The notes under the pieces are model-generated. The model was not told the DNA's origin and did not search any database. It saw only the letters and a program-made list of their open reading frames with translations. The position numbers and the translations under genes were made by a program. 64,000 nt of DNA from Synechococcus sp. AG-683-C23. GTDB lineage: Bacteria; Cyanobacteriota; Cyanobacteriia; PCC-6307; Cyanobiaceae. The stretch is from contig QCVD01000007.1 of NCBI GenBank assembly GCA_003208835.1, positions 1 through 64,000 on the forward strand, read 5' to 3'. The first letter of the stretch is position 1, and the number at the start of each line of letters is the position of its first letter. Positions 1 through 64,000 of the stretch are shown piece by piece.

Positions 1-134
1 ATGCCATGGCCGCTCGCGGCAATGGGCGCCGCAGTGTGCCTCAGGTCTTTATCAACGATGCCCATGTGGGGGGATGTGATGAACTGCATGGTCTGGAGCG
101 AGCCGGAAAGCTCGATGCCCTTTTGAACGCCTGA
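1..134 (+). CDS. grxC: Glutaredoxin, C-terminal part (5' end outside window)
   Basis: Only the last 44 codons are present, read in frame from base 3 to the TGA at 132-134. The fragment carries the glutaredoxin glutathione-binding signature: SVPQVFIND (cis-Pro region) followed by HVGGCDEL, ending in a short C-terminal helix. The active-site CPxC lies upstream of the window and cannot be checked. Glutaredoxins reduce disulfides and glutathione mixed disulfides with GSH in the cytosol. The gene ends three bases before gshB, so the two are probably co-transcribed, a sensible pairing because GshB makes the glutathione that glutaredoxin uses. Confidence 0.88.
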   Translation, partial: AMAARGNGRRSVPQVFINDAHVGGCDELHGLERAGKLDALLNA

Positions 135-137
135 TTC

Positions 138-1061
138 ATGCGCCAATTGTTTGTGCTGGATCCGCTCCAGCAGATCAATCCCTTTAAAGACTCGTCAGCG
201 GCCCTAATGCAGGCCGCTCAGCGGGCCGGTGATGAGGTTTGGGCCTGTACGCCTGCAGATCTGATCGCCCGAGGCGATGAACCGTTAGCGATGGCGCTCC
301 CGGTTACGCCGGAACCATGGATCACGATTGGTGCCAGTGAACGTCAGTGCCTGACAGGCTTTGACGTGATTTGGATGCGCAAGGATCCACCTGTTGATGA
401 GGCCTACTTGTATGCCACCCACCTGCTTGAGGTGGCGGAACGTGCTGGGGTGAGGGTGCTCAACCGCCCGAGTGCCCTGCGGGCTTGGAACGAAAAGCTT
501 GGTGCGTTGCGCTTTTGCCGTTGGATGGCTCCCACCACCGTGTCGGGGCGAGTAGCAGAGCTCAAAGCGTTTGCCCAGGAGCAGGGTGATGTGGTGCTCA
601 AGCCCCTCGGAGGCCGGGTCGGTTTGGGCGTGATCCGTGTGAATGCTGAAGCGCCTGGTCTGAAGGCTTTGCTGGAGCTCGTCACGGAGCAGGAGCGATT
701 ACCAGTGATGGCACAAGCGTTTTTGCCTGCGGTGACCGATGGTGACAAGCGGATCTTGCTGGTGGATGGCGAACCGCTGGGGGCGGTAAATCGTCGCCCT
801 CTGGCGGGAGAGTTCCGCAGCAATTTGGCCGTTGGTGGTCAGGCGGAAGCGACGGAACTCACCGATCGCGAACGGCAGATTTGTGCTGCGTTAGCCCCCG
901 CTCTACGGGCAGAGGGCTTGTTCTTCGTCGGTATCGACGTGATTGCTGGGATGCTGAGTGAGATCAATGTCACCAGTCCCACGGGCGTGCGGGAAGTGGA
1001 ACGGCTCATGCAGCAACCGTTGGCCGATCAAACGATTGAACGGTTGCATCGTGCTATCTAA
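138..1061 (+). CDS. gshB: Glutathione synthetase
   Basis: ATP-grasp enzyme of 307 residues, the usual bacterial GshB length. It joins gamma-glutamylcysteine and glycine with ATP to give glutathione. The N-terminal domain contains the [13 protein letters not shown] motif around residue 75-85. The ATP-grasp core shows [14 protein letters not shown] near residue 153-166, and the C-terminal metal and substrate loop reads [14 protein letters not shown] near residue 273-286. The ATG start lies three bases after the glutaredoxin stop. The stop overlaps the end of the convergent menF gene by four bases. Confidence 0.96.
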
Positions 1062-2548
1062 AGAGTTGTTCTAAAAAGCGTCTTCTTAGTGCTGTTGTTG
1101 TCTTTGGGGCGTTGCTCCATCGACCCCAGGACCAGCTGATCAGCGAGAACGGCAAGCTTCAAACCCACTTCTTGAAGCTCCCGTTCGGCAATGGAGCCAC
1201 GGACGAGACCAGCTCCTGCGGTGAGATCCAAACGACGTCCCTGGGCATGACCGCATCGGATCGCGACCCGCAGCTCGGCATCTCCAGCACTGTCAATCCA
1301 TCCGATTGGCGCGGCGTAATTCCCCCGTTCAAACGGCTCTAGCGTTCGCAACCAGGCCATCGCTTCTCGGCGGGGCAGTCCGGCAACGGCAGGGGTGGGA
1401 TGCAGTTGTTCGGCGAGTGCCAGCACCGACTTGCCCTGGGCAGCAGCAGTGATTGGCGTGTGGAGATGGGTGAGGCGCCCATGGCGCGACAGCTGGGGCT
1501 GGGGCCGGCGCCAGGGTGAAAGACCGCTTCGGCGGAGTTGGTCGGTAATGGTTTCCACTACCAGTTCATGTTCTCGTCGGTCTTTGTCGGAGCGGAGCAA
1601 TTGCTGGCCGTCGTCCCCTGGCCCTGCCGTGCCAGCAAGGGCATCACTGCGTAGAAACCCGCCGCGGAGGCTGATGAGCCGTTCTGGGGATGCGCCAAAG
1701 AACACATCGTCTGCCTTGCGTTGCCAAAGGAAGCGACAGCTGCCTGCTTGTTGCAGCCGTAAGCGGGTCAGCAGCGGCAAGGGATCGAAGCTTGTGCCCA
1801 CATCGATGGATTGGCGCACCGCCAACACCAATTTGTGGAGTTCCCCGCCATTCACTAACTCCAAACCACGTTCGAGAGCGCTGGCATAGCGCTGTTGCCA
1901 GGAGCTGCTGTCACAGCTGTCCAATTGAATCGCCGGGATCGGCGTTCCAAGGTCGGGTTCTCTGTCTTGCAGGTCGAGGTGCTTCAACCACAGCTGCTCG
2001 GCCAGTTCACGGGCTTCCGCGGCGTTGCTCACCACTCCGTTCAGTCTGAGCCAGCCCCGTCGTCCATGGCGGCTGAGTTGCCAGCGGGGCAACACAGCAT
2101 GCACCGATGGGCAGCCGTGGGTGTTGTGATCGCGCTCACTGGTTTGATCAAAAAATTGAAACGACAGCAACACCCTTGGTCGGGCGAGGGCTGGCGCATC
2201 GGGTTTGGTATCGGTGAGCCGACTCAGGCTCAGGTCGGCGAACCGTTGGGCGAGTTCGAAGCGTCGGGCACCAGCCAATTCGAGCTGCTGGCAGAGGCCG
2301 GCGGCGGCAAAGCAGAGTCCGGGTGCGCTGTCCCAAAGCACGCGGAACGTGTGATCCACTGCCAGCTGAGGTAAGCCCCGAAGCGGATCCACGCCATCCA
2401 ACGGCAGGGCCAAGCTCAACAACCCGTCGTCTTGCTGGCGGTCAAGCCAGCCCCGCTGGGCCGTGGCAATTAAGTTGCTGAAACTCAGATCAGCGGACAT
2501 CCGCGGCGTGGCTAGCCATGGGGACTGTTCAAATGTATGGGCCACCAC
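1058..2548 (-). CDS. menF: Isochorismate synthase (phylloquinone pathway)
   Basis: Chorismate-binding enzyme of 496 residues that isomerises chorismate to isochorismate, the first committed step of phylloquinone synthesis. The C-terminal half has the family pattern: [24 protein letters not shown], then ALAGTAGPG and [12 protein letters not shown], and a late [11 protein letters not shown]. The long, poorly conserved N-terminal half is typical of cyanobacterial MenF. The start drawn is a GTG at 2548; a later ATG at 2500 (MSADLSF) would also keep the fold and leave more room for a promoter, since menA starts divergently at 2571. The last four bases overlap gshB tail to tail. Confidence 0.93.
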
Positions 2549-2570
2549 CCAGGTGATAAGGCCCTTGCCT

Positions 2571-3515
2571 ATGGAAGAGCCGCAGGCTGTCGCAACCCGT
2601 TACGCCCAGCGGCGGGCGTTGTGGAAGGCCGCGATCAAGTGGCCGATGTATTCGGTTGCCGTGATGCCCGTGCTTTTGGCCGCTGGATGGCAGCTTGGCT
2701 TCCAGGGAATCCTGCGTTGGGACCAGCTGTTTGGTTTCCTGCTCGCCGCGATCCTTTTGCTGCTTTGGGAGAACCTGAGCAACGATCTATTTGATGCCGA
2801 CACGGGGGTGGATGCGGTGGGTAAGCCCCATTCAGTGGTGAATCTCACCGGCCGCCGGGATCGCATCGCCTGGCTTTCGTCTGCGGCCCTGCTGTTCGGT
2901 TTGAGCTTGATGGCCTGGCTGGCGTGGCGAAGTCATCCCGCTGTGTTGCTGCTGGTTTTGTTGAGTTGTGGCCTGGGTTATGTCTACCAAGGTCCGCCAT
3001 TCCGATTGGGCTATCAGGGCCTGGGTGAACCGCTTTGTTGGTTGGCGTTTGGTCCGATCGCGACGTCCGCTGCTCTGTTGGTGCTGGCTCCAGCCGGATC
3101 GGGAGAGGTGGCTTGGAAGACCGCATTGATGTTGGGTGCTGGTCCGGCCTTGGCCACCTCTTTGGTTCTGTTTTGCTCCCACTTCCATCAGGTGAAAGAG
3201 GACGCGGCCCATGGCAAGCGCTCACCGGTGGTTCGCTTGGGAACCGCTCGGGCCGCGGCGTTGATTCCTTGGTTCGTGGGTTTCACCCTCGCTTTGGAGT
3301 GGTGGCCGGTGGCATTCGGTACTTGGCCGCCCACAGCCCTGCTCAGCGTTGTGGGACTGCCAGCTGGCTGGGCCTTGATTCGTTTGGTGAGGCGCTATCA
3401 CGATCAGCCCGAGCGCATCAGTGGCAGCAAATTCTTGGCCTTGCGATTTCAGGCTTGGAATGGGCTTGGCCTTGCCCTTGGCTTAGCTCTGGCACCGTTA
3501 TGGCCGTTGGGATGA
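2571..3515 (+). CDS. menA: 1,4-dihydroxy-2-naphthoate phytyltransferase
   Basis: UbiA-family integral membrane prenyltransferase of 314 residues that attaches the phytyl chain to DHNA to give demethylphylloquinone. I place the start at the ATG at 2571 (MEEPQAVATRYA) because the in-frame sequence upstream is non-homologous and antisense to menF. The first Asp-rich motif reads NDLFDADTGVD near residue 70-80. A second conserved region reads HFHQVKEDAAHGKRSPVVRLG near residue 205-225. Several Leu/Trp-rich membrane helices lie between and after them. The stop overlaps the menC start as ATGA at 3512-3515, indicating translational coupling. Confidence 0.94.
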   Translation: MEEPQAVATRYAQRRALWKAAIKWPMYSVAVMPVLLAAGWQLGFQGILRWDQLFGFLLAAILLLLWENLSNDLFDADTGVDAVGKPHSVVNLTGRRDRIAWLSSAALLFGLSLMAWLAWRSHPAVLLLVLLSCGLGYVYQGPPFRLGYQGLGEPLCWLAFGPIATSAALLVLAPAGSGEVAWKTALMLGAGPALATSLVLFCSHFHQVKEDAAHGKRSPVVRLGTARAAALIPWFVGFTLALEWWPVAFGTWPPTALLSVVGLPAGWALIRLVRRYHDQPERISGSKFLALRFQAWNGLGLALGLALAPLWPLG

Positions 3516-4483
3516 CGCTGCAGCTTCAGGTGCGTCCCTTCAGCTTTTCGCTTCTGCAACCGTTGCGGACCGCCACTGGTGTGTTGTTAGAGCGGCGCGG
3601 TTGGCTGTTGCGGTTGCGCGATGGCGATTCCGGCGCCCTGGGTTGGGGGGAGGTGGCGCCGTTGCGATTCGAGCAGTGGTCACGTTGCCAAACCTTATTG
3701 GAGGATCTACCTCAAGAGGTGAGCCGTGATCAGCTTGAGGCGTTGATCAATCAGGGGCCGAGGGCCTTTGGCTTTGGCTTGGGTGCAGCGTTGGCCGAGC
3801 TTGATGGTCTTGTTGGCGTTCACGCCTCCCAGCCGTGGCAAACAGCGCCTCCTTCGGCCCAGCTGCTGCCGGCGGGGGAGAGGATGTTGTTGGCCCTTGA
3901 CCAAGTGTTGGAGCAGGCCCCTGTCAAGCAGGTGCTCACACTGAAGTGGAAGGTGGCGACTGAACCCGACGAGCTGGAGCGGTGTTGGTTTGAGCAGCTC
4001 ATGCGGAAGCTGCCCACCACTGCAAAGCTGAGGTTGGATGCCAATGGAGGCTGGGATCGGGCAACGGCGAGGTCTTGGATGGATGCCTTCGCAAACGATC
4101 CGCGATTGGACTGGTTGGAACAACCCTTAGCGATCGATGATCGCGCAGGTTTGGAGCAGTTGGCTGAGATCGGTCCAGTCGCCCTGGATGAGTCCCTCGA
4201 GCATCAACCAATGCTGCGGGAGCAATGGTTGGGCTGGCAGGTTCGTCGTCCAACAGTGGATGGGGATCCGCGGCCTTTGTTGCGGGCTTTGCAGGATGGG
4301 ATGGCTCATCGAATGGTGAGCACAGCCTTTGAAACGGGGATCGGACATCGCTGGCTGCAACATTTGGCGGCGTTGCAATGGGTTGGTCCAACACCTGCTG
4401 CTCCGGGATTGGCACCCGGCTGGTGTCCTGCGGGGGCTTTGTTCTCTAACGACCCTGCAATGGTTTGGCAGGCGGTGAGCTGA
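3512..4483 (+). CDS. menC: o-Succinylbenzoate synthase
   Basis: Enolase-superfamily enzyme of 323 residues that dehydrates SHCHC to o-succinylbenzoate. The ATG at 3512 overlaps the menA stop and begins MTLQLQVRPF; longer reading upstream would be antisense or out of frame with menA. Visible motifs are the catalytic LTLKWKV (KxK) around residue 145-151, LRLDANGGWD around 170-180 (metal ligand Asp), DWLEQPL (metal ligand Glu) and ALDESL. The last three bases overlap the menE start. It belongs to the menA-menC-menE operon. Confidence 0.93.
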   Translation: MTLQLQVRPFSFSLLQPLRTATGVLLERRGWLLRLRDGDSGALGWGEVAPLRFEQWSRCQTLLEDLPQEVSRDQLEALINQGPRAFGFGLGAALAELDGLVGVHASQPWQTAPPSAQLLPAGERMLLALDQVLEQAPVKQVLTLKWKVATEPDELERCWFEQLMRKLPTTAKLRLDANGGWDRATARSWMDAFANDPRLDWLEQPLAIDDRAGLEQLAEIGPVALDESLEHQPMLREQWLGWQVRRPTVDGDPRPLLRALQDGMAHRMVSTAFETGIGHRWLQHLAALQWVGPTPAAPGLAPGWCPAGALFSNDPAMVWQAVS

Positions 4484-5712
4484 TGGTTGTGCAGGTCCTG
4501 CTTTGCTGCCGCGGCGCTCCTCAGTTGGCGACAGAGGCTCTTGAGGGTCACTTTGCTGCCAACCGATGGGTGCAGTTGGTTCCACAGTCGGGAGGATCGG
4601 TGCCCAAGTTGCCGGATCTTGAGATGCCACCGGGGCCAGGGGTGGTGGTGGCCAGTGGGGGCAGCAGTGGTCAGCTACGGCTGTGTTTGCAACCCCGGCA
4701 GCATTTGCAGCGTTCTGCGGAGACAACGGCGAAGTGGTTGACCGAGCTCGGAATTTTTCCTGAGCAGAGTGTGGTTTTTAACCCTTTGCCGTTCCATCAC
4801 GTCAGTGGTCTGATGCCCTGGTGGCGGAGCCGCCAGTGGGGGGCGACTCATGTGTGGATAAGCCCGGAGCGGATGAAACAACCTGCCGACCTCTTGCATT
4901 TCTCTGAACATCAGCCGGGATGGCACGAGAAAGCTGCCTTGTTGTCGTTGGTTCCCACGCAGCTGGCTCGTTTGATTGAGCATCACGCGGGCTGCTCTTG
5001 GTTGCAGCAGTTTTCGGTGATTTGGGTGGGAGGTGCTGCTTTGTCTGATGAGCTGGCCCACCGAGCGAGGTCTTTGGGGCTTCGGTTATCGCCTTGTTAT
5101 GGAGCCACTGAAACCACCGCGATGGTGACTGCAATGGCTCCAGAAGCGTTTCTCGCTGGTGAAAATGGATGTGGATCTCCCCTGAAGGACGTGGAATTGA
5201 GGCAAAACGCCGATGGAGCACTTCAGGTTCGAACGTCGCGTTTGGCGGTTGGTTGTTGGTCTGCCGATCAACCCAATCATTTGATTCCGCTCACCGATGC
5301 GGCTGGTTGGTGGACATCTGGTGATTCAGCTTTCTTTGAGCCAGATCAGTCAGGCACGCGTCTAGTAATTCAGGGACGTCTTGATGGTGCTGTGCTCTCG
5401 GGTGGGGAAGTGGTGTTCCCACAACGGCTTGAGCAGCGCCTCTGGCGGGCTGCTCAAAGCCATGGATTGCCCTTGCGCGCTGTGCTGATTGTTGGCATCC
5501 CTGATCCTGTTTGGGGCCAGCAATTAGTTGCGCTGGTGCGTGCCAGTGAACCAAAAGAGTTGGGAGAGCTCTTAGCAGTGCTTACCAAGTTCAGCGTGGA
5601 TTGGAGCGCAGCTGAACAGCCGAAGCGCTGGTTGGGTTGCGATGACCTCGATCTCAGTGCAGCTGGGAAGTGGGATCGAAACTATTGGTGTTCATGGGCC
5701 ACCAAAATGTGA
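4483..5712 (+). CDS. menE: o-Succinylbenzoate-CoA ligase
   Basis: Adenylate-forming enzyme of 409 residues that activates o-succinylbenzoate to its CoA ester. The start is the ATG at 4483, sharing one base with the menC stop. The phosphate-binding loop is divergent, SGGSSGQLRL instead of the common SGTTGxPK. The remaining signatures are clear: LPFHHVSGL, CYGATETTAMV (motif A5-like), TSGDSA, QGRLDGAVLSGGEVVFP, and a late LSAAGKWDR with the candidate catalytic lysine. It is shorter than many acyl-CoA synthetases, as usual for MenE. The next gene downstream, the giant repeat protein, starts 76 bases later and is unrelated to quinone synthesis. Confidence 0.88.
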   Translation: MVVQVLLCCRGAPQLATEALEGHFAANRWVQLVPQSGGSVPKLPDLEMPPGPGVVVASGGSSGQLRLCLQPRQHLQRSAETTAKWLTELGIFPEQSVVFNPLPFHHVSGLMPWWRSRQWGATHVWISPERMKQPADLLHFSEHQPGWHEKAALLSLVPTQLARLIEHHAGCSWLQQFSVIWVGGAALSDELAHRARSLGLRLSPCYGATETTAMVTAMAPEAFLAGENGCGSPLKDVELRQNADGALQVRTSRLAVGCWSADQPNHLIPLTDAAGWWTSGDSAFFEPDQSGTRLVIQGRLDGAVLSGGEVVFPQRLEQRLWRAAQSHGLPLRAVLIVGIPDPVWGQQLVALVRASEPKELGELLAVLTKFSVDWSAAEQPKRWLGCDDLDLSAAGKWDRNYWCSWATKM

Positions 5713-5788
5713 GAATTACTCCAAGTGTCGGGAAAAACACGTAACGGTATGAAAAATGACATAGTCTTACTAAATAATTGGTGGTGCT

Positions 5789-8700
5789 ATGGCATTCCTT
5801 GTATCAGATATTGCTGAAGATGAACTGTCTTGGTCTGTCAGCTCCCCGAAATCTAATAGATCTGATCTTCTTCAACTAAGTGATTTAGATACTGCCGGTG
5901 ATCTCGCTTATATAGAGGAAAATGGAAGAGCATATGTTTGGGATGCAAATGCAAGTGCTTTGGTTTTAATCAAAGAAAAATGGACAGACGATATTTCAAG
6001 CAATCCAAATGACCAAGGTGCATTTCGAGGTTGGGAAGATTGGGGTTACGGCTCGAGAAAGCTCAGGGCTGTTGAGGCGAATGATAATGGTTGGGTGATT
6101 GCCCTTGAGCATAATTGGGACGGCCAGAGTGACTGGGAAGTTTTATATCTTGATTCCACTGGATATATTGATTGGGATAATCATTACTGGGGAGACATCA
6201 AAGGTCAGGAGTACTTATTTGAGGTCTCAGGATCCGCGTTAAGTGGTGATTTAAATCAAGATGGTGTGATCGGTGTCAATACAAGCAGTTTCACCACGAG
6301 TTCAGTCGATTCGGATGGTGCCAACATCCTTGCTGACTCTGATGGCTATGCCTACATAAAAACTGGGGCCAGCGCAGATGCAAATGTTGTTGCCATTACT
6401 GATCATGGCAACAACGTTAGATTTAATCAGTCGTGGAGTGATGGAAGCTGGAGTAATACTGAAATTGCGACACATGCGCAAGTAGACACCAGTGGATCTG
6501 TAGCTGTTTATAAGATTCTTGTTAAGCAAACATCAACAAGTGGCTCGGCAACGGAAACTCAATATCATGTCCATACCGTGAATGCAGATGGCTCTTTTGA
6601 ATGGAATACGGATTGGAATGTCGATCTTGTCTCTTATGAGACTGCTTTTAATGCAGACTTAGATGGTGATAATGTAAAAGGATTCAATGCTTCGAATCTT
6701 AGTCTTGTAACAAGCGATGATGATGCTTCGGATACACCAGCTTCAGGTGCTGTGTTTCTGAAGAAAAACGCAGCGACTGGCTCTATTTATATTTTCGATA
6801 ATAATATTAGTGCTCCAGGCAATACGATCAAGATTGATGATAATTATTTAGAGCAATATGAAACATTTGCTGATGAGGGTAGTTATGAAAGCACTGTTGT
6901 GGCATCCCATAAAAATTCTTTCGAGTTAGATGGTGATAGCCCGTCTTCTTATCACTATCTAATTGCCATTAAAGGAACAGATACTTATCAAGGAACAGAG
7001 TCCGTTGCGTGGGATATTGTTCCTGTTGAGTCGAATGGTGAAGTCCGTTGGGACTATTCGAGTTTTACAGAATCAATTGCAGGGTATGAAGATCTATTTG
7101 GTCAAGATTTGGATGCTAGCGGCAGTAAGGGGATAAACACTGGGGCACTTACTGCGGTCTCGACGGATGAGTCGGACGATAATGTTGTTCTTTCCACATC
7201 AAGTTCTGGTGCAATATTTATTACAGACAATGGTGGTACACCTCTGGCATTGAAGGATATGTTCGGTGGAATTCCTGCAGTATCGATCAAGGAATCGTGG
7301 AGTGATGGAAGTTTTGAGGTGAAACCATTCGCATCAGTTAAGAAGGATATAAGTGGAACAGATTATTATTATTCTGTTTTCAAAGACATAGAGATTAATT
7401 CTGGTGCTGATGGTATTTTGGGTAATAGCGATGATGTTGAGAATGTTGGTTATACAATAATGAGAGCGACTACCGCTGGCGTAATCGATTTCGAGAATAT
7501 CATTGAAACTAAGTCAATTACATCCTATGAGGGTTCTTCGTGGTTTGCTCAGGATATTAATGGTGATGGAAGTCAAACTGGAACTATTGCAGTTTCTGCA
7601 AAGCCCGCGGTTGGTGGAATTCAAGACACTGCAGGCACAGAGACTTTAGGGAAAGACAGTGAAGGTGCCATTTACATTGTTGATTCAAACTTAACTAGTG
7701 ATGGAGAGAATGTTCGTATTAATGAAAGTTGGATTGAAGAATCCCATAAATGGAATGAAGGTTCCCATAGCTCTTCCGCTCTTGCGGTAAGAGAAGTGAA
7801 TAACGCAGCTGATTCAAATGGATATTATCAGATTGCAGTCAAGAACTCAAATACCTGGACAGATTGGCAGACTGGTGCAACTAAAACTGATGAAGGTTGG
7901 CAGCTCTATGCCTTTGATCTAAATGGAAGCGAGGGAAGCTTTGAGTTAGCTATTAATTGGGATAAAACAATTTGGACTCAATCCATTTCTAATTATGAAT
8001 CAGATTTTGGTATTGATCTCGATGGCTCAGGTGGCACGGGCGATATACCGGGTTTAGCGCTTGCCTCTACAGATACTGATGGTGCCCGTTTGAAAAAAGA
8101 TTTACAGAATGTTCTTTATATTGTAGATGACGAAAATGATAATTCCCCGTTGATGATTGCTGATGCCTATGGCGGCTCGATTACCTTTGATTATCAGAGT
8201 AACTGGGGCTCAGGATCTCATAGCTCCTCTGCTACAGCAATCGATTCGAATACGGACAACAGCTTCTCTTTGTTGGTAAAACATTCGAATACCGAAGGCA
8301 CTCAATCGTTTAGTGATTATGAGATTTTGCAGGTAAGTTCTGGAGGAATCATTGATTGGAGCGAAACCGTTTGGACTTCAGATATTGCACCTTATGAAAC
8401 CCAGTTTAATCAAGATTTTGATGGCGATGGATCTATAGGTCTTAACATCGGTAGTTTCTTTGCGGTAACTCCTACAGCTGGATTTGGTGGTGCTGATTTG
8501 AGTGGAGTTGTGTTAAAAGCCAATTCTAATAATTTATCTAATGAGTCTACATTTTATATAACATCCTCTGGCGGTGCCGTAATTCCCCTCAATGAAGAGT
8601 GGGGAGACAGTGCTCGCCTAAATCAAAATTATTCTTGGTCTGAAGGTAGCTTTGCATCTGTACCAACCGCAATCATAGGTGGCCAATCTTATACAAATAC

Positions 8701-11700
8701 TAGTGGAGAAAATATTACTGGTGGTTATGCTATAGCTTTAAAAAATACCGATATTTTTAATTCTGCTACCAATATCAGTTGGGAGATTGTTTATGCCAAC
8801 TCGAAGGGAATTATCGATGGCGAGCGTGTCTTTACGAATTCAATTGTTAATTATGAGAATACCTTCAGCATTGATTTCAACGCAGATGGCTCTAAGGGGC
8901 TAAATAGTTCAGGTATCACCAGCAGTGCAATCTCTACAGATACGGCTGGAGATTTACTTTATAAATATGATGGTGCTTTGTATTTTAAAGATAACGAAGA
9001 CAATAGTCTTCATCAGATTATAGACCAATGGGGAGGTACTCCATCATTCAATTGGTCTGATAGCGGTGGCTCCGGTGACACCGCCTGGTCATATGCACAA
9101 GCGGCCTATGCAGTTGAGTCCTTTGTAGACGGTTCCACTAAAAAATTCTTACTTGCAATTAAAAATACTGATTCTTGGGGCGGGGGGTCTGCAGAAACAT
9201 CATGGGAAACATTTGAAATCAAGTTAAATGCTTCCACGTCTAAATGGGAGCTTGATTGGGACACGGGGAGTTACTCCAAGGGAATCGCACGAAAGGAAAC
9301 GGTTTTTGGTCAGGATATGAATGGTTCAGGAGGGGCCGCTGAGTCAGCTAGTTCGATTGCCACAACGCTTGTCGCAACTGATGTATCGAGGGCTGGTGGA
9401 TTAACTGGTGTTTCTTTAACAAAAGACTCAGAAGGTTCGTTTTATATCAAAAAACAAGATGGTTCGGATCTCGCCATTGTAGATGACGGAGGAATGAGTG
9501 TTTCCCTCGACTGGAAGGATTCCTTCGGCAATGAAATTATTAGTGCCGAGGCATTTGCAGTTGAGGGAGTGTTGAAAGCCAATAGCACCCTTGATTATTA
9601 TAAAGTAGCGATTAAACATTCAACACAAAATAGTGATACATCAGAGACTGATGTGCAATGGGAGACTTTCGAAATTAGTTCTGCTGGCATTATTGATTGG
9701 TCTTCGACCACTTTTGGAGATGCCAAACGCCATGAATCTGCACTCAATCAAGACTTAGACGGAGATAAAGCTATCTGGTCTCCAGGTTCTCTTACGTTCA
9801 CATCGGCTGGTTCTGATATAACTAATGCCCGTGCATATTTAGATGCAGACATGAATATTTATATTCAGCCTGCGAATAGTAGAGCAAAAAATGCTGTTCT
9901 TGATTTTGGAGGCTTGGTTAGTTTTAATCGTACCGAAGCTCTGCCGAATGGTTCAGGCAACAGGGTCGAGTCGATTGAAGGAGTTGAACTTGTCAATGAT
10001 AAATATCAGCTTTTGATCAAAGAAGTTGAGACATCTAGCTCTGATGTCTCAACTCACTATTCTACGTTGAATGTTGATAAGTCAAGCTTCGAAGTTGATT
10101 GGGGGTCTTTTACTTGGTATGAAAATCCTGCTTCTCTGGAGACTATATTTAATTTAGGGAATCTCGACGGTGTTTCAGGTGTTGCTGAAATTAATACATC
10201 CTCGGCAGCATATGTTTTAACGGATACTACTGGAGCTAAATTAAAAAGCACTTCAGATGGAAGTTTGTTTATTGAAGATGGCTCTGATATTAATGCGATT
10301 ACGGGCCCTAATGGTGGTTATATTAATTTTGACTTTACTGATACTTGGACTGGGGGCTCGTTTAAATCTGAGGCGTTAGCAGTCCAAAAAGTTGGAACTG
10401 ATTTCAAGTTAGCCGTTAAAGAAACACTGGCTGATGGCGGCAATACGGATATTTCTTACCAGATATTTACTCTAAAAGACACTACTACAGCAGCTCTTGG
10501 CAATAATAATAATCAAATTGACCATGTTTTGAATTGGGGTGATTCTCAGTTTGTTGTTGCTGCAGATTTGAATGAATCAGAATTCGGCCAGGATCTAACT
10601 GAAGATGGTCAAATTTCAAATGCATCTTCATCTGCGGCCTTCGCTAAGGATGTTGCAAATAAGGCGACCGATGGTGAGGCTTTGACATTAATTGGGCAAC
10701 AGGCACAGTCTGATGTTAAAGCGATTAGTAATCCAAAGGCTGGAGCAACAGATACGCAGATTGAAATGTTTACCGGAGGAGTAGAAGGAACTGCTAAGGG
10801 AAATTATGACCTTGATGTCAAAATTGTCCAGCAAGCCAGTGATGCATTACTCGCCAAGGTTGCTTCAGACTCGGCTGTATCTGGCGGAGCTTCGTCATTA
10901 GAGCCACTCACGGGAGTGATGGATTTTTCTGTCACAATTAACAATGCAGATAATTACGGGAAAGTTGTATCAATGTCTTGGATATTGCCAGAAGGTACTA
11001 CGAATCCTGTTTATATGAAAAAAGACCAGGCATCGGGCGAGTATTTCGACTTCAAGTTTAATGAGAAAACAAAGCAAGGTTATAAATGGGATGCAGCTTC
11101 GCGAACATTGAAGGTTTATGTTAAGGATAATGGTCGATACGATAGTGATACAACTCTTGGCAAGGTTCGTGACCCTGGCTTGATTGCAGAGCTTGCTTCC
11201 CCATCTCCCTCACCAAGTCCTTCACCAAGTCCTTCACCAAGTCCTTCACCAAGTCCTTCACCAAGTCCCTCGCCAGAGCCACTAGCACCGATATCTAAAA
11301 AATCAATAGTGCCCGATGAACTGCCAGCAGATGTATCCGTTTTAAGAGCTGATGATATTTCGATCCTTACTCCTGAGACTCTCAGCGCGCTGACTGATGA
11401 TCAGGTAAAGAATTTGCCACCATCTGCAATGAAGGGTTTCACTGCAGATCAGGTGTCGGAGTTGTCCGATGAAGCTGTGGCCGCTTTCAGTCCGAAGCAG
11501 ATTAAAAAATTGTCAGCCGAGGCTGTATCTGGCCTCTCGAAATCTCAGATGTCTGATTTGTCTCCGAAAGCAGTCAAAGGCTTTACCTCTGATCAGGTGG
11601 AGCAATTGTCGAAAAACACCTTCAAGGTTCTGGATACGGATCAATTGGCGAAGCTCAGCAAGGATGCGGTGACGGGCCTGACCAGAGGACAACTCAAAAC

Positions 11701-11998
11701 ATTGACCGGTTTGGAAATTTCTTCTTTCAAACCCGGCAAGCTCAAATCAATCGATCCTGATTCAATATCTGGCTTGAAACCGAATACCTTGGACGATTTC
11801 ACGAGGCGTCAGGTTCGATCCCTTTCCAATGATCAGTTGGAAGGCCTTTCGCAACGACAAGTCAAGAAAGCTGATGACTTCATCGATGCACTGTCAGATA
11901 AGCAAGCAAGCTTCCTCTCTTCTTTAAAGGGTTCTTCTAACTCTTCGTTTGAGTATGAGGAGTTTAAGCTCACCCCTGTCGTTGATCCGCTTGCATAA
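5789..11998 (+). CDS. Giant Trp-rich repeat protein, probable surface or secreted protein
   Basis: A 2069-residue protein with no recognisable enzyme motif. Residues about 1-1610 hold eleven units of the same plan: a TDxxGxxL..DxxGxxYI strand pair, a Trp motif such as SWSDGS or SWSEGSF, an AIKxT strand, GxIDW, YExxF and an acidic loop such as NQDFDGDGSIG. The loops start near residues 154, 290, 440, 589, 743, 876, 1029, 1176, 1322, about 1457 (degenerate) and 1602. This resembles the Trp-rich W_rich_C repeat family of cyanobacteria (from memory, not searched). Residues about 1705-1800 look like a choice-of-anchor U domain (YMKKDQASGEYFDF, ending DPGLIAE). Then come (Ser-Pro)13 and 22 copies of an 8-residue repeat at residues 1853-2028. 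There is no classical signal peptide and no terminal membrane helix, so non-classical or type I export is my guess. The gene is visibly AT-richer than its neighbours and separates menE from menI. Function unknown; adhesion or a cell-surface layer is plausible. Confidence 0.8.
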   Translation: MAFLVSDIAEDELSWSVSSPKSNRSDLLQLSDLDTAGDLAYIEENGRAYVWDANASALVLIKEKWTDDISSNPNDQGAFRGWEDWGYGSRKLRAVEANDNGWVIALEHNWDGQSDWEVLYLDSTGYIDWDNHYWGDIKGQEYLFEVSGSALSGDLNQDGVIGVNTSSFTTSSVDSDGANILADSDGYAYIKTGASADANVVAITDHGNNVRFNQSWSDGSWSNTEIATHAQVDTSGSVAVYKILVKQTSTSGSATETQYHVHTVNADGSFEWNTDWNVDLVSYETAFNADLDGDNVKGFNASNLSLVTSDDDASDTPASGAVFLKKNAATGSIYIFDNNISAPGNTIKIDDNYLEQYETFADEGSYESTVVASHKNSFELDGDSPSSYHYLIAIKGTDTYQGTESVAWDIVPVESNGEVRWDYSSFTESIAGYEDLFGQDLDASGSKGINTGALTAVSTDESDDNVVLSTSSSGAIFITDNGGTPLALKDMFGGIPAVSIKESWSDGSFEVKPFASVKKDISGTDYYYSVFKDIEINSGADGILGNSDDVENVGYTIMRATTAGVIDFENIIETKSITSYEGSSWFAQDINGDGSQTGTIAVSAKPAVGGIQDTAGTETLGKDSEGAIYIVDSNLTSDGENVRINESWIEESHKWNEGSHSSSALAVREVNNAADSNGYYQIAVKNSNTWTDWQTGATKTDEGWQLYAFDLNGSEGSFELAINWDKTIWTQSISNYESDFGIDLDGSGGTGDIPGLALASTDTDGARLKKDLQNVLYIVDDENDNSPLMIADAYGGSITFDYQSNWGSGSHSSSATAIDSNTDNSFSLLVKHSNTEGTQSFSDYEILQVSSGGIIDWSETVWTSDIAPYETQFNQDFDGDGSIGLNIGSFFAVTPTAGFGGADLSGVVLKANSNNLSNESTFYITSSGGAVIPLNEEWGDSARLNQNYSWSEGSFASVPTAIIGGQSYTNTSGENITGGYAIALKNTDIFNSATNISWEIVYANSKGIIDGERVFTNSIVNYENTFSIDFNADGSKGLNSSGITSSAISTDTAGDLLYKYDGALYFKDNEDNSLHQIIDQWGGTPSFNWSDSGGSGDTAWSYAQAAYAVESFVDGSTKKFLLAIKNTDSWGGGSAETSWETFEIKLNASTSKWELDWDTGSYSKGIARKETVFGQDMNGSGGAAESASSIATTLVATDVSRAGGLTGVSLTKDSEGSFYIKKQDGSDLAIVDDGGMSVSLDWKDSFGNEIISAEAFAVEGVLKANSTLDYYKVAIKHSTQNSDTSETDVQWETFEISSAGIIDWSSTTFGDAKRHESALNQDLDGDKAIWSPGSLTFTSAGSDITNARAYLDADMNIYIQPANSRAKNAVLDFGGLVSFNRTEALPNGSGNRVESIEGVELVNDKYQLLIKEVETSSSDVSTHYSTLNVDKSSFEVDWGSFTWYENPASLETIFNLGNLDGVSGVAEINTSSAAYVLTDTTGAKLKSTSDGSLFIEDGSDINAITGPNGGYINFDFTDTWTGGSFKSEALAVQKVGTDFKLAVKETLADGGNTDISYQIFTLKDTTTAALGNNNNQIDHVLNWGDSQFVVAADLNESEFGQDLTEDGQISNASSSAAFAKDVANKATDGEALTLIGQQAQSDVKAISNPKAGATDTQIEMFTGGVEGTAKGNYDLDVKIVQQASDALLAKVASDSAVSGGASSLEPLTGVMDFSVTINNADNYGKVVSMSWILPEGTTNPVYMKKDQASGEYFDFKFNEKTKQGYKWDAASRTLKVYVKDNGRYDSDTTLGKVRDPGLIAELASPSPSPSPSPSPSPSPSPSPSPSPSPEPLAPISKKSIVPDELPADVSVLRADDISILTPETLSALTDDQVKNLPPSAMKGFTADQVSELSDEAVAAFSPKQIKKLSAEAVSGLSKSQMSDLSPKAVKGFTSDQVEQLSKNTFKVLDTDQLAKLSKDAVTGLTRGQLKTLTGLEISSFKPGKLKSIDPDSISGLKPNTLDDFTRRQVRSLSNDQLEGLSQRQVKKADDFIDALSDKQASFLSSLKGSSNSSFEYEEFKLTPVVDPLA
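11210..11269 (+). repeat. 12-base tandem repeat encoding a Ser-Pro linker
   Basis: Five head-to-tail copies of TCACCAAGTCCT, the last with one changed base, lie inside the giant gene. Each copy encodes Ser-Pro-Ser-Pro. With flanking codons they form 13 consecutive Ser-Pro pairs from residue 1804. Because the unit is a multiple of three, gain or loss of copies changes linker length without shifting frame. The near identity of the copies suggests recent slippage. Confidence 0.95.
11345..11872 (+). repeat. 22 copies of an 8-residue repeat in the giant protein
   Basis: The stretch encodes 176 residues that divide exactly into 22 octads with hydrophobic residues at positions 5 and 8, for example TADQVSEL, SPKQIKKL, SPKAVKGF and TSDQVEQL. 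Two flavours, one with Gln-Val and one with Ala-Val at positions 4-5, alternate in part, giving a 16-residue super-period in places. The copies have diverged at the DNA level, so this is an old protein repeat, unlike the adjacent 12-base repeat. Regular spacing of this kind suggests a solenoid or short helical hairpins. Confidence 0.9.
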
Positions 11999-12022
11999 TT
12001 GATGTGCTGATTCGGCTCTAAT

Positions 12023-12062
12023 AAATAATCAGTAATGGCGAAATCCTTTTCTGATTATTTTT
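12023..12062. terminator. Bidirectional intrinsic terminator between giant gene and menI
   Basis: A perfect 10-base inverted repeat, AAATAATCAG at 12023-12032 and CTGATTATTT at 12051-12060, encloses an 18-base loop and runs into TT on the plus strand. It lies 24 bases after the giant gene's stop and 17 bases from the stop of the convergent menI, so it can serve both. The stem is AT-rich, hence moderate confidence. Confidence 0.6.
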
Positions 12063-12078
12063 CTCCCCCTTCCATTTA

Positions 12079-12528
12079 TTAGAGCGGTTGGATTTGGCCC
12101 AGGTTTGAGGCTTCGATCCAGCGGTCGATTGGTTCAGGTGTAAGGCATCGTCGACGGCTGCCGGCATCGATAGCCACATGCCTGAGGCAGCCGCTTGCAA
12201 TTTCTTGTTCACTTAGGCGGAAGCTACTCATCACTTCGAAGCAGCTTGGGTCGATCCGTTTGGGTTGCAGCTCAATAACGATGGCATCACCCACATGCAT
12301 TGGGGCCCGGAAGTCCGCATGGCAATGCACGATCGGCAGGGCCACGCTGGGCTGATCGGAGCGTCCACCGGGAAAGACCACACCGACTGGAATCCCGAAC
12401 TGTTCAAGGCTCTGTTCCCATGCCTGATGGCACCAGCCCAGGAGATTTTGAAAGTGCATCACCCCGGCGGCATCGGTGTCGCTGAAGCGCACTGTTCGGT
12501 GGATCTCCAGCCATGGGTGGGCGTTCAT
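12079..12528 (-). CDS. menI: 1,4-dihydroxy-2-naphthoyl-CoA thioesterase
   Basis: Hotdog-fold thioesterase of 149 residues. It hydrolyses DHNA-CoA to DHNA, the substrate of MenA, in phylloquinone synthesis. The start is the ATG at 12528 (MNAHPWLEIHRTVRF). The diagnostic 4-hydroxybenzoyl-CoA-thioesterase-type motif is RFSDTDAAGVMHFQNLLGW around residue 12-30, with the catalytic Asp in DTDAAG. Its assignment to DHNA-CoA rests on similarity to the cyanobacterial Slr0204 type and on the men genes nearby. It is convergent with the giant gene, which separates it from menE. Confidence 0.88.
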   Translation of the reverse strand: MNAHPWLEIHRTVRFSDTDAAGVMHFQNLLGWCHQAWEQSLEQFGIPVGVVFPGGRSDQPSVALPIVHCHADFRAPMHVGDAIVIELQPKRIDPSCFEVMSSFRLSEQEIASGCLRHVAIDAGSRRRCLTPEPIDRWIEASNLGQIQPL

Positions 12529-12588
12529 TGCGATGCGTTGTCGATGCTGTGAGGGACTGCCACCCTGACACCGAATCTGCCCAGACCC

Positions 12589-13266
12589 ATGGCTGCATCC
12601 ATCGCCTTTGAACAGCCTTCGATTCAGAAGGCTTGGGATGCCTTCCAAAAACACATCCCCGTGCTTTTGGTGATTTGAGTGGGCAGCATCGCTTTGGCCT
12701 TTTTGGGTCTCGCCGTTTCGTTGCTGATCGTGATGGTGGTGGGCAGCTTGGGTGGTTCCAGTGATTCAGCGTTTTCCCTTGGCGGAATTTTGGCTCAACT
12801 CACGCAGATCCCCTTTTCAATTCTCTCCAGCTTGCTCAGTGTGCTGATGGTGGCAATCCCAGCGGTGTATTACGAACGCGTTGAAGTGGTCTCTATCGGT
12901 GCTGCGGTTGAGTTGTTGCAAGAACGGTTCTGGCGTTACGTGCTGGCCGGTTTGTTTTTCTCCATCGTGATGACGATCGGCCTGCTGCTTTGTGTTCTTC
13001 CTGGCTTGGCTGTGGCCCTCGTAACACCGGTGTTTGTGAATCGGATTTTTGTCACCGAGATGAGCATCGGCGAGGCGTTTTCCCAAGCGTTCCAGGTGGT
13101 GTATCGCTCAGAGAACGGCATGAGTTTTGTTGGGCTTGAAGTGCTTGCGGCCATCGTCGTGGCGGTGTTGGCTGTGATCACCTGTGGTCTTGCTGGGCTT
13201 GTGGTGATTCCGATGGCCAGCTTTTACCTTCAAAACACGGCCTATCAGCGTGGGCTGTTGCGCTGA
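12589..13266 (+). pseudogene. Membrane protein gene interrupted by an in-frame TGA
   Basis: An ATG at 12589 opens a frame starting MAASIAFEQPS, with QKAWDAFQKHIPVLLVI just before a TGA at 12676-12678. The same frame resumes at once with GTG at 12679 and runs 195 more residues to a stop at 13264-13266. The part after the stop has four or five hydrophobic segments. The split N-terminus matches the start of the membrane protein at 15846-16652 (xxxWxAFxxxPxxxxxF), so the two halves were one protein of about 225 residues. The TGA could be a Trp (TGG) codon mutated by one base, a sequencing error, or a stop tolerated by reinitiation at the GTG. Function unknown. Confidence 0.7.
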
Positions 13267-13267
13267 T

Positions 13268-13603
13268 TTAGGCGCTGGAGGGCCAAGCGTTGAGGCTGAG
13301 GCGAAGTAGCCAGTAGGCCAGCATCGCCCCAGTGCTGAGGGCGATGGTTGGTCTGGCTGCTGCCCCCTGAATCACACCTCGGGGTACCAGCCGCCGTTGG
13401 CGAATCGAAACGACAGACCAACCCACCAATACCGCTGCCATCACTGGGCCAAATAGATGCCAGTGCAGAGCGTTGTAGAGGTCGCCAGTCAAAGTTGCGC
13501 TGATGGCGCGAGTAAGAAAGCAGGTGGGGCAGGGGATGCCGGTGATGGCCCGCAGCGGGCAGCTAAATCCCGGTAGCTGAGGATGCAGTCCCTTCAGCCA
13601 CAA
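13268..13603 (-). CDS. DUF2752 membrane protein
   Basis: Small membrane protein with the DUF2752 signature CPLRAITGIPCPTCFLTRA, which contains three conserved cysteines and an Arg, followed by LHWHLFGP and two hydrophobic helices. The family's role is not known. The start is uncertain: the frame stays open upstream to about 13700, including a plausible extra segment FLLPTALVGTLW, but contains no ATG or GTG there. The coordinate given uses a TTG at 13603, which is probably too short. It lies between the interrupted membrane gene and ndhH, convergent with the former. Confidence 0.75.
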   Translation of the reverse strand: MWLKGLHPQLPGFSCPLRAITGIPCPTCFLTRAISATLTGDLYNALHWHLFGPVMAAVLVGWSVVSIRQRRLVPRGVIQGAAARPTIALSTGAMLAYWLLRLSLNAWPSSA

Positions 13604-13734
13604 CGTTCCTACCAGCGCAGTGGGCAGCAGAAAGCCTGTGCGTTGAATGTGTTGAAGGAAACGATTCAGTGTTGAGAGGTTGGCTTTGAGCTGTTCAGAG
13701 TGTGACGAGACACTCTTGTAATGAACGCCAATGA

Positions 13735-14919
13735 TCAGCGATCGACAGATCCCATGATCACGTCGATGGAGCCCAGAATGGCCATGATGTCGGCCACCTT
13801 GTGTCCCTTAAGAATGTGGGGAAGGATCTGGAGGTTGTTGCTATCGGCAGCACGGATCTTGAAGCGCCAGGGGGTGACATCGTTGTTGCCTTGCAAAAAC
13901 ACGCCGATTTCGCCTTTGCCTGATTCGAGCCGGGTGTAGAGCTCTCCGTTGGGGATCTTGAAGGTGGGAGCCACCTTTTTCGCCACGTATTGGAAGTCAA
14001 AACCAGCAGCTTCGCTGCCTTTGCCTTCGTTGAGGCGTTTGGCTTCGAGATTTTCCGTTGGACCGCCAGGAATCATGTCGCAGGCCTGGCGAAGAATTTT
14101 GAGCGATTGACGCATTTCTTCGATGCGCACGCGATAACGCGCAAAGCAGTCGCCTTCCTTCTCCCACGCCACCTGCCAATCGAAGTCGTCGTAGCACTCG
14201 TAGTGATCCACCTTGCGAAGATCCCAGGGCACGCCGGAGGCGCGCAGCATCGGACCACTTAGGCTCCAGTTGATGGCATCTTTGGTTTCGATCGTGCCCA
14301 ACCCCTCGATACGGCGTCGGAAGATCGGGTTATTGGTAATTAGCTTTTCGTATTCGTCGATCTTGGGGGCGAACCAGTCGCAAAAATCGCGGCACTTCTC
14401 AAGCCAACCCCAGGGCAAATCTGCAGCTACACCTCCAATGCGGAAGTAGTTGTTGTTGATCAGACGTTGTCCCGTAGCAGCTTCCCAAAGGTCGTAAATC
14501 ATTTCCCGTTCACGGAAGATGTAAAAGAACGGGGTTTGGGCGCCAACGTCCGCAAGGAAGGGGCCAAGCCATAGCAGGTGGTTGGCGATCCGGTTGAGCT
14601 CCAGCATCAGCACACGGATGTAGCTGGCGCGCTTTGGAACGGGGATGTTGGCCAGTTTTTCCGGCGCGTTCACGACGACAGCTTCGTAAAACATGCCAGC
14701 CGCGTAGTCCATACGGCTGACGTACGGCACGAACATCACGTTCGTGCGGTTCTCTGCAATCTTCTCCATGCCGCGGTGTAAGTAGCCGATCACTGGCTCG
14801 CAATCCACCACATCTTCGCCATCAAGGGTGACCACCAGCCGCAACACCCCATGCATGGATGGGTGATGGGGGCCGAAGTTCACCACCATGGGCTCCGTGC
14901 GCGTTTCCAGCTGCGTCAT
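13735..14919 (-). CDS. ndhH: NAD(P)H-quinone oxidoreductase subunit H
   Basis: 394-residue, 49-kDa-type subunit of the cyanobacterial NDH-1 complex. The complex passes electrons from ferredoxin to plastoquinone in thylakoid respiration and cyclic flow. Identity is clear from [16 protein letters not shown] at the N-terminus, [43 protein letters not shown] and the C-terminal [14 protein letters not shown]. Length and ends match the family. It stands apart from the other ndh genes, as is common in cyanobacteria, and is divergent from rsmH. Confidence 0.98.
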
Positions 14920-14974
14920 GGGGAGCCCGGGTGCAATCGATGTATAGATCTTAGGTAGTCCTCGCCGATGGCCT

Positions 14975-15859
14975 GTGCCTCCCTTTAGCCACGTGCCTGT
15001 TTTGGCCGACGCCGTGGTGGCTGGAGCCGAGCACTTGCCGCATCACAACGGCGTGTTGATCGATGCCACCCTTGGCGGTGGCGGCCACAGCGCCCTTTTG
15101 CTGGAGCGTTTTCCTGGCCTTCGTTTGATTGGGCTCGACCAAGACCCCACGGCCAGGGCTGCCGCGGCGGAGCGATTGGCCGCTTTTGGTGACCGCGTTG
15201 AAATTTTGGCCACCAACTTCGCCAGCTACATCCCATCCGGCCCGGCTCTGATGGTGCTCGCCGATTTGGGGGTGAGCAGTCCGCAGCTGGATGTGGCGGA
15301 GCGGGGTTTCAGCTTTCGCTTGGATGGCCCCCTCGACATGAGAATGAGTCCCGACAGTGATGTCGAAACCGCGGCTGAGCTGATCGATCGGTTGGAGGAG
15401 AACGCTTTGGCCGATCTGATCTATGGCTACGGAGAAGAGCGCTTGTCTCGCCGAATCGCCCGACGCATTAAGGCCGATCTGGCTGCCCAGGGTGCCTATG
15501 ACGGCACTGCAGCGTTGGCCTACGCCGTGGCCGGTTGCTACCCGCCGAAGGCTCGCAGGGGTCGTATTCATCCAGCTACTCGGACGTTTCAGGCGTTGCG
15601 GATAGCGGTGAATGATGAGCTTGCCGTTCTGGATCGCTTGCTGGAACAAGCGCCGGACTGGCTTGAGCCTGGAGGGCTGATGGGGGTGATCAGTTTCCAC
15701 TCGCTCGAGGATCGGCGCGTTAAGACGGCGTTTCTGCGGGATAAGCGGTTCGAGCGCATCACGCGCAAACCCACCGTGGCTTCGCAGGATGAGCAGGACA
15801 TCAACCCCCGCAGCCGCAGCGCCAAATGGCGACTGGCCCGTCGAGTTATCGGTTGCTGA
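14975..15859 (+). CDS. rsmH: 16S rRNA (cytosine-1402 N4)-methyltransferase
   Basis: SAM-dependent methyltransferase of 294 residues (MraW). It methylates C1402 of 16S rRNA in the ribosomal decoding centre. Motifs seen are HVPVL near the start, [16 protein letters not shown] (SAM site), [37 protein letters not shown] and the C-terminal [12 protein letters not shown]. The start is GTG at 14975; an ATG seven bases earlier is out of frame. The last 14 bases overlap the convergent membrane-protein gene. Confidence 0.97.
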
Positions 15860-16652
15860 GCAAGCCTGTTTGGTCGTCGTCGTTGAATAGTTGCCGGTAA
15901 GCAGCACCGGTGATGCACAGGCACACAGGCGCTGCGGCGACGAGGCCGACGAAGCAGGCCAAAACTCCCAGAAGCAAAATGAGCGCCTGCAGCACTAATA
16001 GGCTGAACACCTGCCACCACTGGCTCTGTACCACCACCAATCCATGACGGATGGTGGCGAGGGGGCCCCGACCGTCGAGCAGGGCGATGAAGCCAAGAAA
16101 GCTTTGGTTCACTTGGATATACAGGCCTCCAAGGGCAGTGAATAGAACAATCACCACCGCGAAGGGATTGGTGCCCACCTGCTGCAGCAAGCGCTGGCTG
16201 ACGTGGCCGAAGGCCTCTGTCAACCGAGGATCTGTGGGATCCACGGTGAGAGCCAGGTTGGCGATTGGGGTGAATAAACCCCAGGCATCGGCGGCGGTGA
16301 GGCTGGCGAACATCAAACCAAAAACAATCGGTACCAGCAGCAGCGTGAGCAGGATTTGGCTGCTGAATAGGCGCCAAATGGCAGCCCAGTTCACCTGAAG
16401 GAAGTCTTGGAAGCTGGGGGTTTCACCGTTGAGGGCAATCCAAGATCCACGAATTAAACCCACTGCTCCCCAAAGGTTCACGAAGGCGCTCAACAAGCTG
16501 CCCACGCCTGGGAGTGGCAGATACGCCACCAGCTGGCTGAGCACACCACTGAGCAGAACGAAACCAACAAAGGTCCAGGGCGCTCGGCGGAACGCGGTCC
16601 ATCCCTCCTGAAGGGCAGTGCCTATTGATAATTGGGCACGTTCGCTGCTCAT
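15846..16652 (-). CDS. Polytopic membrane protein of unknown function
   Basis: 268-residue protein with about six hydrophobic helices and a short soluble N-terminus. The start is set at the ATG at 16652 ([11 protein letters not shown]); in-frame sequence upstream runs into the cysteine desulfurase gene and looks antisense. The N-terminal pattern [15 protein letters not shown] is shared with the interrupted gene at 12589-13266, so the two are paralogues flanking ndhH and rsmH. The general plan resembles uncharacterised multi-helix families related to glycerophosphodiesterase membrane domains, but I cannot assign one. Confidence 0.8.
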
Positions 16653-16695
16653 GCTGGAGAGGCGGAGAGAGGGGTCTGGGCGGACCGTAGGGAGA

Positions 16696-17829
16696 TCAGC
16701 TTTGTTGTGCAGCCACGGCCTCAACGATGGTTGCGATGGCTTGTTCGACCGCGTTTTCAGTGGTGGAACGCCCCAGGCTGAGGCGAAGGGACGCCTCTGC
16801 GTCGGCGCGCGAACGTCCGAGGGCCTGGAGCACATGGGAGGGGGCGCCGTTGCTGCAGGCGGAACCGCTGCTGCAGGCGAGATGAGGCCGAAGGCTGCGA
16901 TGCAGGCGGCTGCCGCTCATGCCTGGAAAGGTGATGTTGAGGTTGTGGGCTAAGCGCGGCTCGGCGGCTCCATTGCGCTCTACGGCGGGGAGTTGATCGT
17001 TGAGCCCGTTCCAAAGTTGATCCCGCAGCCCTGTAAGCCGTGTGTGGCGTTCGTGTCGATCCGCCATCGCCTCCTGCACGGCCGCCGCAAAGCCCACGAT
17101 TAAGGGGGTGGGCAGCGTGCCGGCGCGAAGGTCCGCCTCCTGACCACCACCCCATTGCAGGGGTTGCAGGCGGACCCCCTCGCGCATCACCAGGGCGCCG
17201 ATGCCTTTAGGGCCATAGAGCTTGTGAGCGCTGAGGCTGACGAGATCAATCCCCAGGTTGTCGGGTTCGAGCGGGATGTGGCCAAAGGCTTGGGCCGCAT
17301 CGCTGTGAAGGATGATTCCGCGGTCTCGGCAGATCGCTGCGAGTTCCTTCAGGGGCTGTAAGACACCGATTTCGTTGTTAGCGGCCATGACGCTCACCAG
17401 CCGAGTCTCCGGCGTAATCGCCGCCGCGAGTTGGGATGGTTTGATCAGGCCATCGGGCTGAGGCCGTAGCAGTGAAACCTGGAAGCCTTCGCGCTGGAGT
17501 TGGGCGAGGGGATCCAACACAGCGTGGTGTTCTGTCGTCACGCTGATCAAATGACCGCAACCCTGGGCTCGGGCATGGCCGAGCAGGGCCAAATTGTTGG
17601 CTTCGGTGGCGCCGCTGGTGAAGATCAGCCGATCGGAATCGACGCCAAGGGCCTCTGCGATCTGGCGACGGGCTAGTGCAACGGCAGCCGCTGCGGTGAG
17701 GCCCTGGCGATGCTGACGGCTGGAGGGATTGCCCCAATGGTCGCTCCAGTAGGGCGCCATCGCTTCCACCACCTCCGCTGAGCAGGGGGTGGTGGCTTGG
17801 AAATCAAAAGCGAGTGGCGCGCCGTTCAG
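16696..17829 (-). CDS. Cysteine desulfurase (NifS/IscS type), unusual start
   Basis: PLP enzyme that removes sulfur from cysteine for Fe-S clusters and thio-modifications. Seen are the HHAVLD motif, SAHKLYGPKGIG with the PLP lysine, and ACSSGSACSNGAPSHVL with the catalytic cysteine. The conserved N-terminal strand FDFQATTPCSAEVVEAM is present but lies upstream of the first GTG (17772). No ATG, GTG or TTG occurs in frame between the upstream TAG and this strand. The only near-cognate start is CTG at 17829, giving about 377 residues, and I use it provisionally. Translation from 17772 would remove part of the fold. Confidence 0.8.
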   Translation of the reverse strand: MNGAPLAFDFQATTPCSAEVVEAMAPYWSDHWGNPSSRQHRQGLTAAAAVALARRQIAEALGVDSDRLIFTSGATEANNLALLGHARAQGCGHLISVTTEHHAVLDPLAQLQREGFQVSLLRPQPDGLIKPSQLAAAITPETRLVSVMAANNEIGVLQPLKELAAICRDRGIILHSDAAQAFGHIPLEPDNLGIDLVSLSAHKLYGPKGIGALVMREGVRLQPLQWGGGQEADLRAGTLPTPLIVGFAAAVQEAMADRHERHTRLTGLRDQLWNGLNDQLPAVERNGAAEPRLAHNLNITFPGMSGSRLHRSLRPHLACSSGSACSNGAPSHVLQALGRSRADAEASLRLSLGRSTTENAVEQAIATIVEAVAAQQS

Positions 17830-17879
17830 CGGGGGATGGCAGCTGTTGCGATCATGATTGACGTTCTATCCCTCCCCGT

Positions 17880-18416
17880 ATGGGTCTGCGTTTCCCGATG
17901 GCTCTGTTGGGTTTGGGCCTCGGCCTCGGCCTTGGGCTGGCGCTGCTGCTGGCCCCATTGGCGTCAGAGGCGATTAGTCGGAAAAAAGTATTGGAACAGA
18001 TGAAACAGTCGAGACCCAAGGATTTAAAGGTGCTGATGGAGGTGCCGGATGCTGGTGGCCCTCGGATGATTGGCATCTATGGGATTAAGCCCGGAGGGGC
18101 AGATGGAGCCTTGCGCAGCTACAGCCTTTGGGAAGAGTCGCCGTCCGATCTGAATGTTTATGTGGAATCAGTGAATTGCGGCGTGAACAATCCCTTACGA
18201 GTGAAGCGAACGCTTTCAGCGGTGTTCGTTCGGCGTTTGAATCCCGGTGGCCCGATCCTGGAAGGGAATCGAGAGGATCATCTGGTGTGGTGGGCCGCTT
18301 GTGTGCCGGAGGTCGCGGGAACCGACCCTGCAACTTTGCGTGACAAAGCCCTGAAACTGGGCTTTTCCACCCTCCGCACCGAACGCCAGGAGCAGTTACC
18401 CGCACTGGCCCCTTAA
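17880..18416 (+). CDS. Conserved exported protein of unknown function
   Basis: 178-residue protein beginning with a hydrophobic Leu/Gly segment (residues 6-28), a signal peptide or membrane anchor. A soluble domain follows with GIYGIKPGGADG, a SLWEESPSDLNVYVESVNCG stretch and two spaced cysteines (CGVNN and AACVPE). I do not recognise the family beyond its cyanobacterial look. It precedes the response regulator by 40 bases and may share its transcript. Confidence 0.75.
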   Translation: MGLRFPMALLGLGLGLGLGLALLLAPLASEAISRKKVLEQMKQSRPKDLKVLMEVPDAGGPRMIGIYGIKPGGADGALRSYSLWEESPSDLNVYVESVNCGVNNPLRVKRTLSAVFVRRLNPGGPILEGNREDHLVWWAACVPEVAGTDPATLRDKALKLGFSTLRTERQEQLPALAP

Positions 18417-18456
18417 GCGCAATCTCCATACATTTATGGTTAGAGCGAATCCAGTC

Positions 18457-19194
18457 ATGAACGACGCCCCGATTCCCACCACAGAAGAGCAAGAGGCGCC
18501 GCCCCCGGCGCCAAGGTTGCTCCTGGTGGACGACGAGCCCGGGTTGCGTACGGCGGTTCAGGCGTACCTCGAGGACGAAGGTTTCGATGTCACCACCGCG
18601 GTGGATGGAGAGGAAGGATTCACCAAGGCACAGCAGATGTTGCCCGATGTAGTGATCAGCGACGTGATGATGCCCCGCCTGGATGGCTATGGCTTGCTGA
18701 AGAAATTACGGGATGACGAACGGCTTGGCGGAACCCCCGTGATTTTCCTAACGGCGAAGGGCATGACGGCAGATCGCACCCAGGGCTACATGGCTGGGGT
18801 GGATGACTACATCCCGAAGCCGTTCGATCCCGATGAGTTAGTGGCCCGGGTTCGCAATGTGGCGCAACGCCAGCAGCGGTTGTTGCAGGAAGCGGCCCGC
18901 TTTGCGGATACTGACATGGGCCAGATGGCGAAGCAGATTACTGAGATCCGCTCGTTGTTGGCCCAAGCCGAGGCCTTGCCTACCAAGGATCCGGTGGCGC
19001 ACAGCTTCACGCCGCGGGAAGCGAGCGTGCTGCAGTTGGTGGCTGAGGGGTTGATGAACAAGGAGATTGCTCGTCAGCTGGAAACGTCGATCCGCAATGT
19101 GGAGAAGTACGTGAGCCGTTTGTTCAACAAGACGGGTACGTCCAGTCGCACGGAACTGGTGCGGTACGCCTTGGAACATCGCCTGGTTACTTGA
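18457..19194 (+). CDS. Response regulator with LuxR-type DNA-binding domain
   Basis: Two-domain regulator of 245 residues from the ATG at 18457 (MNDAPIPTT). The receiver domain (about residues 20-140) shows LLVDDEPGL, the phospho-acceptor in VVISDVMMPRLDG, FLTAKG with the conserved Lys/Thr region, and DYIPKPFDPDEL. The C-terminal LuxR/NarL helix-turn-helix reads FTPREASVLQLVAEGLMNKE followed by SIRNVEKYVSRLFNKTG. It resembles the cyanobacterial and plastid Ycf29 group. No histidine kinase lies nearby. The stop overlaps the next start as TGATG. Confidence 0.93.
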   Translation: MNDAPIPTTEEQEAPPPAPRLLLVDDEPGLRTAVQAYLEDEGFDVTTAVDGEEGFTKAQQMLPDVVISDVMMPRLDGYGLLKKLRDDERLGGTPVIFLTAKGMTADRTQGYMAGVDDYIPKPFDPDELVARVRNVAQRQQRLLQEAARFADTDMGQMAKQITEIRSLLAQAEALPTKDPVAHSFTPREASVLQLVAEGLMNKEIARQLETSIRNVEKYVSRLFNKTGTSSRTELVRYALEHRLVT

Positions 19195-20141
19195 TGGTGG
19201 ATGGGGTTGTCTCTTCTCGGCTGGGCTGGCGGCCGGCGGCATTCAATGCAGGTTGGGCTCATCACGATCGTGTGCAGTCCCATGGCGAAGGTGAATGGTT
19301 AAGCCAGTGGATGGCGAACCGCCATCAGCACTCCGCTGCAGCTGTTTGGTTGGAGCGGATTGCAGCAGGTGAACTGCATCGCAACGGCGAGCCGTTGGGT
19401 GGAGATATGCAGCTGGCCAGTGGCGACGACATTTGTTGGCAGAGGCCACCTTGGCTTGAGGAGGCCATTCCGGATCAATGGAACACCATTTATGACGATG
19501 GTGATTTGTTGGTGATCAACAAGCCATCGGGGCTGCCGGTGATGCCTGGAGGGGGTTTTTTGGAGCACACGCTCACGGCATTGCTGGCAACCACTGGCGC
19601 CAAACCGGTGCATCGGCTGGGCCGTTTTACATCGGGATTACAGGTTTGTGCGAGGACTGCCGCAACCAGGGCGGCGCTATCAAAACAGTTTCGACCACAG
19701 AGTCGCTGTCAGAAGATATATCAGGCGTGGGCGCGTCGGGTGGAGGGGTTGGAACTCGGCCAAAGCTTGGTGGTGAGTAGTGATGTGGTGGAGCGACAGC
19801 ATTCCCTGCTGGGTTGGATTTGGGGGCCAGAACCGTGGGGAAAGGAGCCGACGCGGAAGCGGCTAACGGCTCACTCGACGGTGCGATTGTTAGAGCGTTG
19901 CGCTGCTGGAGATCGACTTGAGGTGACTATCCGCACGGGGCGGCCCCATCAGATCCGTATTCATTTGTCTCAACTGGGCAGCCCGCTGCTGGGAGATCCG
20001 TTGTATCTCCTCGATCGGGAGATTTCTGACCATGCAACACCGGGGGATGGGGGATATGGCTTGCATTCCTGGCGGTTGGAAGGTCTCATTGCTGGTGGTT
20101 TGTCATTGCTGGCACCAATACCCAAAGGATTTTGTGATTAG
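19194..20141 (+). CDS. RluA-family pseudouridine synthase-like protein
   Basis: 315-residue protein with an S4-like RNA-binding segment (about residues 45-75) and an RluA catalytic domain. Family blocks are VINKPSGLPVMPG, VHRLGRFTSGLQV, KIYQAWARR and GRPHQIRIHLSQLGSPLLGDPLY. The key motif in active RluA enzymes is HRLDxxTSG, whose Asp is the nucleophile. Here that position (residue 143) is Gly. HRLG-type members are known in plants and cyanobacteria, so this may be a genuine subfamily, not a decayed gene. Start ATG at 19194 overlaps the regulator stop. Confidence 0.85.
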   Translation: MVDGVVSSRLGWRPAAFNAGWAHHDRVQSHGEGEWLSQWMANRHQHSAAAVWLERIAAGELHRNGEPLGGDMQLASGDDICWQRPPWLEEAIPDQWNTIYDDGDLLVINKPSGLPVMPGGGFLEHTLTALLATTGAKPVHRLGRFTSGLQVCARTAATRAALSKQFRPQSRCQKIYQAWARRVEGLELGQSLVVSSDVVERQHSLLGWIWGPEPWGKEPTRKRLTAHSTVRLLERCAAGDRLEVTIRTGRPHQIRIHLSQLGSPLLGDPLYLLDREISDHATPGDGGYGLHSWRLEGLIAGGLSLLAPIPKGFCD

Positions 20142-20370
20142 CGAGTAACCCTTATTAGTTTTTCTTTATAGGAACATCAAAAGCGTAAATATTGATAAAA
20201 AGTTTTAATGTTTGCCATTTGCGTATTCGCTGAGTGGTCGCGCCTTAGCTGTTGAAATGCTGCTCCTTGAAAAAATATTTACCTTTAAATGTTTATTTGT
20301 ATTGTTATTTATGAGCCTCGAATTTCGATATTTGATTCAAGGATCAAGATAATTCACGGCCTTGGCGTAC
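20142..20370. other. AT-rich intergenic stretch
   Basis: About 230 bases between two convergent genes, clearly richer in A and T than the flanks. I see no open frame of note, no tRNA fold and no clear hairpin with a T-run. It is the longest gene-free stretch in the window. Confidence 0.6.
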
Positions 20371-21084
20371 TTATTGTTTGCTGAATTCAATCAACCGGGA
20401 GAAGTAAAAGGGGGCCTTGTTGAGGCTGCGACGCACCAGCTTGAAGCCACAGGCATCTGCTGCCTTCACGATTCCGTCTTCCCGCAAGGTGTAGGCGCGC
20501 GTTGTTTTGCTTGGTCCGGGAAAGAGTTGACCAATTCTTTTTAAAATCGCAAGTAGCGGTGTGTAGGGAGCAAAACTCACAATCAGCCGTTGTTCCGTGA
20601 GGCCGCAGAGATGCCTCACCATCTCCTCCGCAGGTTTCTGGGGGTAGTGGATGAACACATCCAGGCAGCACACCGTGTGAAAGGAGCCGTTAAGGCTTTC
20701 CAAATCACTGGCGAAGAAGTTCAGCTTGACCATGTCCAGGCCGGCGTCGCGGGCGCGGCGATCGGCTTCCTGGGCCATTGCCTCTGAAATGTCACTGGCT
20801 TGAATGGAACCGGCGCCCATGGCAGCGAGTGGCAAGCTGAGACTGCCGACGCCGCAGCCGGCATCGCAAAAGCTCGCATTGTTGAGTTCGCCGCTCTCCT
20901 TGATCCAGGCCAGTACCTCATCAACGGTTTTTTGATGGCCGATGCGGATGTTTCGCTGCACTTTGTTGACGTTGTCGCTTTCGCTGTAGATGCGATTCCA
21001 GCGATCAAATCCTGTGGTTTCGAAGTAGCCCTTCACTTCTTGCTTCTCAGCTTGTGTCTGCTCCAGGAGCTGATCGGAGTCCAT
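20371..21084 (-). CDS. chlM: Magnesium-protoporphyrin IX O-methyltransferase
   Basis: SAM-dependent methyltransferase of 237 residues that methylates Mg-protoporphyrin IX in chlorophyll synthesis. Recognisable sequence includes VKGYFETTGFDRWNRIYS, VNKVQRNIRIGHQKTV, the SAM loop FCDAGCGVGSLSLPLA, and the late FPGPSKTTRAYTL with NKAPFYFSRLIEF at the end. The start is the ATG at 21084 (MDSDQLLEQ); upstream in-frame sequence is antisense to the nagA-like gene. The nagA-like stop lies just upstream on the same strand. Confidence 0.95.
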   Translation of the reverse strand: MDSDQLLEQTQAEKQEVKGYFETTGFDRWNRIYSESDNVNKVQRNIRIGHQKTVDEVLAWIKESGELNNASFCDAGCGVGSLSLPLAAMGAGSIQASDISEAMAQEADRRARDAGLDMVKLNFFASDLESLNGSFHTVCCLDVFIHYPQKPAEEMVRHLCGLTEQRLIVSFAPYTPLLAILKRIGQLFPGPSKTTRAYTLREDGIVKAADACGFKLVRRSLNKAPFYFSRLIEFSKQ

Positions 21085-21112
21085 GTGGGTGAGGAGCTGA
21101 GACCGCGAGATC

Positions 21113-22288
21113 CTAAGCAGCGTCGGCCCAGTGCAAATCACCGGCATCGTTTTGCGTCCATCGCAACAGCTGTGACAGCGGTTGTCCGATTAGGGCCTCT
21201 TGAATGCCATCGGCGATGTGGATTACTCGGCGTGGAGCAACCGTGGCACTCCAGATTGCTGGCCCAACCTCTTGGCTCCAGTGAGCCAGGCGTTTCACTC
21301 CCTCGAGTTGCGGCAGTGTGACCCCCGCCAACGTGCCGTCCTCCAGTCGGCAGGTGCCGTTGTTCACCAGCAAGACCCGTTCGTCCCAGCGGTGCTCACC
21401 ATCCGCCAATCCGTAGGGGGCCAGCGCATCGCTCACCAGCACTGTCTGCTCCGGTGCCAGCCGTTGCAGCAGCACAGCCATCGTCGGATGAACGTGAACA
21501 CCGTCGGCGATCAGCCCCAGGGCGATGTCACCGCGGCGGCAGGCTTCACCCAACGGTCCAGGAGCCCTGTGGTGCAGACCCGGCATCGCATTGAAGGCGT
21601 GGGTGAGCATGCCCACGCCGTGCTCAAAGGCTTTGGCAGCCCCATCCGCTTTCGCGGCGCTATGGCCGAGGGCCACCGTGATCCCCAAATACCGCAGCCG
21701 TTGAATCACTGCATCGGCTCCCACCAGTTCTGGGGCCAAGGTCATCAGGGCAATCTCGGACTCGAAGCCGCCGATGCGTTCCTCCAAGGCCGCCAGGCTT
21801 GGGCTGGCAAGGTGCTCCCGCGGATGGGCTCCTCGCCGTGACTCCGCCAGAAATGGACCTTCAAGGTGGGCACCCAACAGCTGACAGCGACCAGCGCAAT
21901 GCTGCGTCCTGGCCTCCCGTAAAACGGCCATCGCACCTCGAAGTGGCTCGATTCCGCAAGTCACCAAGGTTGGAGCAATGGCCTCGACGCCATCACTCCA
22001 GAGCCAATCCAGCAGCTCCAACAGTCTGGGTAGGTCTGTTGGCACCAGTTCTGGAAAGGCAAGCCCGAGCCCGCCATTGATTTGTAAATCGATGCCACGA
22101 GGGCTGATCCAGTCGCCGTTCCAGCTTTCGGCGTCAGGTTTTCGATGGCCCTGGCTGTTTGAGCTGTCCTCACTTCCCATCGGGCCGATCCCAGTGATCC
22201 TGCCCTCCGTGCTGAGGTCCAACCAGTGCTGATGTTCGGTCGCGCCACCCAAGGGTGCGGGCAGGCGCACATTGGTGATCCGTCGCAT
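21113..22288 (-). CDS. nagA: N-acetylglucosamine-6-phosphate deacetylase-like protein
   Basis: Amidohydrolase-fold protein of 391 residues from the ATG at 22288 (MRRITNVRL). It probably removes acetyl from GlcNAc-6-phosphate. Motifs include RGIDLQINGGLGLAF, LLGAHLEGPFLAESRRGAH (metal Glu), VALGHSAAKADG (metal His), LTHAFNAMPGLHHR (metal His) and VLVSDALAPYGLADG (catalytic Asp). All main metal and catalytic positions appear intact. The gene is divergent from purE. A possible GlcNAc kinase lies at 55429-56367. Confidence 0.9.
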   Translation of the reverse strand: MRRITNVRLPAPLGGATEHQHWLDLSTEGRITGIGPMGSEDSSNSQGHRKPDAESWNGDWISPRGIDLQINGGLGLAFPELVPTDLPRLLELLDWLWSDGVEAIAPTLVTCGIEPLRGAMAVLREARTQHCAGRCQLLGAHLEGPFLAESRRGAHPREHLASPSLAALEERIGGFESEIALMTLAPELVGADAVIQRLRYLGITVALGHSAAKADGAAKAFEHGVGMLTHAFNAMPGLHHRAPGPLGEACRRGDIALGLIADGVHVHPTMAVLLQRLAPEQTVLVSDALAPYGLADGEHRWDERVLLVNNGTCRLEDGTLAGVTLPQLEGVKRLAHWSQEVGPAIWSATVAPRRVIHIADGIQEALIGQPLSQLLRWTQNDAGDLHWADAA

Positions 22289-22321
22289 TAGGGCTGGCGC
22301 TGCAGTCCGGTGGGGGAGACG

Positions 22322-22879
22322 ATGGCAGTCTCGCCGGAATGTGACGTGACAGCACCCTCTCTTTCTGCTCGTGTTGCCGTGGTGATGGGCAGCGATTCCG
22401 ACCTGCCAACAATGGAGCCGGCCGCCGCGATTTTGCGTCAGCTCGGCGTCACGGTGGAGGTACGGGTGTTGTCTGCCCATCGCACCCCTCTAGAAATGGT
22501 GGCCTTCGCGGAGCAAGCCCGTGGCCGTGGATATCGCGTCATCGTGGCCGGTGCAGGTGGTGCAGCCCACCTCCCCGGCATGGTGGCGGCTCTCACAACT
22601 CTTCCCGTTATCGGAGTGCCGGTGCAGAGCCGTGCTTTGTCTGGGGTGGATTCACTCCATTCGATTGTGCAGATGCCCGCTGGTATCCCTGTGGCCACGG
22701 TGGCGATTGGAGGAGGCCTCAATGCAGGTTTGTTGGCGGCTCAGATTTTGGCCACCTCCGATAACGACTTGACCCAACGGCTGGCGGAATATCGCAGCAG
22801 CCTGCACGATGTCGTGGTGGCAAAAGATGCGCGTTTACTCGATCTGGGCAGCAGCGCTTACTTGGAGCAAATGAGTTGA
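22322..22879 (+). CDS. purE: N5-carboxyaminoimidazole ribonucleotide mutase
   Basis: 185-residue PurE class I enzyme of purine synthesis that converts N5-CAIR to CAIR. Signatures are [63 protein letters not shown] and [16 protein letters not shown] use the ATG at 22322; a GTG four codons earlier is also possible. The stop overlaps the next start by one base (TGATG). Confidence 0.96.
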
Positions 22880-23514
22880 TGCAGCGATCAATCGTGACGT
22901 CCACCCTCGGCTCCACGATTCGGTGGACACTGGTTCCAGCCGCGTTCCTGTACGCCATTTCTCTGTCCTGGAGTTCGGCTGAAGGGATCAACCTTCAACT
23001 GGTGGTGCGTGATCTGGCGCAGACATGCGACGCGCCCTTGGGCTTGGGCTTCATCTCCAGCGTCGGTTATCTGCTCTGGATGGCAGCTGCTGCAATTGCT
23101 CTATTTGCAGCTGGCTCTGGTCAAATAAGAGGTCCAGTTGCGTGGCGGCAGTTTGCTTTTTGCGGTGGAGGCTTTTCGCTTTGGTTGTGCTTGGACGACA
23201 TGTTTCTCGTCCATGACCGCTATCTCGGGGAGGCCACGCTCTACATCACCTACACCGTGTTCAGCCTGGTGCTGTTGGTCTGCTTTCGTAAACCCTTACG
23301 GCAATTTGGAGGGGACTCTTTCCTGTTGTCGGTACTGCTCCTCGGTGCTTCCGTGTTGATCGATGCCGTGCAGAACTATTTGCCATTTCCCCCAACAACG
23401 ATTCAACTCACGGAGGAGGGGTTCAAGTTGCTTGGAATTGCCGCTTGGCTTGGTTTTTGGTGTCAATACGTCGCTGGTGCTGCAACCGCTTCGCTTGTTA
23501 GAGAGACCCGCTAA
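22879..23514 (+). CDS. Polytopic membrane protein of unknown function
   Basis: 211-residue protein with about six hydrophobic segments. Short loops carry CLDDMFLVHDRYLGE after the third segment and DAVQNYLPF after the fifth. These acidic and His-rich loop residues may be functional, but I know no family with this pattern. It starts on the ATG that overlaps the purE stop and ends directly before the GTG of the AI-2E-type permease, so the three genes look like one operon. Confidence 0.75.
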   Translation: MQRSIVTSTLGSTIRWTLVPAAFLYAISLSWSSAEGINLQLVVRDLAQTCDAPLGLGFISSVGYLLWMAAAAIALFAAGSGQIRGPVAWRQFAFCGGGFSLWLCLDDMFLVHDRYLGEATLYITYTVFSLVLLVCFRKPLRQFGGDSFLLSVLLLGASVLIDAVQNYLPFPPTTIQLTEEGFKLLGIAAWLGFWCQYVAGAATASLVRETR

Positions 23515-24606
23515 GTGAACACTTGGCCCGCCTGGTTTCGGATTGGTTTGGTGCTTCCAGTGATTGGGTTGAACGTATTTGTGCTGAAACGGGTTCTGGT
23601 GCAGTTCGCTCCATTCCCAGGCCTGTTTATTACGGCAGCGTTGATTGCATTTTTGCTGGACATCCCCTGCCGATGGCTGATGGGGCGTGGATTGCCGCGC
23701 TTACCGGCAATCACCTTGGTGTGCTTGCTCACTGCAGGATTGCTTGGATTCGCGGTCGTTGAGCTGTTGCCTTTGCTAATCGTGCAGCTCAGCCAATTGA
23801 TCAGTGCTGCACCGTCGTTACTCACAGCGGCTGAACAGGGAATTAACCAAGGACAGACATGGGCAATCGCCCATGGGCTCCCTGCGGACTTTGCTGATCT
23901 CAGCAGCGACTTGGTCTCTCAAATCAGTCGGGTGGCGACCCAGCTCAGCCAACGTTTGCTCAGCATTCTTGGAGCCACCGTCGGTACGTCGATCAACATC
24001 GTGATCGTGTTGGTCTTAGCGGTATTCCTGCTTTTGGGGGCCGACTCGATCACGGCCGGTCTCGCCCAATGGTTGCCAGAGCGATGGCGTGAGCTGGTCA
24101 CCACCACTCTGGGACGGACGTTTCGTGGGTATTTCGCTGGTCAGGTCGTCCTGGCCTTGATCCTCAGCGGTGGCCAACTACTGGTGTTCACCGTTTTGGA
24201 GATTCCCTACGGGGTGTTGTTTGCTGTGTTGATCGGCTTCAGCACACTCATCCCCTATGCCAGTGCGCTCACAATTGTGTTTGTGAGCGCAATCCTTGGA
24301 GTGCAAGATCTCCGGACAGGACTGGAGCTCTTAGCCGCCGCCATTGCGGTGGGCCAAATCGTGGATCAGGTGATTCAGCCCCGTTTAATGGGCAGCATTG
24401 TGGGCCTGCAACCAGCCTGGCTGCTCATTGCACTTCCGGTCGGTGCCCGATTGGCTGGGCTGTTGGGGTTGGGCGAACTCTTGGGGTTGCTGTTGGCGGT
24501 GCCGGTGGCCAGTTGCCTCAAAACGCTGGCCGACGCAGCACGCGCGGATCTCGGTGCGGCGGACGTCAAGCAGCCGGAATCACTCCTTTGTCCTGTAAAG
24601 CCTTGA
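23515..24606 (+). CDS. AI-2E family transporter (PerM type)
   Basis: 363-residue integral membrane protein with the arrangement of the PF01594 (AI-2E/PerM) family. Two or three N-terminal helices are followed by a soluble amphipathic segment (about residues 85-150), then more helices. Conserved pieces are GTSINIVIVLVLAVFLLLG, TFRGYFAGQVVLALILSGG, PYGVLFAVLIGFSTLIPYA and QVIQPRLMGSIVGL. The substrate cannot be read from sequence; AI-2 is only the family name. The start is a GTG directly after the preceding stop. The last 41 bases overlap cysC tail to tail. Confidence 0.88.
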   Translation: MNTWPAWFRIGLVLPVIGLNVFVLKRVLVQFAPFPGLFITAALIAFLLDIPCRWLMGRGLPRLPAITLVCLLTAGLLGFAVVELLPLLIVQLSQLISAAPSLLTAAEQGINQGQTWAIAHGLPADFADLSSDLVSQISRVATQLSQRLLSILGATVGTSINIVIVLVLAVFLLLGADSITAGLAQWLPERWRELVTTTLGRTFRGYFAGQVVLALILSGGQLLVFTVLEIPYGVLFAVLIGFSTLIPYASALTIVFVSAILGVQDLRTGLELLAAAIAVGQIVDQVIQPRLMGSIVGLQPAWLLIALPVGARLAGLLGLGELLGLLLAVPVASCLKTLADAARADLGAADVKQPESLLCPVKP

Positions 24607-25186
24607 TCACCACATTCACAGATTCCGCCAGATCTTGAGCACCGGTGTCGATCTTCAGTTCAGGGGTGTCAGGCGCCTCATAGGGGCTGGAGATGCCAGT
24701 GAATTCCTTGATGGCTCCAGAGCGTGCCTTCGCATACAAACCTTTGGGATCGCGGGACTCGCAAACGTCTAGATCCGCAGCGCAGAAAATCTCAAAAAAA
24801 TCACCCGCTTCCACGAGGTCACGTGCCTTGTCTCGGTCGGCCCGGAACGGTGAGACAAAGGCGGTGAGAACGATGACCCCGGCATCAAGGAATAATTTTG
24901 CGATTTCGCCAATGCGACGAATATTTTCTTCACGGTCGGCGTCGGAGAAGCCCAAGTCTTTGCAGAGGCCATGGCGAACGTTGTCTCCGTCCAGCACATA
25001 GGTGCCCAGCCCGCGCTCAGATAGAGCAGCATTCACGGCATTGGCCAGAGTGCTTTTGCCAGAGCCAGAGAGCCCTGTAAACCAAAGAATGGCGCTGCGA
25101 TGTCCGCGTTTGTCCGCCCTGGCAGCCCGATCGACTGAGGCCTCATGCCAGACGATGTTGGTGGCTTTAGGAGTGGACGCGGTCAT
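24566..25186 (-). CDS. cysC: Adenylylsulfate kinase
   Basis: 206-residue APS kinase that phosphorylates adenylylsulfate to PAPS in sulfate assimilation. The P-loop is WFTGLSGSGKSTLANA, followed by VLDGDNVRHGLCKDLGFS, RRIGEIAKLF, AFVSPFRADRD and KGLYAKARSG, all standard CysC motifs. The start is the ATG at 25186 (MTASTPKAT). Its 3' end overlaps the permease gene by 41 bases on the opposite strand. Confidence 0.96.
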   Translation of the reverse strand: MTASTPKATNIVWHEASVDRAARADKRGHRSAILWFTGLSGSGKSTLANAVNAALSERGLGTYVLDGDNVRHGLCKDLGFSDADREENIRRIGEIAKLFLDAGVIVLTAFVSPFRADRDKARDLVEAGDFFEIFCAADLDVCESRDPKGLYAKARSGAIKEFTGISSPYEAPDTPELKIDTGAQDLAESVNVVIKALQDKGVIPAA

Positions 25187-25234
25187 AACAGGGGGTAGAA
25201 AGGCATTCATTCTCACCCAGATGCCTGTTGTTCC

Positions 25235-25564
25235 TTAACCACCCGCACGTTTTGGTCGATAGCCCTCCAGGGTGAGCAGGGTCAGGCTCAAATCCACCTG
25301 GTCTCCCTGGAGTTCGATCACACCGTTTTTCGTCGTGCCTCCACTGCCGATTCGGCTCTTCAATTTCTTCAGCAGTGCCTTGAAGCCATCCGGATCGAGT
25401 TCTAAACCACGAATCACGGTGACCGTTTTGCCCCCTTTCCCTCCACGGGTGGGCTGTACCCGCACGATTTGATCAGCTTTCGGGATCGGTGCTGCGGCAG
25501 GCCCCTTGGGCCGCTGCAGACTGTCGGCGCCGCTGAATTCCTGCCAGCCGCCCTTCGGCATCAC
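25235..25564 (-). CDS. SUI1/YciH-family translation factor-like protein
   Basis: 109-residue protein with a SUI1 (eIF1-like) domain in its C-terminal 75 residues: VRVQPTRGGKGGKTVTVI, GLELDPDGFKALLKKLKSR and IGSGGTTKNGVIELQGDQVD. Bacterial members are thought to influence initiation fidelity, but their role is unsettled. It starts with two ATG codons in a row (25564 and 25561). The roughly 190 bases up to trpB hold no convincing gene. Confidence 0.9.
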   Translation of the reverse strand: MMPKGGWQEFSGADSLQRPKGPAAAPIPKADQIVRVQPTRGGKGGKTVTVIRGLELDPDGFKALLKKLKSRIGSGGTTKNGVIELQGDQVDLSLTLLTLEGYRPKRAGG

Positions 25565-25750
25565 CCGTTGCCCGCTACGTCAATCCATTGTCGATGATGA
25601 ACATGCCTGCCTCTGTCGAGCTGTCTTTCGACTTGTATTCGATGGCCGCGATCGAGGTGCCAGGATTTTTGGGATCTCAGATCAAAGCTTGCGACCCACG
25701 TCATCGCTTGATTTGTTGCTTACGCTGAATAAACGCGACCATCTGGATCC

Positions 25751-27007
<1,257 letters not shown>

Positions 27008-27052
27008 GTTCCTATGGCATTAATGGCTAGTTTTCGGGGCGACTGTTGTTCG

Positions 27053-28027
27053 TTAGCTGAGCAGCAGCTCCAGGTGGCGAGCGACCCGCTCTACAGCGGA
27101 ACATGCCGTGGCGTAAGCCATCCGCATGGGTCCGATCAGAGCAACGTGGCCTGTTCCCTCTTGGCCACATCGGTAGGGAGCCTGCACTACGGAACAGGCC
27201 CCTAGCGCCGATTCGGGGTGCTCTTGGCCGATCAAGACCCGCGCTTCCGCGCAAGGGCTGATCAGGGCTATGGGTTCATCGTCAATGAGCTGAAGTAAGG
27301 GGCCAAGGTCTTGGGCGCTTTGGAATTCTGGTTCAGCCACAAGTCGCGATATGCCGTGCACCAAGGTTGTTGGTTCGGATGTGATCGAAGGATGTTCGAG
27401 GGCATGACGAAGCACATCGCCACTGCGTTGGAGTTGGGTGGGCAACTTCTCCCAATTCAAGGAACCACCTCGCAATTGCTGTTCCGCCCAGCGTTCCATA
27501 GCTTCCAGCTCGTCGCTGGTTGCATGGGGTAGCCGCAAATTCAGATGACTGGCGTGACCGCTGTTCTCCACCAGCATCACCAGTAAGCGTTCGCCGCTTT
27601 GCACAAGTCGAATCGCTGCGAGTTGGGGTTGTGGCCGTTCTGGACGGGTGATCAAGCTCATCAAACCGGTGAAATCCGTCAGTCGTCGCGCGAGCTGTAG
27701 GAGCAGATCATCGAGGGCTGCCCAGCCAAGGCTCAATCCAGTGAGCTCCCGTTCCAAATGGTGAACGGTGGCTGCAGGTTCAGGAAGAAGGCAGTCCACG
27801 TAGTGGCGATATCCCAGCGCGCTTGGAATCCGGCCTGAGGAGGTGTGGGGTTGGGTGAGGAGTCCGCGTTGTTCCAGGGCACCCATCGCCGACCGAATGG
27901 TGGCTGAACTGGCTGGCATCGAGAAGCGTTGCACCAGCGTTCGGCTTCCGACCGGCTCCATCGTGTCGACGTAGTGAAGCACCGTGGCCTGCAGTACTTG
28001 CTCTTGACGACGCGATAAGGGCTTCAT
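27053..28027 (-). CDS. hrcA: Heat-inducible transcription repressor HrcA
   Basis: 324-residue repressor of heat-shock genes that binds CIRCE operators. The N-terminal winged helix shows LSRRQEQVLQATVLHYV, EPVGSRTLVQRFSM and SSATIRSAMGALEQRGLLTQ. PHTSSGRIPSALGYRHYVD follows, then the GAF-like domain. The C-terminus has IGPMRMAYATACSAVE. I see no CIRCE element within the window, so its targets lie elsewhere. The start codon overlaps the stop of the rhodanese gene, suggesting translational coupling. Confidence 0.95.
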   Translation of the reverse strand: MKPLSRRQEQVLQATVLHYVDTMEPVGSRTLVQRFSMPASSATIRSAMGALEQRGLLTQPHTSSGRIPSALGYRHYVDCLLPEPAATVHHLERELTGLSLGWAALDDLLLQLARRLTDFTGLMSLITRPERPQPQLAAIRLVQSGERLLVMLVENSGHASHLNLRLPHATSDELEAMERWAEQQLRGGSLNWEKLPTQLQRSGDVLRHALEHPSITSEPTTLVHGISRLVAEPEFQSAQDLGPLLQLIDDEPIALISPCAEARVLIGQEHPESALGACSVVQAPYRCGQEGTGHVALIGPMRMAYATACSAVERVARHLELLLS

Positions 28028-28380
28028 CAGTAGCGGGGGACGGTGTTATCCACCTGGGTACTCCAGGCGTCGATTCCCCCTTCCAGATTCCATACCTCTA
28101 GGCCCCAGCCTTGATCTAAAAGCCACAGACCGAAGTGATGGCTGCGCACACCGGCATGACACAGCACCACGACGGGTTGGTCCGGTGCAAGCCGCGATTG
28201 CAGTGTGGCGATCCATTCAGAAGACGCGCTCAAAGGTAAGTGCAGCACGTCTTTCGGAAATTTCGCAATAGCCAACTCCTGGGCTTCTCGCACATCCACA
28301 ACTTGTGGTGAAGGGGCATCCCCCTGAAGCCAAAGCTCTAAATCAGGGGCGCTGATTGGATGTGGTTGATCAAGGCTCAT
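28027..28380 (-). CDS. Rhodanese-like protein
   Basis: Single rhodanese domain of 117 residues. It begins with VVDVREAQELAIAKFP and carries the active-site loop VVLCHAGVRSHHFGLWLL with the persulfide-carrying cysteine (CHAGVR, close to the GlpE/PspE CxxGxR type). The last helix reads GGIDAWSTQVD. It may shuttle sulfur or act in redox signalling; the partner is unknown. It lies immediately upstream of hrcA with an overlapping stop/start. Confidence 0.9.
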   Translation of the reverse strand: MSLDQPHPISAPDLELWLQGDAPSPQVVDVREAQELAIAKFPKDVLHLPLSASSEWIATLQSRLAPDQPVVVLCHAGVRSHHFGLWLLDQGWGLEVWNLEGGIDAWSTQVDNTVPRY

Positions 28381-28397
28381 GGCGCCATTCTGCGGTG

Positions 28398-30029
28398 ATG
28401 GACAAAGATGAGGTGACTCGCGATCGCAGGCCCATGAAGGCCCGCCCCTTTCTTACCGCGGTTGGTGCCGCACTGTTGTCGCTAGTGCTGCTAGCCATGG
28501 GTCTGATTTGGACCATGGATCGGCGTAGCCCGCTTCACCTTGCTGAGCAGCCTTTGCAGTTGCCGCGATCGGCTCGCTTTGTGCCCCGCGATGCTGCTGT
28601 GTCGTTGCATTGGCTGGCTGATCCCTCACGCTTGCCTGCCTATGCCCAGGCTGTGGCGCCCGCATCTCAACGTCGTGCGGCCCGAGATGGAGCACGCGCT
28701 TGGCGCAACGGTGCTTTTGCGTTGGCTGGCCTTGAGTTCGATGCAGAACTCGCACCTTGGATTGGCTCGGAAATCAGCCTTACTTTGCTTGACGGTGTGT
28801 CGCTTGATGGTGCATCAGATCCTGGATGGGTGCTGGCCCTCAACAGTCGTGATAGCGACGGGGCCCGCCGCTTTTTGCAGCGCTTTTGGCAAACCCGAAG
28901 CTTGGCTGGCACCGATTTGCAGATCAGCAGCTATCGCGGCATTGGTGTGATCAGTGGTCGTGGTGCCTTGATCGGTCGCGATCCCCAGCCATTAGCGACT
29001 GCGCTCATCGACGACGATCTCTTGTTGCTGGCTTCAGGACGCGGCGTGCTCGAGCAATCCCTCGATGTGTCCCAGCTGAAGGATCAACATCAGTTGGGCG
29101 ATCAAAGGCTGCAGCAGAACGTGGCTGATCTTGGTGATGGCTTCGCGGTCCTGACGGCGTCGCCTGCTGCGATGCAGCGATGGTTGCAGCTCCCTGCGGT
29201 GCTCACCGAGCGTTCCGACCTGGAGGGGTTGGTGGCATCCCTGCGTCCGGACGGTGCCACGTTGGCTGCGGATGCGGTAGTTGCTTTCCGCAACAAGCTT
29301 TCGTCAGAGCCATGGCAACCCCTCAACGATTTATCAGAGACGGCCGGTGGTCGGGCTCTCTGGATGGCTCAGCTCCAGAATCCATCTCGGTTGCTGGATT
29401 CCGACGACCAACACCCTTTGGCGCAGTGGTTGGGGCCGCTGTTGCGATCCCATTTGCAAGGTCAAGCCGCTGCCGCAACGGTTGTGGAGCTCGACGATGG
29501 CCCTTTGCTTTGGCAACACCAGTCCGATGGATGGCTTCTGACGACATCCCGGGAGCAGCCTCAGCAGGCTCTGGTGGATGCTCAGCTCCAGGAGCAGGGC
29601 TTATCTCGATCAGAGTTGGATGGCGATGGAGAAAGGCTTGCGGTTTGGACACGCCTGGTGCGTCAGCGTGGTCGAACGGCTGGCCTCGAGGCGCAGTTGG
29701 CCATAGCCAAAGCTCATGCTGCCTCCGTGGATTGGTGGGGTGAGACCCTGATCGCTCTGAAGCATCGTCAGGACACCCGTGGGTTGCAACCGCGGCTGCG
29801 GCAATGGCATGCCATCAGCAGCGATGGTCGTCCGGCCCAAGCTCTGCTTTTGGCCGCTGAACCTTCCCAGGATCTGCTGGCGGCCTGGCAACCCTGGGCC
29901 TTCGTTCAGGCACTGGCTGGTCAATCCATGAAAGGTCAAGTCCAAGGTCTCAGCCTTGTGGTGGATGTTGATCAACAAGATGATGTCGGCAGCAAGCTCC
30001 CCCTTCATGTGCGGCTCGACCTTGGCTGA
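28398..30029 (+). CDS. DUF3352 membrane-anchored protein
   Basis: About 543 residues from the ATG at 28398 (MDKDEVTRD); an ATG at 28434 (MKARPF) would also keep the single N-terminal transmembrane helix (VGAALLSLVLLAMGLIW). The rest is a large soluble domain of the DUF3352 type, with VPRDAAVSLHWLADPSRLPAY, APWIGSEISLTLLD, LATALIDDDLLLLASGRGVLEQ and a late LLLAAEPSQDLLAAWQPW. Function unknown; it is probably anchored in the plasma membrane facing the periplasm. It is divergent from the rhodanese gene. Confidence 0.85.
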   Translation: MDKDEVTRDRRPMKARPFLTAVGAALLSLVLLAMGLIWTMDRRSPLHLAEQPLQLPRSARFVPRDAAVSLHWLADPSRLPAYAQAVAPASQRRAARDGARAWRNGAFALAGLEFDAELAPWIGSEISLTLLDGVSLDGASDPGWVLALNSRDSDGARRFLQRFWQTRSLAGTDLQISSYRGIGVISGRGALIGRDPQPLATALIDDDLLLLASGRGVLEQSLDVSQLKDQHQLGDQRLQQNVADLGDGFAVLTASPAAMQRWLQLPAVLTERSDLEGLVASLRPDGATLAADAVVAFRNKLSSEPWQPLNDLSETAGGRALWMAQLQNPSRLLDSDDQHPLAQWLGPLLRSHLQGQAAAATVVELDDGPLLWQHQSDGWLLTTSREQPQQALVDAQLQEQGLSRSELDGDGERLAVWTRLVRQRGRTAGLEAQLAIAKAHAASVDWWGETLIALKHRQDTRGLQPRLRQWHAISSDGRPAQALLLAAEPSQDLLAAWQPWAFVQALAGQSMKGQVQGLSLVVDVDQQDDVGSKLPLHVRLDLG

Positions 30030-30071
30030 ACTGCTGATGGCTGAACTGGTGCCCTTGCTGCTTGAGTTCGC

Positions 30072-30332
30072 TCAATCGACGTGATGCACCTCTTTGGTGC
30101 CTCTCACCTGAATCGGAAGTTCAAGCAGGCCAGTGCCGATGGTTTGGGCGTTGGCAACAGACGAGATCTTGGCTTCGATTCCGAATTCCTTGAAGGCTGT
30201 TTCCATTTCTTGCATCAAGGCTTCTTCCACCTGCTTTTCCGGATCGACCACTTTCCCAATGAGTCGAGCGCCGAGTTTTCCCATGCGTTGTTGCACGACT
30301 TCGCGTGCGTTAGTGACCTCGATTAGCAGCAC
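30072..30332 (-). CDS. Small conserved cyanobacterial protein
   Basis: 86-residue soluble protein: MLLIEVTNAREVVQQRMG, then KVVDPEKQVEEALMQEMETA, a probable helix, and a C-terminal LPIQVRGTKEVHHVD. The even length, lack of hydrophobic helices and codon use support a real gene. I recall close relatives in marine picocyanobacteria but no function. It is convergent with the DUF3352 gene. Confidence 0.7.
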   Translation of the reverse strand: MLLIEVTNAREVVQQRMGKLGARLIGKVVDPEKQVEEALMQEMETAFKEFGIEAKISSVANAQTIGTGLLELPIQVRGTKEVHHVD

Positions 30333-30421
30333 GCAGGAACCTTGTCGTCATGCGACTTTATGGGATCTACCTTCCGTAGCCCTCGCAACATGGTTCCGAA
30401 CTGCTGTGCCGCATGCTTCGG

Positions 30422-30709
30422 CTAGCAGTACGGCTCGAGGATGTCCTCAAGGTCTCTGAGTTGGGCTGGCGGCATCAAGCGCGCTAGCGGCAGCTGACTG
30501 GCGCCTCCTGCCACAGGAACTTTCACTGCTTCGATGGCTTGCCTCGCTGCGACAGCGGCCCCTTGGTTAACGAGGGCGCTGCATTCAACGGCAAGAGCCT
30601 CAGCGAGACCAGCATCGCCGAGGTAGAGGTGCCATCCATTGATTTGCAGATAAAGGCGATCAGCCACAGCGGCTTGTAGATCTTTCAAGTCGGATGCGGG
30701 TAATGACAT
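30422..30709 (-). CDS. DUF3181 protein
   Basis: 95-residue protein with LQAAVADRLYLQINGWHLYL, DAGLAEALAVECSALVNQGA and a C-terminal LPLARLMPPAQLRDLEDIL, the layout of the cyanobacterial DUF3181 family. Its function is unknown. It lies in a run of small minus-strand genes with short gaps. Confidence 0.8.
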   Translation of the reverse strand: MSLPASDLKDLQAAVADRLYLQINGWHLYLGDAGLAEALAVECSALVNQGAAVAARQAIEAVKVPVAGGASQLPLARLMPPAQLRDLEDILEPYC

Positions 30710-30739
30710 GTCGCAGATCAGATCGTTCCAATGGTGGCT

Positions 30740-31045
30740 CTAATCGGACTCCCTTGGGCGACGAACAATCACGCTAATCAATTGAATGGCGAGAGCGCTA
30801 GCCCATATCCCTGTAATCCAGCTGAGTGAGGGCTCAGGAAATGGATGTTTCATTTCCTGGAAAAACCATGCGCCGCTGTTGATTGCAGCGAACGCGCCAG
30901 CGTGCAAACAAAAGTTTACGATGCGTTCAAAGTGCCGATAAGTCGGGTCTTCAGGGTTGGCAGGGCCATACCAGCGGATCGGCATCGCATCAAAAATGTC
31001 GTGCTGTGATCCTGGCTCGGCCGCGCCCCAGTTGACGATCGGCAC
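30740..31045 (-). CDS. Two-helix membrane protein of unknown function
   Basis: 101-residue protein from a GTG at 31045. The N-terminal half is soluble (IRWYGPANPEDPTYRHFERI). Two hydrophobic helices follow, FCLHAGAFAAINSGAWFF and SWITGIWASALAIQLIS, and a basic tail (VRRPRESD). The pattern matches small cyanobacterial 2TM proteins. No role is known. It begins 29 bases from the divergent tRNA-Arg gene. Confidence 0.75.
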   Translation of the reverse strand: MPIVNWGAAEPGSQHDIFDAMPIRWYGPANPEDPTYRHFERIVNFCLHAGAFAAINSGAWFFQEMKHPFPEPSLSWITGIWASALAIQLISVIVRRPRESD

Positions 31046-31073
31046 CCTGATGGAGTCTCATGGATTCACGCAA

Positions 31074-31147
31074 GCGCTTGTAGCTCAGCGGATTAGAGCA
31101 TCTGACTACGGATCAGAGGGTCGGGAGTTCGAATCTCTCCAGGCGCG
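31074..31147 (+). tRNA. tRNA-Arg (anticodon ACG)
   Basis: A complete cloverleaf can be drawn. The acceptor stem GCGCTTG pairs with CAGGCGC, and the D arm contains TAGCTCAGCGGATTAGAGC. The anticodon arm CTGA-CTACGGA-TCAG has the anticodon ACG at 31108-31110, and the T arm contains GGGAGTTCGAATCTCTCC. The CCA end is not encoded. In bacteria this tRNA is usually edited to ICG to read CGU, CGC and CGA. Confidence 0.97.
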
Positions 31148-31151
31148 CTTG

Positions 31152-31179
31152 AAAACTGCCGATTAGGCAGTTTTTTTTT
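31152..31179 (+). terminator. Intrinsic terminator after tRNA-Arg
   Basis: The hairpin AAAACTGCC / GGCAGTTTT has a five-base loop (GATTA) and is followed by a run of T. It begins four bases after the tRNA and is a strong, textbook rho-independent terminator. Confidence 0.93.
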
Positions 31180-31244
31180 GTTTTGGCCCATCCCGATCGA
31201 AGAACCGTTTCTTACGATTGGGCTACCGGTTATGTCCTTCCCCC

Positions 31245-32534
31245 ATGAGCCAGGTCTCCGAACGGGCCATCAATGCAGGTCTGGCTTCTGCTGACCCGGA
31301 AATTTCCCGTCTGATCGACCATGAGCGTCATCGTCAGGAAACCCATCTTGAGCTCATTGCTAGCGAGAATTTTGCGTCGCAGGCTGTGATGCAAGCGCAG
31401 GGTTCTGTGCTCACGAACAAATATGCCGAGGGCTTACCCGCCAAGCGTTATTACGGCGGTTGTGAGCATGTCGATGCCATCGAAACCTTGGCGATTGAAC
31501 GAGCCAAGCAGTTGTTTGATGCCGCATGGGCCAATGTCCAACCCCACAGTGGTGCACAGGCGAACTTCGCGGTGTTTCTTGCGTTGTTGAAGCCTGGCGA
31601 CACGATCATGGGGCTTGACCTCTCCCATGGCGGTCACCTCACCCATGGCTCTCACGTCAACGTGAGCGGCAAATGGTTCAACGTTGTTCAGTACGGCGTT
31701 GACCCGAAAACCCAGCGCCTCGACATGGAGGCGATTCGGAAACTTGCCGTCGAGCACAAACCAAAATTAATTATTTGCGGTTACTCGGCTTATCCACGCA
31801 CGATTGATTTCGCGGCCTTCCGTTCCATCGCTGACGAGGTGGGGGCTTTTCTGTTGGCTGATATGGCACATATCGCTGGACTCGTGGCAGCTGGTGTCCA
31901 TCCCAGCCCTGTTCCCCACTGCGATGTTGTTACCACCACGACCCACAAAACGCTACGCGGGCCCCGGGGTGGTTTGATCCTGTGCAGAGATGCGGAGTTC
32001 GCCAAGAAATTTGATAAAGCTGTCTTTCCAGGGACGCAGGGTGGACCCTTGGAGCATGTGATCGCAGCCAAGGCCGTTGCCTTTGGTGAGGCACTTCAAC
32101 CGTCGTTTAAAACCTATAGCGAGCACGTAGTAGCTAATGCTGGAGCCTTGGCAGAGCAACTGATCTCCAGGGGAATCGATGTGGTGAGTGGGGGAACCGA
32201 TAACCATGTTGTGTTGCTCGATTTACGGTCGATTGGCATGACGGGCAAGGTGGCCGACCTGCTGGTGAGTGATGTGCACATCACGGCCAACAAGAACACG
32301 GTGCCCTTTGATCCAGAGTCCCCATTTGTGACGAGTGGACTTCGTCTAGGGACCGCGGCGCTCACAACACGCGGCTTTGATGCCGATGCTTTCAAGGAGG
32401 TGGCTGATGTGATTGCTGACCGTTTGCATCAGCCTGAGGACGATGCGGTTCGTCAGCGTTGCCTCGAGCGAGTGTCGGCCCTTTGCGCTCTCTTCCCCCT
32501 TTATACCAACAGCAAAGAGCCAGCGCTCGTATGA
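31245..32534 (+). CDS. glyA: Serine hydroxymethyltransferase
   Basis: 429-residue PLP enzyme interconverting serine and glycine and supplying one-carbon units on tetrahydrofolate. Visible are [65 protein letters not shown] and [19 protein letters not shown] with the PLP lysine. The ATG at 31245 ([10 protein letters not shown]) fits family alignments; an in-frame upstream extension runs through the leader. Confidence 0.97.
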
Positions 32535-32642
32535 CATGTGTAGGGGTGACGTCATCCAATCGTGATGGTGTCCCCAGTTGAAGCTCCCTAAGATTCGGGT
32601 AACTTTTTGGACCCAGAGAGCCGTTTCATTTCAGGAGCCTCA

Positions 32643-33785
32643 GTGAACCTCCCAGCCAGCCCGATTGTGGTTGCATCGGCGAGTTTCCTAGTGGCCGCTG
32701 GATTCACGATCGGGTTGGTTCCGCTCGTTAGACGTCTCGGTCTTCACTTTGGTTTTACTGACCAGCCCGATGCCCGCAAGCAACACAGCAAGCCGATTGT
32801 GCGTGTTGGTGGCATCGCGATGGTCATCGGATTTGTTCTGTCGTTGTCGGCCATTTGGGTCTTGGGAGGTTTTGGCCTCTTGGCTCCCGAACGAGATCAA
32901 TTGATTTGGAGCACCCTCGCTGGCTCGCTCTGCTTTTTTCTGATTGGTTTGGCCGACGATCTTTACGCCCTTTCGCCATGGCCCCGCTTGGCGGGTCAGA
33001 TCTGTGTAGCGGCTGCAATCTGGAGCCAAGGGGTTCGCATTGGAGCCATTGACCTGCCCTGGCTTACCTCCAACGGATCAGCGATCCAGCTCTCTGATGG
33101 CCTCAGCTTATTGGCCACGGTGATTTGGCTCGTGGGCATCACTAATGCGATTAATTGGCTTGATGGTTTGGATGGCCTTGCCGCAGGCGTTGCTGGAATT
33201 GCGGCCATTGGATTGGTATCCGTCAGCTTTTCTCTGCACCAGGTTGCTGCAGGTTTCCTAGCAGCCGCATTGGCTGGGTGTTCGTTGGGATTTTTGCGGC
33301 ATAACTCCAATCCGGCCAGGATTTTTATGGGAGATGGCGGTTCTTACTTTCTTGGCTTCACCCTCGCCTCCATCAGCATTGTGGGCCCAGCGAAGGGCCT
33401 CACGACGGTGAGTTTGTTGTTGCCATTGCTGATTCTTTCGTTGCCGCTAGCGGATATGTCGGCAGTGATCATGGGGCGCTTGCGGGCAGGGAGATCACCG
33501 TTTTATCCAGATCGCCGTCATCTTCATCACCGCTTACTACGGGCCGGTTTCAGTCATCGACGCACCGTCCTCCTGATCTGCGTGTTTACCCAGTGGTTGG
33601 CTTCCATCGCGTTGGTGGTGGCGAATGCAGAAATGCGCTTTCTCTGGTTGGCTCTTACTACCGCGATTCTTGTTGCCACGGTGGTCGTGAGCCGTCGTCA
33701 ACTTCAGACTGAAAAAGCTTTGCGAGAGAACACATCGCAGGACTTAGTTGGCGGATCAACCCCGCTCGGTAATCGCCATGGCTAA
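32643..33785 (+). CDS. GT4-type undecaprenyl-phosphate sugar-1-phosphate transferase
   Basis: Polytopic membrane protein of about 380 residues of the MraY/WecA/TagO family. These enzymes move a HexNAc-1-phosphate from UDP-sugar to undecaprenyl phosphate to start envelope polysaccharides. Motifs are [32 protein letters not shown] (Asp pair), [35 protein letters not shown] and the WecA-type [15 protein letters not shown]. The last motif favours WecA/TagO over MraY. The start is probably GTG at 32643. The 3' end overlaps cinA by eight bases. Confidence 0.9.
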
Positions 33786-35037
33786 AAACGGCGTCGAAAT
33801 TCTTTGTGTGGGGACGGAACTCCTATTGGGTGACATCCTCAATGGCAATGCACGTTGGCTTGCGCAGAAGCTGGCGGATCTAGGCCTTCCCCATTTCCGT
33901 CAGACCGTTGTGGGCGACAACACCGATCGGCTGATGGCGGCTGTGCGTGAGGCGGCTGGGCGGTGTCGAATTCTGATCACCACAGGGGGCTTGGGGCCTA
34001 CTCCCGATGACCTCACCACTGCGGCCTTGGCCGCGGCGTTTGATACCCCCCTTGAAGAGCGTCCAGAGCTCTGGCAGGAGATACAGGAAAAGTTGTCTGC
34101 GGGTGGCCGTGCTGTGGCTTCCAGCAATCGATCGCAGGCGTTGTTGCCGATTGGCGCAGATGTTCTGCCCAATTCTCTGGGTTCTGCTCCAGGGATGATT
34201 TGGTCTCCTTGCTCCGATTTCACAATCCTCACGTTTCCTGGAGTCCCTTCGGAGATGCGGAGCATGTGGGTGGAGACAGCTGAACCTTGGTTGCGTCAGA
34301 ACGGAGGTGCTTCCTCTGCGTTTGTGAGTCGAAGGCTGCATTTTACTGGAATTGGAGAGTCTGATTTGGCAGAGCAGGTGGGGGATCTATTCGACTCTGT
34401 AAACCCCACCGTGGCTCCATATGCCGCGCTGGGTGATGTGACCTTGCGGTTAACCGCCTCGGGGTCGTCGCCAGTTCAAGCGGAGGCGCTGTTGAATCCC
34501 ATGGAGGAGAAGTTGCTCCAGCACACAGCACTCTTCTGTTACGGACGCGATGATGACACCTTGGCGGCTGTGGTGTTGCGCTTGCTCGGGGATGCTGGGC
34601 AAACCCTGGCTGTTGCTGAATCCTGTACGGGGGGTGCCCTCGGTGCTGCTCTTACAGCGGTGGCAGGCTCATCAGCAGTTTTTGCTGGTGGCGTGATTGC
34701 CTATAGGAATGCTGTTAAACAACAGCTTTTGGGGGTGCCAGAGGCGCTGCTTGATCAGCATGGTGCTGTGTCAGAGATTGTGGCGAAGGCGATGGCAGAG
34801 GGGCTGCGCTCGCGGCTGCACTGCGACTGGGGTATCGCGATTAGCGGTGTGGCTGGCCCAGGGGGTGGAACCGTTGAAAAGCCTGTTGGCATGGTTTGCT
34901 TGGCGTTGGCCGGGCCAGAGGGTTGTGATGCTTGGGTGCAGCGATTTGGCGCTCGTCGAGGTCGATCGGCCGTGCAGCAGCTCAGCGTGATTCGTGCCCT
35001 CGACCATTTACGCCTGCGCCTTCTGTCCCAGTCGTAA
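33778..35037 (+). CDS. cinA: CinA-like protein (competence/damage-inducible)
   Basis: 419 residues in two domains. The N-terminal MoaB/MogA-like domain has [42 protein letters not shown] and FPGVPSEM. The C-terminal nicotinamide-nucleotide deamidase-type domain has [34 protein letters not shown] and [17 protein letters not shown] with the catalytic Ser. The likely role is pyridine nucleotide recycling. The ATG at 33778 lies within the end of the preceding gene. Confidence 0.94.
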
Positions 35038-35062
35038 GGTCATTGTCATTGCAGCAGCACTG

Positions 35063-36481
35063 TTGAGTTCCGGCACCCTCTACGACAAGGTGTGGGACCT
35101 TCATCGGGTGGCAGATCTGCCCGGGGGGTCCACACAACTGTTCGTGGGTCTCCATCTGGTTCACGAAGTCACCAGCCCCCAAGCATTTTCGGGTCTGCGT
35201 GACAAGGGGCTCACCGTTGCTTGCCCCGAAAGGACTGTTGCCACGGTGGACCACATCGTGCCCACCACCTCTCAAGCGCGTCCGTTTGCGGATCCTTTGG
35301 CGGAGGAAATGCTCAGCACCTTGGAACGCAACTGCGCTGAGAGCGGGATTGCTTTGAACGGCATTGGTACTGGCCGACAGGGCATTGTTCATGTGATCGC
35401 CCCGGAGCTCGGCTTGAGCCAGCCCGGCATGACCGTAGCTTGTGGTGATTCGCATACATCCACCCATGGCGCGTTTGGTGCGATCGCCTTCGGTATCGGG
35501 ACGAGTCAGGTGAGGGACGTTCTAGCCAGCCAGAGCCTGGCCATGAACAAACTCAAGGTTCGACGGATTTTGGTAAATGGACACCTGTCCGCTGGGGTTT
35601 CTGCGAAAGATCTGATCCTGCACGTGATCCGCACGCTGGGTGTCAAAGGTGGGGTTGGATACGCCTATGAGTTCTCGGGTTCTGCCATCGAAGCGTTGTC
35701 GATGGAAGAGAGAATGACGCTCTGCAACATGGCCATCGAGGGTGGGGCGCGTTGTGGATATGTGAATCCAGATCAGATCACCTTCGATTACCTCAAGGGA
35801 CGTCCCCATGCTCCGTGCGGTGCGGCTTGGGACGCTGCAGTGGATTGGTGGCGGTCTCTTGCCACGGACACCAAAGCGGTGGTGGACGACGAGGTTGTGT
35901 TCGATGCAACGGTGATTGCACCAACGGTGACTTGGGGTATTACGCCGGGTCAGGGCTTGGGGATTGATGAGTGCGTCCCAAGCCTGACGATGCTTAACCC
36001 CGGTGAGCGGCCGATTGCGACGGAGGCTTATCGCTACATGGATCTCCAACCCGGCACTCCCATCGCAGGAGTTCCCATTGATGTGTGTTTCATTGGTAGT
36101 TGCACGAATGGTCGATTAAGCGACCTGCGTGCCGCGGCAGCCGTCGCTCGTGGGCGTCATGTGGCCACTGGAGTGAAGGCTTTCGTCGTACCTGGTTCGG
36201 AACAGGTTGCCCGGGCCGCTGAGGCTGAAGGCTTGGATCAGGTGTTTTGTGCGGCTGGTTTCGAATGGCGGGAGCCTGGATGTTCCATGTGTTTGGCCAT
36301 GAATCCGGACCGCTTGGAAGGGCGGCAGATCAGTGCCAGCTCTAGCAATCGTAATTTCAAGGGCCGGCAGGGATCAGCCAATGGCAGGACCCTGCTGATG
36401 AGTCCGGCGATGGTTGTGGCTGCGGCTGTCCATGGTCGGGTTACTGATGTCCGCACCCTCGCTCTTCACCCAGCGTCTTGA
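35063..36481 (+). CDS. leuC: 3-Isopropylmalate dehydratase large subunit
   Basis: 472-residue aconitase-family subunit that isomerises isopropylmalate in leucine synthesis. I place the start at TTG 35063 because the family N-terminus [13 protein letters not shown] follows it directly; upstream in-frame sequence overlaps cinA. Seen are [37 protein letters not shown] and [15 protein letters not shown], which together supply the three 4Fe-4S cysteines. Its stop overlaps the leuD start by one base. Confidence 0.96.
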
Positions 36482-37095
36482 TGTTTGCTTTCCCGAATGG
36501 CGTTGTTCAGAAGATTTCTGGCACTGCTCTCATGATCCAAGGTGAAGATATTGATACCGATCGAATCATCCCTGCTCGTTTCCTGAAATGCGTCAGCTTT
36601 GATGCTCTTGGCGATCAAGTTTTTGCTGATGATCGACTCGAGTTGGCTGGGGATCATCCCTTCGATCAAGAGCGTTTTAAAGACGCTTCCATTTTGATTG
36701 TGAATGGTAATTTTGGTTGTGGATCCAGTCGGGAACATGCACCTCAGGCGTTGATGCGATGGGGCATTCGTGCTGTTGTAGGTGTCAGTTTTGCGGAGAT
36801 TTTCTTCGGCAATTGCCTTGCGCTGGGCATTCCTTGTGCCTCAGCATTGCCAGATCAAATTCTGGCGATTCAGGCAGCAGTGAATGGTGATGCAACGCGT
36901 CATTGGGCGCTTGATCTTGAGGGGATGACGCTTGCTTCGGATCAAGAGCGCTGGGATGTGACCATTGATGCCGGTCCGAGGGACATGCTGCGGAGTGGGA
37001 GATGGGATGCCACATCCCAGTTGCTCGACAACAGCTCCAAGGTGGAGGGCTTGATGAATCGGCTTCCTTATCTCAATAATTTCGCCACGCGCTAA
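36481..37095 (+). CDS. leuD: 3-Isopropylmalate dehydratase small subunit
   Basis: 204-residue swivel-domain partner of LeuC. Diagnostic sequence includes ISGTALMIQGEDIDTDRIIPARFLK near the N-terminus (in two overlapping blocks), NGNFGCGSSREHAPQAL, GVSFAEIFFGNCLALGIPC and LEGMTL. It starts on the ATG that overlaps the leuC stop, so the two are translationally coupled. Confidence 0.96.
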   Translation: MFAFPNGVVQKISGTALMIQGEDIDTDRIIPARFLKCVSFDALGDQVFADDRLELAGDHPFDQERFKDASILIVNGNFGCGSSREHAPQALMRWGIRAVVGVSFAEIFFGNCLALGIPCASALPDQILAIQAAVNGDATRHWALDLEGMTLASDQERWDVTIDAGPRDMLRSGRWDATSQLLDNSSKVEGLMNRLPYLNNFATR

Positions 37096-37149
37096 CTGCA
37101 GGATTGGTCTCTTTCGTCTATGAATGAGAAAAGGGTTCTGGGTTGAGTT

Positions 37150-37590
37150 GTGGAAGGAGTTCTTTGGAGTGTTCGGTTGTTTGTGGTCGCCCTGTTTGCC
37201 TCCTTGCCTGCTGTGTCATCCCCGCTGCAGCTGTTGGTTCAGCCCTACGAGGCGTTAGACCGCTACTGTCCGCGTTGTGATCTCCGCTCTCAAGACCTGC
37301 AGGATGCACATCTGATTGGCGCTGATCTTCGGGAGGCTGATCTGCGGGGCGCGGATTTGCGTAGTGCCAACCTTGAAGGAGCTGATCTCAGTGGTGCTCA
37401 GCTTTCTGGTGCTGATTTGCGCGGAACCAACCTCACGAATGCTGAGCTCTCAGGTGTTGACTTTCGAGGGGCAGATCTTCGAGATGCTGTTGTAATTAAC
37501 GCTTTTGCTCCAGATGTGCGTGTTGAAGGCGTTCGATTTGCAGGCGCTAACTTAAGAGGAAGCCATTTAATTATGGGTGGAGGAGATTGA
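37150..37590 (+). CDS. Exported pentapeptide-repeat protein
   Basis: 146 residues from a GTG at 37150. Residues 5-25 form a hydrophobic signal segment. A CPRCDLRS motif around residue 42 is followed by about 14 A(D/N)Lxx repeats, for example ADLREADLRGADLRSANLEG. These repeats build a right-handed square beta-helix. The N-terminal signal suggests a periplasmic or thylakoid-lumen location. Function unknown. It ends next to the convergent DUF3769 gene without a gap. Confidence 0.88.
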   Translation: MEGVLWSVRLFVVALFASLPAVSSPLQLLVQPYEALDRYCPRCDLRSQDLQDAHLIGADLREADLRGADLRSANLEGADLSGAQLSGADLRGTNLTNAELSGVDFRGADLRDAVVINAFAPDVRVEGVRFAGANLRGSHLIMGGGD

Positions 37591-40530
37591 TTAGTACGGT
37601 TGATTCTTGTTGTTGTAATTTAGCCAGTCTGTTGGGCTGTAGGGCACGAAGGGAACACCTGTCCCTTTGAATTTGAAATCGTTTAACCGGAATCGCACGC
37701 CCCCAATTCCCTCATAGGGATTGAAATACATGCCAATGTCGTAGCTACGGCGCTGCCATCGCAATTCGAAATTGGAGTCGATCACGTCTCCGTAGTAAGC
37801 AGAGCCAGGGTCAACGTTCAGATTGACTCCAGTGCTGAACATCAATGGCCCAACGATCTGCTGTGTAATCCCCAATCCGAGGGTGCCAAAATCAACAATT
37901 CTGTCGAATTCGAACGGGCTTGATCCGCTCTGCAGGGTGCCACCTCCGATTACAGAGATCTGGGTGAAATCCAGGAATGGCTTGCTGAATGTGCCCAGGG
38001 TCATGGTGGGTCCACCACTAAAGCTGAGACTCGACTGCTGCGACCCTTGTCCGTACATCGCCATTGTGCTGTTGATGTTGGTGGCCAGGCTTATGCCAGG
38101 AACAATCGCAACGGGCGAATAGCGATAGGCCTGCGTTGGTGTTAATTCGGCGGTTTGTCCTTTCCAGAGGGGGAAGTTGCTTGTGAGTGAGGCGAACAAA
38201 CTTCCTCGTCCACTGCGCAACATCCTTTGGTTCTTAAACCGATCTGCGTAGTAATCACCAACAGCACCTCGAACCAAATAGCGATGTTTGATGTCTGCTT
38301 GCGACCACTCACCACTCTTTTCTCCATAGATGCCATAGGCGGCTTGGATGTCAGTTTCACCAAGCGAACCATTCCAGGTTCGATAGCGGTAAGCACCGAA
38401 CAGTTTTGTTTTGACCTCTCCAAGAAATCCCAGATCAACGTTGCGACCTAAGTCCACCCAATAACGACTGTTATTAAGGAATGAGTCGCCGTCAAATGAG
38501 CTGATATCGGCCTCTGAGTTCAGGCGATAATCGCCAAACCGACTCGATAATTTGGCTTCAAGGCCAAAAACGTCCCCCAGGTTTTCGCCACCATCACTGG
38601 CTGCACGTTGCACAAGGACCTGTGGCTCGAGCGCCAAATCCGTGTTTTTGCCAATTGTGAGGGGTTGAAGCGTTCGACCAATGAAGAGGCCACCGCGATC
38701 GTCGTTGTCAATGCCGAGCACCCAGCGGTTCTCTACTTCCTCCTCTTTCTGGATCAGTTGGCGCCTTGTGACTGAGATGGGCAGCCGTTCATCAATGATC
38801 AATCGATTGCGACGCGCTGAAATCAGAACGTCGCCATTTGATTCTTCTCTAGCAACCACACCCTCGGCATCGATTCGAGATTGTGTTGGCGTGAAGGGGT
38901 CGTTGCTAAATCCCATGCGATCTGATTGCCAGCCATTGGCGGTAATACGGATGCGATTGGCTTGGATTCGCCAGCGACTGATTGTTCCATTGAGGAGTTG
39001 TGTACTCCCGAGCCGTTTCAGCTGCGGCACTTTCACAACGCCGAAGCGATTCTCATCTTGAACGGATGAGTTCAGGCGACGGATTGGGACGCCGCTGCGG
39101 CGTTCGATTGAAAAACTACCGGTGAGATCAATGTCGGAGACACGCTGATCGATTGTCTGAATCGCTGCTGTTCTCAGTGCCTGTTGCTCGGCGGGAGCAA
39201 CAGCGGAAGGCTCTGTGCTCTTCAGCAGTGGCACATGCTGTTGCGGCTCGCCCCCATCTCCAAGTGAAATCGACTCGAGGCGTTCGGACAATGAACTTGG
39301 ATGGATGCGCTGATCTCGATCGGGATCTGGACATCCGTCTGGCGGTGGCATGACGGCCACATCGAAGTTGGGGAGATCGCGTCCCCAGCGGTAGCGCAAG
39401 CCAAGAAGGTAGGCATTGCTTCCCTCCGTTACGCCGTTGTAAGTGCCGAAAGCTCCCGATCGGTGATGAATGCGTCCAACCAGTGAAAGATCTTGAGAGA
39501 CGGCTGCTTCTAATTCAAAAGCAATGTAATTCAGAAGTTGGGAGTAGTTCTTTCTGAAAGTTTTTTCATAAAGGCTTTGGTCGGTGTTGTAGCTGACGCC
39601 TTCCATCAAGCTGAAGCTGAGCCAGGGCTGAACCCAGAGGCGGGCACCAATACCAAATACACCTTCCCCGAAACTTTGGGCGGATAAGTCGGCGTAAGGG
39701 GTGCCCTGGTTGTATTCGCCGCCCTGCTGTTGTTTAGCAACGTGACTAAATAAATCAGCTTCGAGTTCCAAGGCAATGGGGCCAGCACGTGCAATGCGTT
39801 TTTGCAGTCCAACGCCCATCACAGCCTCGGGGCGCATCCTGCCGTCAAACAAAAATGTGTCGCCAAAGGCGGCATCGATCATCTGACCGCCCCATGCGGT
39901 CACTGCCCATGACTGTGGTTGCCATTCCGGTACGGGAGGCAAGAACGGAGGGCAGGCCATGCTGCTGCCAGGCTTGGCTTGGCTTAATTGGCTCGTTTGT
40001 TCCGTTGAAGAGGGGCCGACCCTTGGCTTTTTTGCAGCGTTTTGAGGAGTTGTGGGAGTGCCCTCGAGGTCGATCACGCCATAGACATCGTCGAGCTCTC
40101 CCTCGTTTTGGACAAGGTTGTAGCGAAGAACCGAGGCTTGAAAAAACTGGCTTCCGCGTTGTAGTCGAACAGAACCGCGAGCAAACAGTGTGCGAAATCC
40201 AGTGTCGAATTCAATTCGATCGGCTTGGATTTGGGCCTCACCCAGCCGGGCTGTCACATTGCCTTCTGCAATGGTGATTTTGCGTTTGCTGTCGTAAAAT
40301 TGAAGGTCGGCCTTGAGCTTGAGCTGCTCAGGGGCAAGGGGCGTTTCAGTGGAGGAGTCCTTTGGGGATGCTCCAACGTTGGAAGCCTCAAGCTCTGGGG
40401 AATCACCCGCCTCGTTGGCTGGGCTTCCCATAAGACTTTCATCGGCTGTCGCAGGGTTCGACAATTCTGTCGAGTACACCCCTGCTGCCAAAAGTCCCGC
40501 TAGGAAAATAGCGAGGCGGGAAGCCGCCAA
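37591..40530 (-). CDS. DUF3769 / LptD-like outer-membrane protein
   Basis: 979-residue protein with an N-terminal signal (LAIFLAGLLAAGVYSTEL). A low-complexity Ser/Pro/Glu region follows, then an OstA-like motif block: LKADLQFYDSKRKITIAEGN, ARLGEAQIQADRIEFDTGF and LFARGSVRLQRGSQFF. The rest is a long beta-rich region that fits a large barrel, with a terminal Asn/Tyr-rich tail. This layout matches cyanobacterial LptD/OstA homologues annotated DUF3769, which are thought to insert lipopolysaccharide in the outer membrane. The assignment to LPS transport is by family and not proven for cyanobacteria here. Confidence 0.85.
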   Translation of the reverse strand: MAASRLAIFLAGLLAAGVYSTELSNPATADESLMGSPANEAGDSPELEASNVGASPKDSSTETPLAPEQLKLKADLQFYDSKRKITIAEGNVTARLGEAQIQADRIEFDTGFRTLFARGSVRLQRGSQFFQASVLRYNLVQNEGELDDVYGVIDLEGTPTTPQNAAKKPRVGPSSTEQTSQLSQAKPGSSMACPPFLPPVPEWQPQSWAVTAWGGQMIDAAFGDTFLFDGRMRPEAVMGVGLQKRIARAGPIALELEADLFSHVAKQQQGGEYNQGTPYADLSAQSFGEGVFGIGARLWVQPWLSFSLMEGVSYNTDQSLYEKTFRKNYSQLLNYIAFELEAAVSQDLSLVGRIHHRSGAFGTYNGVTEGSNAYLLGLRYRWGRDLPNFDVAVMPPPDGCPDPDRDQRIHPSSLSERLESISLGDGGEPQQHVPLLKSTEPSAVAPAEQQALRTAAIQTIDQRVSDIDLTGSFSIERRSGVPIRRLNSSVQDENRFGVVKVPQLKRLGSTQLLNGTISRWRIQANRIRITANGWQSDRMGFSNDPFTPTQSRIDAEGVVAREESNGDVLISARRNRLIIDERLPISVTRRQLIQKEEEVENRWVLGIDNDDRGGLFIGRTLQPLTIGKNTDLALEPQVLVQRAASDGGENLGDVFGLEAKLSSRFGDYRLNSEADISSFDGDSFLNNSRYWVDLGRNVDLGFLGEVKTKLFGAYRYRTWNGSLGETDIQAAYGIYGEKSGEWSQADIKHRYLVRGAVGDYYADRFKNQRMLRSGRGSLFASLTSNFPLWKGQTAELTPTQAYRYSPVAIVPGISLATNINSTMAMYGQGSQQSSLSFSGGPTMTLGTFSKPFLDFTQISVIGGGTLQSGSSPFEFDRIVDFGTLGLGITQQIVGPLMFSTGVNLNVDPGSAYYGDVIDSNFELRWQRRSYDIGMYFNPYEGIGGVRFRLNDFKFKGTGVPFVPYSPTDWLNYNNKNQPY

Positions 40531-40624
40531 AGAAATTCTGCAGTGGGCAGTGAGTGTGGCAGCTCAGGGCCAAAAAATGATTGATGATCAGACCAGTGCT
40601 TGGCGCGGTCTGATCCGGATCGTT

Positions 40625-40744
40625 TTAATCCTCGAGGTCTTTGCGACTTGGCGTGCGGCTTGGGTCACTTGCCAGGAAGCCAAAGACGAAAATGCCGAGA
40701 AAAAAGAAGACGACCGAGTAAACGGAGATCTTGAGGGCGAGCAT
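40625..40744 (-). CDS. psbI: Photosystem II reaction centre protein I
   Basis: A 39-residue gene: [15 protein letters not shown] opens a single membrane helix, and the stromal tail ends with [15 protein letters not shown]. This is essentially the canonical PsbI sequence. PsbI binds the D1 protein and helps assemble the photosystem II reaction centre in thylakoids. It lies between the DUF3769 gene and the divergent alpha-mannosidase gene. Confidence 0.97.
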
Positions 40745-40815
40745 GGAGACCGACCTGCGTCTGAGACAGCGATCATCCTATGGGGAATGACAGGGTCGCA
40801 ACCGGGAACTACCCC

Positions 40816-43755
40816 ATGTCGGTAGGACGATCGGAGTGGATTGAAACGTTTCGCAGTCGCACGCATCGCGACTTGCGCTCTCAATGGCGCCGTTCCGGCG
40901 TGGCGAAATCGCGGCCATTTCTTGAGGAGCCATGGGGGCAAAAACATCGCCCTGACTGGTCTTCTCGGGGTTTGCTGATCTGGCCTCGCGGTCGTCAATG
41001 GCTGCGTTTGGAGCAACAGTTGGCTTGGCCGGGGGCTTGGAATCAAGTGCAAGCCAGTCATGCCCGTTTGGGCATGAGTTGGTGGGCAGAACAGATGCGC
41101 TTTTGGGTGGATGGTGTCCTTGTCCATGAAGGAGACCTGTTCGATACGGCTTGCCGCTGGCGTGTGCCGGAGTCTTGTCGTTTGGGGGACACCCTTCAGC
41201 TTCAGCTCGAATTGTGCAGCCCTCTCCATGACGACGGGGCCTTGATCAATACGGATTTAGATCTCGAGCCAGATGCGGCAAATCTGGATACGGATTTGAG
41301 CTTGGCTCCTCAGGCACTGATGTTGCATTTGGGCGCAGGGGGAGACTTGCCGGCCCAATGGAATGGGCTGGAGCCATCTGGACCAGAGGCGTTACAGGCT
41401 GTAGATGAAAAGCTCAGAGCCGCGGAGCCCACCCAGGGTGAAATCCTTTGGATTTCTCACGCTCATCTCGACCTGGCTTGGCTCTGGCCAGTAGCTGACA
41501 CCTGGCAAGCCGCAGAACGCACATTTCGTTCTGTCCTCGATTTGATGAGGCGGTGGCCAGAGCTTCGTTTTGCCCATTCCACACCGGCTTTGTATGCCTG
41601 GATGCAGCACCATCGGCCGGCCCTATTTGCTGAGATCCAAGCTGCGAGTCAGGCAGGACGATGGGAGCCCATCAACGGTCCATGGGTCGAGAGCGACTGC
41701 GTGCTGGTGAGTACTGCATCGCTGTGGCAGCAATTTTCACTTGGTCAGCAGTACAGCTACGACAGCTTTCCCAATTGGACGCATAACCTTGCTTGGTTGC
41801 CCGACAGCTTTGGATTTGGTGCAGGGTTGCCGGCCGTTGCTGCAGCGACTGGGGTGCGCTGGTTCTTTACTCACAAATTGGCTTGGAATGCGGTCAACCC
41901 TTTCCCTCACAGGTTGTTTCGCTGGCGCAGCCGTGGGAACTATGAGGTGAACAGCCTGATGCTTCCCCCGATTGGTCGGCGGGGTGATCCGGTGGACATG
42001 CTCGAAGAGCAGCTCAGTTGGCGGGATCAAACCGGCCGCGATTCAGCGCTTTGGATCCCAGGTGTGGGAGATCACGGTGGCGGTCCAACGGAAGAAATGC
42101 TGGAACAGATGCAGCTGTGGAGATCAAATCCAGCGGCTGTGTCTATGCGAAGTGGGACGGTTCGAGAATTCTTCGCGGATCTTGAGCCGGCTACAGAGCA
42201 TTTGCCGGTTTGGCGCGACGAGCTCTATCTCGAGCTTCACCGGGGCTGTGCAACAAGTCGTCCTGATCAAAAGCGTCACAACAAAACTCTGGAAAGGTTG
42301 TTGCGTGAGACGGATAGTGCCTCTGCCTTGCTGGCTCTCGCTGGTCAGGAGGCGCCGTGGAGCGATTGGCGGTCCTTGTTGTTCCAACAATTTCACGACA
42401 TCCTCCCCGGTACATCGATTCCAGAAGTCTTCGATCAGGCTGAGCCGCTGTGGCGGGATGCACGCCGGAAGGCAAGACAACAGCGTGATCTGAACTTGGC
42501 AAAACTTCTCGAGGTCCCTAATAATGATTTGTCCGGGAAGCAATGGTCTTGGTGCGCACTTCAACCTTTGGCGTCTTGGTCGCCCATGGTTCGCCTGCCT
42601 AAAGGGTGCTGGAGTGTGAACGGCAAGCGTCTTCCTCAGCAGGCGTCTGCAGTGGGGGGAACTTGGGTGCAGTTACCGCTTCAGCGGGGCATCAGCTCTT
42701 TGTCACTCGAGCGACAGCCGCTCCAACCCGTGCCATCCCCTCTGCCCAGCGGCCCTGTGGTGATTCAGGAGTTGGGTGCGGGTGTTTGGCGAATGGGCAA
42801 TGGCTTGATTGAGCTGGATTGTTCTTCTGAGGGCGTCCTTCAACTCCGAGATCGACATGGGTGTGAGCAACTGTCTGCTCCACTGCGTTTGGAGCGTTAT
42901 CAGGATCGAGGTGAGTTTTGGGATGCCTGGGATCTCGCTGCCGATTACGGCGAGCACTCATTAGGCGTTGAAGTGCTGGATGGGTTGCAGTGGGTTGAGC
43001 AAGGCCCGTTGGTGGCACATGTGGCTCTGAGGAGACGGTTTGGTACCAGTTCTTTGCGGATCGATTTGCGATTGCAGGCCAATCGGCCTTGGTTGGAGCT
43101 GATCTGCAGTACTCACTGGTCTCAACGCCATGAACTGTTGCGATTGAACATGCCGTTGGCTCGTCCGGCTGTGCGCGTGGCTGCTGATACCAGTGGCGGC
43201 GTTATTGAACGCCCGGCAACAGCAAATACTGCAAGAGAAGCTGCCCGTTGGGAGTTGCCAGTGATCTCATGGATGGCGTCACAGGCGGCAGCGCCTGGCG
43301 GAGGCCTGGCGGTCTTGCTCGATGGTCCCCAAGGCGTCGATTGGGATCCTGGGCGTTTGGGTGTGTCGTTGTTGCGAGGGCCAACCTGGCCCGACCCAGG
43401 CGCGGATCGCGGTTGGCATCGCCAGCGGATGGCGTTGATGCCGATTGCCGGCTCCTGGAACGCCGAAGGTGTTACTCAAGCGGCGATTGCATTTCGGGAA
43501 CCGGGATGGTGGGGGCCACAACCAGGTGTGGCAAAACAATGGTTTCCCGCCTTGCCCGTGTCTCTCACACCAATTTCACTCCAGAAAGATGCGAGTGGGG
43601 TTTGTTGTCGCCTTCTTAACGCTGGACCTGCCCGTTGCTCTTGGCGACCTGGACAACCTTGGCTGATTCGGCGTAAGGCGGATGACCCATTCGTTGACGA
43701 AGTGGTGCTTGCACCAGGAGAACTGGTGGTACTGCAGCTGCATCAGTCTTCGTGA
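40816..43755 (+). CDS. GH38 alpha-mannosidase-like glycoside hydrolase
   Basis: 979 residues from the ATG at 40816. The catalytic domain (about residues 205-480) shows ILWISHAHLDLAWLWP with the metal-binding His and Asp, FAHSTPALYAWM, WLPDSFGFGAGLPAV with the candidate nucleophile Asp, and GVGDHGGGPTEEML, all GH38 family features. A central helical part (QQFHDILPGTSIPEV) and beta-sandwich domains to about residue 970 follow. Bacterial GH38 enzymes cleave alpha-mannosides. The natural substrate is unknown; there is no sugar transporter beside it. The last 13 bases overlap psbN on the other strand. Confidence 0.92.
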   Translation: MSVGRSEWIETFRSRTHRDLRSQWRRSGVAKSRPFLEEPWGQKHRPDWSSRGLLIWPRGRQWLRLEQQLAWPGAWNQVQASHARLGMSWWAEQMRFWVDGVLVHEGDLFDTACRWRVPESCRLGDTLQLQLELCSPLHDDGALINTDLDLEPDAANLDTDLSLAPQALMLHLGAGGDLPAQWNGLEPSGPEALQAVDEKLRAAEPTQGEILWISHAHLDLAWLWPVADTWQAAERTFRSVLDLMRRWPELRFAHSTPALYAWMQHHRPALFAEIQAASQAGRWEPINGPWVESDCVLVSTASLWQQFSLGQQYSYDSFPNWTHNLAWLPDSFGFGAGLPAVAAATGVRWFFTHKLAWNAVNPFPHRLFRWRSRGNYEVNSLMLPPIGRRGDPVDMLEEQLSWRDQTGRDSALWIPGVGDHGGGPTEEMLEQMQLWRSNPAAVSMRSGTVREFFADLEPATEHLPVWRDELYLELHRGCATSRPDQKRHNKTLERLLRETDSASALLALAGQEAPWSDWRSLLFQQFHDILPGTSIPEVFDQAEPLWRDARRKARQQRDLNLAKLLEVPNNDLSGKQWSWCALQPLASWSPMVRLPKGCWSVNGKRLPQQASAVGGTWVQLPLQRGISSLSLERQPLQPVPSPLPSGPVVIQELGAGVWRMGNGLIELDCSSEGVLQLRDRHGCEQLSAPLRLERYQDRGEFWDAWDLAADYGEHSLGVEVLDGLQWVEQGPLVAHVALRRRFGTSSLRIDLRLQANRPWLELICSTHWSQRHELLRLNMPLARPAVRVAADTSGGVIERPATANTAREAARWELPVISWMASQAAAPGGGLAVLLDGPQGVDWDPGRLGVSLLRGPTWPDPGADRGWHRQRMALMPIAGSWNAEGVTQAAIAFREPGWWGPQPGVAKQWFPALPVSLTPISLQKDASGVCCRLLNAGPARCSWRPGQPWLIRRKADDPFVDEVVLAPGELVVLQLHQSS

Positions 43756-43883
43756 TCGTCAAACGGATCATCCAATTCTTTCGACGGTGGACCGAAGGCT
43801 TGGTAGACGCCAAAGCCGGTGAGACTAAGCACAACGGCCATGACGCCAAGGGCAACAGATAAGGCAGGGGACGACGTTTCCAT
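43743..43883 (-). CDS. psbN: PsbN protein
   Basis: 46 residues: [18 protein letters not shown] starts a single membrane helix, then [20 protein letters not shown] and a terminal DHED. This is the conserved PsbN pattern. PsbN is not a photosystem II subunit but assists its assembly and repair. It is divergent from psbH, the standard cyanobacterial and chloroplast arrangement. Its 3' end overlaps the alpha-mannosidase gene. Confidence 0.96.
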
Positions 43884-43969
43884 CACAATCTTCTGGCAGG
43901 ACCAGCCCCGAACCGGAGCTGGCCCCTACAGTATCTTCACTTCCATTAACCCGAGACTCAAGCGTCGCC

Positions 43970-44170
43970 ATGGCCCAACGCACCCGTCTGGGAGACCTCC
44001 TCCGCCCTCTGAACTCCGAGTACGGCAAGGTCGTTCCGGGTTGGGGTACCACACCAGTGATGGGCATTTTTATGGTGCTCTTCCTCGTTTTCCTCCTCGT
44101 GATCCTTCAGCTTTACAACAAGTCGTTGATCCTCGAAGGCATCAATGTCAACTGGAATGGCTTGGGTTAA
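43970..44170 (+). CDS. psbH: Photosystem II protein H
   Basis: 66 residues with [20 protein letters not shown] before a single membrane helix ([17 protein letters not shown]) and a C-terminal [11 protein letters not shown]. This is PsbH, a small thylakoid subunit of photosystem II needed for stability and quinone exchange. The 86 bases to psbN hold both promoters. tatA follows after nine bases. Confidence 0.98.
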
Positions 44171-44179
44171 CCAGACACC

Positions 44180-44413
44180 ATGAATGTGTTCGGCGTCGGC
44201 CTTCCCGAGATGGCGGTAATTTGCGCCGTGGCCTTATTGGTTTTTGGTCCTAAGAGATTGCCTGAGCTCGGCAAAACGCTCGGTAAAACTTTGAAGGGGT
44301 TTCAATCCGCTTCCAAAGAATTTGAGCGTGAAATTAATAAAGCAATGGCTGAGCCTGAGGCTTTGCCTTCAACAGAACAACCGTCCAACGAAGAGACTCC
44401 TCCCGGGGCTTGA
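44180..44413 (+). CDS. tatA: TatA/Hcf106-type twin-arginine translocase subunit
   Basis: 77 residues with one N-terminal membrane helix (GLPEMAVICAVALLVFGP), the conserved FGPKRLPELGKTLGKTL hinge and amphipathic helix, and an acidic tail. It forms the pore-building part of the Tat system in thylakoid and plasma membranes. TatA and TatB types cannot be separated with certainty from sequence alone. Lies between psbH and pth. Confidence 0.93.
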   Translation: MNVFGVGLPEMAVICAVALLVFGPKRLPELGKTLGKTLKGFQSASKEFEREINKAMAEPEALPSTEQPSNEETPPGA

Positions 44414-44422
44414 TTCGCAGTG

Positions 44423-45040
44423 ATGGCCCATCAGCTCAGCCTTGTGGTTGGTTTGGGTAACCCCGGTTCGAAGTACGACGGTACCCGGCACAATATTGGT
44501 TTTATGGCCCTTGAGCGCTTAGCCAGGAAAGAGGGTTTCAGTTTTCGGCAACAAGCCAAGTTGCATGGATTGGCGGCTGATACAGGCTTTGGGGATCAGC
44601 GGTTGCGCTTGCTCATGCCTCAAACGTTTATGAACGACAGTGGACGGTCAGTGCGCGCAGCCCTCGATTGGTATGGCTTTCAGCCAGAAGACATCGTGGT
44701 GTTAGTCGACGATATGGACCTACCGCTCGGACGGTTGCGGCTGCGAGCGCATGGCAGTGCCGGAGGACATAACGGTCTCCGCAGCACGATTCAGCATCTT
44801 GGAACTCCCGTGTTCCCTCGGTTACGAATCGGAATCGGTGCTCCCGCGGAGAATCCAGCCGAACGACGCGCTCGCACGGTGTCTCATGTTCTTGGTCCCT
44901 TCAGTCGAGCCGAACAACCGTGTGTTGATTCAGTGCTGGATGCCGTTTTGGATGGCTTGGATCGGCTGAAAAAGCAGGGCATGGAACGGGCTGGTAACTG
45001 GATCAATGGATTCAGGTATGAACCCCCTTCAGCGACTTGA
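44423..45040 (+). CDS. pth: Peptidyl-tRNA hydrolase
   Basis: 205 residues. It frees tRNA from peptides dropped off ribosomes. Motifs are LVVGLGNPGSKYDGTRHNIG with the catalytic His, LMPQTFMNDSGRSV, VLVDDMDLPLGRLRLR and GSAGGHNGLRSTIQHLGT. The ATG at 44423 is preferred to the GTG one codon upstream. The stop overlaps the next start (TGATG). Confidence 0.96.
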   Translation: MAHQLSLVVGLGNPGSKYDGTRHNIGFMALERLARKEGFSFRQQAKLHGLAADTGFGDQRLRLLMPQTFMNDSGRSVRAALDWYGFQPEDIVVLVDDMDLPLGRLRLRAHGSAGGHNGLRSTIQHLGTPVFPRLRIGIGAPAENPAERRARTVSHVLGPFSRAEQPCVDSVLDAVLDGLDRLKKQGMERAGNWINGFRYEPPSAT

Positions 45041-45297
45041 TGGCAGCCCTCCCTGCCACAACGGCCCATCTCCGTGTTTTACGTCAGTGCTTTCAAGATC
45101 AGTGCGTGGAGGGCGAAGTGGCTGCTGGCGGTTTTCAGTGGCAGTTCTATTGGGCGTTTGATCGCGGAGAACTCACTGTGGAACCTTCATTGGGGAGAGC
45201 CTTGATTCAAGATGCCCTGTTCCGTTTTCTGGTGCGCACCGATTACCGCCTCGAGCCTGGTGGTGATTACAGCTTCACTGTTCGGGCCAAGTTTTAA
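45040..45297 (+). CDS. DUF3146 protein
   Basis: 85-residue soluble protein with CVEGEVAAGGFQWQFYWAFD, LGRALIQDALFRFLVRTD and YSFTVRAKF, the DUF3146 pattern restricted to cyanobacteria. Function unknown. Starts on the A of the pth stop and overlaps the convergent YqgF-like gene by 23 bases. Confidence 0.85.
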   Translation: MAALPATTAHLRVLRQCFQDQCVEGEVAAGGFQWQFYWAFDRGELTVEPSLGRALIQDALFRFLVRTDYRLEPGGDYSFTVRAKF

Positions 45298-45721
45298 GCG
45301 AGAAGTCGGGAGTTGGCCCCAGCCAAGAACAGCGTCGCTTGAGGTGATCTTCTGCCATGACGAGGGCGGCGATGGCATCCATTTCGTTTGGGGGAAGCCT
45401 CAACCCTCTCGGGAGAAGACGTTGCCAGCCTTTGGGTGGCCATAAATCCCAATACCGTTCGCGAGCCCTCAAGGTGGTGCCGCGCTCATTGACGATATGA
45501 ACGTTGGTCAATCCGTTGAAGGCTTGCACCCACTGGGCACTGCCCGTGCCATCACCAACGATGATTTGACCCAGGTTTTGCTGTTCATGCCAATGGTTCA
45601 CCAATGCCATCACTGCTTCGGGTGGCACCACTTCGCCCGCTAGAACTCGATTTTGTTGGCTGTCGATCAGTACCAATCCGCATTTGCTTCGTCCTGGATC
45701 GAGGGCGGCCAGACGGCTCAA
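45275..45721 (-). CDS. RNase H-fold YqgF-like protein
   Basis: 148 residues. The N-terminal strand LAALDPGRSKCGLVLID carries the first catalytic Asp of the RNase H/RuvC/YqgF fold, followed by IIVGDGTGS and VHIVNERGTTLRARERYW. An Asp sits late at NEMDAIAALVMAE, so the usual acidic set seems intact. Relatives act in 16S rRNA maturation or junction resolution; a precise role cannot be given. The start overlaps the end of the DUF3084 gene by four bases. Confidence 0.8.
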   Translation of the reverse strand: MSRLAALDPGRSKCGLVLIDSQQNRVLAGEVVPPEAVMALVNHWHEQQNLGQIIVGDGTGSAQWVQAFNGLTNVHIVNERGTTLRARERYWDLWPPKGWQRLLPRGLRLPPNEMDAIAALVMAEDHLKRRCSWLGPTPDFSLKTWPEQ

Positions 45722-46869
45722 GGGTTGGACTCCACAGCGACGAAGATTGGTTCAGCACTGTTGCTTTCGCGGGTGGAGATGGCCTGCAAGGTGACTCCCT
45801 GCTCGGATCGGTCCATCAGGGTTTGGCCAAGTTGCGCAATCGCTTGTCCATCGAATTGCAGTCCGGCGGTGAGTGAGCCGCGTCGTTTGGCCTCTGCGTA
45901 GGCCGAGGCAAGCAACAAATTGAGTCGGGTGCGAATGGCCGTATTACTGCGTTCGCTGGGGTCAAGCCTGACGGAGGCGAGGACATCGCCTTTTTGGGTT
46001 ACGAGTCGGTTTGGATGAACCTCCGGGAAGGCGTAAATCACCGTTTCGCCCCGAAGAACGTTGGTGGCGGATCGCAGCGAGATCACCCAAGTTCCTGGCT
46101 TACTGATGATTCCCTGCAAGCGCTTCACGTCGCTACGAGGAACACGAATGATTTGTTGATCCGGGGCTTGGCCCGGCAAGACCTTGCCGTAGGCATTGAA
46201 ATTTGCTTCTTGCAGCAGTCGATCGACCACTTGTTTGGCCTGATCGGCTGATTCCATTCGAACGGTGGCGGTTGCAAGCGTTTGCCCACTGCGCAGGACA
46301 ACAGCGCCGCGGCGCAGGGCAACAAGATTACGTTCAAGATCTTTCAGCTCCTTTCCCCCCAAGGTGATGCGGTTGCGTAACGTGTTGAGTTCGGCTTCGG
46401 TTGCTTGAATATCGAGATCTCGGGCAGCGATATCGCGGCTGAGACGATCTCTGTCGGCCTCGAGGGCTTGACGTTGCTTCTGTAAGGGAGCCAACTCTTG
46501 CCGAAGGGTATTGGCTCGTTGTTCAGCTGCTTTAAGCTCATTTTCGATCCGTACGGTTGCCTGACGTGTTTCGACGCGCTCAAGTTCGGCGGCATCGAGT
46601 TGCTCACGGCTGTCTTTCAGTCGCGCTTGAAGGGTGTCGAGTTCGAATAGCCCAACCCGCAGCTGTCGACTGACTAAAAGCATGAGACCAAGCGACAAAG
46701 CACTGATCAAACTGCCGGTGAGCACTGTGATCACTACCGCAGTACGTCGTGGACGCATGTTGAACAAGCTCAAACGAGCTTTTCCGACTCGACTGCCAAG
46801 GCGATCGCCGAGGGTGGACAAAATTCCACCCAGCACGAGAAGAGAGAGAATCAGCAGCCACCCACTCAT
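45718..46869 (-). CDS. DUF3084 coiled-coil membrane protein
   Basis: 383 residues. A first hydrophobic helix at the N-terminus (WLLILSLLVLGGILSTLG) and a second (AVVITVLTGSLISALSLGLML) are separated by a basic RVGKARLSLFNMRPRRT segment. A long coiled coil follows (about residues 75-185), then a soluble domain with VLRSGQTLATATVRM, FNAYGKVLPG and IYAFPEVHPNRLV. This is the DUF3084 layout, common in cyanobacteria and of unknown function. Confidence 0.9.
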   Translation of the reverse strand: MSGWLLILSLLVLGGILSTLGDRLGSRVGKARLSLFNMRPRRTAVVITVLTGSLISALSLGLMLLVSRQLRVGLFELDTLQARLKDSREQLDAAELERVETRQATVRIENELKAAEQRANTLRQELAPLQKQRQALEADRDRLSRDIAARDLDIQATEAELNTLRNRITLGGKELKDLERNLVALRRGAVVLRSGQTLATATVRMESADQAKQVVDRLLQEANFNAYGKVLPGQAPDQQIIRVPRSDVKRLQGIISKPGTWVISLRSATNVLRGETVIYAFPEVHPNRLVTQKGDVLASVRLDPSERSNTAIRTRLNLLLASAYAEAKRRGSLTAGLQFDGQAIAQLGQTLMDRSEQGVTLQAISTRESNSAEPIFVAVESNP

Positions 46870-46896
46870 GTCTTCAGCTCTCGGCTGCGGATGCGA

Positions 46897-47613
46897 TCAG
46901 CTGAACCGTTTGGCCAGGGCAATCGGATCGAGAACAGTAATTTTCTTGCGGTCAATCTGTACGAGACCGGATTGACGCAAGTCTCCCAGCAGACGCGTAA
47001 TTGTCACGCGGGTTGAACCAATGGCTTCGGCGATCGCTTGATGGGAGAGCCTGAGATCAATCGTGATGCCCAATTCATCAGGTACCCCGAAGTCTCGGCA
47101 AAGAACGAGTAAGAAGCTCACCAGCCGGGACGACATGTCCCGATGCGTGAGCGTTTCAATCATCGTTTCAGTTTGCAAGATCCTGCTGGAGAGTCCTTGC
47201 AGAAGCCTGAGCCCAACAGCGGTGTCAGCTTCAATGGCGTTGCGCACCGAGGTGGCAGGTGCCGTCACCATCTCAACGCGGGTGAAGGCGACTGCGTGAT
47301 AGAACCGGTCCGAACGTTGACCTGTGAGTAAAGACAAAACACCGAACAAGCTGTTTTCTCTTAAAAGGGCAACAGTGATTTCTTCGCCAGATTCGTAAAC
47401 CCTTGAGAGGCGCACAGCGCCCCGTCGAATCAAATAAACACGTTCCGCAGGGTCTCCTGGGAAGAAAATTGTCTTATTACGATCAACCACTTCTGTGCTG
47501 GCACCGTCAAGGCCTCGGATGACCTCCACCAACGATCGAGGCCATGAAGACTGAGCGGCTTCTCCAGCACTACTAACAGGTGCATAGCGGGTAAATCCAG
47601 TGCTGGTGCTCAT
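46897..47613 (-). CDS. ntcA: Global nitrogen regulator NtcA
   Basis: 238-residue CRP/FNR-family activator that responds to 2-oxoglutarate and controls nitrogen genes. The effector domain has [42 protein letters not shown] and the dimer helix. The DNA-binding helix-turn-helix is [20 protein letters not shown], virtually the canonical NtcA sequence. Its promoter at 47636-47677 carries an NtcA box, pointing to positive autoregulation. Confidence 0.98.
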
Positions 47614-47635
47614 GGCTGGTCCGCAACTGCATTGA

Positions 47636-47677
47636 AAGTTACGGATGTGTCTGGATCCGTCATGTAGCGGTTATTAC
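47636..47677 (-). promoter_or_regulatory. NtcA-activated promoter of ntcA
   Basis: Read on the minus strand, GTAATAACCGCTAC (47677-47664) is a perfect GTA-N8-TAC NtcA box. Exactly 22 bases later comes TAACTT (47641-47636), a TAN3T -10 element. This is the canonical spacing of NtcA-dependent class II promoters. It lies 22 to 64 bases upstream of the ntcA start codon. Confidence 0.9.
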
Positions 47678-47688
47678 TCATTGTTTGT

Positions 47689-48420
47689 TCACTCAAATTT
47701 CAGTGCCTGCCGCTGAGCCTCCATGAGTTGCTGGAGCCCGGGTTCAGCTAGATCCAGAAGTGCGTCCAGCTGGGCACGACTGAAGGGTGCGCCCTCGGCA
47801 GTTCCCTGGACTTCGAGCAGTCGACCATCGTCGGCTTGCACCACATTGAGATCGACCTCAGCTCGACTGTCTTCGCTGTAGTCGAGGTCAAGCAGCGCTT
47901 GGCCTTCCACTAGCCCAACAGAGACAGCAGCAACTTGGCTTTGAAGCGGGGAGCACTCGAGAGTCCCCTGTGAGACAAGGCGGCTGCAGGCGCGGTGTAA
48001 CGCCAGCCAGGCTCCTGTGATGGCGGCAGTGCGGGTGCCTGCATCGGCTTGGATCACATCACAGTCGATCAGCAGGGTTCGCTCTCCGAGCTGGGCCATG
48101 TCAACGGCCGCCCGAAGGCTGCGCCCGATCAAACGTTGAATTTCTTGGGTGCGGCCGGACAACTTCATCAACTCTCGGCCCTGCCGTTGCGGCGTTGAAC
48201 CAGGCAAGAGGCGGTATTCAGCGCTGAGCCATCCGAGCCCTTTGCCTCGACGCCAGCGCGGCACGCTTTCATCGACGCAAATGCTGCAGAGAACAGTTGT
48301 TCGACCGGTTCTGACAGTGACTGAACTCAAGGCGAACCCCATCGGATCCCAATTCAGGGAAAAGGGTCGAAGAGCATTGCGGCACCGACCATCGGCTCGG
48401 GACTGGGAAGGGTCGCTCAT
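47689..48420 (-). CDS. rph: Ribonuclease PH
   Basis: 243-residue phosphorolytic exoribonuclease that trims tRNA 3' ends. Family motifs are RADGRCRNALRPFSLNW, LCSICVDESVPRWRRGKGLGW, EYRLLPGSTPQRQGRE, RTQEIQRLIGRSLRAAVD, IDCDVIQADAGTRTAAITGA and LDLDYSEDSRAEVDLNVV. Residues for phosphate binding (the Arg-rich GRS and GTRTA segments) are present. Divergent from the BtuR-like gene. Confidence 0.96.
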   Translation of the reverse strand: MSDPSQSRADGRCRNALRPFSLNWDPMGFALSSVTVRTGRTTVLCSICVDESVPRWRRGKGLGWLSAEYRLLPGSTPQRQGRELMKLSGRTQEIQRLIGRSLRAAVDMAQLGERTLLIDCDVIQADAGTRTAAITGAWLALHRACSRLVSQGTLECSPLQSQVAAVSVGLVEGQALLDLDYSEDSRAEVDLNVVQADDGRLLEVQGTAEGAPFSRAQLDALLDLAEPGLQQLMEAQRQALKFE

Positions 48421-48561
48421 GGCTCAGAAGAAGTGACGTCAGCCTTGCAGTTCCCTTCATTCTGCGCTTTAGCCACCATGGGTAGTGTCGATTGGCTTGA
48501 TGAATGGCATTACGCCGCTACATTCAAGATCTTCCGGGTTGTCCCGGCGTGACCTGATCTG

Positions 48562-49182
48562 ATGATCTCAAGCTTGACCGACCGCCATCAATCCAAGGAG
48601 ATTTACTCTCTGGACGGCGATCACCGTTCTGCCGACCGTTTTGAACGCGTTGGTTTGAGGCCAGTTCCGACTGCCCCGCGACCCCCAACACCGGCCCTAC
48701 ATCTGGTGGCCCCAGAAGGTCAGCTTCAGGTTCATACAGCTCCTTACCGTGGCAGCTTTTCCAGTGTGTTGAGCGAGGCGGTGCGTGCAGCTGGGCTTGG
48801 TAGCCGTGTCCTTATCAGTCAGTTTTTGAAGGGGGGCGTGCAACAGGGCCCATCGGGTCGTGTGCAGTTGTGCGGAGGGCTTGTTTGGTTGCGCCCAGAT
48901 GTTCAGGCTTGCGTTGCAGAGCCGAACCTGGATGGCTGTCGCGGTGCGGTGCAAGCGGTCTGGGCGATCTGTCGTCAGCACCTCATGATTGGGGATCTTG
49001 ATCAACTCGTCCTTGATGAAATTGGCCTGGCCATTGGTTTTGGCTACATCGACGAAGCGGAGGTGGTTTCAGCTCTTGAGCAACGACCTGGCTCGATGGA
49101 TGTGATTATCACTGGGCCAGCCATCCCTCTCAATGTTGTGGCGATGGCTGATCAAGTCACGGAACTACGCCGAGGTTTCTGA
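48562..49182 (+). CDS. BtuR/CobA-like protein without a canonical P-loop
   Basis: 206 residues resembling cob(I)alamin adenosyltransferases of the BtuR/CobO type. VLISQFLKGGVQQGPSG, LIGDLDQLVLDEIGLAIGFGYI-like blocks and a late DVIITGP are present in the right order. The nucleotide loop where BtuR enzymes have GxGKGKTTAA reads HTAPYRGSFSSVLSEA (residues 58-73), lacking the Gly-Lys-Thr. Residues 1-50 are a Pro-rich extension. It may be a diverged non-ATP-using paralogue, so I give no gene symbol. The stop is adjacent to dcd. Confidence 0.75.
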   Translation: MISSLTDRHQSKEIYSLDGDHRSADRFERVGLRPVPTAPRPPTPALHLVAPEGQLQVHTAPYRGSFSSVLSEAVRAAGLGSRVLISQFLKGGVQQGPSGRVQLCGGLVWLRPDVQACVAEPNLDGCRGAVQAVWAICRQHLMIGDLDQLVLDEIGLAIGFGYIDEAEVVSALEQRPGSMDVIITGPAIPLNVVAMADQVTELRRGF

Positions 49183-49775
49183 TGCTCAAGTGTGATCGTT
49201 GGATTACGGAACAAGCCGGGCAAGGAATGCTTAAACCATTCCAGTCGGGGTTGGTGCGTCACCTTCATCCTGAAACGCGTGAAAGCCCTGTTCTGAGTTT
49301 CGGATGCTCTTCCTATGGCTATGACCTTCGGCTCTCGCCGCAAGAGTTTTTGATTTTTAGGCATGTGCCCGGCACGGTGATGAACCCGAAACGGTTTAAT
49401 CCAGCCAACCTTGAGCCCACACCGTTGCATGAAGATGAAGACGGTCGTTATTTCATTCTTCCGGCCCATTCCTATGGCCTTGGTGTGGCTTTGGAGAAAA
49501 TGAAAGTACCAGCCAACATCACAGTGATTTGTCTTGGCAAAAGTACGTACGCTCGGCTCGGAATCATTGTGAATACCACTCCTGCGGAAGCCGGTTGGGA
49601 AGGTCACCTCACCCTAGAATTCAGTAACAGCTCAGGGGCTGATTGCCGTGTTTATGCAGACGAAGGTATCTGTCAACTGTTGTTTTTCGAAGGTGAACCT
49701 TGTTCCACTACATACAGCGATCGTCAAGGAAAGTATCAATATCAGCCTGAGCGTGTAACCCTGGCCAAGGTTTAA
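49182..49775 (+). CDS. dcd: dCTP deaminase
   Basis: 197-residue trimeric dUTPase-fold enzyme that deaminates dCTP to dUTP for thymidylate synthesis. Clear segments are LSFGCSSYGYDLRLS, ALEKMKVPANITVICLGKSTYARLG in two blocks, VNTTPAEAGWEGHLTLEFSN with the catalytic Glu, and ICQLLFFEGEPC. The start overlaps the BtuR-like stop by one base. Convergent with thyX, which uses the product after dephosphorylation. Confidence 0.95.
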   Translation: MLKCDRWITEQAGQGMLKPFQSGLVRHLHPETRESPVLSFGCSSYGYDLRLSPQEFLIFRHVPGTVMNPKRFNPANLEPTPLHEDEDGRYFILPAHSYGLGVALEKMKVPANITVICLGKSTYARLGIIVNTTPAEAGWEGHLTLEFSNSSGADCRVYADEGICQLLFFEGEPCSTTYSDRQGKYQYQPERVTLAKV

Positions 49776-49788
49776 ATCTCGCCAATTT

Positions 49789-49820
49789 GCGACTAATAAA
49801 TATAAATTAGTTGCTCTTTT
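49789..49820 (+). terminator. Intrinsic terminator after dcd
   Basis: GCGACTAAT (49789-49797) pairs with ATTAGTTGC (49806-49814) around an eight-base AT loop, with one G-T pair, and is followed by TCTTTTC. It lies 14 bases after the dcd stop. The T-run is interrupted, so efficiency is uncertain. Confidence 0.55.
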
Positions 49821-49830
49821 CTTATCGGCT

Positions 49831-50556
49831 CTAGGGTGCGAGTCGCGCTTTATGGAGCCTGGTTTTTTCGTACCAAGCCGCAAACTCTGGTGTCCAGGCC
49901 TGAAGATGGGGCCACATCAAATCGCAGAGTTCTCGGATTTCTTGTTGGGCATCGAGCTTGGCCCTTAGATCCATGAAATGGAGAAAGGCCCGCAAGGTGA
50001 AGCTCACCACGAAATGCTGCCGATAATCAAAAGGGAGGATTCCACGTGCGTGTTCTTCTGAGTAGCCCGCTTGGAGTAATTCTTGGTATCGATCAGCACT
50101 GACTTTGCAGTGTTGGAGATCTTTGTCCCGTTCAGATTGGCTGTATTGATATTTCTTACCTTTGCGGTTGCTGTATTGCCCCAACGGGCGCAAATAAAAC
50201 ACCTCCTCTAGGTCGAGTTCACCAGCTGCAGCCCTGCAGATGCGATCTCCCGTATATCGCATCGACTGCACATCAAAGCTCACGCCCACCCGGTGGGTCC
50301 GCGCTTGTTGCATCACGGAATGAGGAAACCAGCCAACGTTTAAGACGATCTGGGCATGTTCCATGGGCCCGTAGTGGCCCCGCTCTCCAGCGAGTAAGCG
50401 TTTGACGCAGATTTCGCCCGCTTTGCTTTCATGCGGCCATTGCTTGCGGTCTGCTGCCACAAAGCCTTCGCTGTAATCCTGGTGCATCCCCACGTACACG
50501 CATTGTTGGGGATTGGGGGTTGCCGCGATGAGGTCGACCCGGAAGCGGGGATCCAT
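49831..50556 (-). CDS. thyX: Flavin-dependent thymidylate synthase
   Basis: 241-residue ThyX that methylates dUMP with methylene-tetrahydrofolate and FAD. The ThyX signature is present in a variant form, QARTHRVGVSFDVQSMRYTG, equivalent to RHR-x7-S. HYGPMEHAQIVLNV with the FAD-binding His is seen upstream, and a helix LRAFLHFMDLRAKLDAQQEIR follows. Convergent with dcd, with the terminator between them. Confidence 0.94.
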   Translation of the reverse strand: MDPRFRVDLIAATPNPQQCVYVGMHQDYSEGFVAADRKQWPHESKAGEICVKRLLAGERGHYGPMEHAQIVLNVGWFPHSVMQQARTHRVGVSFDVQSMRYTGDRICRAAAGELDLEEVFYLRPLGQYSNRKGKKYQYSQSERDKDLQHCKVSADRYQELLQAGYSEEHARGILPFDYRQHFVVSFTLRAFLHFMDLRAKLDAQQEIRELCDLMWPHLQAWTPEFAAWYEKTRLHKARLAP

Positions 50557-50614
50557 GGAGCTAGCAGGTCGTCATTGTGTACTAATCATGGCGACTCAGT
50601 CGAAGTCTCTCAAG

Positions 50615-51172
50615 TCAGCTGTGGCTGCGAGGACCTGCTTGCGCCACCGTCGCTTGAACGTCGTTCTCTCTCTCGAGGCTGCTGATGCTTCCTACTCCTC
50701 GCAGTTGAGGTAGGGGCTGATCATCAATCAGGGCTGCGCTTAAGGCTTTTAGCTCTTCTGGTTTTCGCAGCCCAATCGATTTGCCGCGGGGTTGGCCGTC
50801 TGCCGAAAACAAGTTGAGTTGGGGTATCCCATTCACTTCGTAGCGATCTACTAGGTCTTGCCACCGGGGGTTATCAACATTCACCAAAACAACATCGAGA
50901 CGGTTTTGGGTCGATCGCTCAAGCTCCAGCATCGCTGGGGCCATTTCCCGACACACTTGGCACCAATCGGCGTAAAACTCGATGAGGGTTGGTTTGCCGT
51001 TGGCGAGAGCAATGTTCGGTTCAACGGAACGCCTGGCCAGTTGTTCCATCGGAGTTTCGCTTTGGATTCCTCCACGCATCAACAGCAGGCCAATGGCCAG
51101 TCCGACGGCGATGACCACAAGGACAACCTGTTGAAGCCGGCCCAGCGGCCTGGGCTGAGGGCTACGGGTCAT
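50615..51172 (-). CDS. Membrane-anchored thioredoxin-like protein (TxlA/HCF164 type)
   Basis: 185 residues: a single N-terminal membrane helix (VVLVVIAVGLAIGLLLM), then a thioredoxin fold with LIEFYADWCQVCREMAPAM. The active site is CQVC instead of CGPC. YEVNGIPQLNLFSADGQ provides the cis-Pro. This is the cyanobacterial TxlA/HCF164 group, which passes reductant across membranes for cytochrome maturation. Faces the lumen or periplasm by prediction. Confidence 0.88.
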   Translation of the reverse strand: MTRSPQPRPLGRLQQVVLVVIAVGLAIGLLLMRGGIQSETPMEQLARRSVEPNIALANGKPTLIEFYADWCQVCREMAPAMLELERSTQNRLDVVLVNVDNPRWQDLVDRYEVNGIPQLNLFSADGQPRGKSIGLRKPEELKALSAALIDDQPLPQLRGVGSISSLERENDVQATVAQAGPRSHS

Positions 51173-51235
51173 CAGTCGTGTGCAAGTGAGTTCACTTTGG
51201 CAGCTCCTTTAAGGCAACGGGATTAGCTTGAGCTC

Positions 51236-51739
51236 ATGGCTTTGTTGCGCTTGCTGAGCCTGCCGGTGCGGGCACCGTTTCTGACGTTGCTGTTTTGTGT
51301 TGCCGTCGTGTTGGGTAACCATTGGAATCTCGTCCAACCTCTGTTCAGCAACGCTCGGGGCATTAGCCCAGCAATGTTTTGGTCTCTGGAGCTGCTGCAG
51401 GTGCTCACCGTTGTTGTGGTGTGCACGATGCCGTCTCTTGTTATGCGGCAGTTTTCATTGTTGATGGCTTACAGCCGGTTCATGACCTTGATGGTCAACC
51501 TTTTGGTTGTGGTGACAGTGGGCATTTATGTGCTGTTTCTCAACTTGTTGAGTGATCTTCTGGTGTTGGCATCTGCAGTGCTTTTGGCGCGTCTTGATCT
51601 TGCACGCGTAGGGGTTTCCCTAAAGCCATCCACGTCTGTAGTAATGATGGCCGTCATTGTTTTCGCGGGAATTGGGCTAGGGCATGTCTTGCCCAATCCC
51701 GTCCAGGGTTGGTTTACAAAAAATCTTGTCTCTGCCTAG
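51236..51739 (+). CDS. Polytopic membrane protein of unknown function
   Basis: 167 residues with four or five hydrophobic helices separated by very short loops (for example NARGISPAMFWSLEL and LARLDLARVGVSL). No catalytic motif is visible. The composition is typical of cyanobacterial integral membrane proteins. Its last 63 bases overlap the end of the lytic transglycosylase gene on the opposite strand. Confidence 0.75.
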   Translation: MALLRLLSLPVRAPFLTLLFCVAVVLGNHWNLVQPLFSNARGISPAMFWSLELLQVLTVVVVCTMPSLVMRQFSLLMAYSRFMTLMVNLLVVVTVGIYVLFLNLLSDLLVLASAVLLARLDLARVGVSLKPSTSVVMMAVIVFAGIGLGHVLPNPVQGWFTKNLVSA

Positions 51740-53728
51740 GTACCCAAAAAAATTATCGAGAACTTTTTTGGTGTAGTACCGCGTTTCTGGGTAGGGAATG
51801 CGTTCCACCCATAGCGCAGGCGCATTGTCGAGGGCCTGCGTGGACCAAGACCCCACAGCTCCGGGACCAGCGTTGTAGCTCGCAATGCTGCGAAAGGCAT
51901 CTCCCTGCCAATACTGAATGAGCTGCTCTAAGTAGGCAGCACCAAGCGCGGCGTTTTGTTTCGGCTCTCTGATTTCATCCTCTGTCAGCTGAGCTCCCGC
52001 GAGTTCTCTGGCGGTGGCGGGCATCAATTGCATAAGACCAATCGCTCCCGCAGAGGAGGTAACGCCTGATGCGAATCGAGATTCTTGTTTGCTCACGGCA
52101 AAGAGCAGCTCGAGAGGCAGCTGCTGGGCGTTCGCCGCTGGACTGAGTGCGTCTTCGAACAGCCGCGGGTGCTGGCTGTGTTGTAAATCGATTCGTTCAC
52201 GGCAGCTGGCTGAACGCCAGCGCAGGCTGAGCCATCGCAGTTGATCGAGAGCCATCCAACTGTCTCCAACGGCCAAACGAAGCCTGCTTTCTACCAATTG
52301 TTCTGGCTTGGCTTCTGGGGTGCTGGGATCGATCCCGCTGCGCCAGGTTTCCCAGGCTTGTTGCTGCAGCCCAAGACGCCAAAGCGTGTTGACCAAGGAT
52401 TGAGAACTGTTCAAAGGGGTCCAGGACTCCACCTGCGCTTGGGTTGATGCTGCTCCTGACAACTTGAGCGGTTTGGCGTCTCCAAGTGCTTCGGTCGCGA
52501 GCCATTGGTAATAGCCAGTGGGGAATTGGCTGGCAAGCTGCTGCCAAATCGTTCTGGCCCGATTTTGATCTCCTAGCTGTGATTCGCTCCAGCCAAGCCA
52601 GTACAGCCTTCGGGTTTCCAAGGGATCTGGCAAGGCTTGTGCGCTTGGTTCACGGGTGAGGAGGCTTCTGGTCTTTTCCCAGTTCTCCGATATCAGGGCC
52701 TCTCTGGCGAGGTCCCATTGCAGTTGCCACGCGTCCGGATCATCCGGCCAGCGCTGAAGAACCTCCTCGGCAGCTTCACCGTCGGCCAGTCGAACTCGGG
52801 CTGTCGCGATCGCGGCGGAACGTTTTTGGACGGATACCGGAATGGCATCGAGCACCTGTTTCGACGGTCGCAGAGGTTCGCTCAGCAGGCGAGCGGCCTC
52901 AATGCTGGCCGAGGCCTGCGGGTGATCACGGGTCAGGCTCAGGAGCAGTTCTGTGCTCTCTTTGGTGTGGCCGCCTCGAAGTAAAGCCTGTCCAATTGCG
53001 AGTTGTGTGGAGGGTTCACTTGAACTGGGCGGCATTGAGCCAGGCGGTTGGCGCTCAATGCACTGCAGTGCCGCTTGGCCATCCCCAAGGCTGGCTAGGC
53101 CCCGCGCAAGCCACTGCCGCTCTTTTGTCTTTGGAGCGATCGAACTGTTGTCATTGCATGCCTGGCTGATCCGCTTGAACGCTCCTGGCCAACGAGCTCC
53201 CCAACGGGCAAGGTGAATCGCTCCCTGGTGTCCAATATCGGGATTTGGATCCAGCGATGCCGCCACACTCAGCGCATCTGGATGGCTGGGCTGTTGCTTC
53301 AGTAAGTCTTGATGCAGTGCTGGGTCTTGGTTCCCCAGAACGCGGCGAGCAGATGCGGATGCAGCTGAGTGAGGGAATCGAGCTAGCAGGTCGTGCCAGA
53401 GCTCGCGTGCATGGCCTTGCTCTCCACGCCTGGTTGCCGTCTCCGCCGCTTGTTCTAAGACCACCGCTCCAAGCGGATTGGTTCCCCAAGCCTGGCTCTG
53501 TAATCCGTCGAATGAACCCGTTTGTGCAGCCATCAACAGCGCGGCTTCCCGACGCTGTTGGGGATCGATCGCCCAGCGGTAGGTCGTCCAGAGTTGCGCT
53601 GCCGATTGATCCGGCGTTAAGGGCTGATGCAAATGCACTAGAAACTTTTGACCACCCCAGGCGGCGAAGCCACTCAGGGCTGTGGTCCCAAGCAAGAGAA
53701 GGGTCCCAAGTCGGGGGCCTTGGTTCAA
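51677..53728 (-). CDS. Soluble-type lytic murein transglycosylase
   Basis: 683 residues. It starts with a short hydrophobic signal or anchor (LGTLLLLGTTALSGFAAWG). A long helical superhelix with TPR-like Ala/Leu/Trp-rich repeats follows (about residues 40-520). The C-terminal SLT domain has LLFAVSKQESRFASGVTSSA with the catalytic Glu, AIGLMQLMPATARELAG and FRSIASYNAGPGAVGSW. It cleaves the MurNAc-GlcNAc bond of peptidoglycan in the periplasm. glmM and a GlcNAc-kinase-like gene follow on the other side. Confidence 0.92.
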   Translation of the reverse strand: MNQGPRLGTLLLLGTTALSGFAAWGGQKFLVHLHQPLTPDQSAAQLWTTYRWAIDPQQRREAALLMAAQTGSFDGLQSQAWGTNPLGAVVLEQAAETATRRGEQGHARELWHDLLARFPHSAASASARRVLGNQDPALHQDLLKQQPSHPDALSVAASLDPNPDIGHQGAIHLARWGARWPGAFKRISQACNDNSSIAPKTKERQWLARGLASLGDGQAALQCIERQPPGSMPPSSSEPSTQLAIGQALLRGGHTKESTELLLSLTRDHPQASASIEAARLLSEPLRPSKQVLDAIPVSVQKRSAAIATARVRLADGEAAEEVLQRWPDDPDAWQLQWDLAREALISENWEKTRSLLTREPSAQALPDPLETRRLYWLGWSESQLGDQNRARTIWQQLASQFPTGYYQWLATEALGDAKPLKLSGAASTQAQVESWTPLNSSQSLVNTLWRLGLQQQAWETWRSGIDPSTPEAKPEQLVESRLRLAVGDSWMALDQLRWLSLRWRSASCRERIDLQHSQHPRLFEDALSPAANAQQLPLELLFAVSKQESRFASGVTSSAGAIGLMQLMPATARELAGAQLTEDEIREPKQNAALGAAYLEQLIQYWQGDAFRSIASYNAGPGAVGSWSTQALDNAPALWVERIPYPETRYYTKKVLDNFFGYLGRDKIFCKPTLDGIGQDMP

Positions 53729-53776
53729 ATTAGTCCTAACAATTTTGTCACTCTGAGTGTTCTACTCAGATCAGTG

Positions 53777-53968
53777 ATGCCATCCTCTCCACCAGGGTGC
53801 TGGCAGCGAAGGCGCACAGGGTTGGCGGTGGTTGCTTGTTCAGTGCTGTGGGGAGGGCGCTGGTTATGGCCTCTTCGGCTTGTTCCAGGCTGGCTGGTGT
53901 TCTGCTTCGCCATTTGGGCTGGACTTGAACTCATCGCTTGGCTTCGCCACCCCCGTCGTTGGCGTTGA
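53777..53968 (+). CDS. Small one-helix membrane protein
   Basis: 63 residues from the ATG at 53777: basic N-terminus (CWQRRRTG), then a hydrophobic stretch (LAVVACSVLWGGRWLWPL) and a second one (VPGWLVFCFAIWAGLELIAWL), and a basic end (RHPRRWR). It is short but the composition and position between the divergent slt and glmM genes support translation. I recognise no family. Confidence 0.6.
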   Translation: MPSSPPGCWQRRRTGLAVVACSVLWGGRWLWPLRLVPGWLVFCFAIWAGLELIAWLRHPRRWR

Positions 53969-54047
53969 GTGTTGGAAGTGAGTGTCTGAAGTGAGTGTTT
54001 CGAGTGAGGGCGTCGTTTCCGTAATCTGCTCTCCACGATTGAGACCC

Positions 54048-55442
54048 ATGGTTCAAGCGGCGTTTTCTCCTGCTGGTCCGACCCTTGGGGATGCCATCCC
54101 CGGTTTTGGTACCGATGGCATTCGTGGTCGAGTGGGCAGCGTCGTTACACCAGCCCTTTGTTTGCAAGTGGGTTACTGGGTTGGACGGGTGTTGGCCATC
54201 GAGGGGCCTGTCTTGATTGGGATGGATTCACGCACCAGCGGCAGCATGGTGGTATCAGCCTTAACGGCTGGTCTCACCGCCGCCGGGCGTGAGGTTTGGA
54301 ACCTGGGTTTGTGTCCAACCCCAGCCGTACCGCTGTTGATCCGCAAATTCGGAGCAGCAGGCGGACTGATGGTTTCGGCAAGCCACAATCCACCAGAGGA
54401 CAACGGCATTAAGGTCTTTGGTGCGAATGGGGCGAAATTGGCCCCCGATCGTCAGGAACAGATCGAGGCTGGTCTTCGTGGCGAGATCGACCCTCCCAAC
54501 CATGACCACTCGATTTGTGGCGGATTGCGGCAGAGTTCCGACTTGCTTGCGGATTATCGAGAGTTACTGCTCTCAGCTGTTGGGACTCATCGCCTCGATG
54601 GTGTCCCGATCGTGCTTGATCTTTGTTGGGGGTCTGCCACAGCGTGTGCGGCCGATGCATTTCAAGCCCTCGGTGCTGATCTGACTGTTTTGCATGGTGA
54701 GCCCGATGGTTCCCGAATCAATGTGGGCTGTGGTTCAACAGCCCTAGGCCCGCTGCAAGAAGCCGTGAAAGAGCGAGGCGCTGTGATGGGCTTTGCTTTT
54801 GATGGGGACGCGGATCGGATGTTGGCTGTGGATGGCCTGAGCCGGATTGTGGATGGCGATCACGTGATGTTCCTCTGGGGATCGGTGCTCCAGGAACAAC
54901 AAGCCCTTCCCGATCAACGACTCGTCGCCACCGTGATGTCGAACCTCGGTTTTCAACGCGCCTGGGAGCAGCGCGGCGGCATCCTTGAGCGCACTCCTGT
55001 TGGAGATCAGCATGTCCATGCCGCGATGGTGGCTAGCGGTGCAGCCCTCGGCGGAGAGCAATCGGGCCATATCCTTGCGGCGTCCCATGGCTTGTGTGGG
55101 GATGGGGTACTTACTGCCTTGCAGCTGTCCACCTTGTGTCATGCCCAGGGGATCACGCTGGGCGATTGGTTGGATCGCAGTTTTCAGCCCTTTCCGCAGA
55201 AGTTGGTGAATGTCACGGTGCAAAGTCAAGCGCGCCGTAAGGAGTGGTCGAGTTTTGAGCCGTTAATGGCTGCGATCAGTTCTGCCGATGAAAGCATGGG
55301 CTCAGATGGACGTGTTCTCGTGCGAGCGAGTGGCACGGAGCCCCTGGTGCGAGTGATGGTTGAGGCTGCTGATGCCTCTCTTGTGGAGCACTGGGCTGAC
55401 CACCTCGCATCTGTGGTGGATCAATGCCTCAATGCTGCTTAA
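54048..55442 (+). CDS. glmM: Phosphoglucosamine mutase
   Basis: 464-residue alpha-D-phosphohexomutase that converts GlcN-6-phosphate to GlcN-1-phosphate for UDP-GlcNAc. The start is the ATG at 54048; FGTDGIRGRVG follows closely. The phosphoserine loop is VSASHNPPEDNGIKVFG, the metal loop FAFDGDADRMLAVD, the sugar loop GGEQSGHI, and the phosphate-binding end VRASGTEPLVRVM. Its stop overlaps the GlcNAc-kinase-like gene on the other strand by 14 bases. Confidence 0.96.
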   Translation: MVQAAFSPAGPTLGDAIPGFGTDGIRGRVGSVVTPALCLQVGYWVGRVLAIEGPVLIGMDSRTSGSMVVSALTAGLTAAGREVWNLGLCPTPAVPLLIRKFGAAGGLMVSASHNPPEDNGIKVFGANGAKLAPDRQEQIEAGLRGEIDPPNHDHSICGGLRQSSDLLADYRELLLSAVGTHRLDGVPIVLDLCWGSATACAADAFQALGADLTVLHGEPDGSRINVGCGSTALGPLQEAVKERGAVMGFAFDGDADRMLAVDGLSRIVDGDHVMFLWGSVLQEQQALPDQRLVATVMSNLGFQRAWEQRGGILERTPVGDQHVHAAMVASGAALGGEQSGHILAASHGLCGDGVLTALQLSTLCHAQGITLGDWLDRSFQPFPQKLVNVTVQSQARRKEWSSFEPLMAAISSADESMGSDGRVLVRASGTEPLVRVMVEAADASLVEHWADHLASVVDQCLNAA

Positions 55443-56367
55443 CCATGAGTTCTTGGGCCATCACCAAGGCGCCATGACATGCATCTCCAGATGCGGTAAT
55501 CCATCGGCTTGACGGGAGAACGGTCTTAACGGCTGTCTTCACCAAATGGCTGAAGCCATCGAGATGCTCGAGGGCTCCGCCATGGCCGACCAGATTTGGA
55601 CTCTCGAGCTGCAGTTTCTGAGCCACCGTGGTGAGGGATGTCGCTAAGGCCAGGGCTGATCGCTTAAGGATGCAGCGGGCTTCGTCCATCTCTGCTTCAG
55701 CGGCGGATGCCACGAGAGGGGCCAGTGCTGCAAAACCTGCTGCACCAAAGTTTGGCTGCACCACCTTGGCTTTCACTGCTGCGCTGGTTGTGCAGTCGAG
55801 GGCTGTCCAGATTTGGTTGCGTAGTGGATGGTCTGGTTTTCTGCCATCTGCCATCTGGAGGCTCAGTTGGAGAGCTTGATGGCCAATGTCGAAGGCTGAG
55901 CCAGCCCCATCCAAGAGCCAACCCCATCCTCCGCAGCGATGCTCCAAGCCTTGATCAGTCCGCCCTAGACAGATCATTCCAGTTCCACTGACGAGAACGA
56001 TGCCGGCATGATTTGGAAAAGCTCCGCGAAGCGCCGTGCGTTCATCACCAGTGGCCAGTACGTGAGGCCGTGGCAGGGCCAAGGTTTCGGCGAGTAGATC
56101 AGTGGCCTGCTCTTGGACGATGGATCCCTTCTCGATGCCGCTGGCGCCCACAACAGCACCATCAAGTGTTATCTCAGGGTGGAGGTTCATCGCTTCCGCA
56201 CTGCTACAGCGGATTGCTTCACGGAAACGGTCCACCCCATCCGCTGATGCCAGGTGAGAAACGCCGGGTCCATAACCATCACCGACCAGCTCCCAGTGGC
56301 TTTCATGCCATCGACTGATGCGGCAACGCGTCCCGGTTTGTCCGGCATCAATTCCTGCGAGCAGCAT
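55429..56367 (-). CDS. N-acetylglucosamine kinase-like protein (BadF/BadG ATPase family)
   Basis: 312 residues of the ASKHA fold from the ATG at 56367. The phosphate-1 motif is LLAGIDAGQTGTRCRIS. VLATGDERTALRGAF and IVLVSGTGMICLGR (phosphate-2) follow, with CGGWGWLLDGAGSAFDIG, the typical GlcNAc/GlcN kinase glycine-rich loop, and a late VGHGGALEHLDGF. It probably phosphorylates GlcNAc or GlcN; the sugar cannot be fixed by eye. The ATG overlaps the ictB stop, so it is co-transcribed with ictB. Confidence 0.82.
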   Translation of the reverse strand: MLLAGIDAGQTGTRCRISRWHESHWELVGDGYGPGVSHLASADGVDRFREAIRCSSAEAMNLHPEITLDGAVVGASGIEKGSIVQEQATDLLAETLALPRPHVLATGDERTALRGAFPNHAGIVLVSGTGMICLGRTDQGLEHRCGGWGWLLDGAGSAFDIGHQALQLSLQMADGRKPDHPLRNQIWTALDCTTSAAVKAKVVQPNFGAAGFAALAPLVASAAEAEMDEARCILKRSALALATSLTTVAQKLQLESPNLVGHGGALEHLDGFSHLVKTAVKTVLPSSRWITASGDACHGALVMAQELMVKQH

Positions 56368-57683
56368 TACGCCTCCTTGGACTGGCATGACTGGCTGGAT
56401 AAGGTCGCGAGAGCAAACCAGCCACTGATTTGGACTTCTGGCCGAAAGAAGATCGTGTCGGTAATGCCTTGAACCAGCATTCCACTGATGGCAGCCAGGC
56501 AAGCGATGCCAGCCAAGGCTTCTGGTCGATCCAGGTGAAGGCTTGCCAAACCTTTGCGCACCGCAGCATTGAGCAGCCCAACGCAGGCGATCAGCCCTGG
56601 AATGCCCATTTCCACCAGAATTTCTAGGGGGACGGAATAGGCGCTGAGGGCGTTGAACTTGGGTTGTTGATACAGCGGATAAATACTGTTGAAGGCGGCA
56701 TTTCCAGGACCGATGCCCAGCCAGGGGTGGTCGCGCACAATTTCAGCGGCAGCAAACCAAACATTGATGCGGAAATTGTTGGAACTGTCCCCTCGACCGG
56801 CGACAAGACTGCCGATCCTTGTGCGAATGGGCTCCAATTGCGTGGAGGCCACAACGAGCACAACAACACCGATGAGCAGAACCGCTAACGGGAGTAAACG
56901 CCGCCAGATCAAAGGCCACGATTGGGTGCTGCGTACCAAGAGCAGAAGTACGACAACGGCGAGCCCTGCGATCAGCCCTAACCAGCCTCCACGGCTGTAC
57001 GTGAGCACTGTGGCGACTGTTGTGAGCACCAAGGTGACAGCGGCAAAGAGCCGATAACCAAAGCCTTTCCAGCGCAACAGGGCGATGGCAGCGAATGGCA
57101 GCAAGGGCAGCAAATAGCCGGCTAAAAGGTTTGGGTTACCCAGCGGTCCGTAGATCCGGATGGTGCCGGTACTCATGGAGTTTGGATCAGCCCAACTCGC
57201 CAGCTCTTCGGTGCTGGCATAGAGCTGCCTGAGAGCAAGAACACTGCTCACTAATCCGCCACAGAGCAAGCCAGCGAGAAGCCGGTCCCACCAGTCCTTG
57301 TGATGAATCAAAAGCTTGTGGATTAAGGCATAAACACCGAGGTAGCTCAGCAGTTTCAATAGACCTTTTGTGGCCGCGATCGGCACCGGTGATACCCCTG
57401 TGGCCAGAACGGCAAGTCCCAAAATGATCAGGAGCAACATCGTGATTTTGTCGATGGGAGCGGTCGGAGTGGCGAGGCTCCACAGCAGCCAAAGAAGCCC
57501 GCTGCTCAACAACAAAAGGGCGAGCCCCGAACGCGTTAAAAGGGGAAGACCACCCAGCAGAACAATCAAAAGGCAGCCGGCTATCAGCTCCAATCTGTGC
57601 AAGGTGGAGGGGCTTGCCTTTAGGCGACCCTGCCAGCGCAACAGCATTGGTACCGAACGACTGGACACATCCGTTGCGGGCAT
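56367..57683 (-). CDS. ictB: IctB-like membrane protein (O-antigen ligase family)
   Basis: 438 residues with about ten to twelve hydrophobic helices. The O-antigen ligase-type loop VVASTQLEPIRTRIGSLVAG is followed by NFRINVWFAAAEIVRDHPWL and GIGPGNAAFNSIYP. This is the cyanobacterial IctB family. IctB was named for inorganic carbon accumulation, but its domain is that of Wzy/WaaL ligases, so its true activity is unsettled. The ATG of the kinase overlaps its stop. Confidence 0.9.
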   Translation of the reverse strand: MPATDVSSRSVPMLLRWQGRLKASPSTLHRLELIAGCLLIVLLGGLPLLTRSGLALLLLSSGLLWLLWSLATPTAPIDKITMLLLIILGLAVLATGVSPVPIAATKGLLKLLSYLGVYALIHKLLIHHKDWWDRLLAGLLCGGLVSSVLALRQLYASTEELASWADPNSMSTGTIRIYGPLGNPNLLAGYLLPLLPFAAIALLRWKGFGYRLFAAVTLVLTTVATVLTYSRGGWLGLIAGLAVVVLLLLVRSTQSWPLIWRRLLPLAVLLIGVVVLVVASTQLEPIRTRIGSLVAGRGDSSNNFRINVWFAAAEIVRDHPWLGIGPGNAAFNSIYPLYQQPKFNALSAYSVPLEILVEMGIPGLIACVGLLNAAVRKGLASLHLDRPEALAGIACLAAISGMLVQGITDTIFFRPEVQISGWFALATLSSQSCQSKEA

Positions 57684-57686
57684 CCT

Positions 57687-58466
57687 TCAGGCTTCTGGCG
57701 TTGGAGCATTGCTTGGATTATCGATCTCCTGCCAGCGCTTCTCCAACGCATCGAGTGGAGGTTGATTGGTGTGGTTTCGACGGAAGAGCACGCGATACAC
57801 AGGAAGCTGTTGGTCCATCACATAGCGCTCCCGCTCAGTTGGCACCGATAGGGGATTTGTGCTGCGCCATGGAGTCTCATCAGCTTCAGGACGGTCGAAA
57901 CAATCCGACAGTTCGGTGAGAGCCACCATCGGATCGATGACCTCGCGCACATCACTCTGGATAAAGAAGTCTTTTCCGGGTTGAAGTGCTAAGGCGATCG
58001 CCATGAGTAAGCCGGGTTGCAAGACCCGCCGTTTGCGATGGCGTCTCTTGAACCAAGGGTCCGGAAACTGAATGGATACCCGCTGCAGACGATCCTTTGG
58101 CAGGGTTTCCATCCACTCTTCCAGGCTGATATTGGCGTTGCAGAACAACACCCGCACGTTTCCGTGGGGGCTCTGAAGAGCTTCGCGATCGGCAGGGATC
58201 ACCAAGGGGCGACGAATTTCGACACCGATGTGATTCCAACTCGGATGACGGTCAGCCAAACCGAGGATGCAGCGACCCCGTGCGCACCCGATGTCGAGAT
58301 GGATGGGTTGCTCAGCGTGAGTGAAAAGGTCGTTTGGTGGGGGCAACCGCAAGGGCAGCTGAAAAAAACGACTGAGGGGATTGACGTGCTGTCGCAAGGG
58401 CCTAAGAGTTGCTCGAGCCTGAGATGGGGGCGTAACGGAGGAGTCCCCAGCAGGCGGTGTAGCCAT
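57687..58466 (-). CDS. trmB: tRNA (guanine-N7)-methyltransferase
   Basis: 259 residues that methylate G46 of tRNA. Motifs are [16 protein letters not shown] (SAM site), [19 protein letters not shown] and [20 protein letters not shown], the signature of TrmB, then [11 protein letters not shown]. The start is the ATG at 58466, which lies inside the end of the FIST gene (65-base overlap). No later in-frame ATG precedes the conserved core closely. Confidence 0.93.
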
Positions 58467-59679
58467 GCAAATGGGTTGTTCCTGCAACGGGGCCGATCTC
58501 ACCGTTGCAAAAAGCACCTGCCATCGGTAGGTCCGGCAACACACTGCGGCCAAGATTTACATCACCGTTAGGTGTGCCGAACAGGCCTTGGCCGCGGCCG
58601 AGGCAAGCCATGAGAAGTCCGAACGTGATGGGTTCCTTCACCTCACTCATGTGTTGGCTCAGGAGGGCAAGGGCTTCTTGCCGAGAAGCTTCGGCTTCCC
58701 GCAAATGAAACTGAACGTTCTGGCCAGCACGCACCCGCTCGGCTACAGCTACAGCGCCATTGCTGGGGTCGACACCAATCAGGTTGCGAATCAAAAAAGC
58801 GCTGTCTTTGGCTTGAACTCCCGCTGTTGGCAGTTGGAGGTTGCGGCGCTCAATGCCCAGGAATAGCGAGTGCCGTACCAAGTCTCGTTCCGGTTCGCTC
58901 AAGTCGGCAAGAACCCGTTGCAGACAGGCCACTGGACTCGCCGTCGTGGTGCCGTCGTTGAGCTCGAGCAGAACGTTGCGTTGCACCTGTTCGATGGCGA
59001 AGACCGGCCCAATCGGGCGACATCCTTGGGCAACCACGGTGTCGAAAACCCAGTCGCCGCCGATCGAGCAGACCAACGCCCCCGTGACCACCTTTTGGTC
59101 GACCAGAAGCGAGCCATGGGGGGCGTTGTGGGGTGCTGCGATGCCACCAATTTTTTCCGCGTCTGGGTAGGCGTAGTCCAAGCCACTTATTAGGTCGTTG
59201 ATGCCTCGGCAGGTGGGATCGATCAGGACGATTTGGCTCCGGCTTGCATTGGGATCAATCCCGACCCAGTCCTGCCAGTCGATGGAGGCTCCATCGAGGT
59301 CGGGCAACTTGTCGGTGCTGAGAACACGTGTCTGAATGTCCGCTCCCGGGAGACTCATCAGCGTGACGCTGAGGGCCGGCCCCTGTTCGAGCTCAGAGGC
59401 GTTTCCATCCGCTTTTGTTCCGACCACACCTCCACCTGCGCATCCAAACCAGTGTTTGGCGCTTAGTCCGTTCTGAAGCATCGGCAGCAAACGCGGTAGG
59501 TCGCTGGCATAGCTAGCTGAAACGAACACGAGGGCTAGATCAGCCTCTCCGCGGCGTCCCACCTGGTTCATTACATCACGAACCGCCTCATCGAGGGATG
59601 GGTTGGTTGACAAACCAGTGAGGCATTGGGGCGCTGATGAGGCGCCTTGTAACCAGCTGAAAGGGGAGAACGTCGGCAT
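58402..59679 (-). CDS. FIST-domain protein
   Basis: 425 residues from the ATG at 59679 (MPTFSPFSW). The N-terminal FIST domain (about 25-220) shows [27 protein letters not shown] and [11 protein letters not shown]. The FIST C domain follows, with [30 protein letters not shown] and [14 protein letters not shown] close to the end. FIST domains are thought to sense small ligands such as amino acids and often pair with kinases. None is seen here. Overlaps trmB. Confidence 0.9.
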
Positions 59680-59756
59680 GGTTTGGACCTTATCAATCCT
59701 GCAGGGCTGCAGGGCTGCCGGGTGCGTCGATAATGGCGCCAACTTGAACCCCATTT

Positions 59757-60368
59757 GTGAACGAGCTGTCTTACCGCGCACTGGTGTGGCTGACGTACCG
59801 GCTGGCCGCCACGTTTGCGGTGGGTCTACCTCTCGTTTTGTTGATTTGGTCTGCATGGCGGCGTGACGCCATGGTTTTGCGTCTTCTTGGGCTGTATTGG
59901 AAAGTGGCCAGCCTGATGGGAATCAGTGTGTTGCTGCTGGTGGACGAACGGCCGCTCGGATACCTCACAGCTGTTGTTGCGCCGGTGCTGATGGTGGTGA
60001 GTGTGTGGTTCTGGGTGGATCTCAATGAAGAGCTTGCTGATCAGCCGGCTTGGAAAGCCCTACCCCTCACTGTTCGTTTGTGGCGCTGGGCTTTGAGTGG
60101 GTTTGGTGTCATCAGCTTGGCGATGACCACCACTGGCCTCAGCTGTCTTCAAGGGGGCCAAACAGCAAGCTGTTTGGCATGGCTAGAGGCACCTCAGGGT
60201 TTGCATGGTCTTGCGGCCACGGTGTTTGATTTTATTTTTGGCGGGCAGTGGACTGAAGCATTTGCCGCCTTTGTGGGCTATGTGGCTTTGGTGGCTTACT
60301 TGGCTGGCTTGCTGCAGTGGCTCTTGATTCGGTTACCGCGTTATGGGCGCGTTGCAGGGGATTTTTAA
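59757..60368 (+). CDS. DUF3177 membrane protein
   Basis: 203 residues with about five hydrophobic helices. The start reads YRALVWLTYRLAATFAVGLP, then LLGLYWKVASLMGISVLLL, DLNEELADQPAWKALPLTVR in a loop, and LSCLQGGQTASCLAWLEAPQ with two cysteines. This is the DUF3177 pattern found in cyanobacteria. Function unknown. Stop overlaps the next start (TAATG). Confidence 0.87.
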   Translation: MNELSYRALVWLTYRLAATFAVGLPLVLLIWSAWRRDAMVLRLLGLYWKVASLMGISVLLLVDERPLGYLTAVVAPVLMVVSVWFWVDLNEELADQPAWKALPLTVRLWRWALSGFGVISLAMTTTGLSCLQGGQTASCLAWLEAPQGLHGLAATVFDFIFGGQWTEAFAAFVGYVALVAYLAGLLQWLLIRLPRYGRVAGDF

Positions 60369-60661
60369 TGACGGATATCGAGTTGGTTGATCATCTAGAA
60401 GAGCGCAGCCGGAACCATGCCGATCGGGTGTTGCGACTGTTGGGTGTCGTGGGAGTGGAGCCATTTGAACTGCTGATTTACCGTGGTTTTAGTAGTAGTA
60501 CAACCCATCCAACACGATTTGACCCCGATGCTTCGGTGCTTCCGGATGGCACGGTTCTTCGTTGTGCAGAGCTGCTGCTGGGACCTTTAACCCCTGGCGA
60601 TGAGAGCGTCTTGGCAGGACCGATGCCTCCAGCTGACTTACTGGCTCAGGCCGATTGGTGA
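60368..60661 (+). CDS. Small conserved cyanobacterial protein
   Basis: 97 residues: [18 protein letters not shown], then [36 protein letters not shown] and a hydrophilic end. Gene order after DUF3177, with an overlapping stop/start, is typical of marine Synechococcus. No function is known to me. The last 16 bases overlap ileS on the other strand. Confidence 0.78.
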
Positions 60662-63567
60662 GTCCTTCTCTCCAGAACTTCGAGGCAACGCCCACACAGA
60701 TTGGGATGATCATCGTGCCGACCGACGTCCCCTTCGTAGTGCCAGCAGCGACCGCATTTGCTGCCACGGGCATGGGCCACCTCGATCAAAACCTGCTCAT
60801 CGTTTTGGCTGGCCAAAAGTTCTGCCCATGGCTCGCCCCCGATTTGGAGTTGGGAGACAAGGAGCCAATCCCTTAGGCCATCAACCTCGGGATCACCATG
60901 CTCATTGAGCCATTGCAGAGCGGTTTGGAGTTCAGGACTGCGAGCTTCTAACCGCACGGCTGCTTCAAGGGAGGCGCCGAGTTCCTGTTGGTTTCGGCAG
61001 TCCTCCAGCACTTTGTTGACCGCTGTTCGAAGCTTTCGCAGCTGTTGGACTGGAGTGGTTAAACCGAGATCTCGCCACTCGGCAGGAACACTTGGCCAGC
61101 CGTTTTGGAAAATGGATGTTTGTTCAACGGGATAGGGAAGATTTTGCCAAATGTCTTCCGCCATGTGGCAAAGGACGGGAGCGATTAGGCCAGCCAGGCG
61201 CTCAATAATTAAGGACATGACTGTTTGACAGCATCGGCGACGCCGGTCGGCAGGAGCGCTTACATAGAGCCGGTCTTTTACGATATCGAGATAAAAATTG
61301 GATAGATCGGAAACGCAGTAGTTCTGCAGAAGCTGAAAGAAGCGATAAAACTCATAATTTTCAAATGCTGCATTGATATCGTCCATGACTTCGGCAGAGC
61401 GTTGCAGCATCCAGCGATCGAGTAAGGGCAGCTCACTCACCGGAATAGCGTCACGGCTGGGATCGAAATCGTGCAAGTTGCCGAGTAAGTAGCGGCTGGT
61501 ATTACGGACTTTCCGGTAAACGTCAGCCAGTTGTCGCAGGATTCCTGCTCCGATGGGTACGTCGGCTGAATAATCCACTGAACTCACCCAAAGCCGCAAA
61601 ACATCGGCGCCAAAGGGAGGGTCTTGTTTTTGATTTTTACCCCCAGCAATAATCACCATCGGATCCACCACATTGCCTAATGATTTGCTCATTTTTCGAC
61701 CTTTCTCATCCAGAGCAAAGCCATGGGTGAGAACACGTTTGTAGGGAGCATGGCCATTGACGGCCACTGAGGTGAGTAACGAGCTTTGGAACCAGCCACG
61801 GTGCTGGTCGGATCCTTCCAAATAAAGATCTGCTGGGTAGCTGAGATCGTCGCGCTGGCTTGCAACTGCGGCCCAACTGGAGCCTGAATCGAACCACACA
61901 TCCATCGTGTCTGTCCCTTTGCGCCATTGGTTGGCTGCGCTGGCGTAGGCCGCTGGTAGGAGCTCGGTTTCGTCTTTTTCCCACCAAACATCAGCGCCAT
62001 GTTCAGCAATTAGGGCCTGGATGTGCTCCAGGGTGTCGGCATTGAGTAACACCTCGCCATTGCTGCGGTTGTAAAAAACCGGAATCGGTACGCCCCAGGT
62101 GCGCTGGCGGGAGATGCACCAGTCACCGCGCTCTTTCACCATTGATTCGATCCGGTTCCGACCCGATGTTGGAGTCCAATTCACCTTGTCGATGGCGGCG
62201 AGCGCTTGGTCACGGAAACCATCGACGGAGGCAAACCACTGTTCGGTGGCGCGAAAGATCGTTGGTTTTTTGGTTCGCCAGTCGTAGGGGTAGCGATGGC
62301 CGTACGGCTCATGCTTGAGCAGGGCATCAGCCTGTTCGAGGGCTTTGATGATGGCTGTATTGGCATCCTTCAATACGTTGAGACCGGCAAAGGGCCCGGC
62401 TTCGTCGGTGAGGGTGCCCGCTTCGTCGACAGGACAAAGCACGGGTAAGCCGTTTTTCTGGCCCGTATGGAAATCATCGACCCCATGGCCCGGTGCTGTG
62501 TGAACGAGGCCTGTTCCCGATTCAGTGGTGATGTATTCGCCGCCAATTACCACTGGGCTTGTCCGGTCCAGGAGGGGGTGGCGGTAGATCAGGCCGGCCA
62601 AGAGCGAGCCTTTGATCGTGGCTTTTAGTTTTAAGGGAAGGTCGAGGGTTGTGCTCAGGGATTCGATAAGGTCATTCGCCACGAGCAGCAGACGACCCTT
62701 TCCGTCATCGGCGAGGGCATAGTCGAGTCGCTCATTGACGGACACCGCCAGGTTGGCGGGGAGGGTCCAAGGGGTTGTGGTCCAGATCGCGACTTGTACC
62801 GCCTTGCCGAGATCCTCCCTTTCACTGGGTAAGAAGATGCCTTCTGTTTGCAAGCAATCGCGCAGTGCCCCGGGAAGCTCCACCACGGGGAAGGCTGCGT
62901 AGACACTTGGACTGACATGGCCATCGGGATACTCCAGTTCCGCCTCGGCGAGGGCGGTGCGCGAGCTGGGGCTCCAGTGCACTGGTTTTAAACCGCGATA
63001 AATGTGGCCTTTCAGCACCATGTCGCCGAAGACTCCAATCTGAGCTGCTTCGTATTCCTTTTGCAGGCTGAGGTAGGGCTGATCCCAGTCAGCCCAGATA
63101 CCCCAGCGCTGGAAGCCTTTCATTTGGCCGTCCACCTGCTTTCGGGCATAGGCAGCAGCCTTCTTGCGCAACTTGATTGGAGTCAGTGCCTGGCGCTGCT
63201 CCTGATCCATCGACTGGAGAACTTTGAGTTCGATGGGCAAGCCATGGCAGTCCCATCCCGGTACAAACCGAACGCGGCGTCCCTTCAAGATTTGGTACTT
63301 ATTCACCATGTCTTTGAGCACCTTGTTGAGCGCATGGCCCATGTGCAAGGCGCCATTGGCGTAGGGCGGCCCGTCGTGGAGGGTGAAGGTCGGTCCTTTG
63401 TTGGTTAAGCCAAGCTTGAAATCAATACCGTGATTCGCCCAAAAGCTTTGGAGTTCTGGCTCCCGGGTTACGGCATTGGCACGCATCCCAAAGCTGGTTT
63501 GCAGCAAGTTGAGAGTGTTTTTGTAAGAGGGACGTTCCTCAGCGGCACCGCGTGTTTCCTTACTCAC
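60646..63567 (-). CDS. ileS: Isoleucyl-tRNA synthetase
   Basis: 973-residue class I synthetase. Signatures are [19 protein letters not shown] (HIGH motif as HMGH), [52 protein letters not shown] and the C-terminal zinc motifs CGRCWHY and CGRCLEVLE. The editing domain (about 200-410) is present, with [12 protein letters not shown]. Full length and intact. Confidence 0.98.
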
Positions 63568-63591
63568 AGGCTCTCTGGTCTGATTGGGGAA

Positions 63592-63978
63592 TTATCGGGC
63601 TTCGCCTTCACTCTCCGGTGCGCTTGTGGCCGGTGTGGTTTCAGGAGTTGATTCGGGTTGGGCTTCAGTGGACGTGCTGAGTTCAGTCTCGGCTTCAGCA
63701 GTGTTGGAGGGTTCAGGCTCGGGACGAACCCACTTTTTTGAGGTGACGCCTGATTTTCCTGCTGGTTTGAGTTGTTTGACGATTCCTGTGAGGCCTTCCC
63801 CCAGGCTTGCCACAGCGGAGCCAAGTTGCTGCAGGTTGTTGAGCCAGTGGTCTGGCGATCCAAGTTTTTTTTGTTCTTCTTCACTCAATGCGCGCCACCT
63901 GGCTTGGCCTACTTCGGCACTGAGGCGGCTGATCAAGAGGCTCCCGCAAAGCACGGCCAGCATGGGGGCTCCCCGCAT
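63592..63978 (-). CDS. Membrane-anchored Pro/Glu-rich protein, possibly continuing past the window
   Basis: 128 residues from the ATG at 63978. A hydrophobic N-terminus (MLAVLCGSLLISRL) is followed by LSEEEQKKLGSPDHWLNNLQ, a helix (LGSAVASLGEGLTGIVKQL) and a disordered Pro/Glu/Ser/Thr tail. The frame stays open upstream to the window edge (LVTSSDR before the ATG), so the true start may lie outside. Family unknown; conserved small proteins like this are common in marine Synechococcus. Confidence 0.6.
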   Translation of the reverse strand: MRGAPMLAVLCGSLLISRLSAEVGQARWRALSEEEQKKLGSPDHWLNNLQQLGSAVASLGEGLTGIVKQLKPAGKSGVTSKKWVRPEPEPSNTAEAETELSTSTEAQPESTPETTPATSAPESEGEAR

Positions 63979-64000
63979 CCGGTCGCTGCTGGTGACCAGC

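Follow-up and report, generated by a model that had tools for sequence, protein, structure and literature searches.

A fixed eleven-unit scaffold and a portable C-terminal cassette in a giant protein gene of Synechococcus

What kind of protein is encoded by the giant gene in the stretch of DNA analysed here (the window, 64,000 nucleotides of Synechococcus sp. AG-683-C23), and how did this gene come to lie where it does? The initial annotation had described one gene of 2069 residues, made up of eleven Trp-rich units with acidic ends, a choice-of-anchor-U-like piece, a Ser-Pro linker and octads, in that order. Both the gene and the order of its parts were confirmed; the open reading frame is intact, with an ATG start and zero internal stops, and a pseudogene reading was rejected on that ground.

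5789–11998, + strand: whole giant gene, 2069 aa

Taken as a whole, the evidence is best explained, with a probability of about 0.55, by a surface protein that is secreted by a type I route, stiffened by calcium, organised around a fixed scaffold of eleven units (W11) and acquired by recombination. Four features described below go beyond the initial annotation: the units keep a fixed order, the octad cassette is portable, the gene was inserted horizontally, and the ends of the scaffold protein are swapped among relatives.

An HMM built from the window's own units gave exactly eleven matches in the protein (103–155 bits), a self-derived count that is not independent, as the same number in relatives is. 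The units measure 133–154 residues (about 130–155), with a mean pairwise identity of 25% (n = 11, aligned).

5846–6286, + strand: W-unit 1 (unit alignment and HMM)
6287–6694, + strand: W-unit 2 (unit alignment and HMM)
6695–7144, + strand: W-unit 3 (unit alignment and HMM)
7145–7591, + strand: W-unit 4 (unit alignment, HMM and tree)
7592–8053, + strand: W-unit 5 (unit alignment, HMM and unit-by-unit comparison with relatives)
8054–8452, + strand: W-unit 6 (HMM, tree and predicted fold)
8453–8911, + strand: W-unit 7 (unit alignment and HMM)
8912–9352, + strand: W-unit 8 (HMM and tree)
9353–9790, + strand: W-unit 9 (HMM and tree)
9791–10198, + strand: W-unit 10 (tree; acidic loop degenerate)
10199–10630, + strand: W-unit 11 (HMM and tree)

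The E of the E...F signature is invariant (11/11 units), and the full acidic loop motif D-x-[DN]-x-[DS]-G occurs in seven of the eleven and is missing from the other four, compared with a mean of 0.54 and a maximum of 6 when the unit region was shuffled 5,000 times; the loop of unit 10, degenerate in the window protein, is kept in the four relatives compared. The annotated Trp-rich units with acidic ends were thus borne out in number and, mostly, in their loops, while tryptophan, at 2.8% of residues 1–1640, makes 'Trp-rich' a mild description.

Because two-unit alignments were staggered or uneven, a single unit was folded, and W-unit 6 was predicted (pLDDT 90.3, pTM 0.83) as a beta meander with a helix and the acidic loop. 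A Foldseek search of this model against the PDB returned zero matches at E ≤ 0.001, and the best VIA rows, mostly beta-propeller-like pieces, had a Z of 5.7, below the level that goes beyond a common arrangement; we therefore claim no fold class for the unit. Sequence matches of the unit profile included a designed Pizza propeller (E 1.9e-4) and ribosomal protein S11. In the model that we favour, each unit would form a small domain of beta structure, capped by a helix and by an acidic loop, probably Ca-binding, that runs on into the next unit, and calcium bound by these loops in seawater would stiffen the chain.

The units had also been likened to W_rich_C (PF07483). Neither the full protein nor any of eight pieces cut from the unit region gave a match above the gathering cut-off, units 10 and 11 being scanned only as part of the full protein, and PF07483 matched nothing in the window genome or in control genomes. 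Comparison of the unit profile with 12 PF07483 matches (one of them, L082, under the Pfam cut-off) gave an hhalign probability of 97.0% (E 1e-10, 101 columns), against a maximum of 0.77% for 40 column-shuffled controls. The likeness therefore stands as remote homology (97%, E 1e-10) and falls as an HMM match above cut-off: judged by their profiles, the W-units are remote relatives of W_rich_C without direct HMM membership. Cyanobacterial W_rich_C repeat proteins have the conserved positions in the same order, with the E...F signature and the acidic loop end, but the family model spans 105 positions against 133–154 residues for the window units, and the window protein differs in being a fixed series of eleven positionally distinct units with no direct HMM match. 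The initial annotation had proposed HMM searches and single-unit prediction, naming the joint lack of significant family hits and of a repeated fold as counting against it; neither W_rich_C nor the anchor-U family gave a match above cut-off, yet a confident repeated fold was predicted, so that half of that combination was found.

The number and order of units were then compared across relatives. Of the 15 family genomes that gave a core match, 11 supplied proteins for the unit-by-unit comparison, in which ten proteins were set against the reference from genome G263; incomplete arrays in G607 (8 units) and G295 (9 units) were included, and fragments in G598, G210, G237 and G015 left out. Unit edges were set by hand from HMM matches above 10 bits or, in a second set, above 8 bits, with two HMM pieces joined by hand into one unit in G009, the halves of unit 3, about 315 residues apart, likewise joined in G306 and G552, and the numbering anchored at the C-terminal unit. 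After centring, 105/108 units matched the same-numbered G263 unit (102/108 on raw score); the remaining three are extra N-terminal units, one each in three relatives. In a tree of 57 units from five proteins, positions 4, 6, 8, 9, 10 and 11 formed supported clades holding all five. From this same-numbered matching of sequences we conclude that the units are not interchangeable and that W11 is a fixed scaffold, which, among the genomes sampled, occurs within one cyanobacterial family only. Repeat proteins commonly drift in unit number by duplication, and the three relatives with an extra N-terminal unit would fit an ordinary expandable stalk; nevertheless, position-specific orthology and the lack of any internal unit expansion in the ten compared proteins speak against such drift, which the unit tree and the unit-by-unit matching largely refute and which we consider highly improbable.

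The window core is 48.5% identical to that of G263, from another genus, versus 39.5–39.7% to the same-genus G009 and G018, in a set of five core proteins whose tree has no strongly supported branch; contamination is 6% for G011 and 2% for G009. The ends carried by W11 vary: M10, S8, P-domain and SWM in G009, C11 and Ig-like in G018, and RTX, cadherin and DUF4214 in other relatives, with RTX (PF00353) present in the W11 proteins of G149 and G263. Pfam scans of the window protein found neither RTX nonapeptide repeats (PF00353) nor the SWM repeat (PF13753); weak matches to DUF3576 and Collagen_trimer were below cut-off and were dismissed.

These ends could suggest a family of secreted exoproteases of which the window allele is a derivative minus its enzymes. 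The W11 gene of G009, which adjoins menE as in the window, equips the scaffold with protease domains M10 and S8, that of G018 with a C11 domain, and in G210 a weak SapA protease match (38.8 of 1200 bits) overlaps an RTX match; the WH7805 exoprotein has, in the part of the published account available, peptidases, cadherins and five Trp-rich domains (PMC4949707). We nonetheless regard such a derivation as quite unlikely: the window reading frame is intact, and Pfam, in a scan that left out G552, G607, G295, G598 and G619, found no peptidase domain in the W11 proteins of G149, G263, G614 and G306, the last of which likewise starts at unit 1. In the reading that we prefer, the window gene is an allele within a family of giant, probably exported proteins of picocyanobacteria, with the fixed W11 scaffold followed by an anchor-U-like junction; relatives bear protease, RTX, cadherin or other modules in place of the octad cassette.

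The initial annotation had suggested that this combination of modules may be new, a claim narrowed by the marine Synechococcus mosaics of Trp-rich domains with proteases or cadherins already in print (PMC4949707, PMC2605481). In the published passages available, the WH7805 protein EAR17767.1 combines Trp-rich domains with proteases and cadherins and has been found in the exoproteome (PMC4949707), and YP_382882.1 of Synechococcus is (W_rich_C)2-(PPC)2-subtilisin (PMC2605481). Both resemble the window protein as marine Synechococcus mosaics; compared by description, they have five and two Trp-rich domains, respectively, versus eleven, and those passages mention no octads. The window protein is thus a further variant of the mosaic W-rich giant exoproteins known in Synechococcus. 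SwmB and other marine Synechococcus giants, which the passages available link to motility and grazer resistance, are likewise giant, repeat-built, strain-specific and exported (PMC9387257, PMC4949707), unlike the window protein in that the latter is without the SWM repeat. Such exoproteins are considered a protection of the cell against threats, and resemblance between those of different strains is described as rare (PMC4949707). W11 would offer a common denominator for some of them, a conserved scaffold that can be searched for and expressed unit by unit, and the window protein may itself act in grazer, phage or neighbour interactions.

Downstream of the scaffold, the protein changes character.

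10910–11188, + strand: choice-of-anchor-U-like stretch (NF041766 positions 9–91 of 92, sub-cut-off)
11206–11268, + strand: Ser-Pro linker (12-bp tandem repeat, 5.2 copies)
11366–11869, + strand: 21 octads (PF20080 ALTTAQ repeat), predicted alpha-superhelix
11870–11995, + strand: C-terminal tail ADDFIDxLS...DPLA, common to otherwise unrelated giants

The anchor-U similarity held as a near full-length remote match and fell short of a family assignment: NF041766 scored 22.3–22.7 bits on the window (E 1.3e-4 to 1.8e-4) against an NCBIfam cut-off of 32, and whole-protein Pfam and NCBIfam scans reported no anchor-U and no W_rich_C match. The match recurs in all four homologues tested (14.6–27.2 bits, E 5e-6 to 0.044), spanning positions 3, 4 or 9 to 90 or 91. 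The model covering this stretch has low confidence there (overall mean pLDDT 63). After choice-of-anchor domains, a recognised C-terminal sorting signal typically comes next; here, the linker and then the octad cassette, a putative anchoring or targeting module, follow.

The octad array was upheld, with the annotated 22 becoming 21 full octads in register and one partial. PF20080 scored 35 bits on the full protein, above the Pfam cut-off of 26.4, and 56.6 bits in six stretches on the octad piece, where CAAP1 (38 bits, cut-off 25) was set aside as a look-alike, PF20080 scoring higher. The octad solenoid was modelled with a pLDDT of 87–96 by blocks. When the octads of six proteins were numbered backwards from the tail, identity over 16 of them was 52% at matching positions versus 20% at other positions. 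The octads and the ...DPLA tail are therefore a portable C-terminal cassette common to otherwise unrelated giants, and SWM repeats are present in the cassette-sharing proteins of G015, G018 (one of two) and G006. The octad profile matches HeliScrew4 (PDB 9zem, E 4.7e-15), unlike which, and unlike ALTTAQ (PF20080) at large, the window shows a fixed 16-octad block with a conserved tail as a common C-terminal module. We found no paper on ALTTAQ or HeliScrew in a literature search, and pattern-based scans of viral contigs with the cassette and with the core found no relative. Other sequence matches of the octad profile were leucine-rich repeats of LGR4 and TLR3 (E from 3e-6) and mesothelin (E from 6e-4).

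Two views of this cassette were weighed. It could be the business end, a binding domain comparable to the octad-like superhelix of mesothelin, an adhesion protein, with the W11 array merely presenting it. The solenoid is predicted with confidence, and a structure search with the cassette model ranked mesothelin first (Foldseek E 1.2e-3, probability 1.00; VIA Z 6.2, rmsd 5.2 over 172 residues); however, zero Foldseek matches reach E 0.001, the TM-scores of the top row are low (0.24 and 0.39), and a VIA Z below 13 may mean just a common helical arrangement. The cassette also lies at the extreme C-terminus with its tail kept in all seven cases seen, which suits sorting or anchoring, and we consider the binding-end view rather doubtful. 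The Ser-Pro linker joins the scaffold to the predicted octad alpha-superhelix with its conserved ...DPLA end, and in our preferred reading the cassette would hold the protein at, or target it to, the cell surface. Against this, the cassette in G006 ends in NTIP, not DPLA, and the window genome (77% complete) has one full cassette protein, compared with two in G018, which counts against a sorting tag because a general tag would be expected on several proteins. Fusion of the cassette would make cyanobacterial surface retention of giant proteins testable.

A bolder, speculative version, which we think improbable, would make W11 a standard chassis, eleven units long, of ocean picocyanobacteria. 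It might close into a ring or form a rod of exact length, every position serving a role of its own, and strains would recombine exchangeable enzymes and C-terminal cassettes onto it; the octad-DPLA cassette would then be a true sorting tag, recognised by a cyanobacterial surface-display machinery yet to be discovered.

With no N-terminal signal peptide apparent by eye, the protein would most likely leave the cell through a type I (ABC and HlyD) exporter. In G263, the W11 gene is preceded by ABC and HlyD genes, which end some 2.2 kb away from it and share 45% and 40% identity with a pair on contig C14 of the window genome; in G614, an HlyD gene lies about 5 kb from the W11 gene. Counting against our explanation, a Pfam scan found no recognised type I signal in the window allele, and the exporter pair of the window genome sits on another contig than the giant gene. 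No HlyD match in this genome reaches the family cut-off (208.65 bits): the best, on C1, scores 155 and the C14 copy 76.

Finally, the giant gene occupies a defined slot between menE-like and thioesterase-like genes; these names, like menC, ndhH and rsmH, were given by resemblance.

4516–5712, + strand: menE-like gene, upstream edge of the slot (51–52% identical to G001 and G003)
12079–12528, − strand: thioesterase-like gene, downstream edge of the slot (82–83% identical to G001 and G003)
12015–12085, no strand: terminator-like hairpin with T run, between convergent genes

The gap between menE and the thioesterase gene is −6 to +499 bp in 25/25 other genomes with both on one contig (counting the pair formed by a second menE of G009 on contig C47), and 6.4 kb in the window. 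The GC content of the giant gene is 42.0% versus 58.2% in the 4-kb flanks, and 32% at its 4-fold sites. The gene is thus a low-GC insertion, foreign in composition, between two otherwise adjacent genes. The whole gene, menE and part of menC would have been swapped in by homologous recombination, probably from a low-GC donor, which would make the slot a site of allele exchange; the genes upstream beyond menC are 91–98% identical to those of G001 and G003.

The giant gene (5789–11998, plus strand) is one uninterrupted ORF in the window sequence, in which we found the eleven units, linker and octads proposed in the initial annotation; the octad array is present, but contains 21 full copies and one partial copy where 22 had been counted. 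Acidic loops occur in seven of the eleven units, well above chance (mean 0.54 and maximum 6 in 5,000 shuffles).

Pfam and NCBIfam scans of the window units gave no credible match, and a PF07483 search of the entire window genome returned zero matches, with control genomes likewise silent in the same search. A wider search found PF07483 matches in 20 of 244 cyanobacterial genomes, and alignment of the eleven window units with 12 of these matches, including one that fell below the Pfam cut-off, scored 97.0% in hhalign (E 1e-10, 101 columns), whereas 40 column-shuffled controls reached no more than 0.77%, indicating that the units are remote W_rich_C relatives, below the cut-off for membership. 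The suggested W_rich_C likeness therefore holds as remote homology, not as a PF07483 cut-off match. The proposed anchor-U likeness fared similarly: the stretch 3' of unit 11 matches choice-of-anchor U (NF041766) over nearly its full length, in the window and in all four homologues tested (weakest E 0.044), but scores under the cut-off; its predicted fold is of low confidence. Prediction of a single unit, a check suggested at the outset, was run on unit 6 with an alignment of the other ten window units and produced a confident fold (pLDDT 90.3, pTM 0.83) comprising a beta meander, a helix (112–118) and the acidic loop; a structure search of this model against the PDB revealed no clear relative. 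EF-hand and dockerin loops bind calcium, and by analogy the DxDxDG loop after the helix may do so too. The octads belong to PF20080 and also match the solved structure HeliScrew4; residues 1855–2044 are confidently predicted as an alpha-superhelix (pLDDT 87–96 by blocks of ten), with mesothelin as the top structural match at a low TM-score.

We recovered relatives of the eleven-unit scaffold (W11) in eight of 251 family genomes using the units, and in 15 of 400 using units 8–11 plus the anchor-U-like junction; the latter search, applied to a phylum-wide sample, matched one of 292 genomes, the window's own. Within the genomes sampled, W11 relatives thus appear only in the same family, which we infer from named Synechococcus records to be picocyanobacterial. 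Eleven units are present in compared genomes G263, G149, G614, G306 and G552, with unit 3 split by an insertion in the last two, and one additional N-terminal unit occurs in G009, G018 and G619. A tree of 57 units, drawn from five proteins, has supported clades for positions 4, 6, 8, 9, 10 and 11, each containing all five; window units 1–3 fall outside any supported clade, and other positions are less clear. With G263 as reference, 105 of 108 units from ten proteins had the unit of the same number as their match after centring, against 102 on raw score; the raw-score mismatches are window units 1–3, and the other three of the 108 are the extra N-terminal units. By these comparisons, the scaffold is fixed and non-expandable. 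Its ends vary: G009 has metalloprotease, SWM, subtilisin and P-domain, G018 has clostripain and Ig-like domains, G149 has RTX, G263 has both RTX and cadherin, and G210 has DUF4214. The W11 protein of G614 and two adjoining ORFs (L144:1026–1508, 3810–10631, 10677–11864) have a further C-terminal module in common, EVYWKT..TAYLRALMHADGNIQYANYQ, another shared end on this scaffold.

The window allele is nearly a bare scaffold plus a cassette of octads and DPLA tail; the final ~220 residues of the protein align with the C-termini of other ORFs.

ORFs sharing the cassette; contig ends cut all except that of G006.
G015 (Synechococcus sp. AG-679-D13): 1500 aa; RCC1, SWM, Ig-like
G018 (AG-670-F04): 447 and 412 aa; cadherin-like + SWM
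G006: 1000 aa; LVIVD, SWM
G291: 690 aa
G011 (MAG ARS1019): 64 aa, fragment at contig end

When sixteen octads of six proteins were numbered from the tail backward, identity was 52% at the same position versus 20% at other positions. The sequence ends in (D/E)PLA in five of these six proteins and in the G011 fragment, but not in G006. The cassette occurs in five of 34 genus genomes (G000, G006, G011, G015, G018), and in a family sample some octads were found in 20 of 300 genomes, the match running through to the tail in only four. GC at 4-fold sites is 48.6% in the cassette versus 30.9% in the units (p 4e-4), as expected of a fusion. The cassette is portable. A second octad protein of the window genome (contig C11, L031:8871–10238; 456 aa) has a Gly/Pro-rich start and PPEAMGGF-type octads without a DPLA tail. 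Octad proteins of G005 and G006 (L030:7629–11261; L033:5723–9670, 9815–13543), two of them adjoining in G006, have a common different tail ending in NPNQSLPL, apparently a second octad-tail class.

Excerpted published accounts describe a 1961-aa WH7805 exoprotein, seen by mass spectrometry, that combines peptidases and cadherins with five Trp-rich domains, unlike the eleven units here, and giant proteins seldom alike between strains (PMC4949707), a Synechococcus W_rich_C-PPC-subtilisin architecture (PMC2605481) and giant genes encoding cadherin-like or RTX domains (PMC9387257). Trp-rich mosaic giants are therefore already known, and the suggestion in the initial annotation that its combination of modules may be new is only partly right; a limited literature search found no mention of the fixed eleven-unit scaffold or the octad C-terminal cassette, which may be new.

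The menE–thioesterase gap, where the giant gene lies here, is −6 to +499 bp in all 25 of the other genomes in the genus that carry both genes on one contig, a count that leaves out eight further genus genomes. Compared with G001 and G003, the two relatives whose thioesterase gene is closest, the gshB-like gene, menF, menA, ndhH and rsmH are 91–100% identical and other downstream genes 85–97%, versus 70–73% for menC, 51–52% for menE and 82–83% for the thioesterase gene; junction sequences show homology resuming directly past the menE stop. GC is 42.0% in the giant gene versus 58.2% in the flanks and, at 4-fold sites, 32% in the giant gene, 51% in menE and 60–75% in eight other genes measured. 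The protein's core is closer to G263 (48.5%) and G149 (46.9%), of other genera, than to G009 and G018 of the same genus (39.5–39.7%); none of the branches in a core tree of these five is strongly supported. Together, the intact spacing elsewhere, the menC and menE divergence, the low GC and the core identities indicate that part of menC, menE and the giant gene were swapped in by recombination. menC and menE (window 3533–5712), which diverge far more than their neighbours from G001 and G003, probably travelled with the giant gene. The slot recurs, since in G009 a W11 gene lies immediately 3' of a menE copy, with an uninterrupted menE–thioesterase pair on another contig, and in G011 the cassette end adjoins the thioesterase gene at a contig end. 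Between the convergent giant and thioesterase genes lie nested, terminator-like inverted repeats (window 12015–12085; z −2.0).

By eye, the window protein has no N-terminal signal peptide. RTX repeats are present in some W11 relatives; in G263, ABC and HlyD genes stop ~2.2 kb 5' of the W11 gene, and in G614 another HlyD lies ~5 kb from that genome's W11 gene. Type I export of the window protein is therefore likely. Contig C14 of the window genome holds a pair with 45% and 40% identity to the ABC and HlyD of G263, and the ABC protein of this C14 pair also carries a cyclic-nucleotide-binding domain; every HlyD match in this genome is under the type I family cut-off. Once exported, the protein might be retained at the surface by its cassette and serve a protective or adhesive role, as suggested by the cassette's domain company and published giant exoproteins. 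Upstream of two W11 genes, divergently transcribed genes (L105:2502–3161, L109:1532–2275) encode proteins of 220–248 aa, 35% identical to each other and with no Pfam match at E 0.01, which are perhaps outer-membrane barrels and candidate partners of W11.
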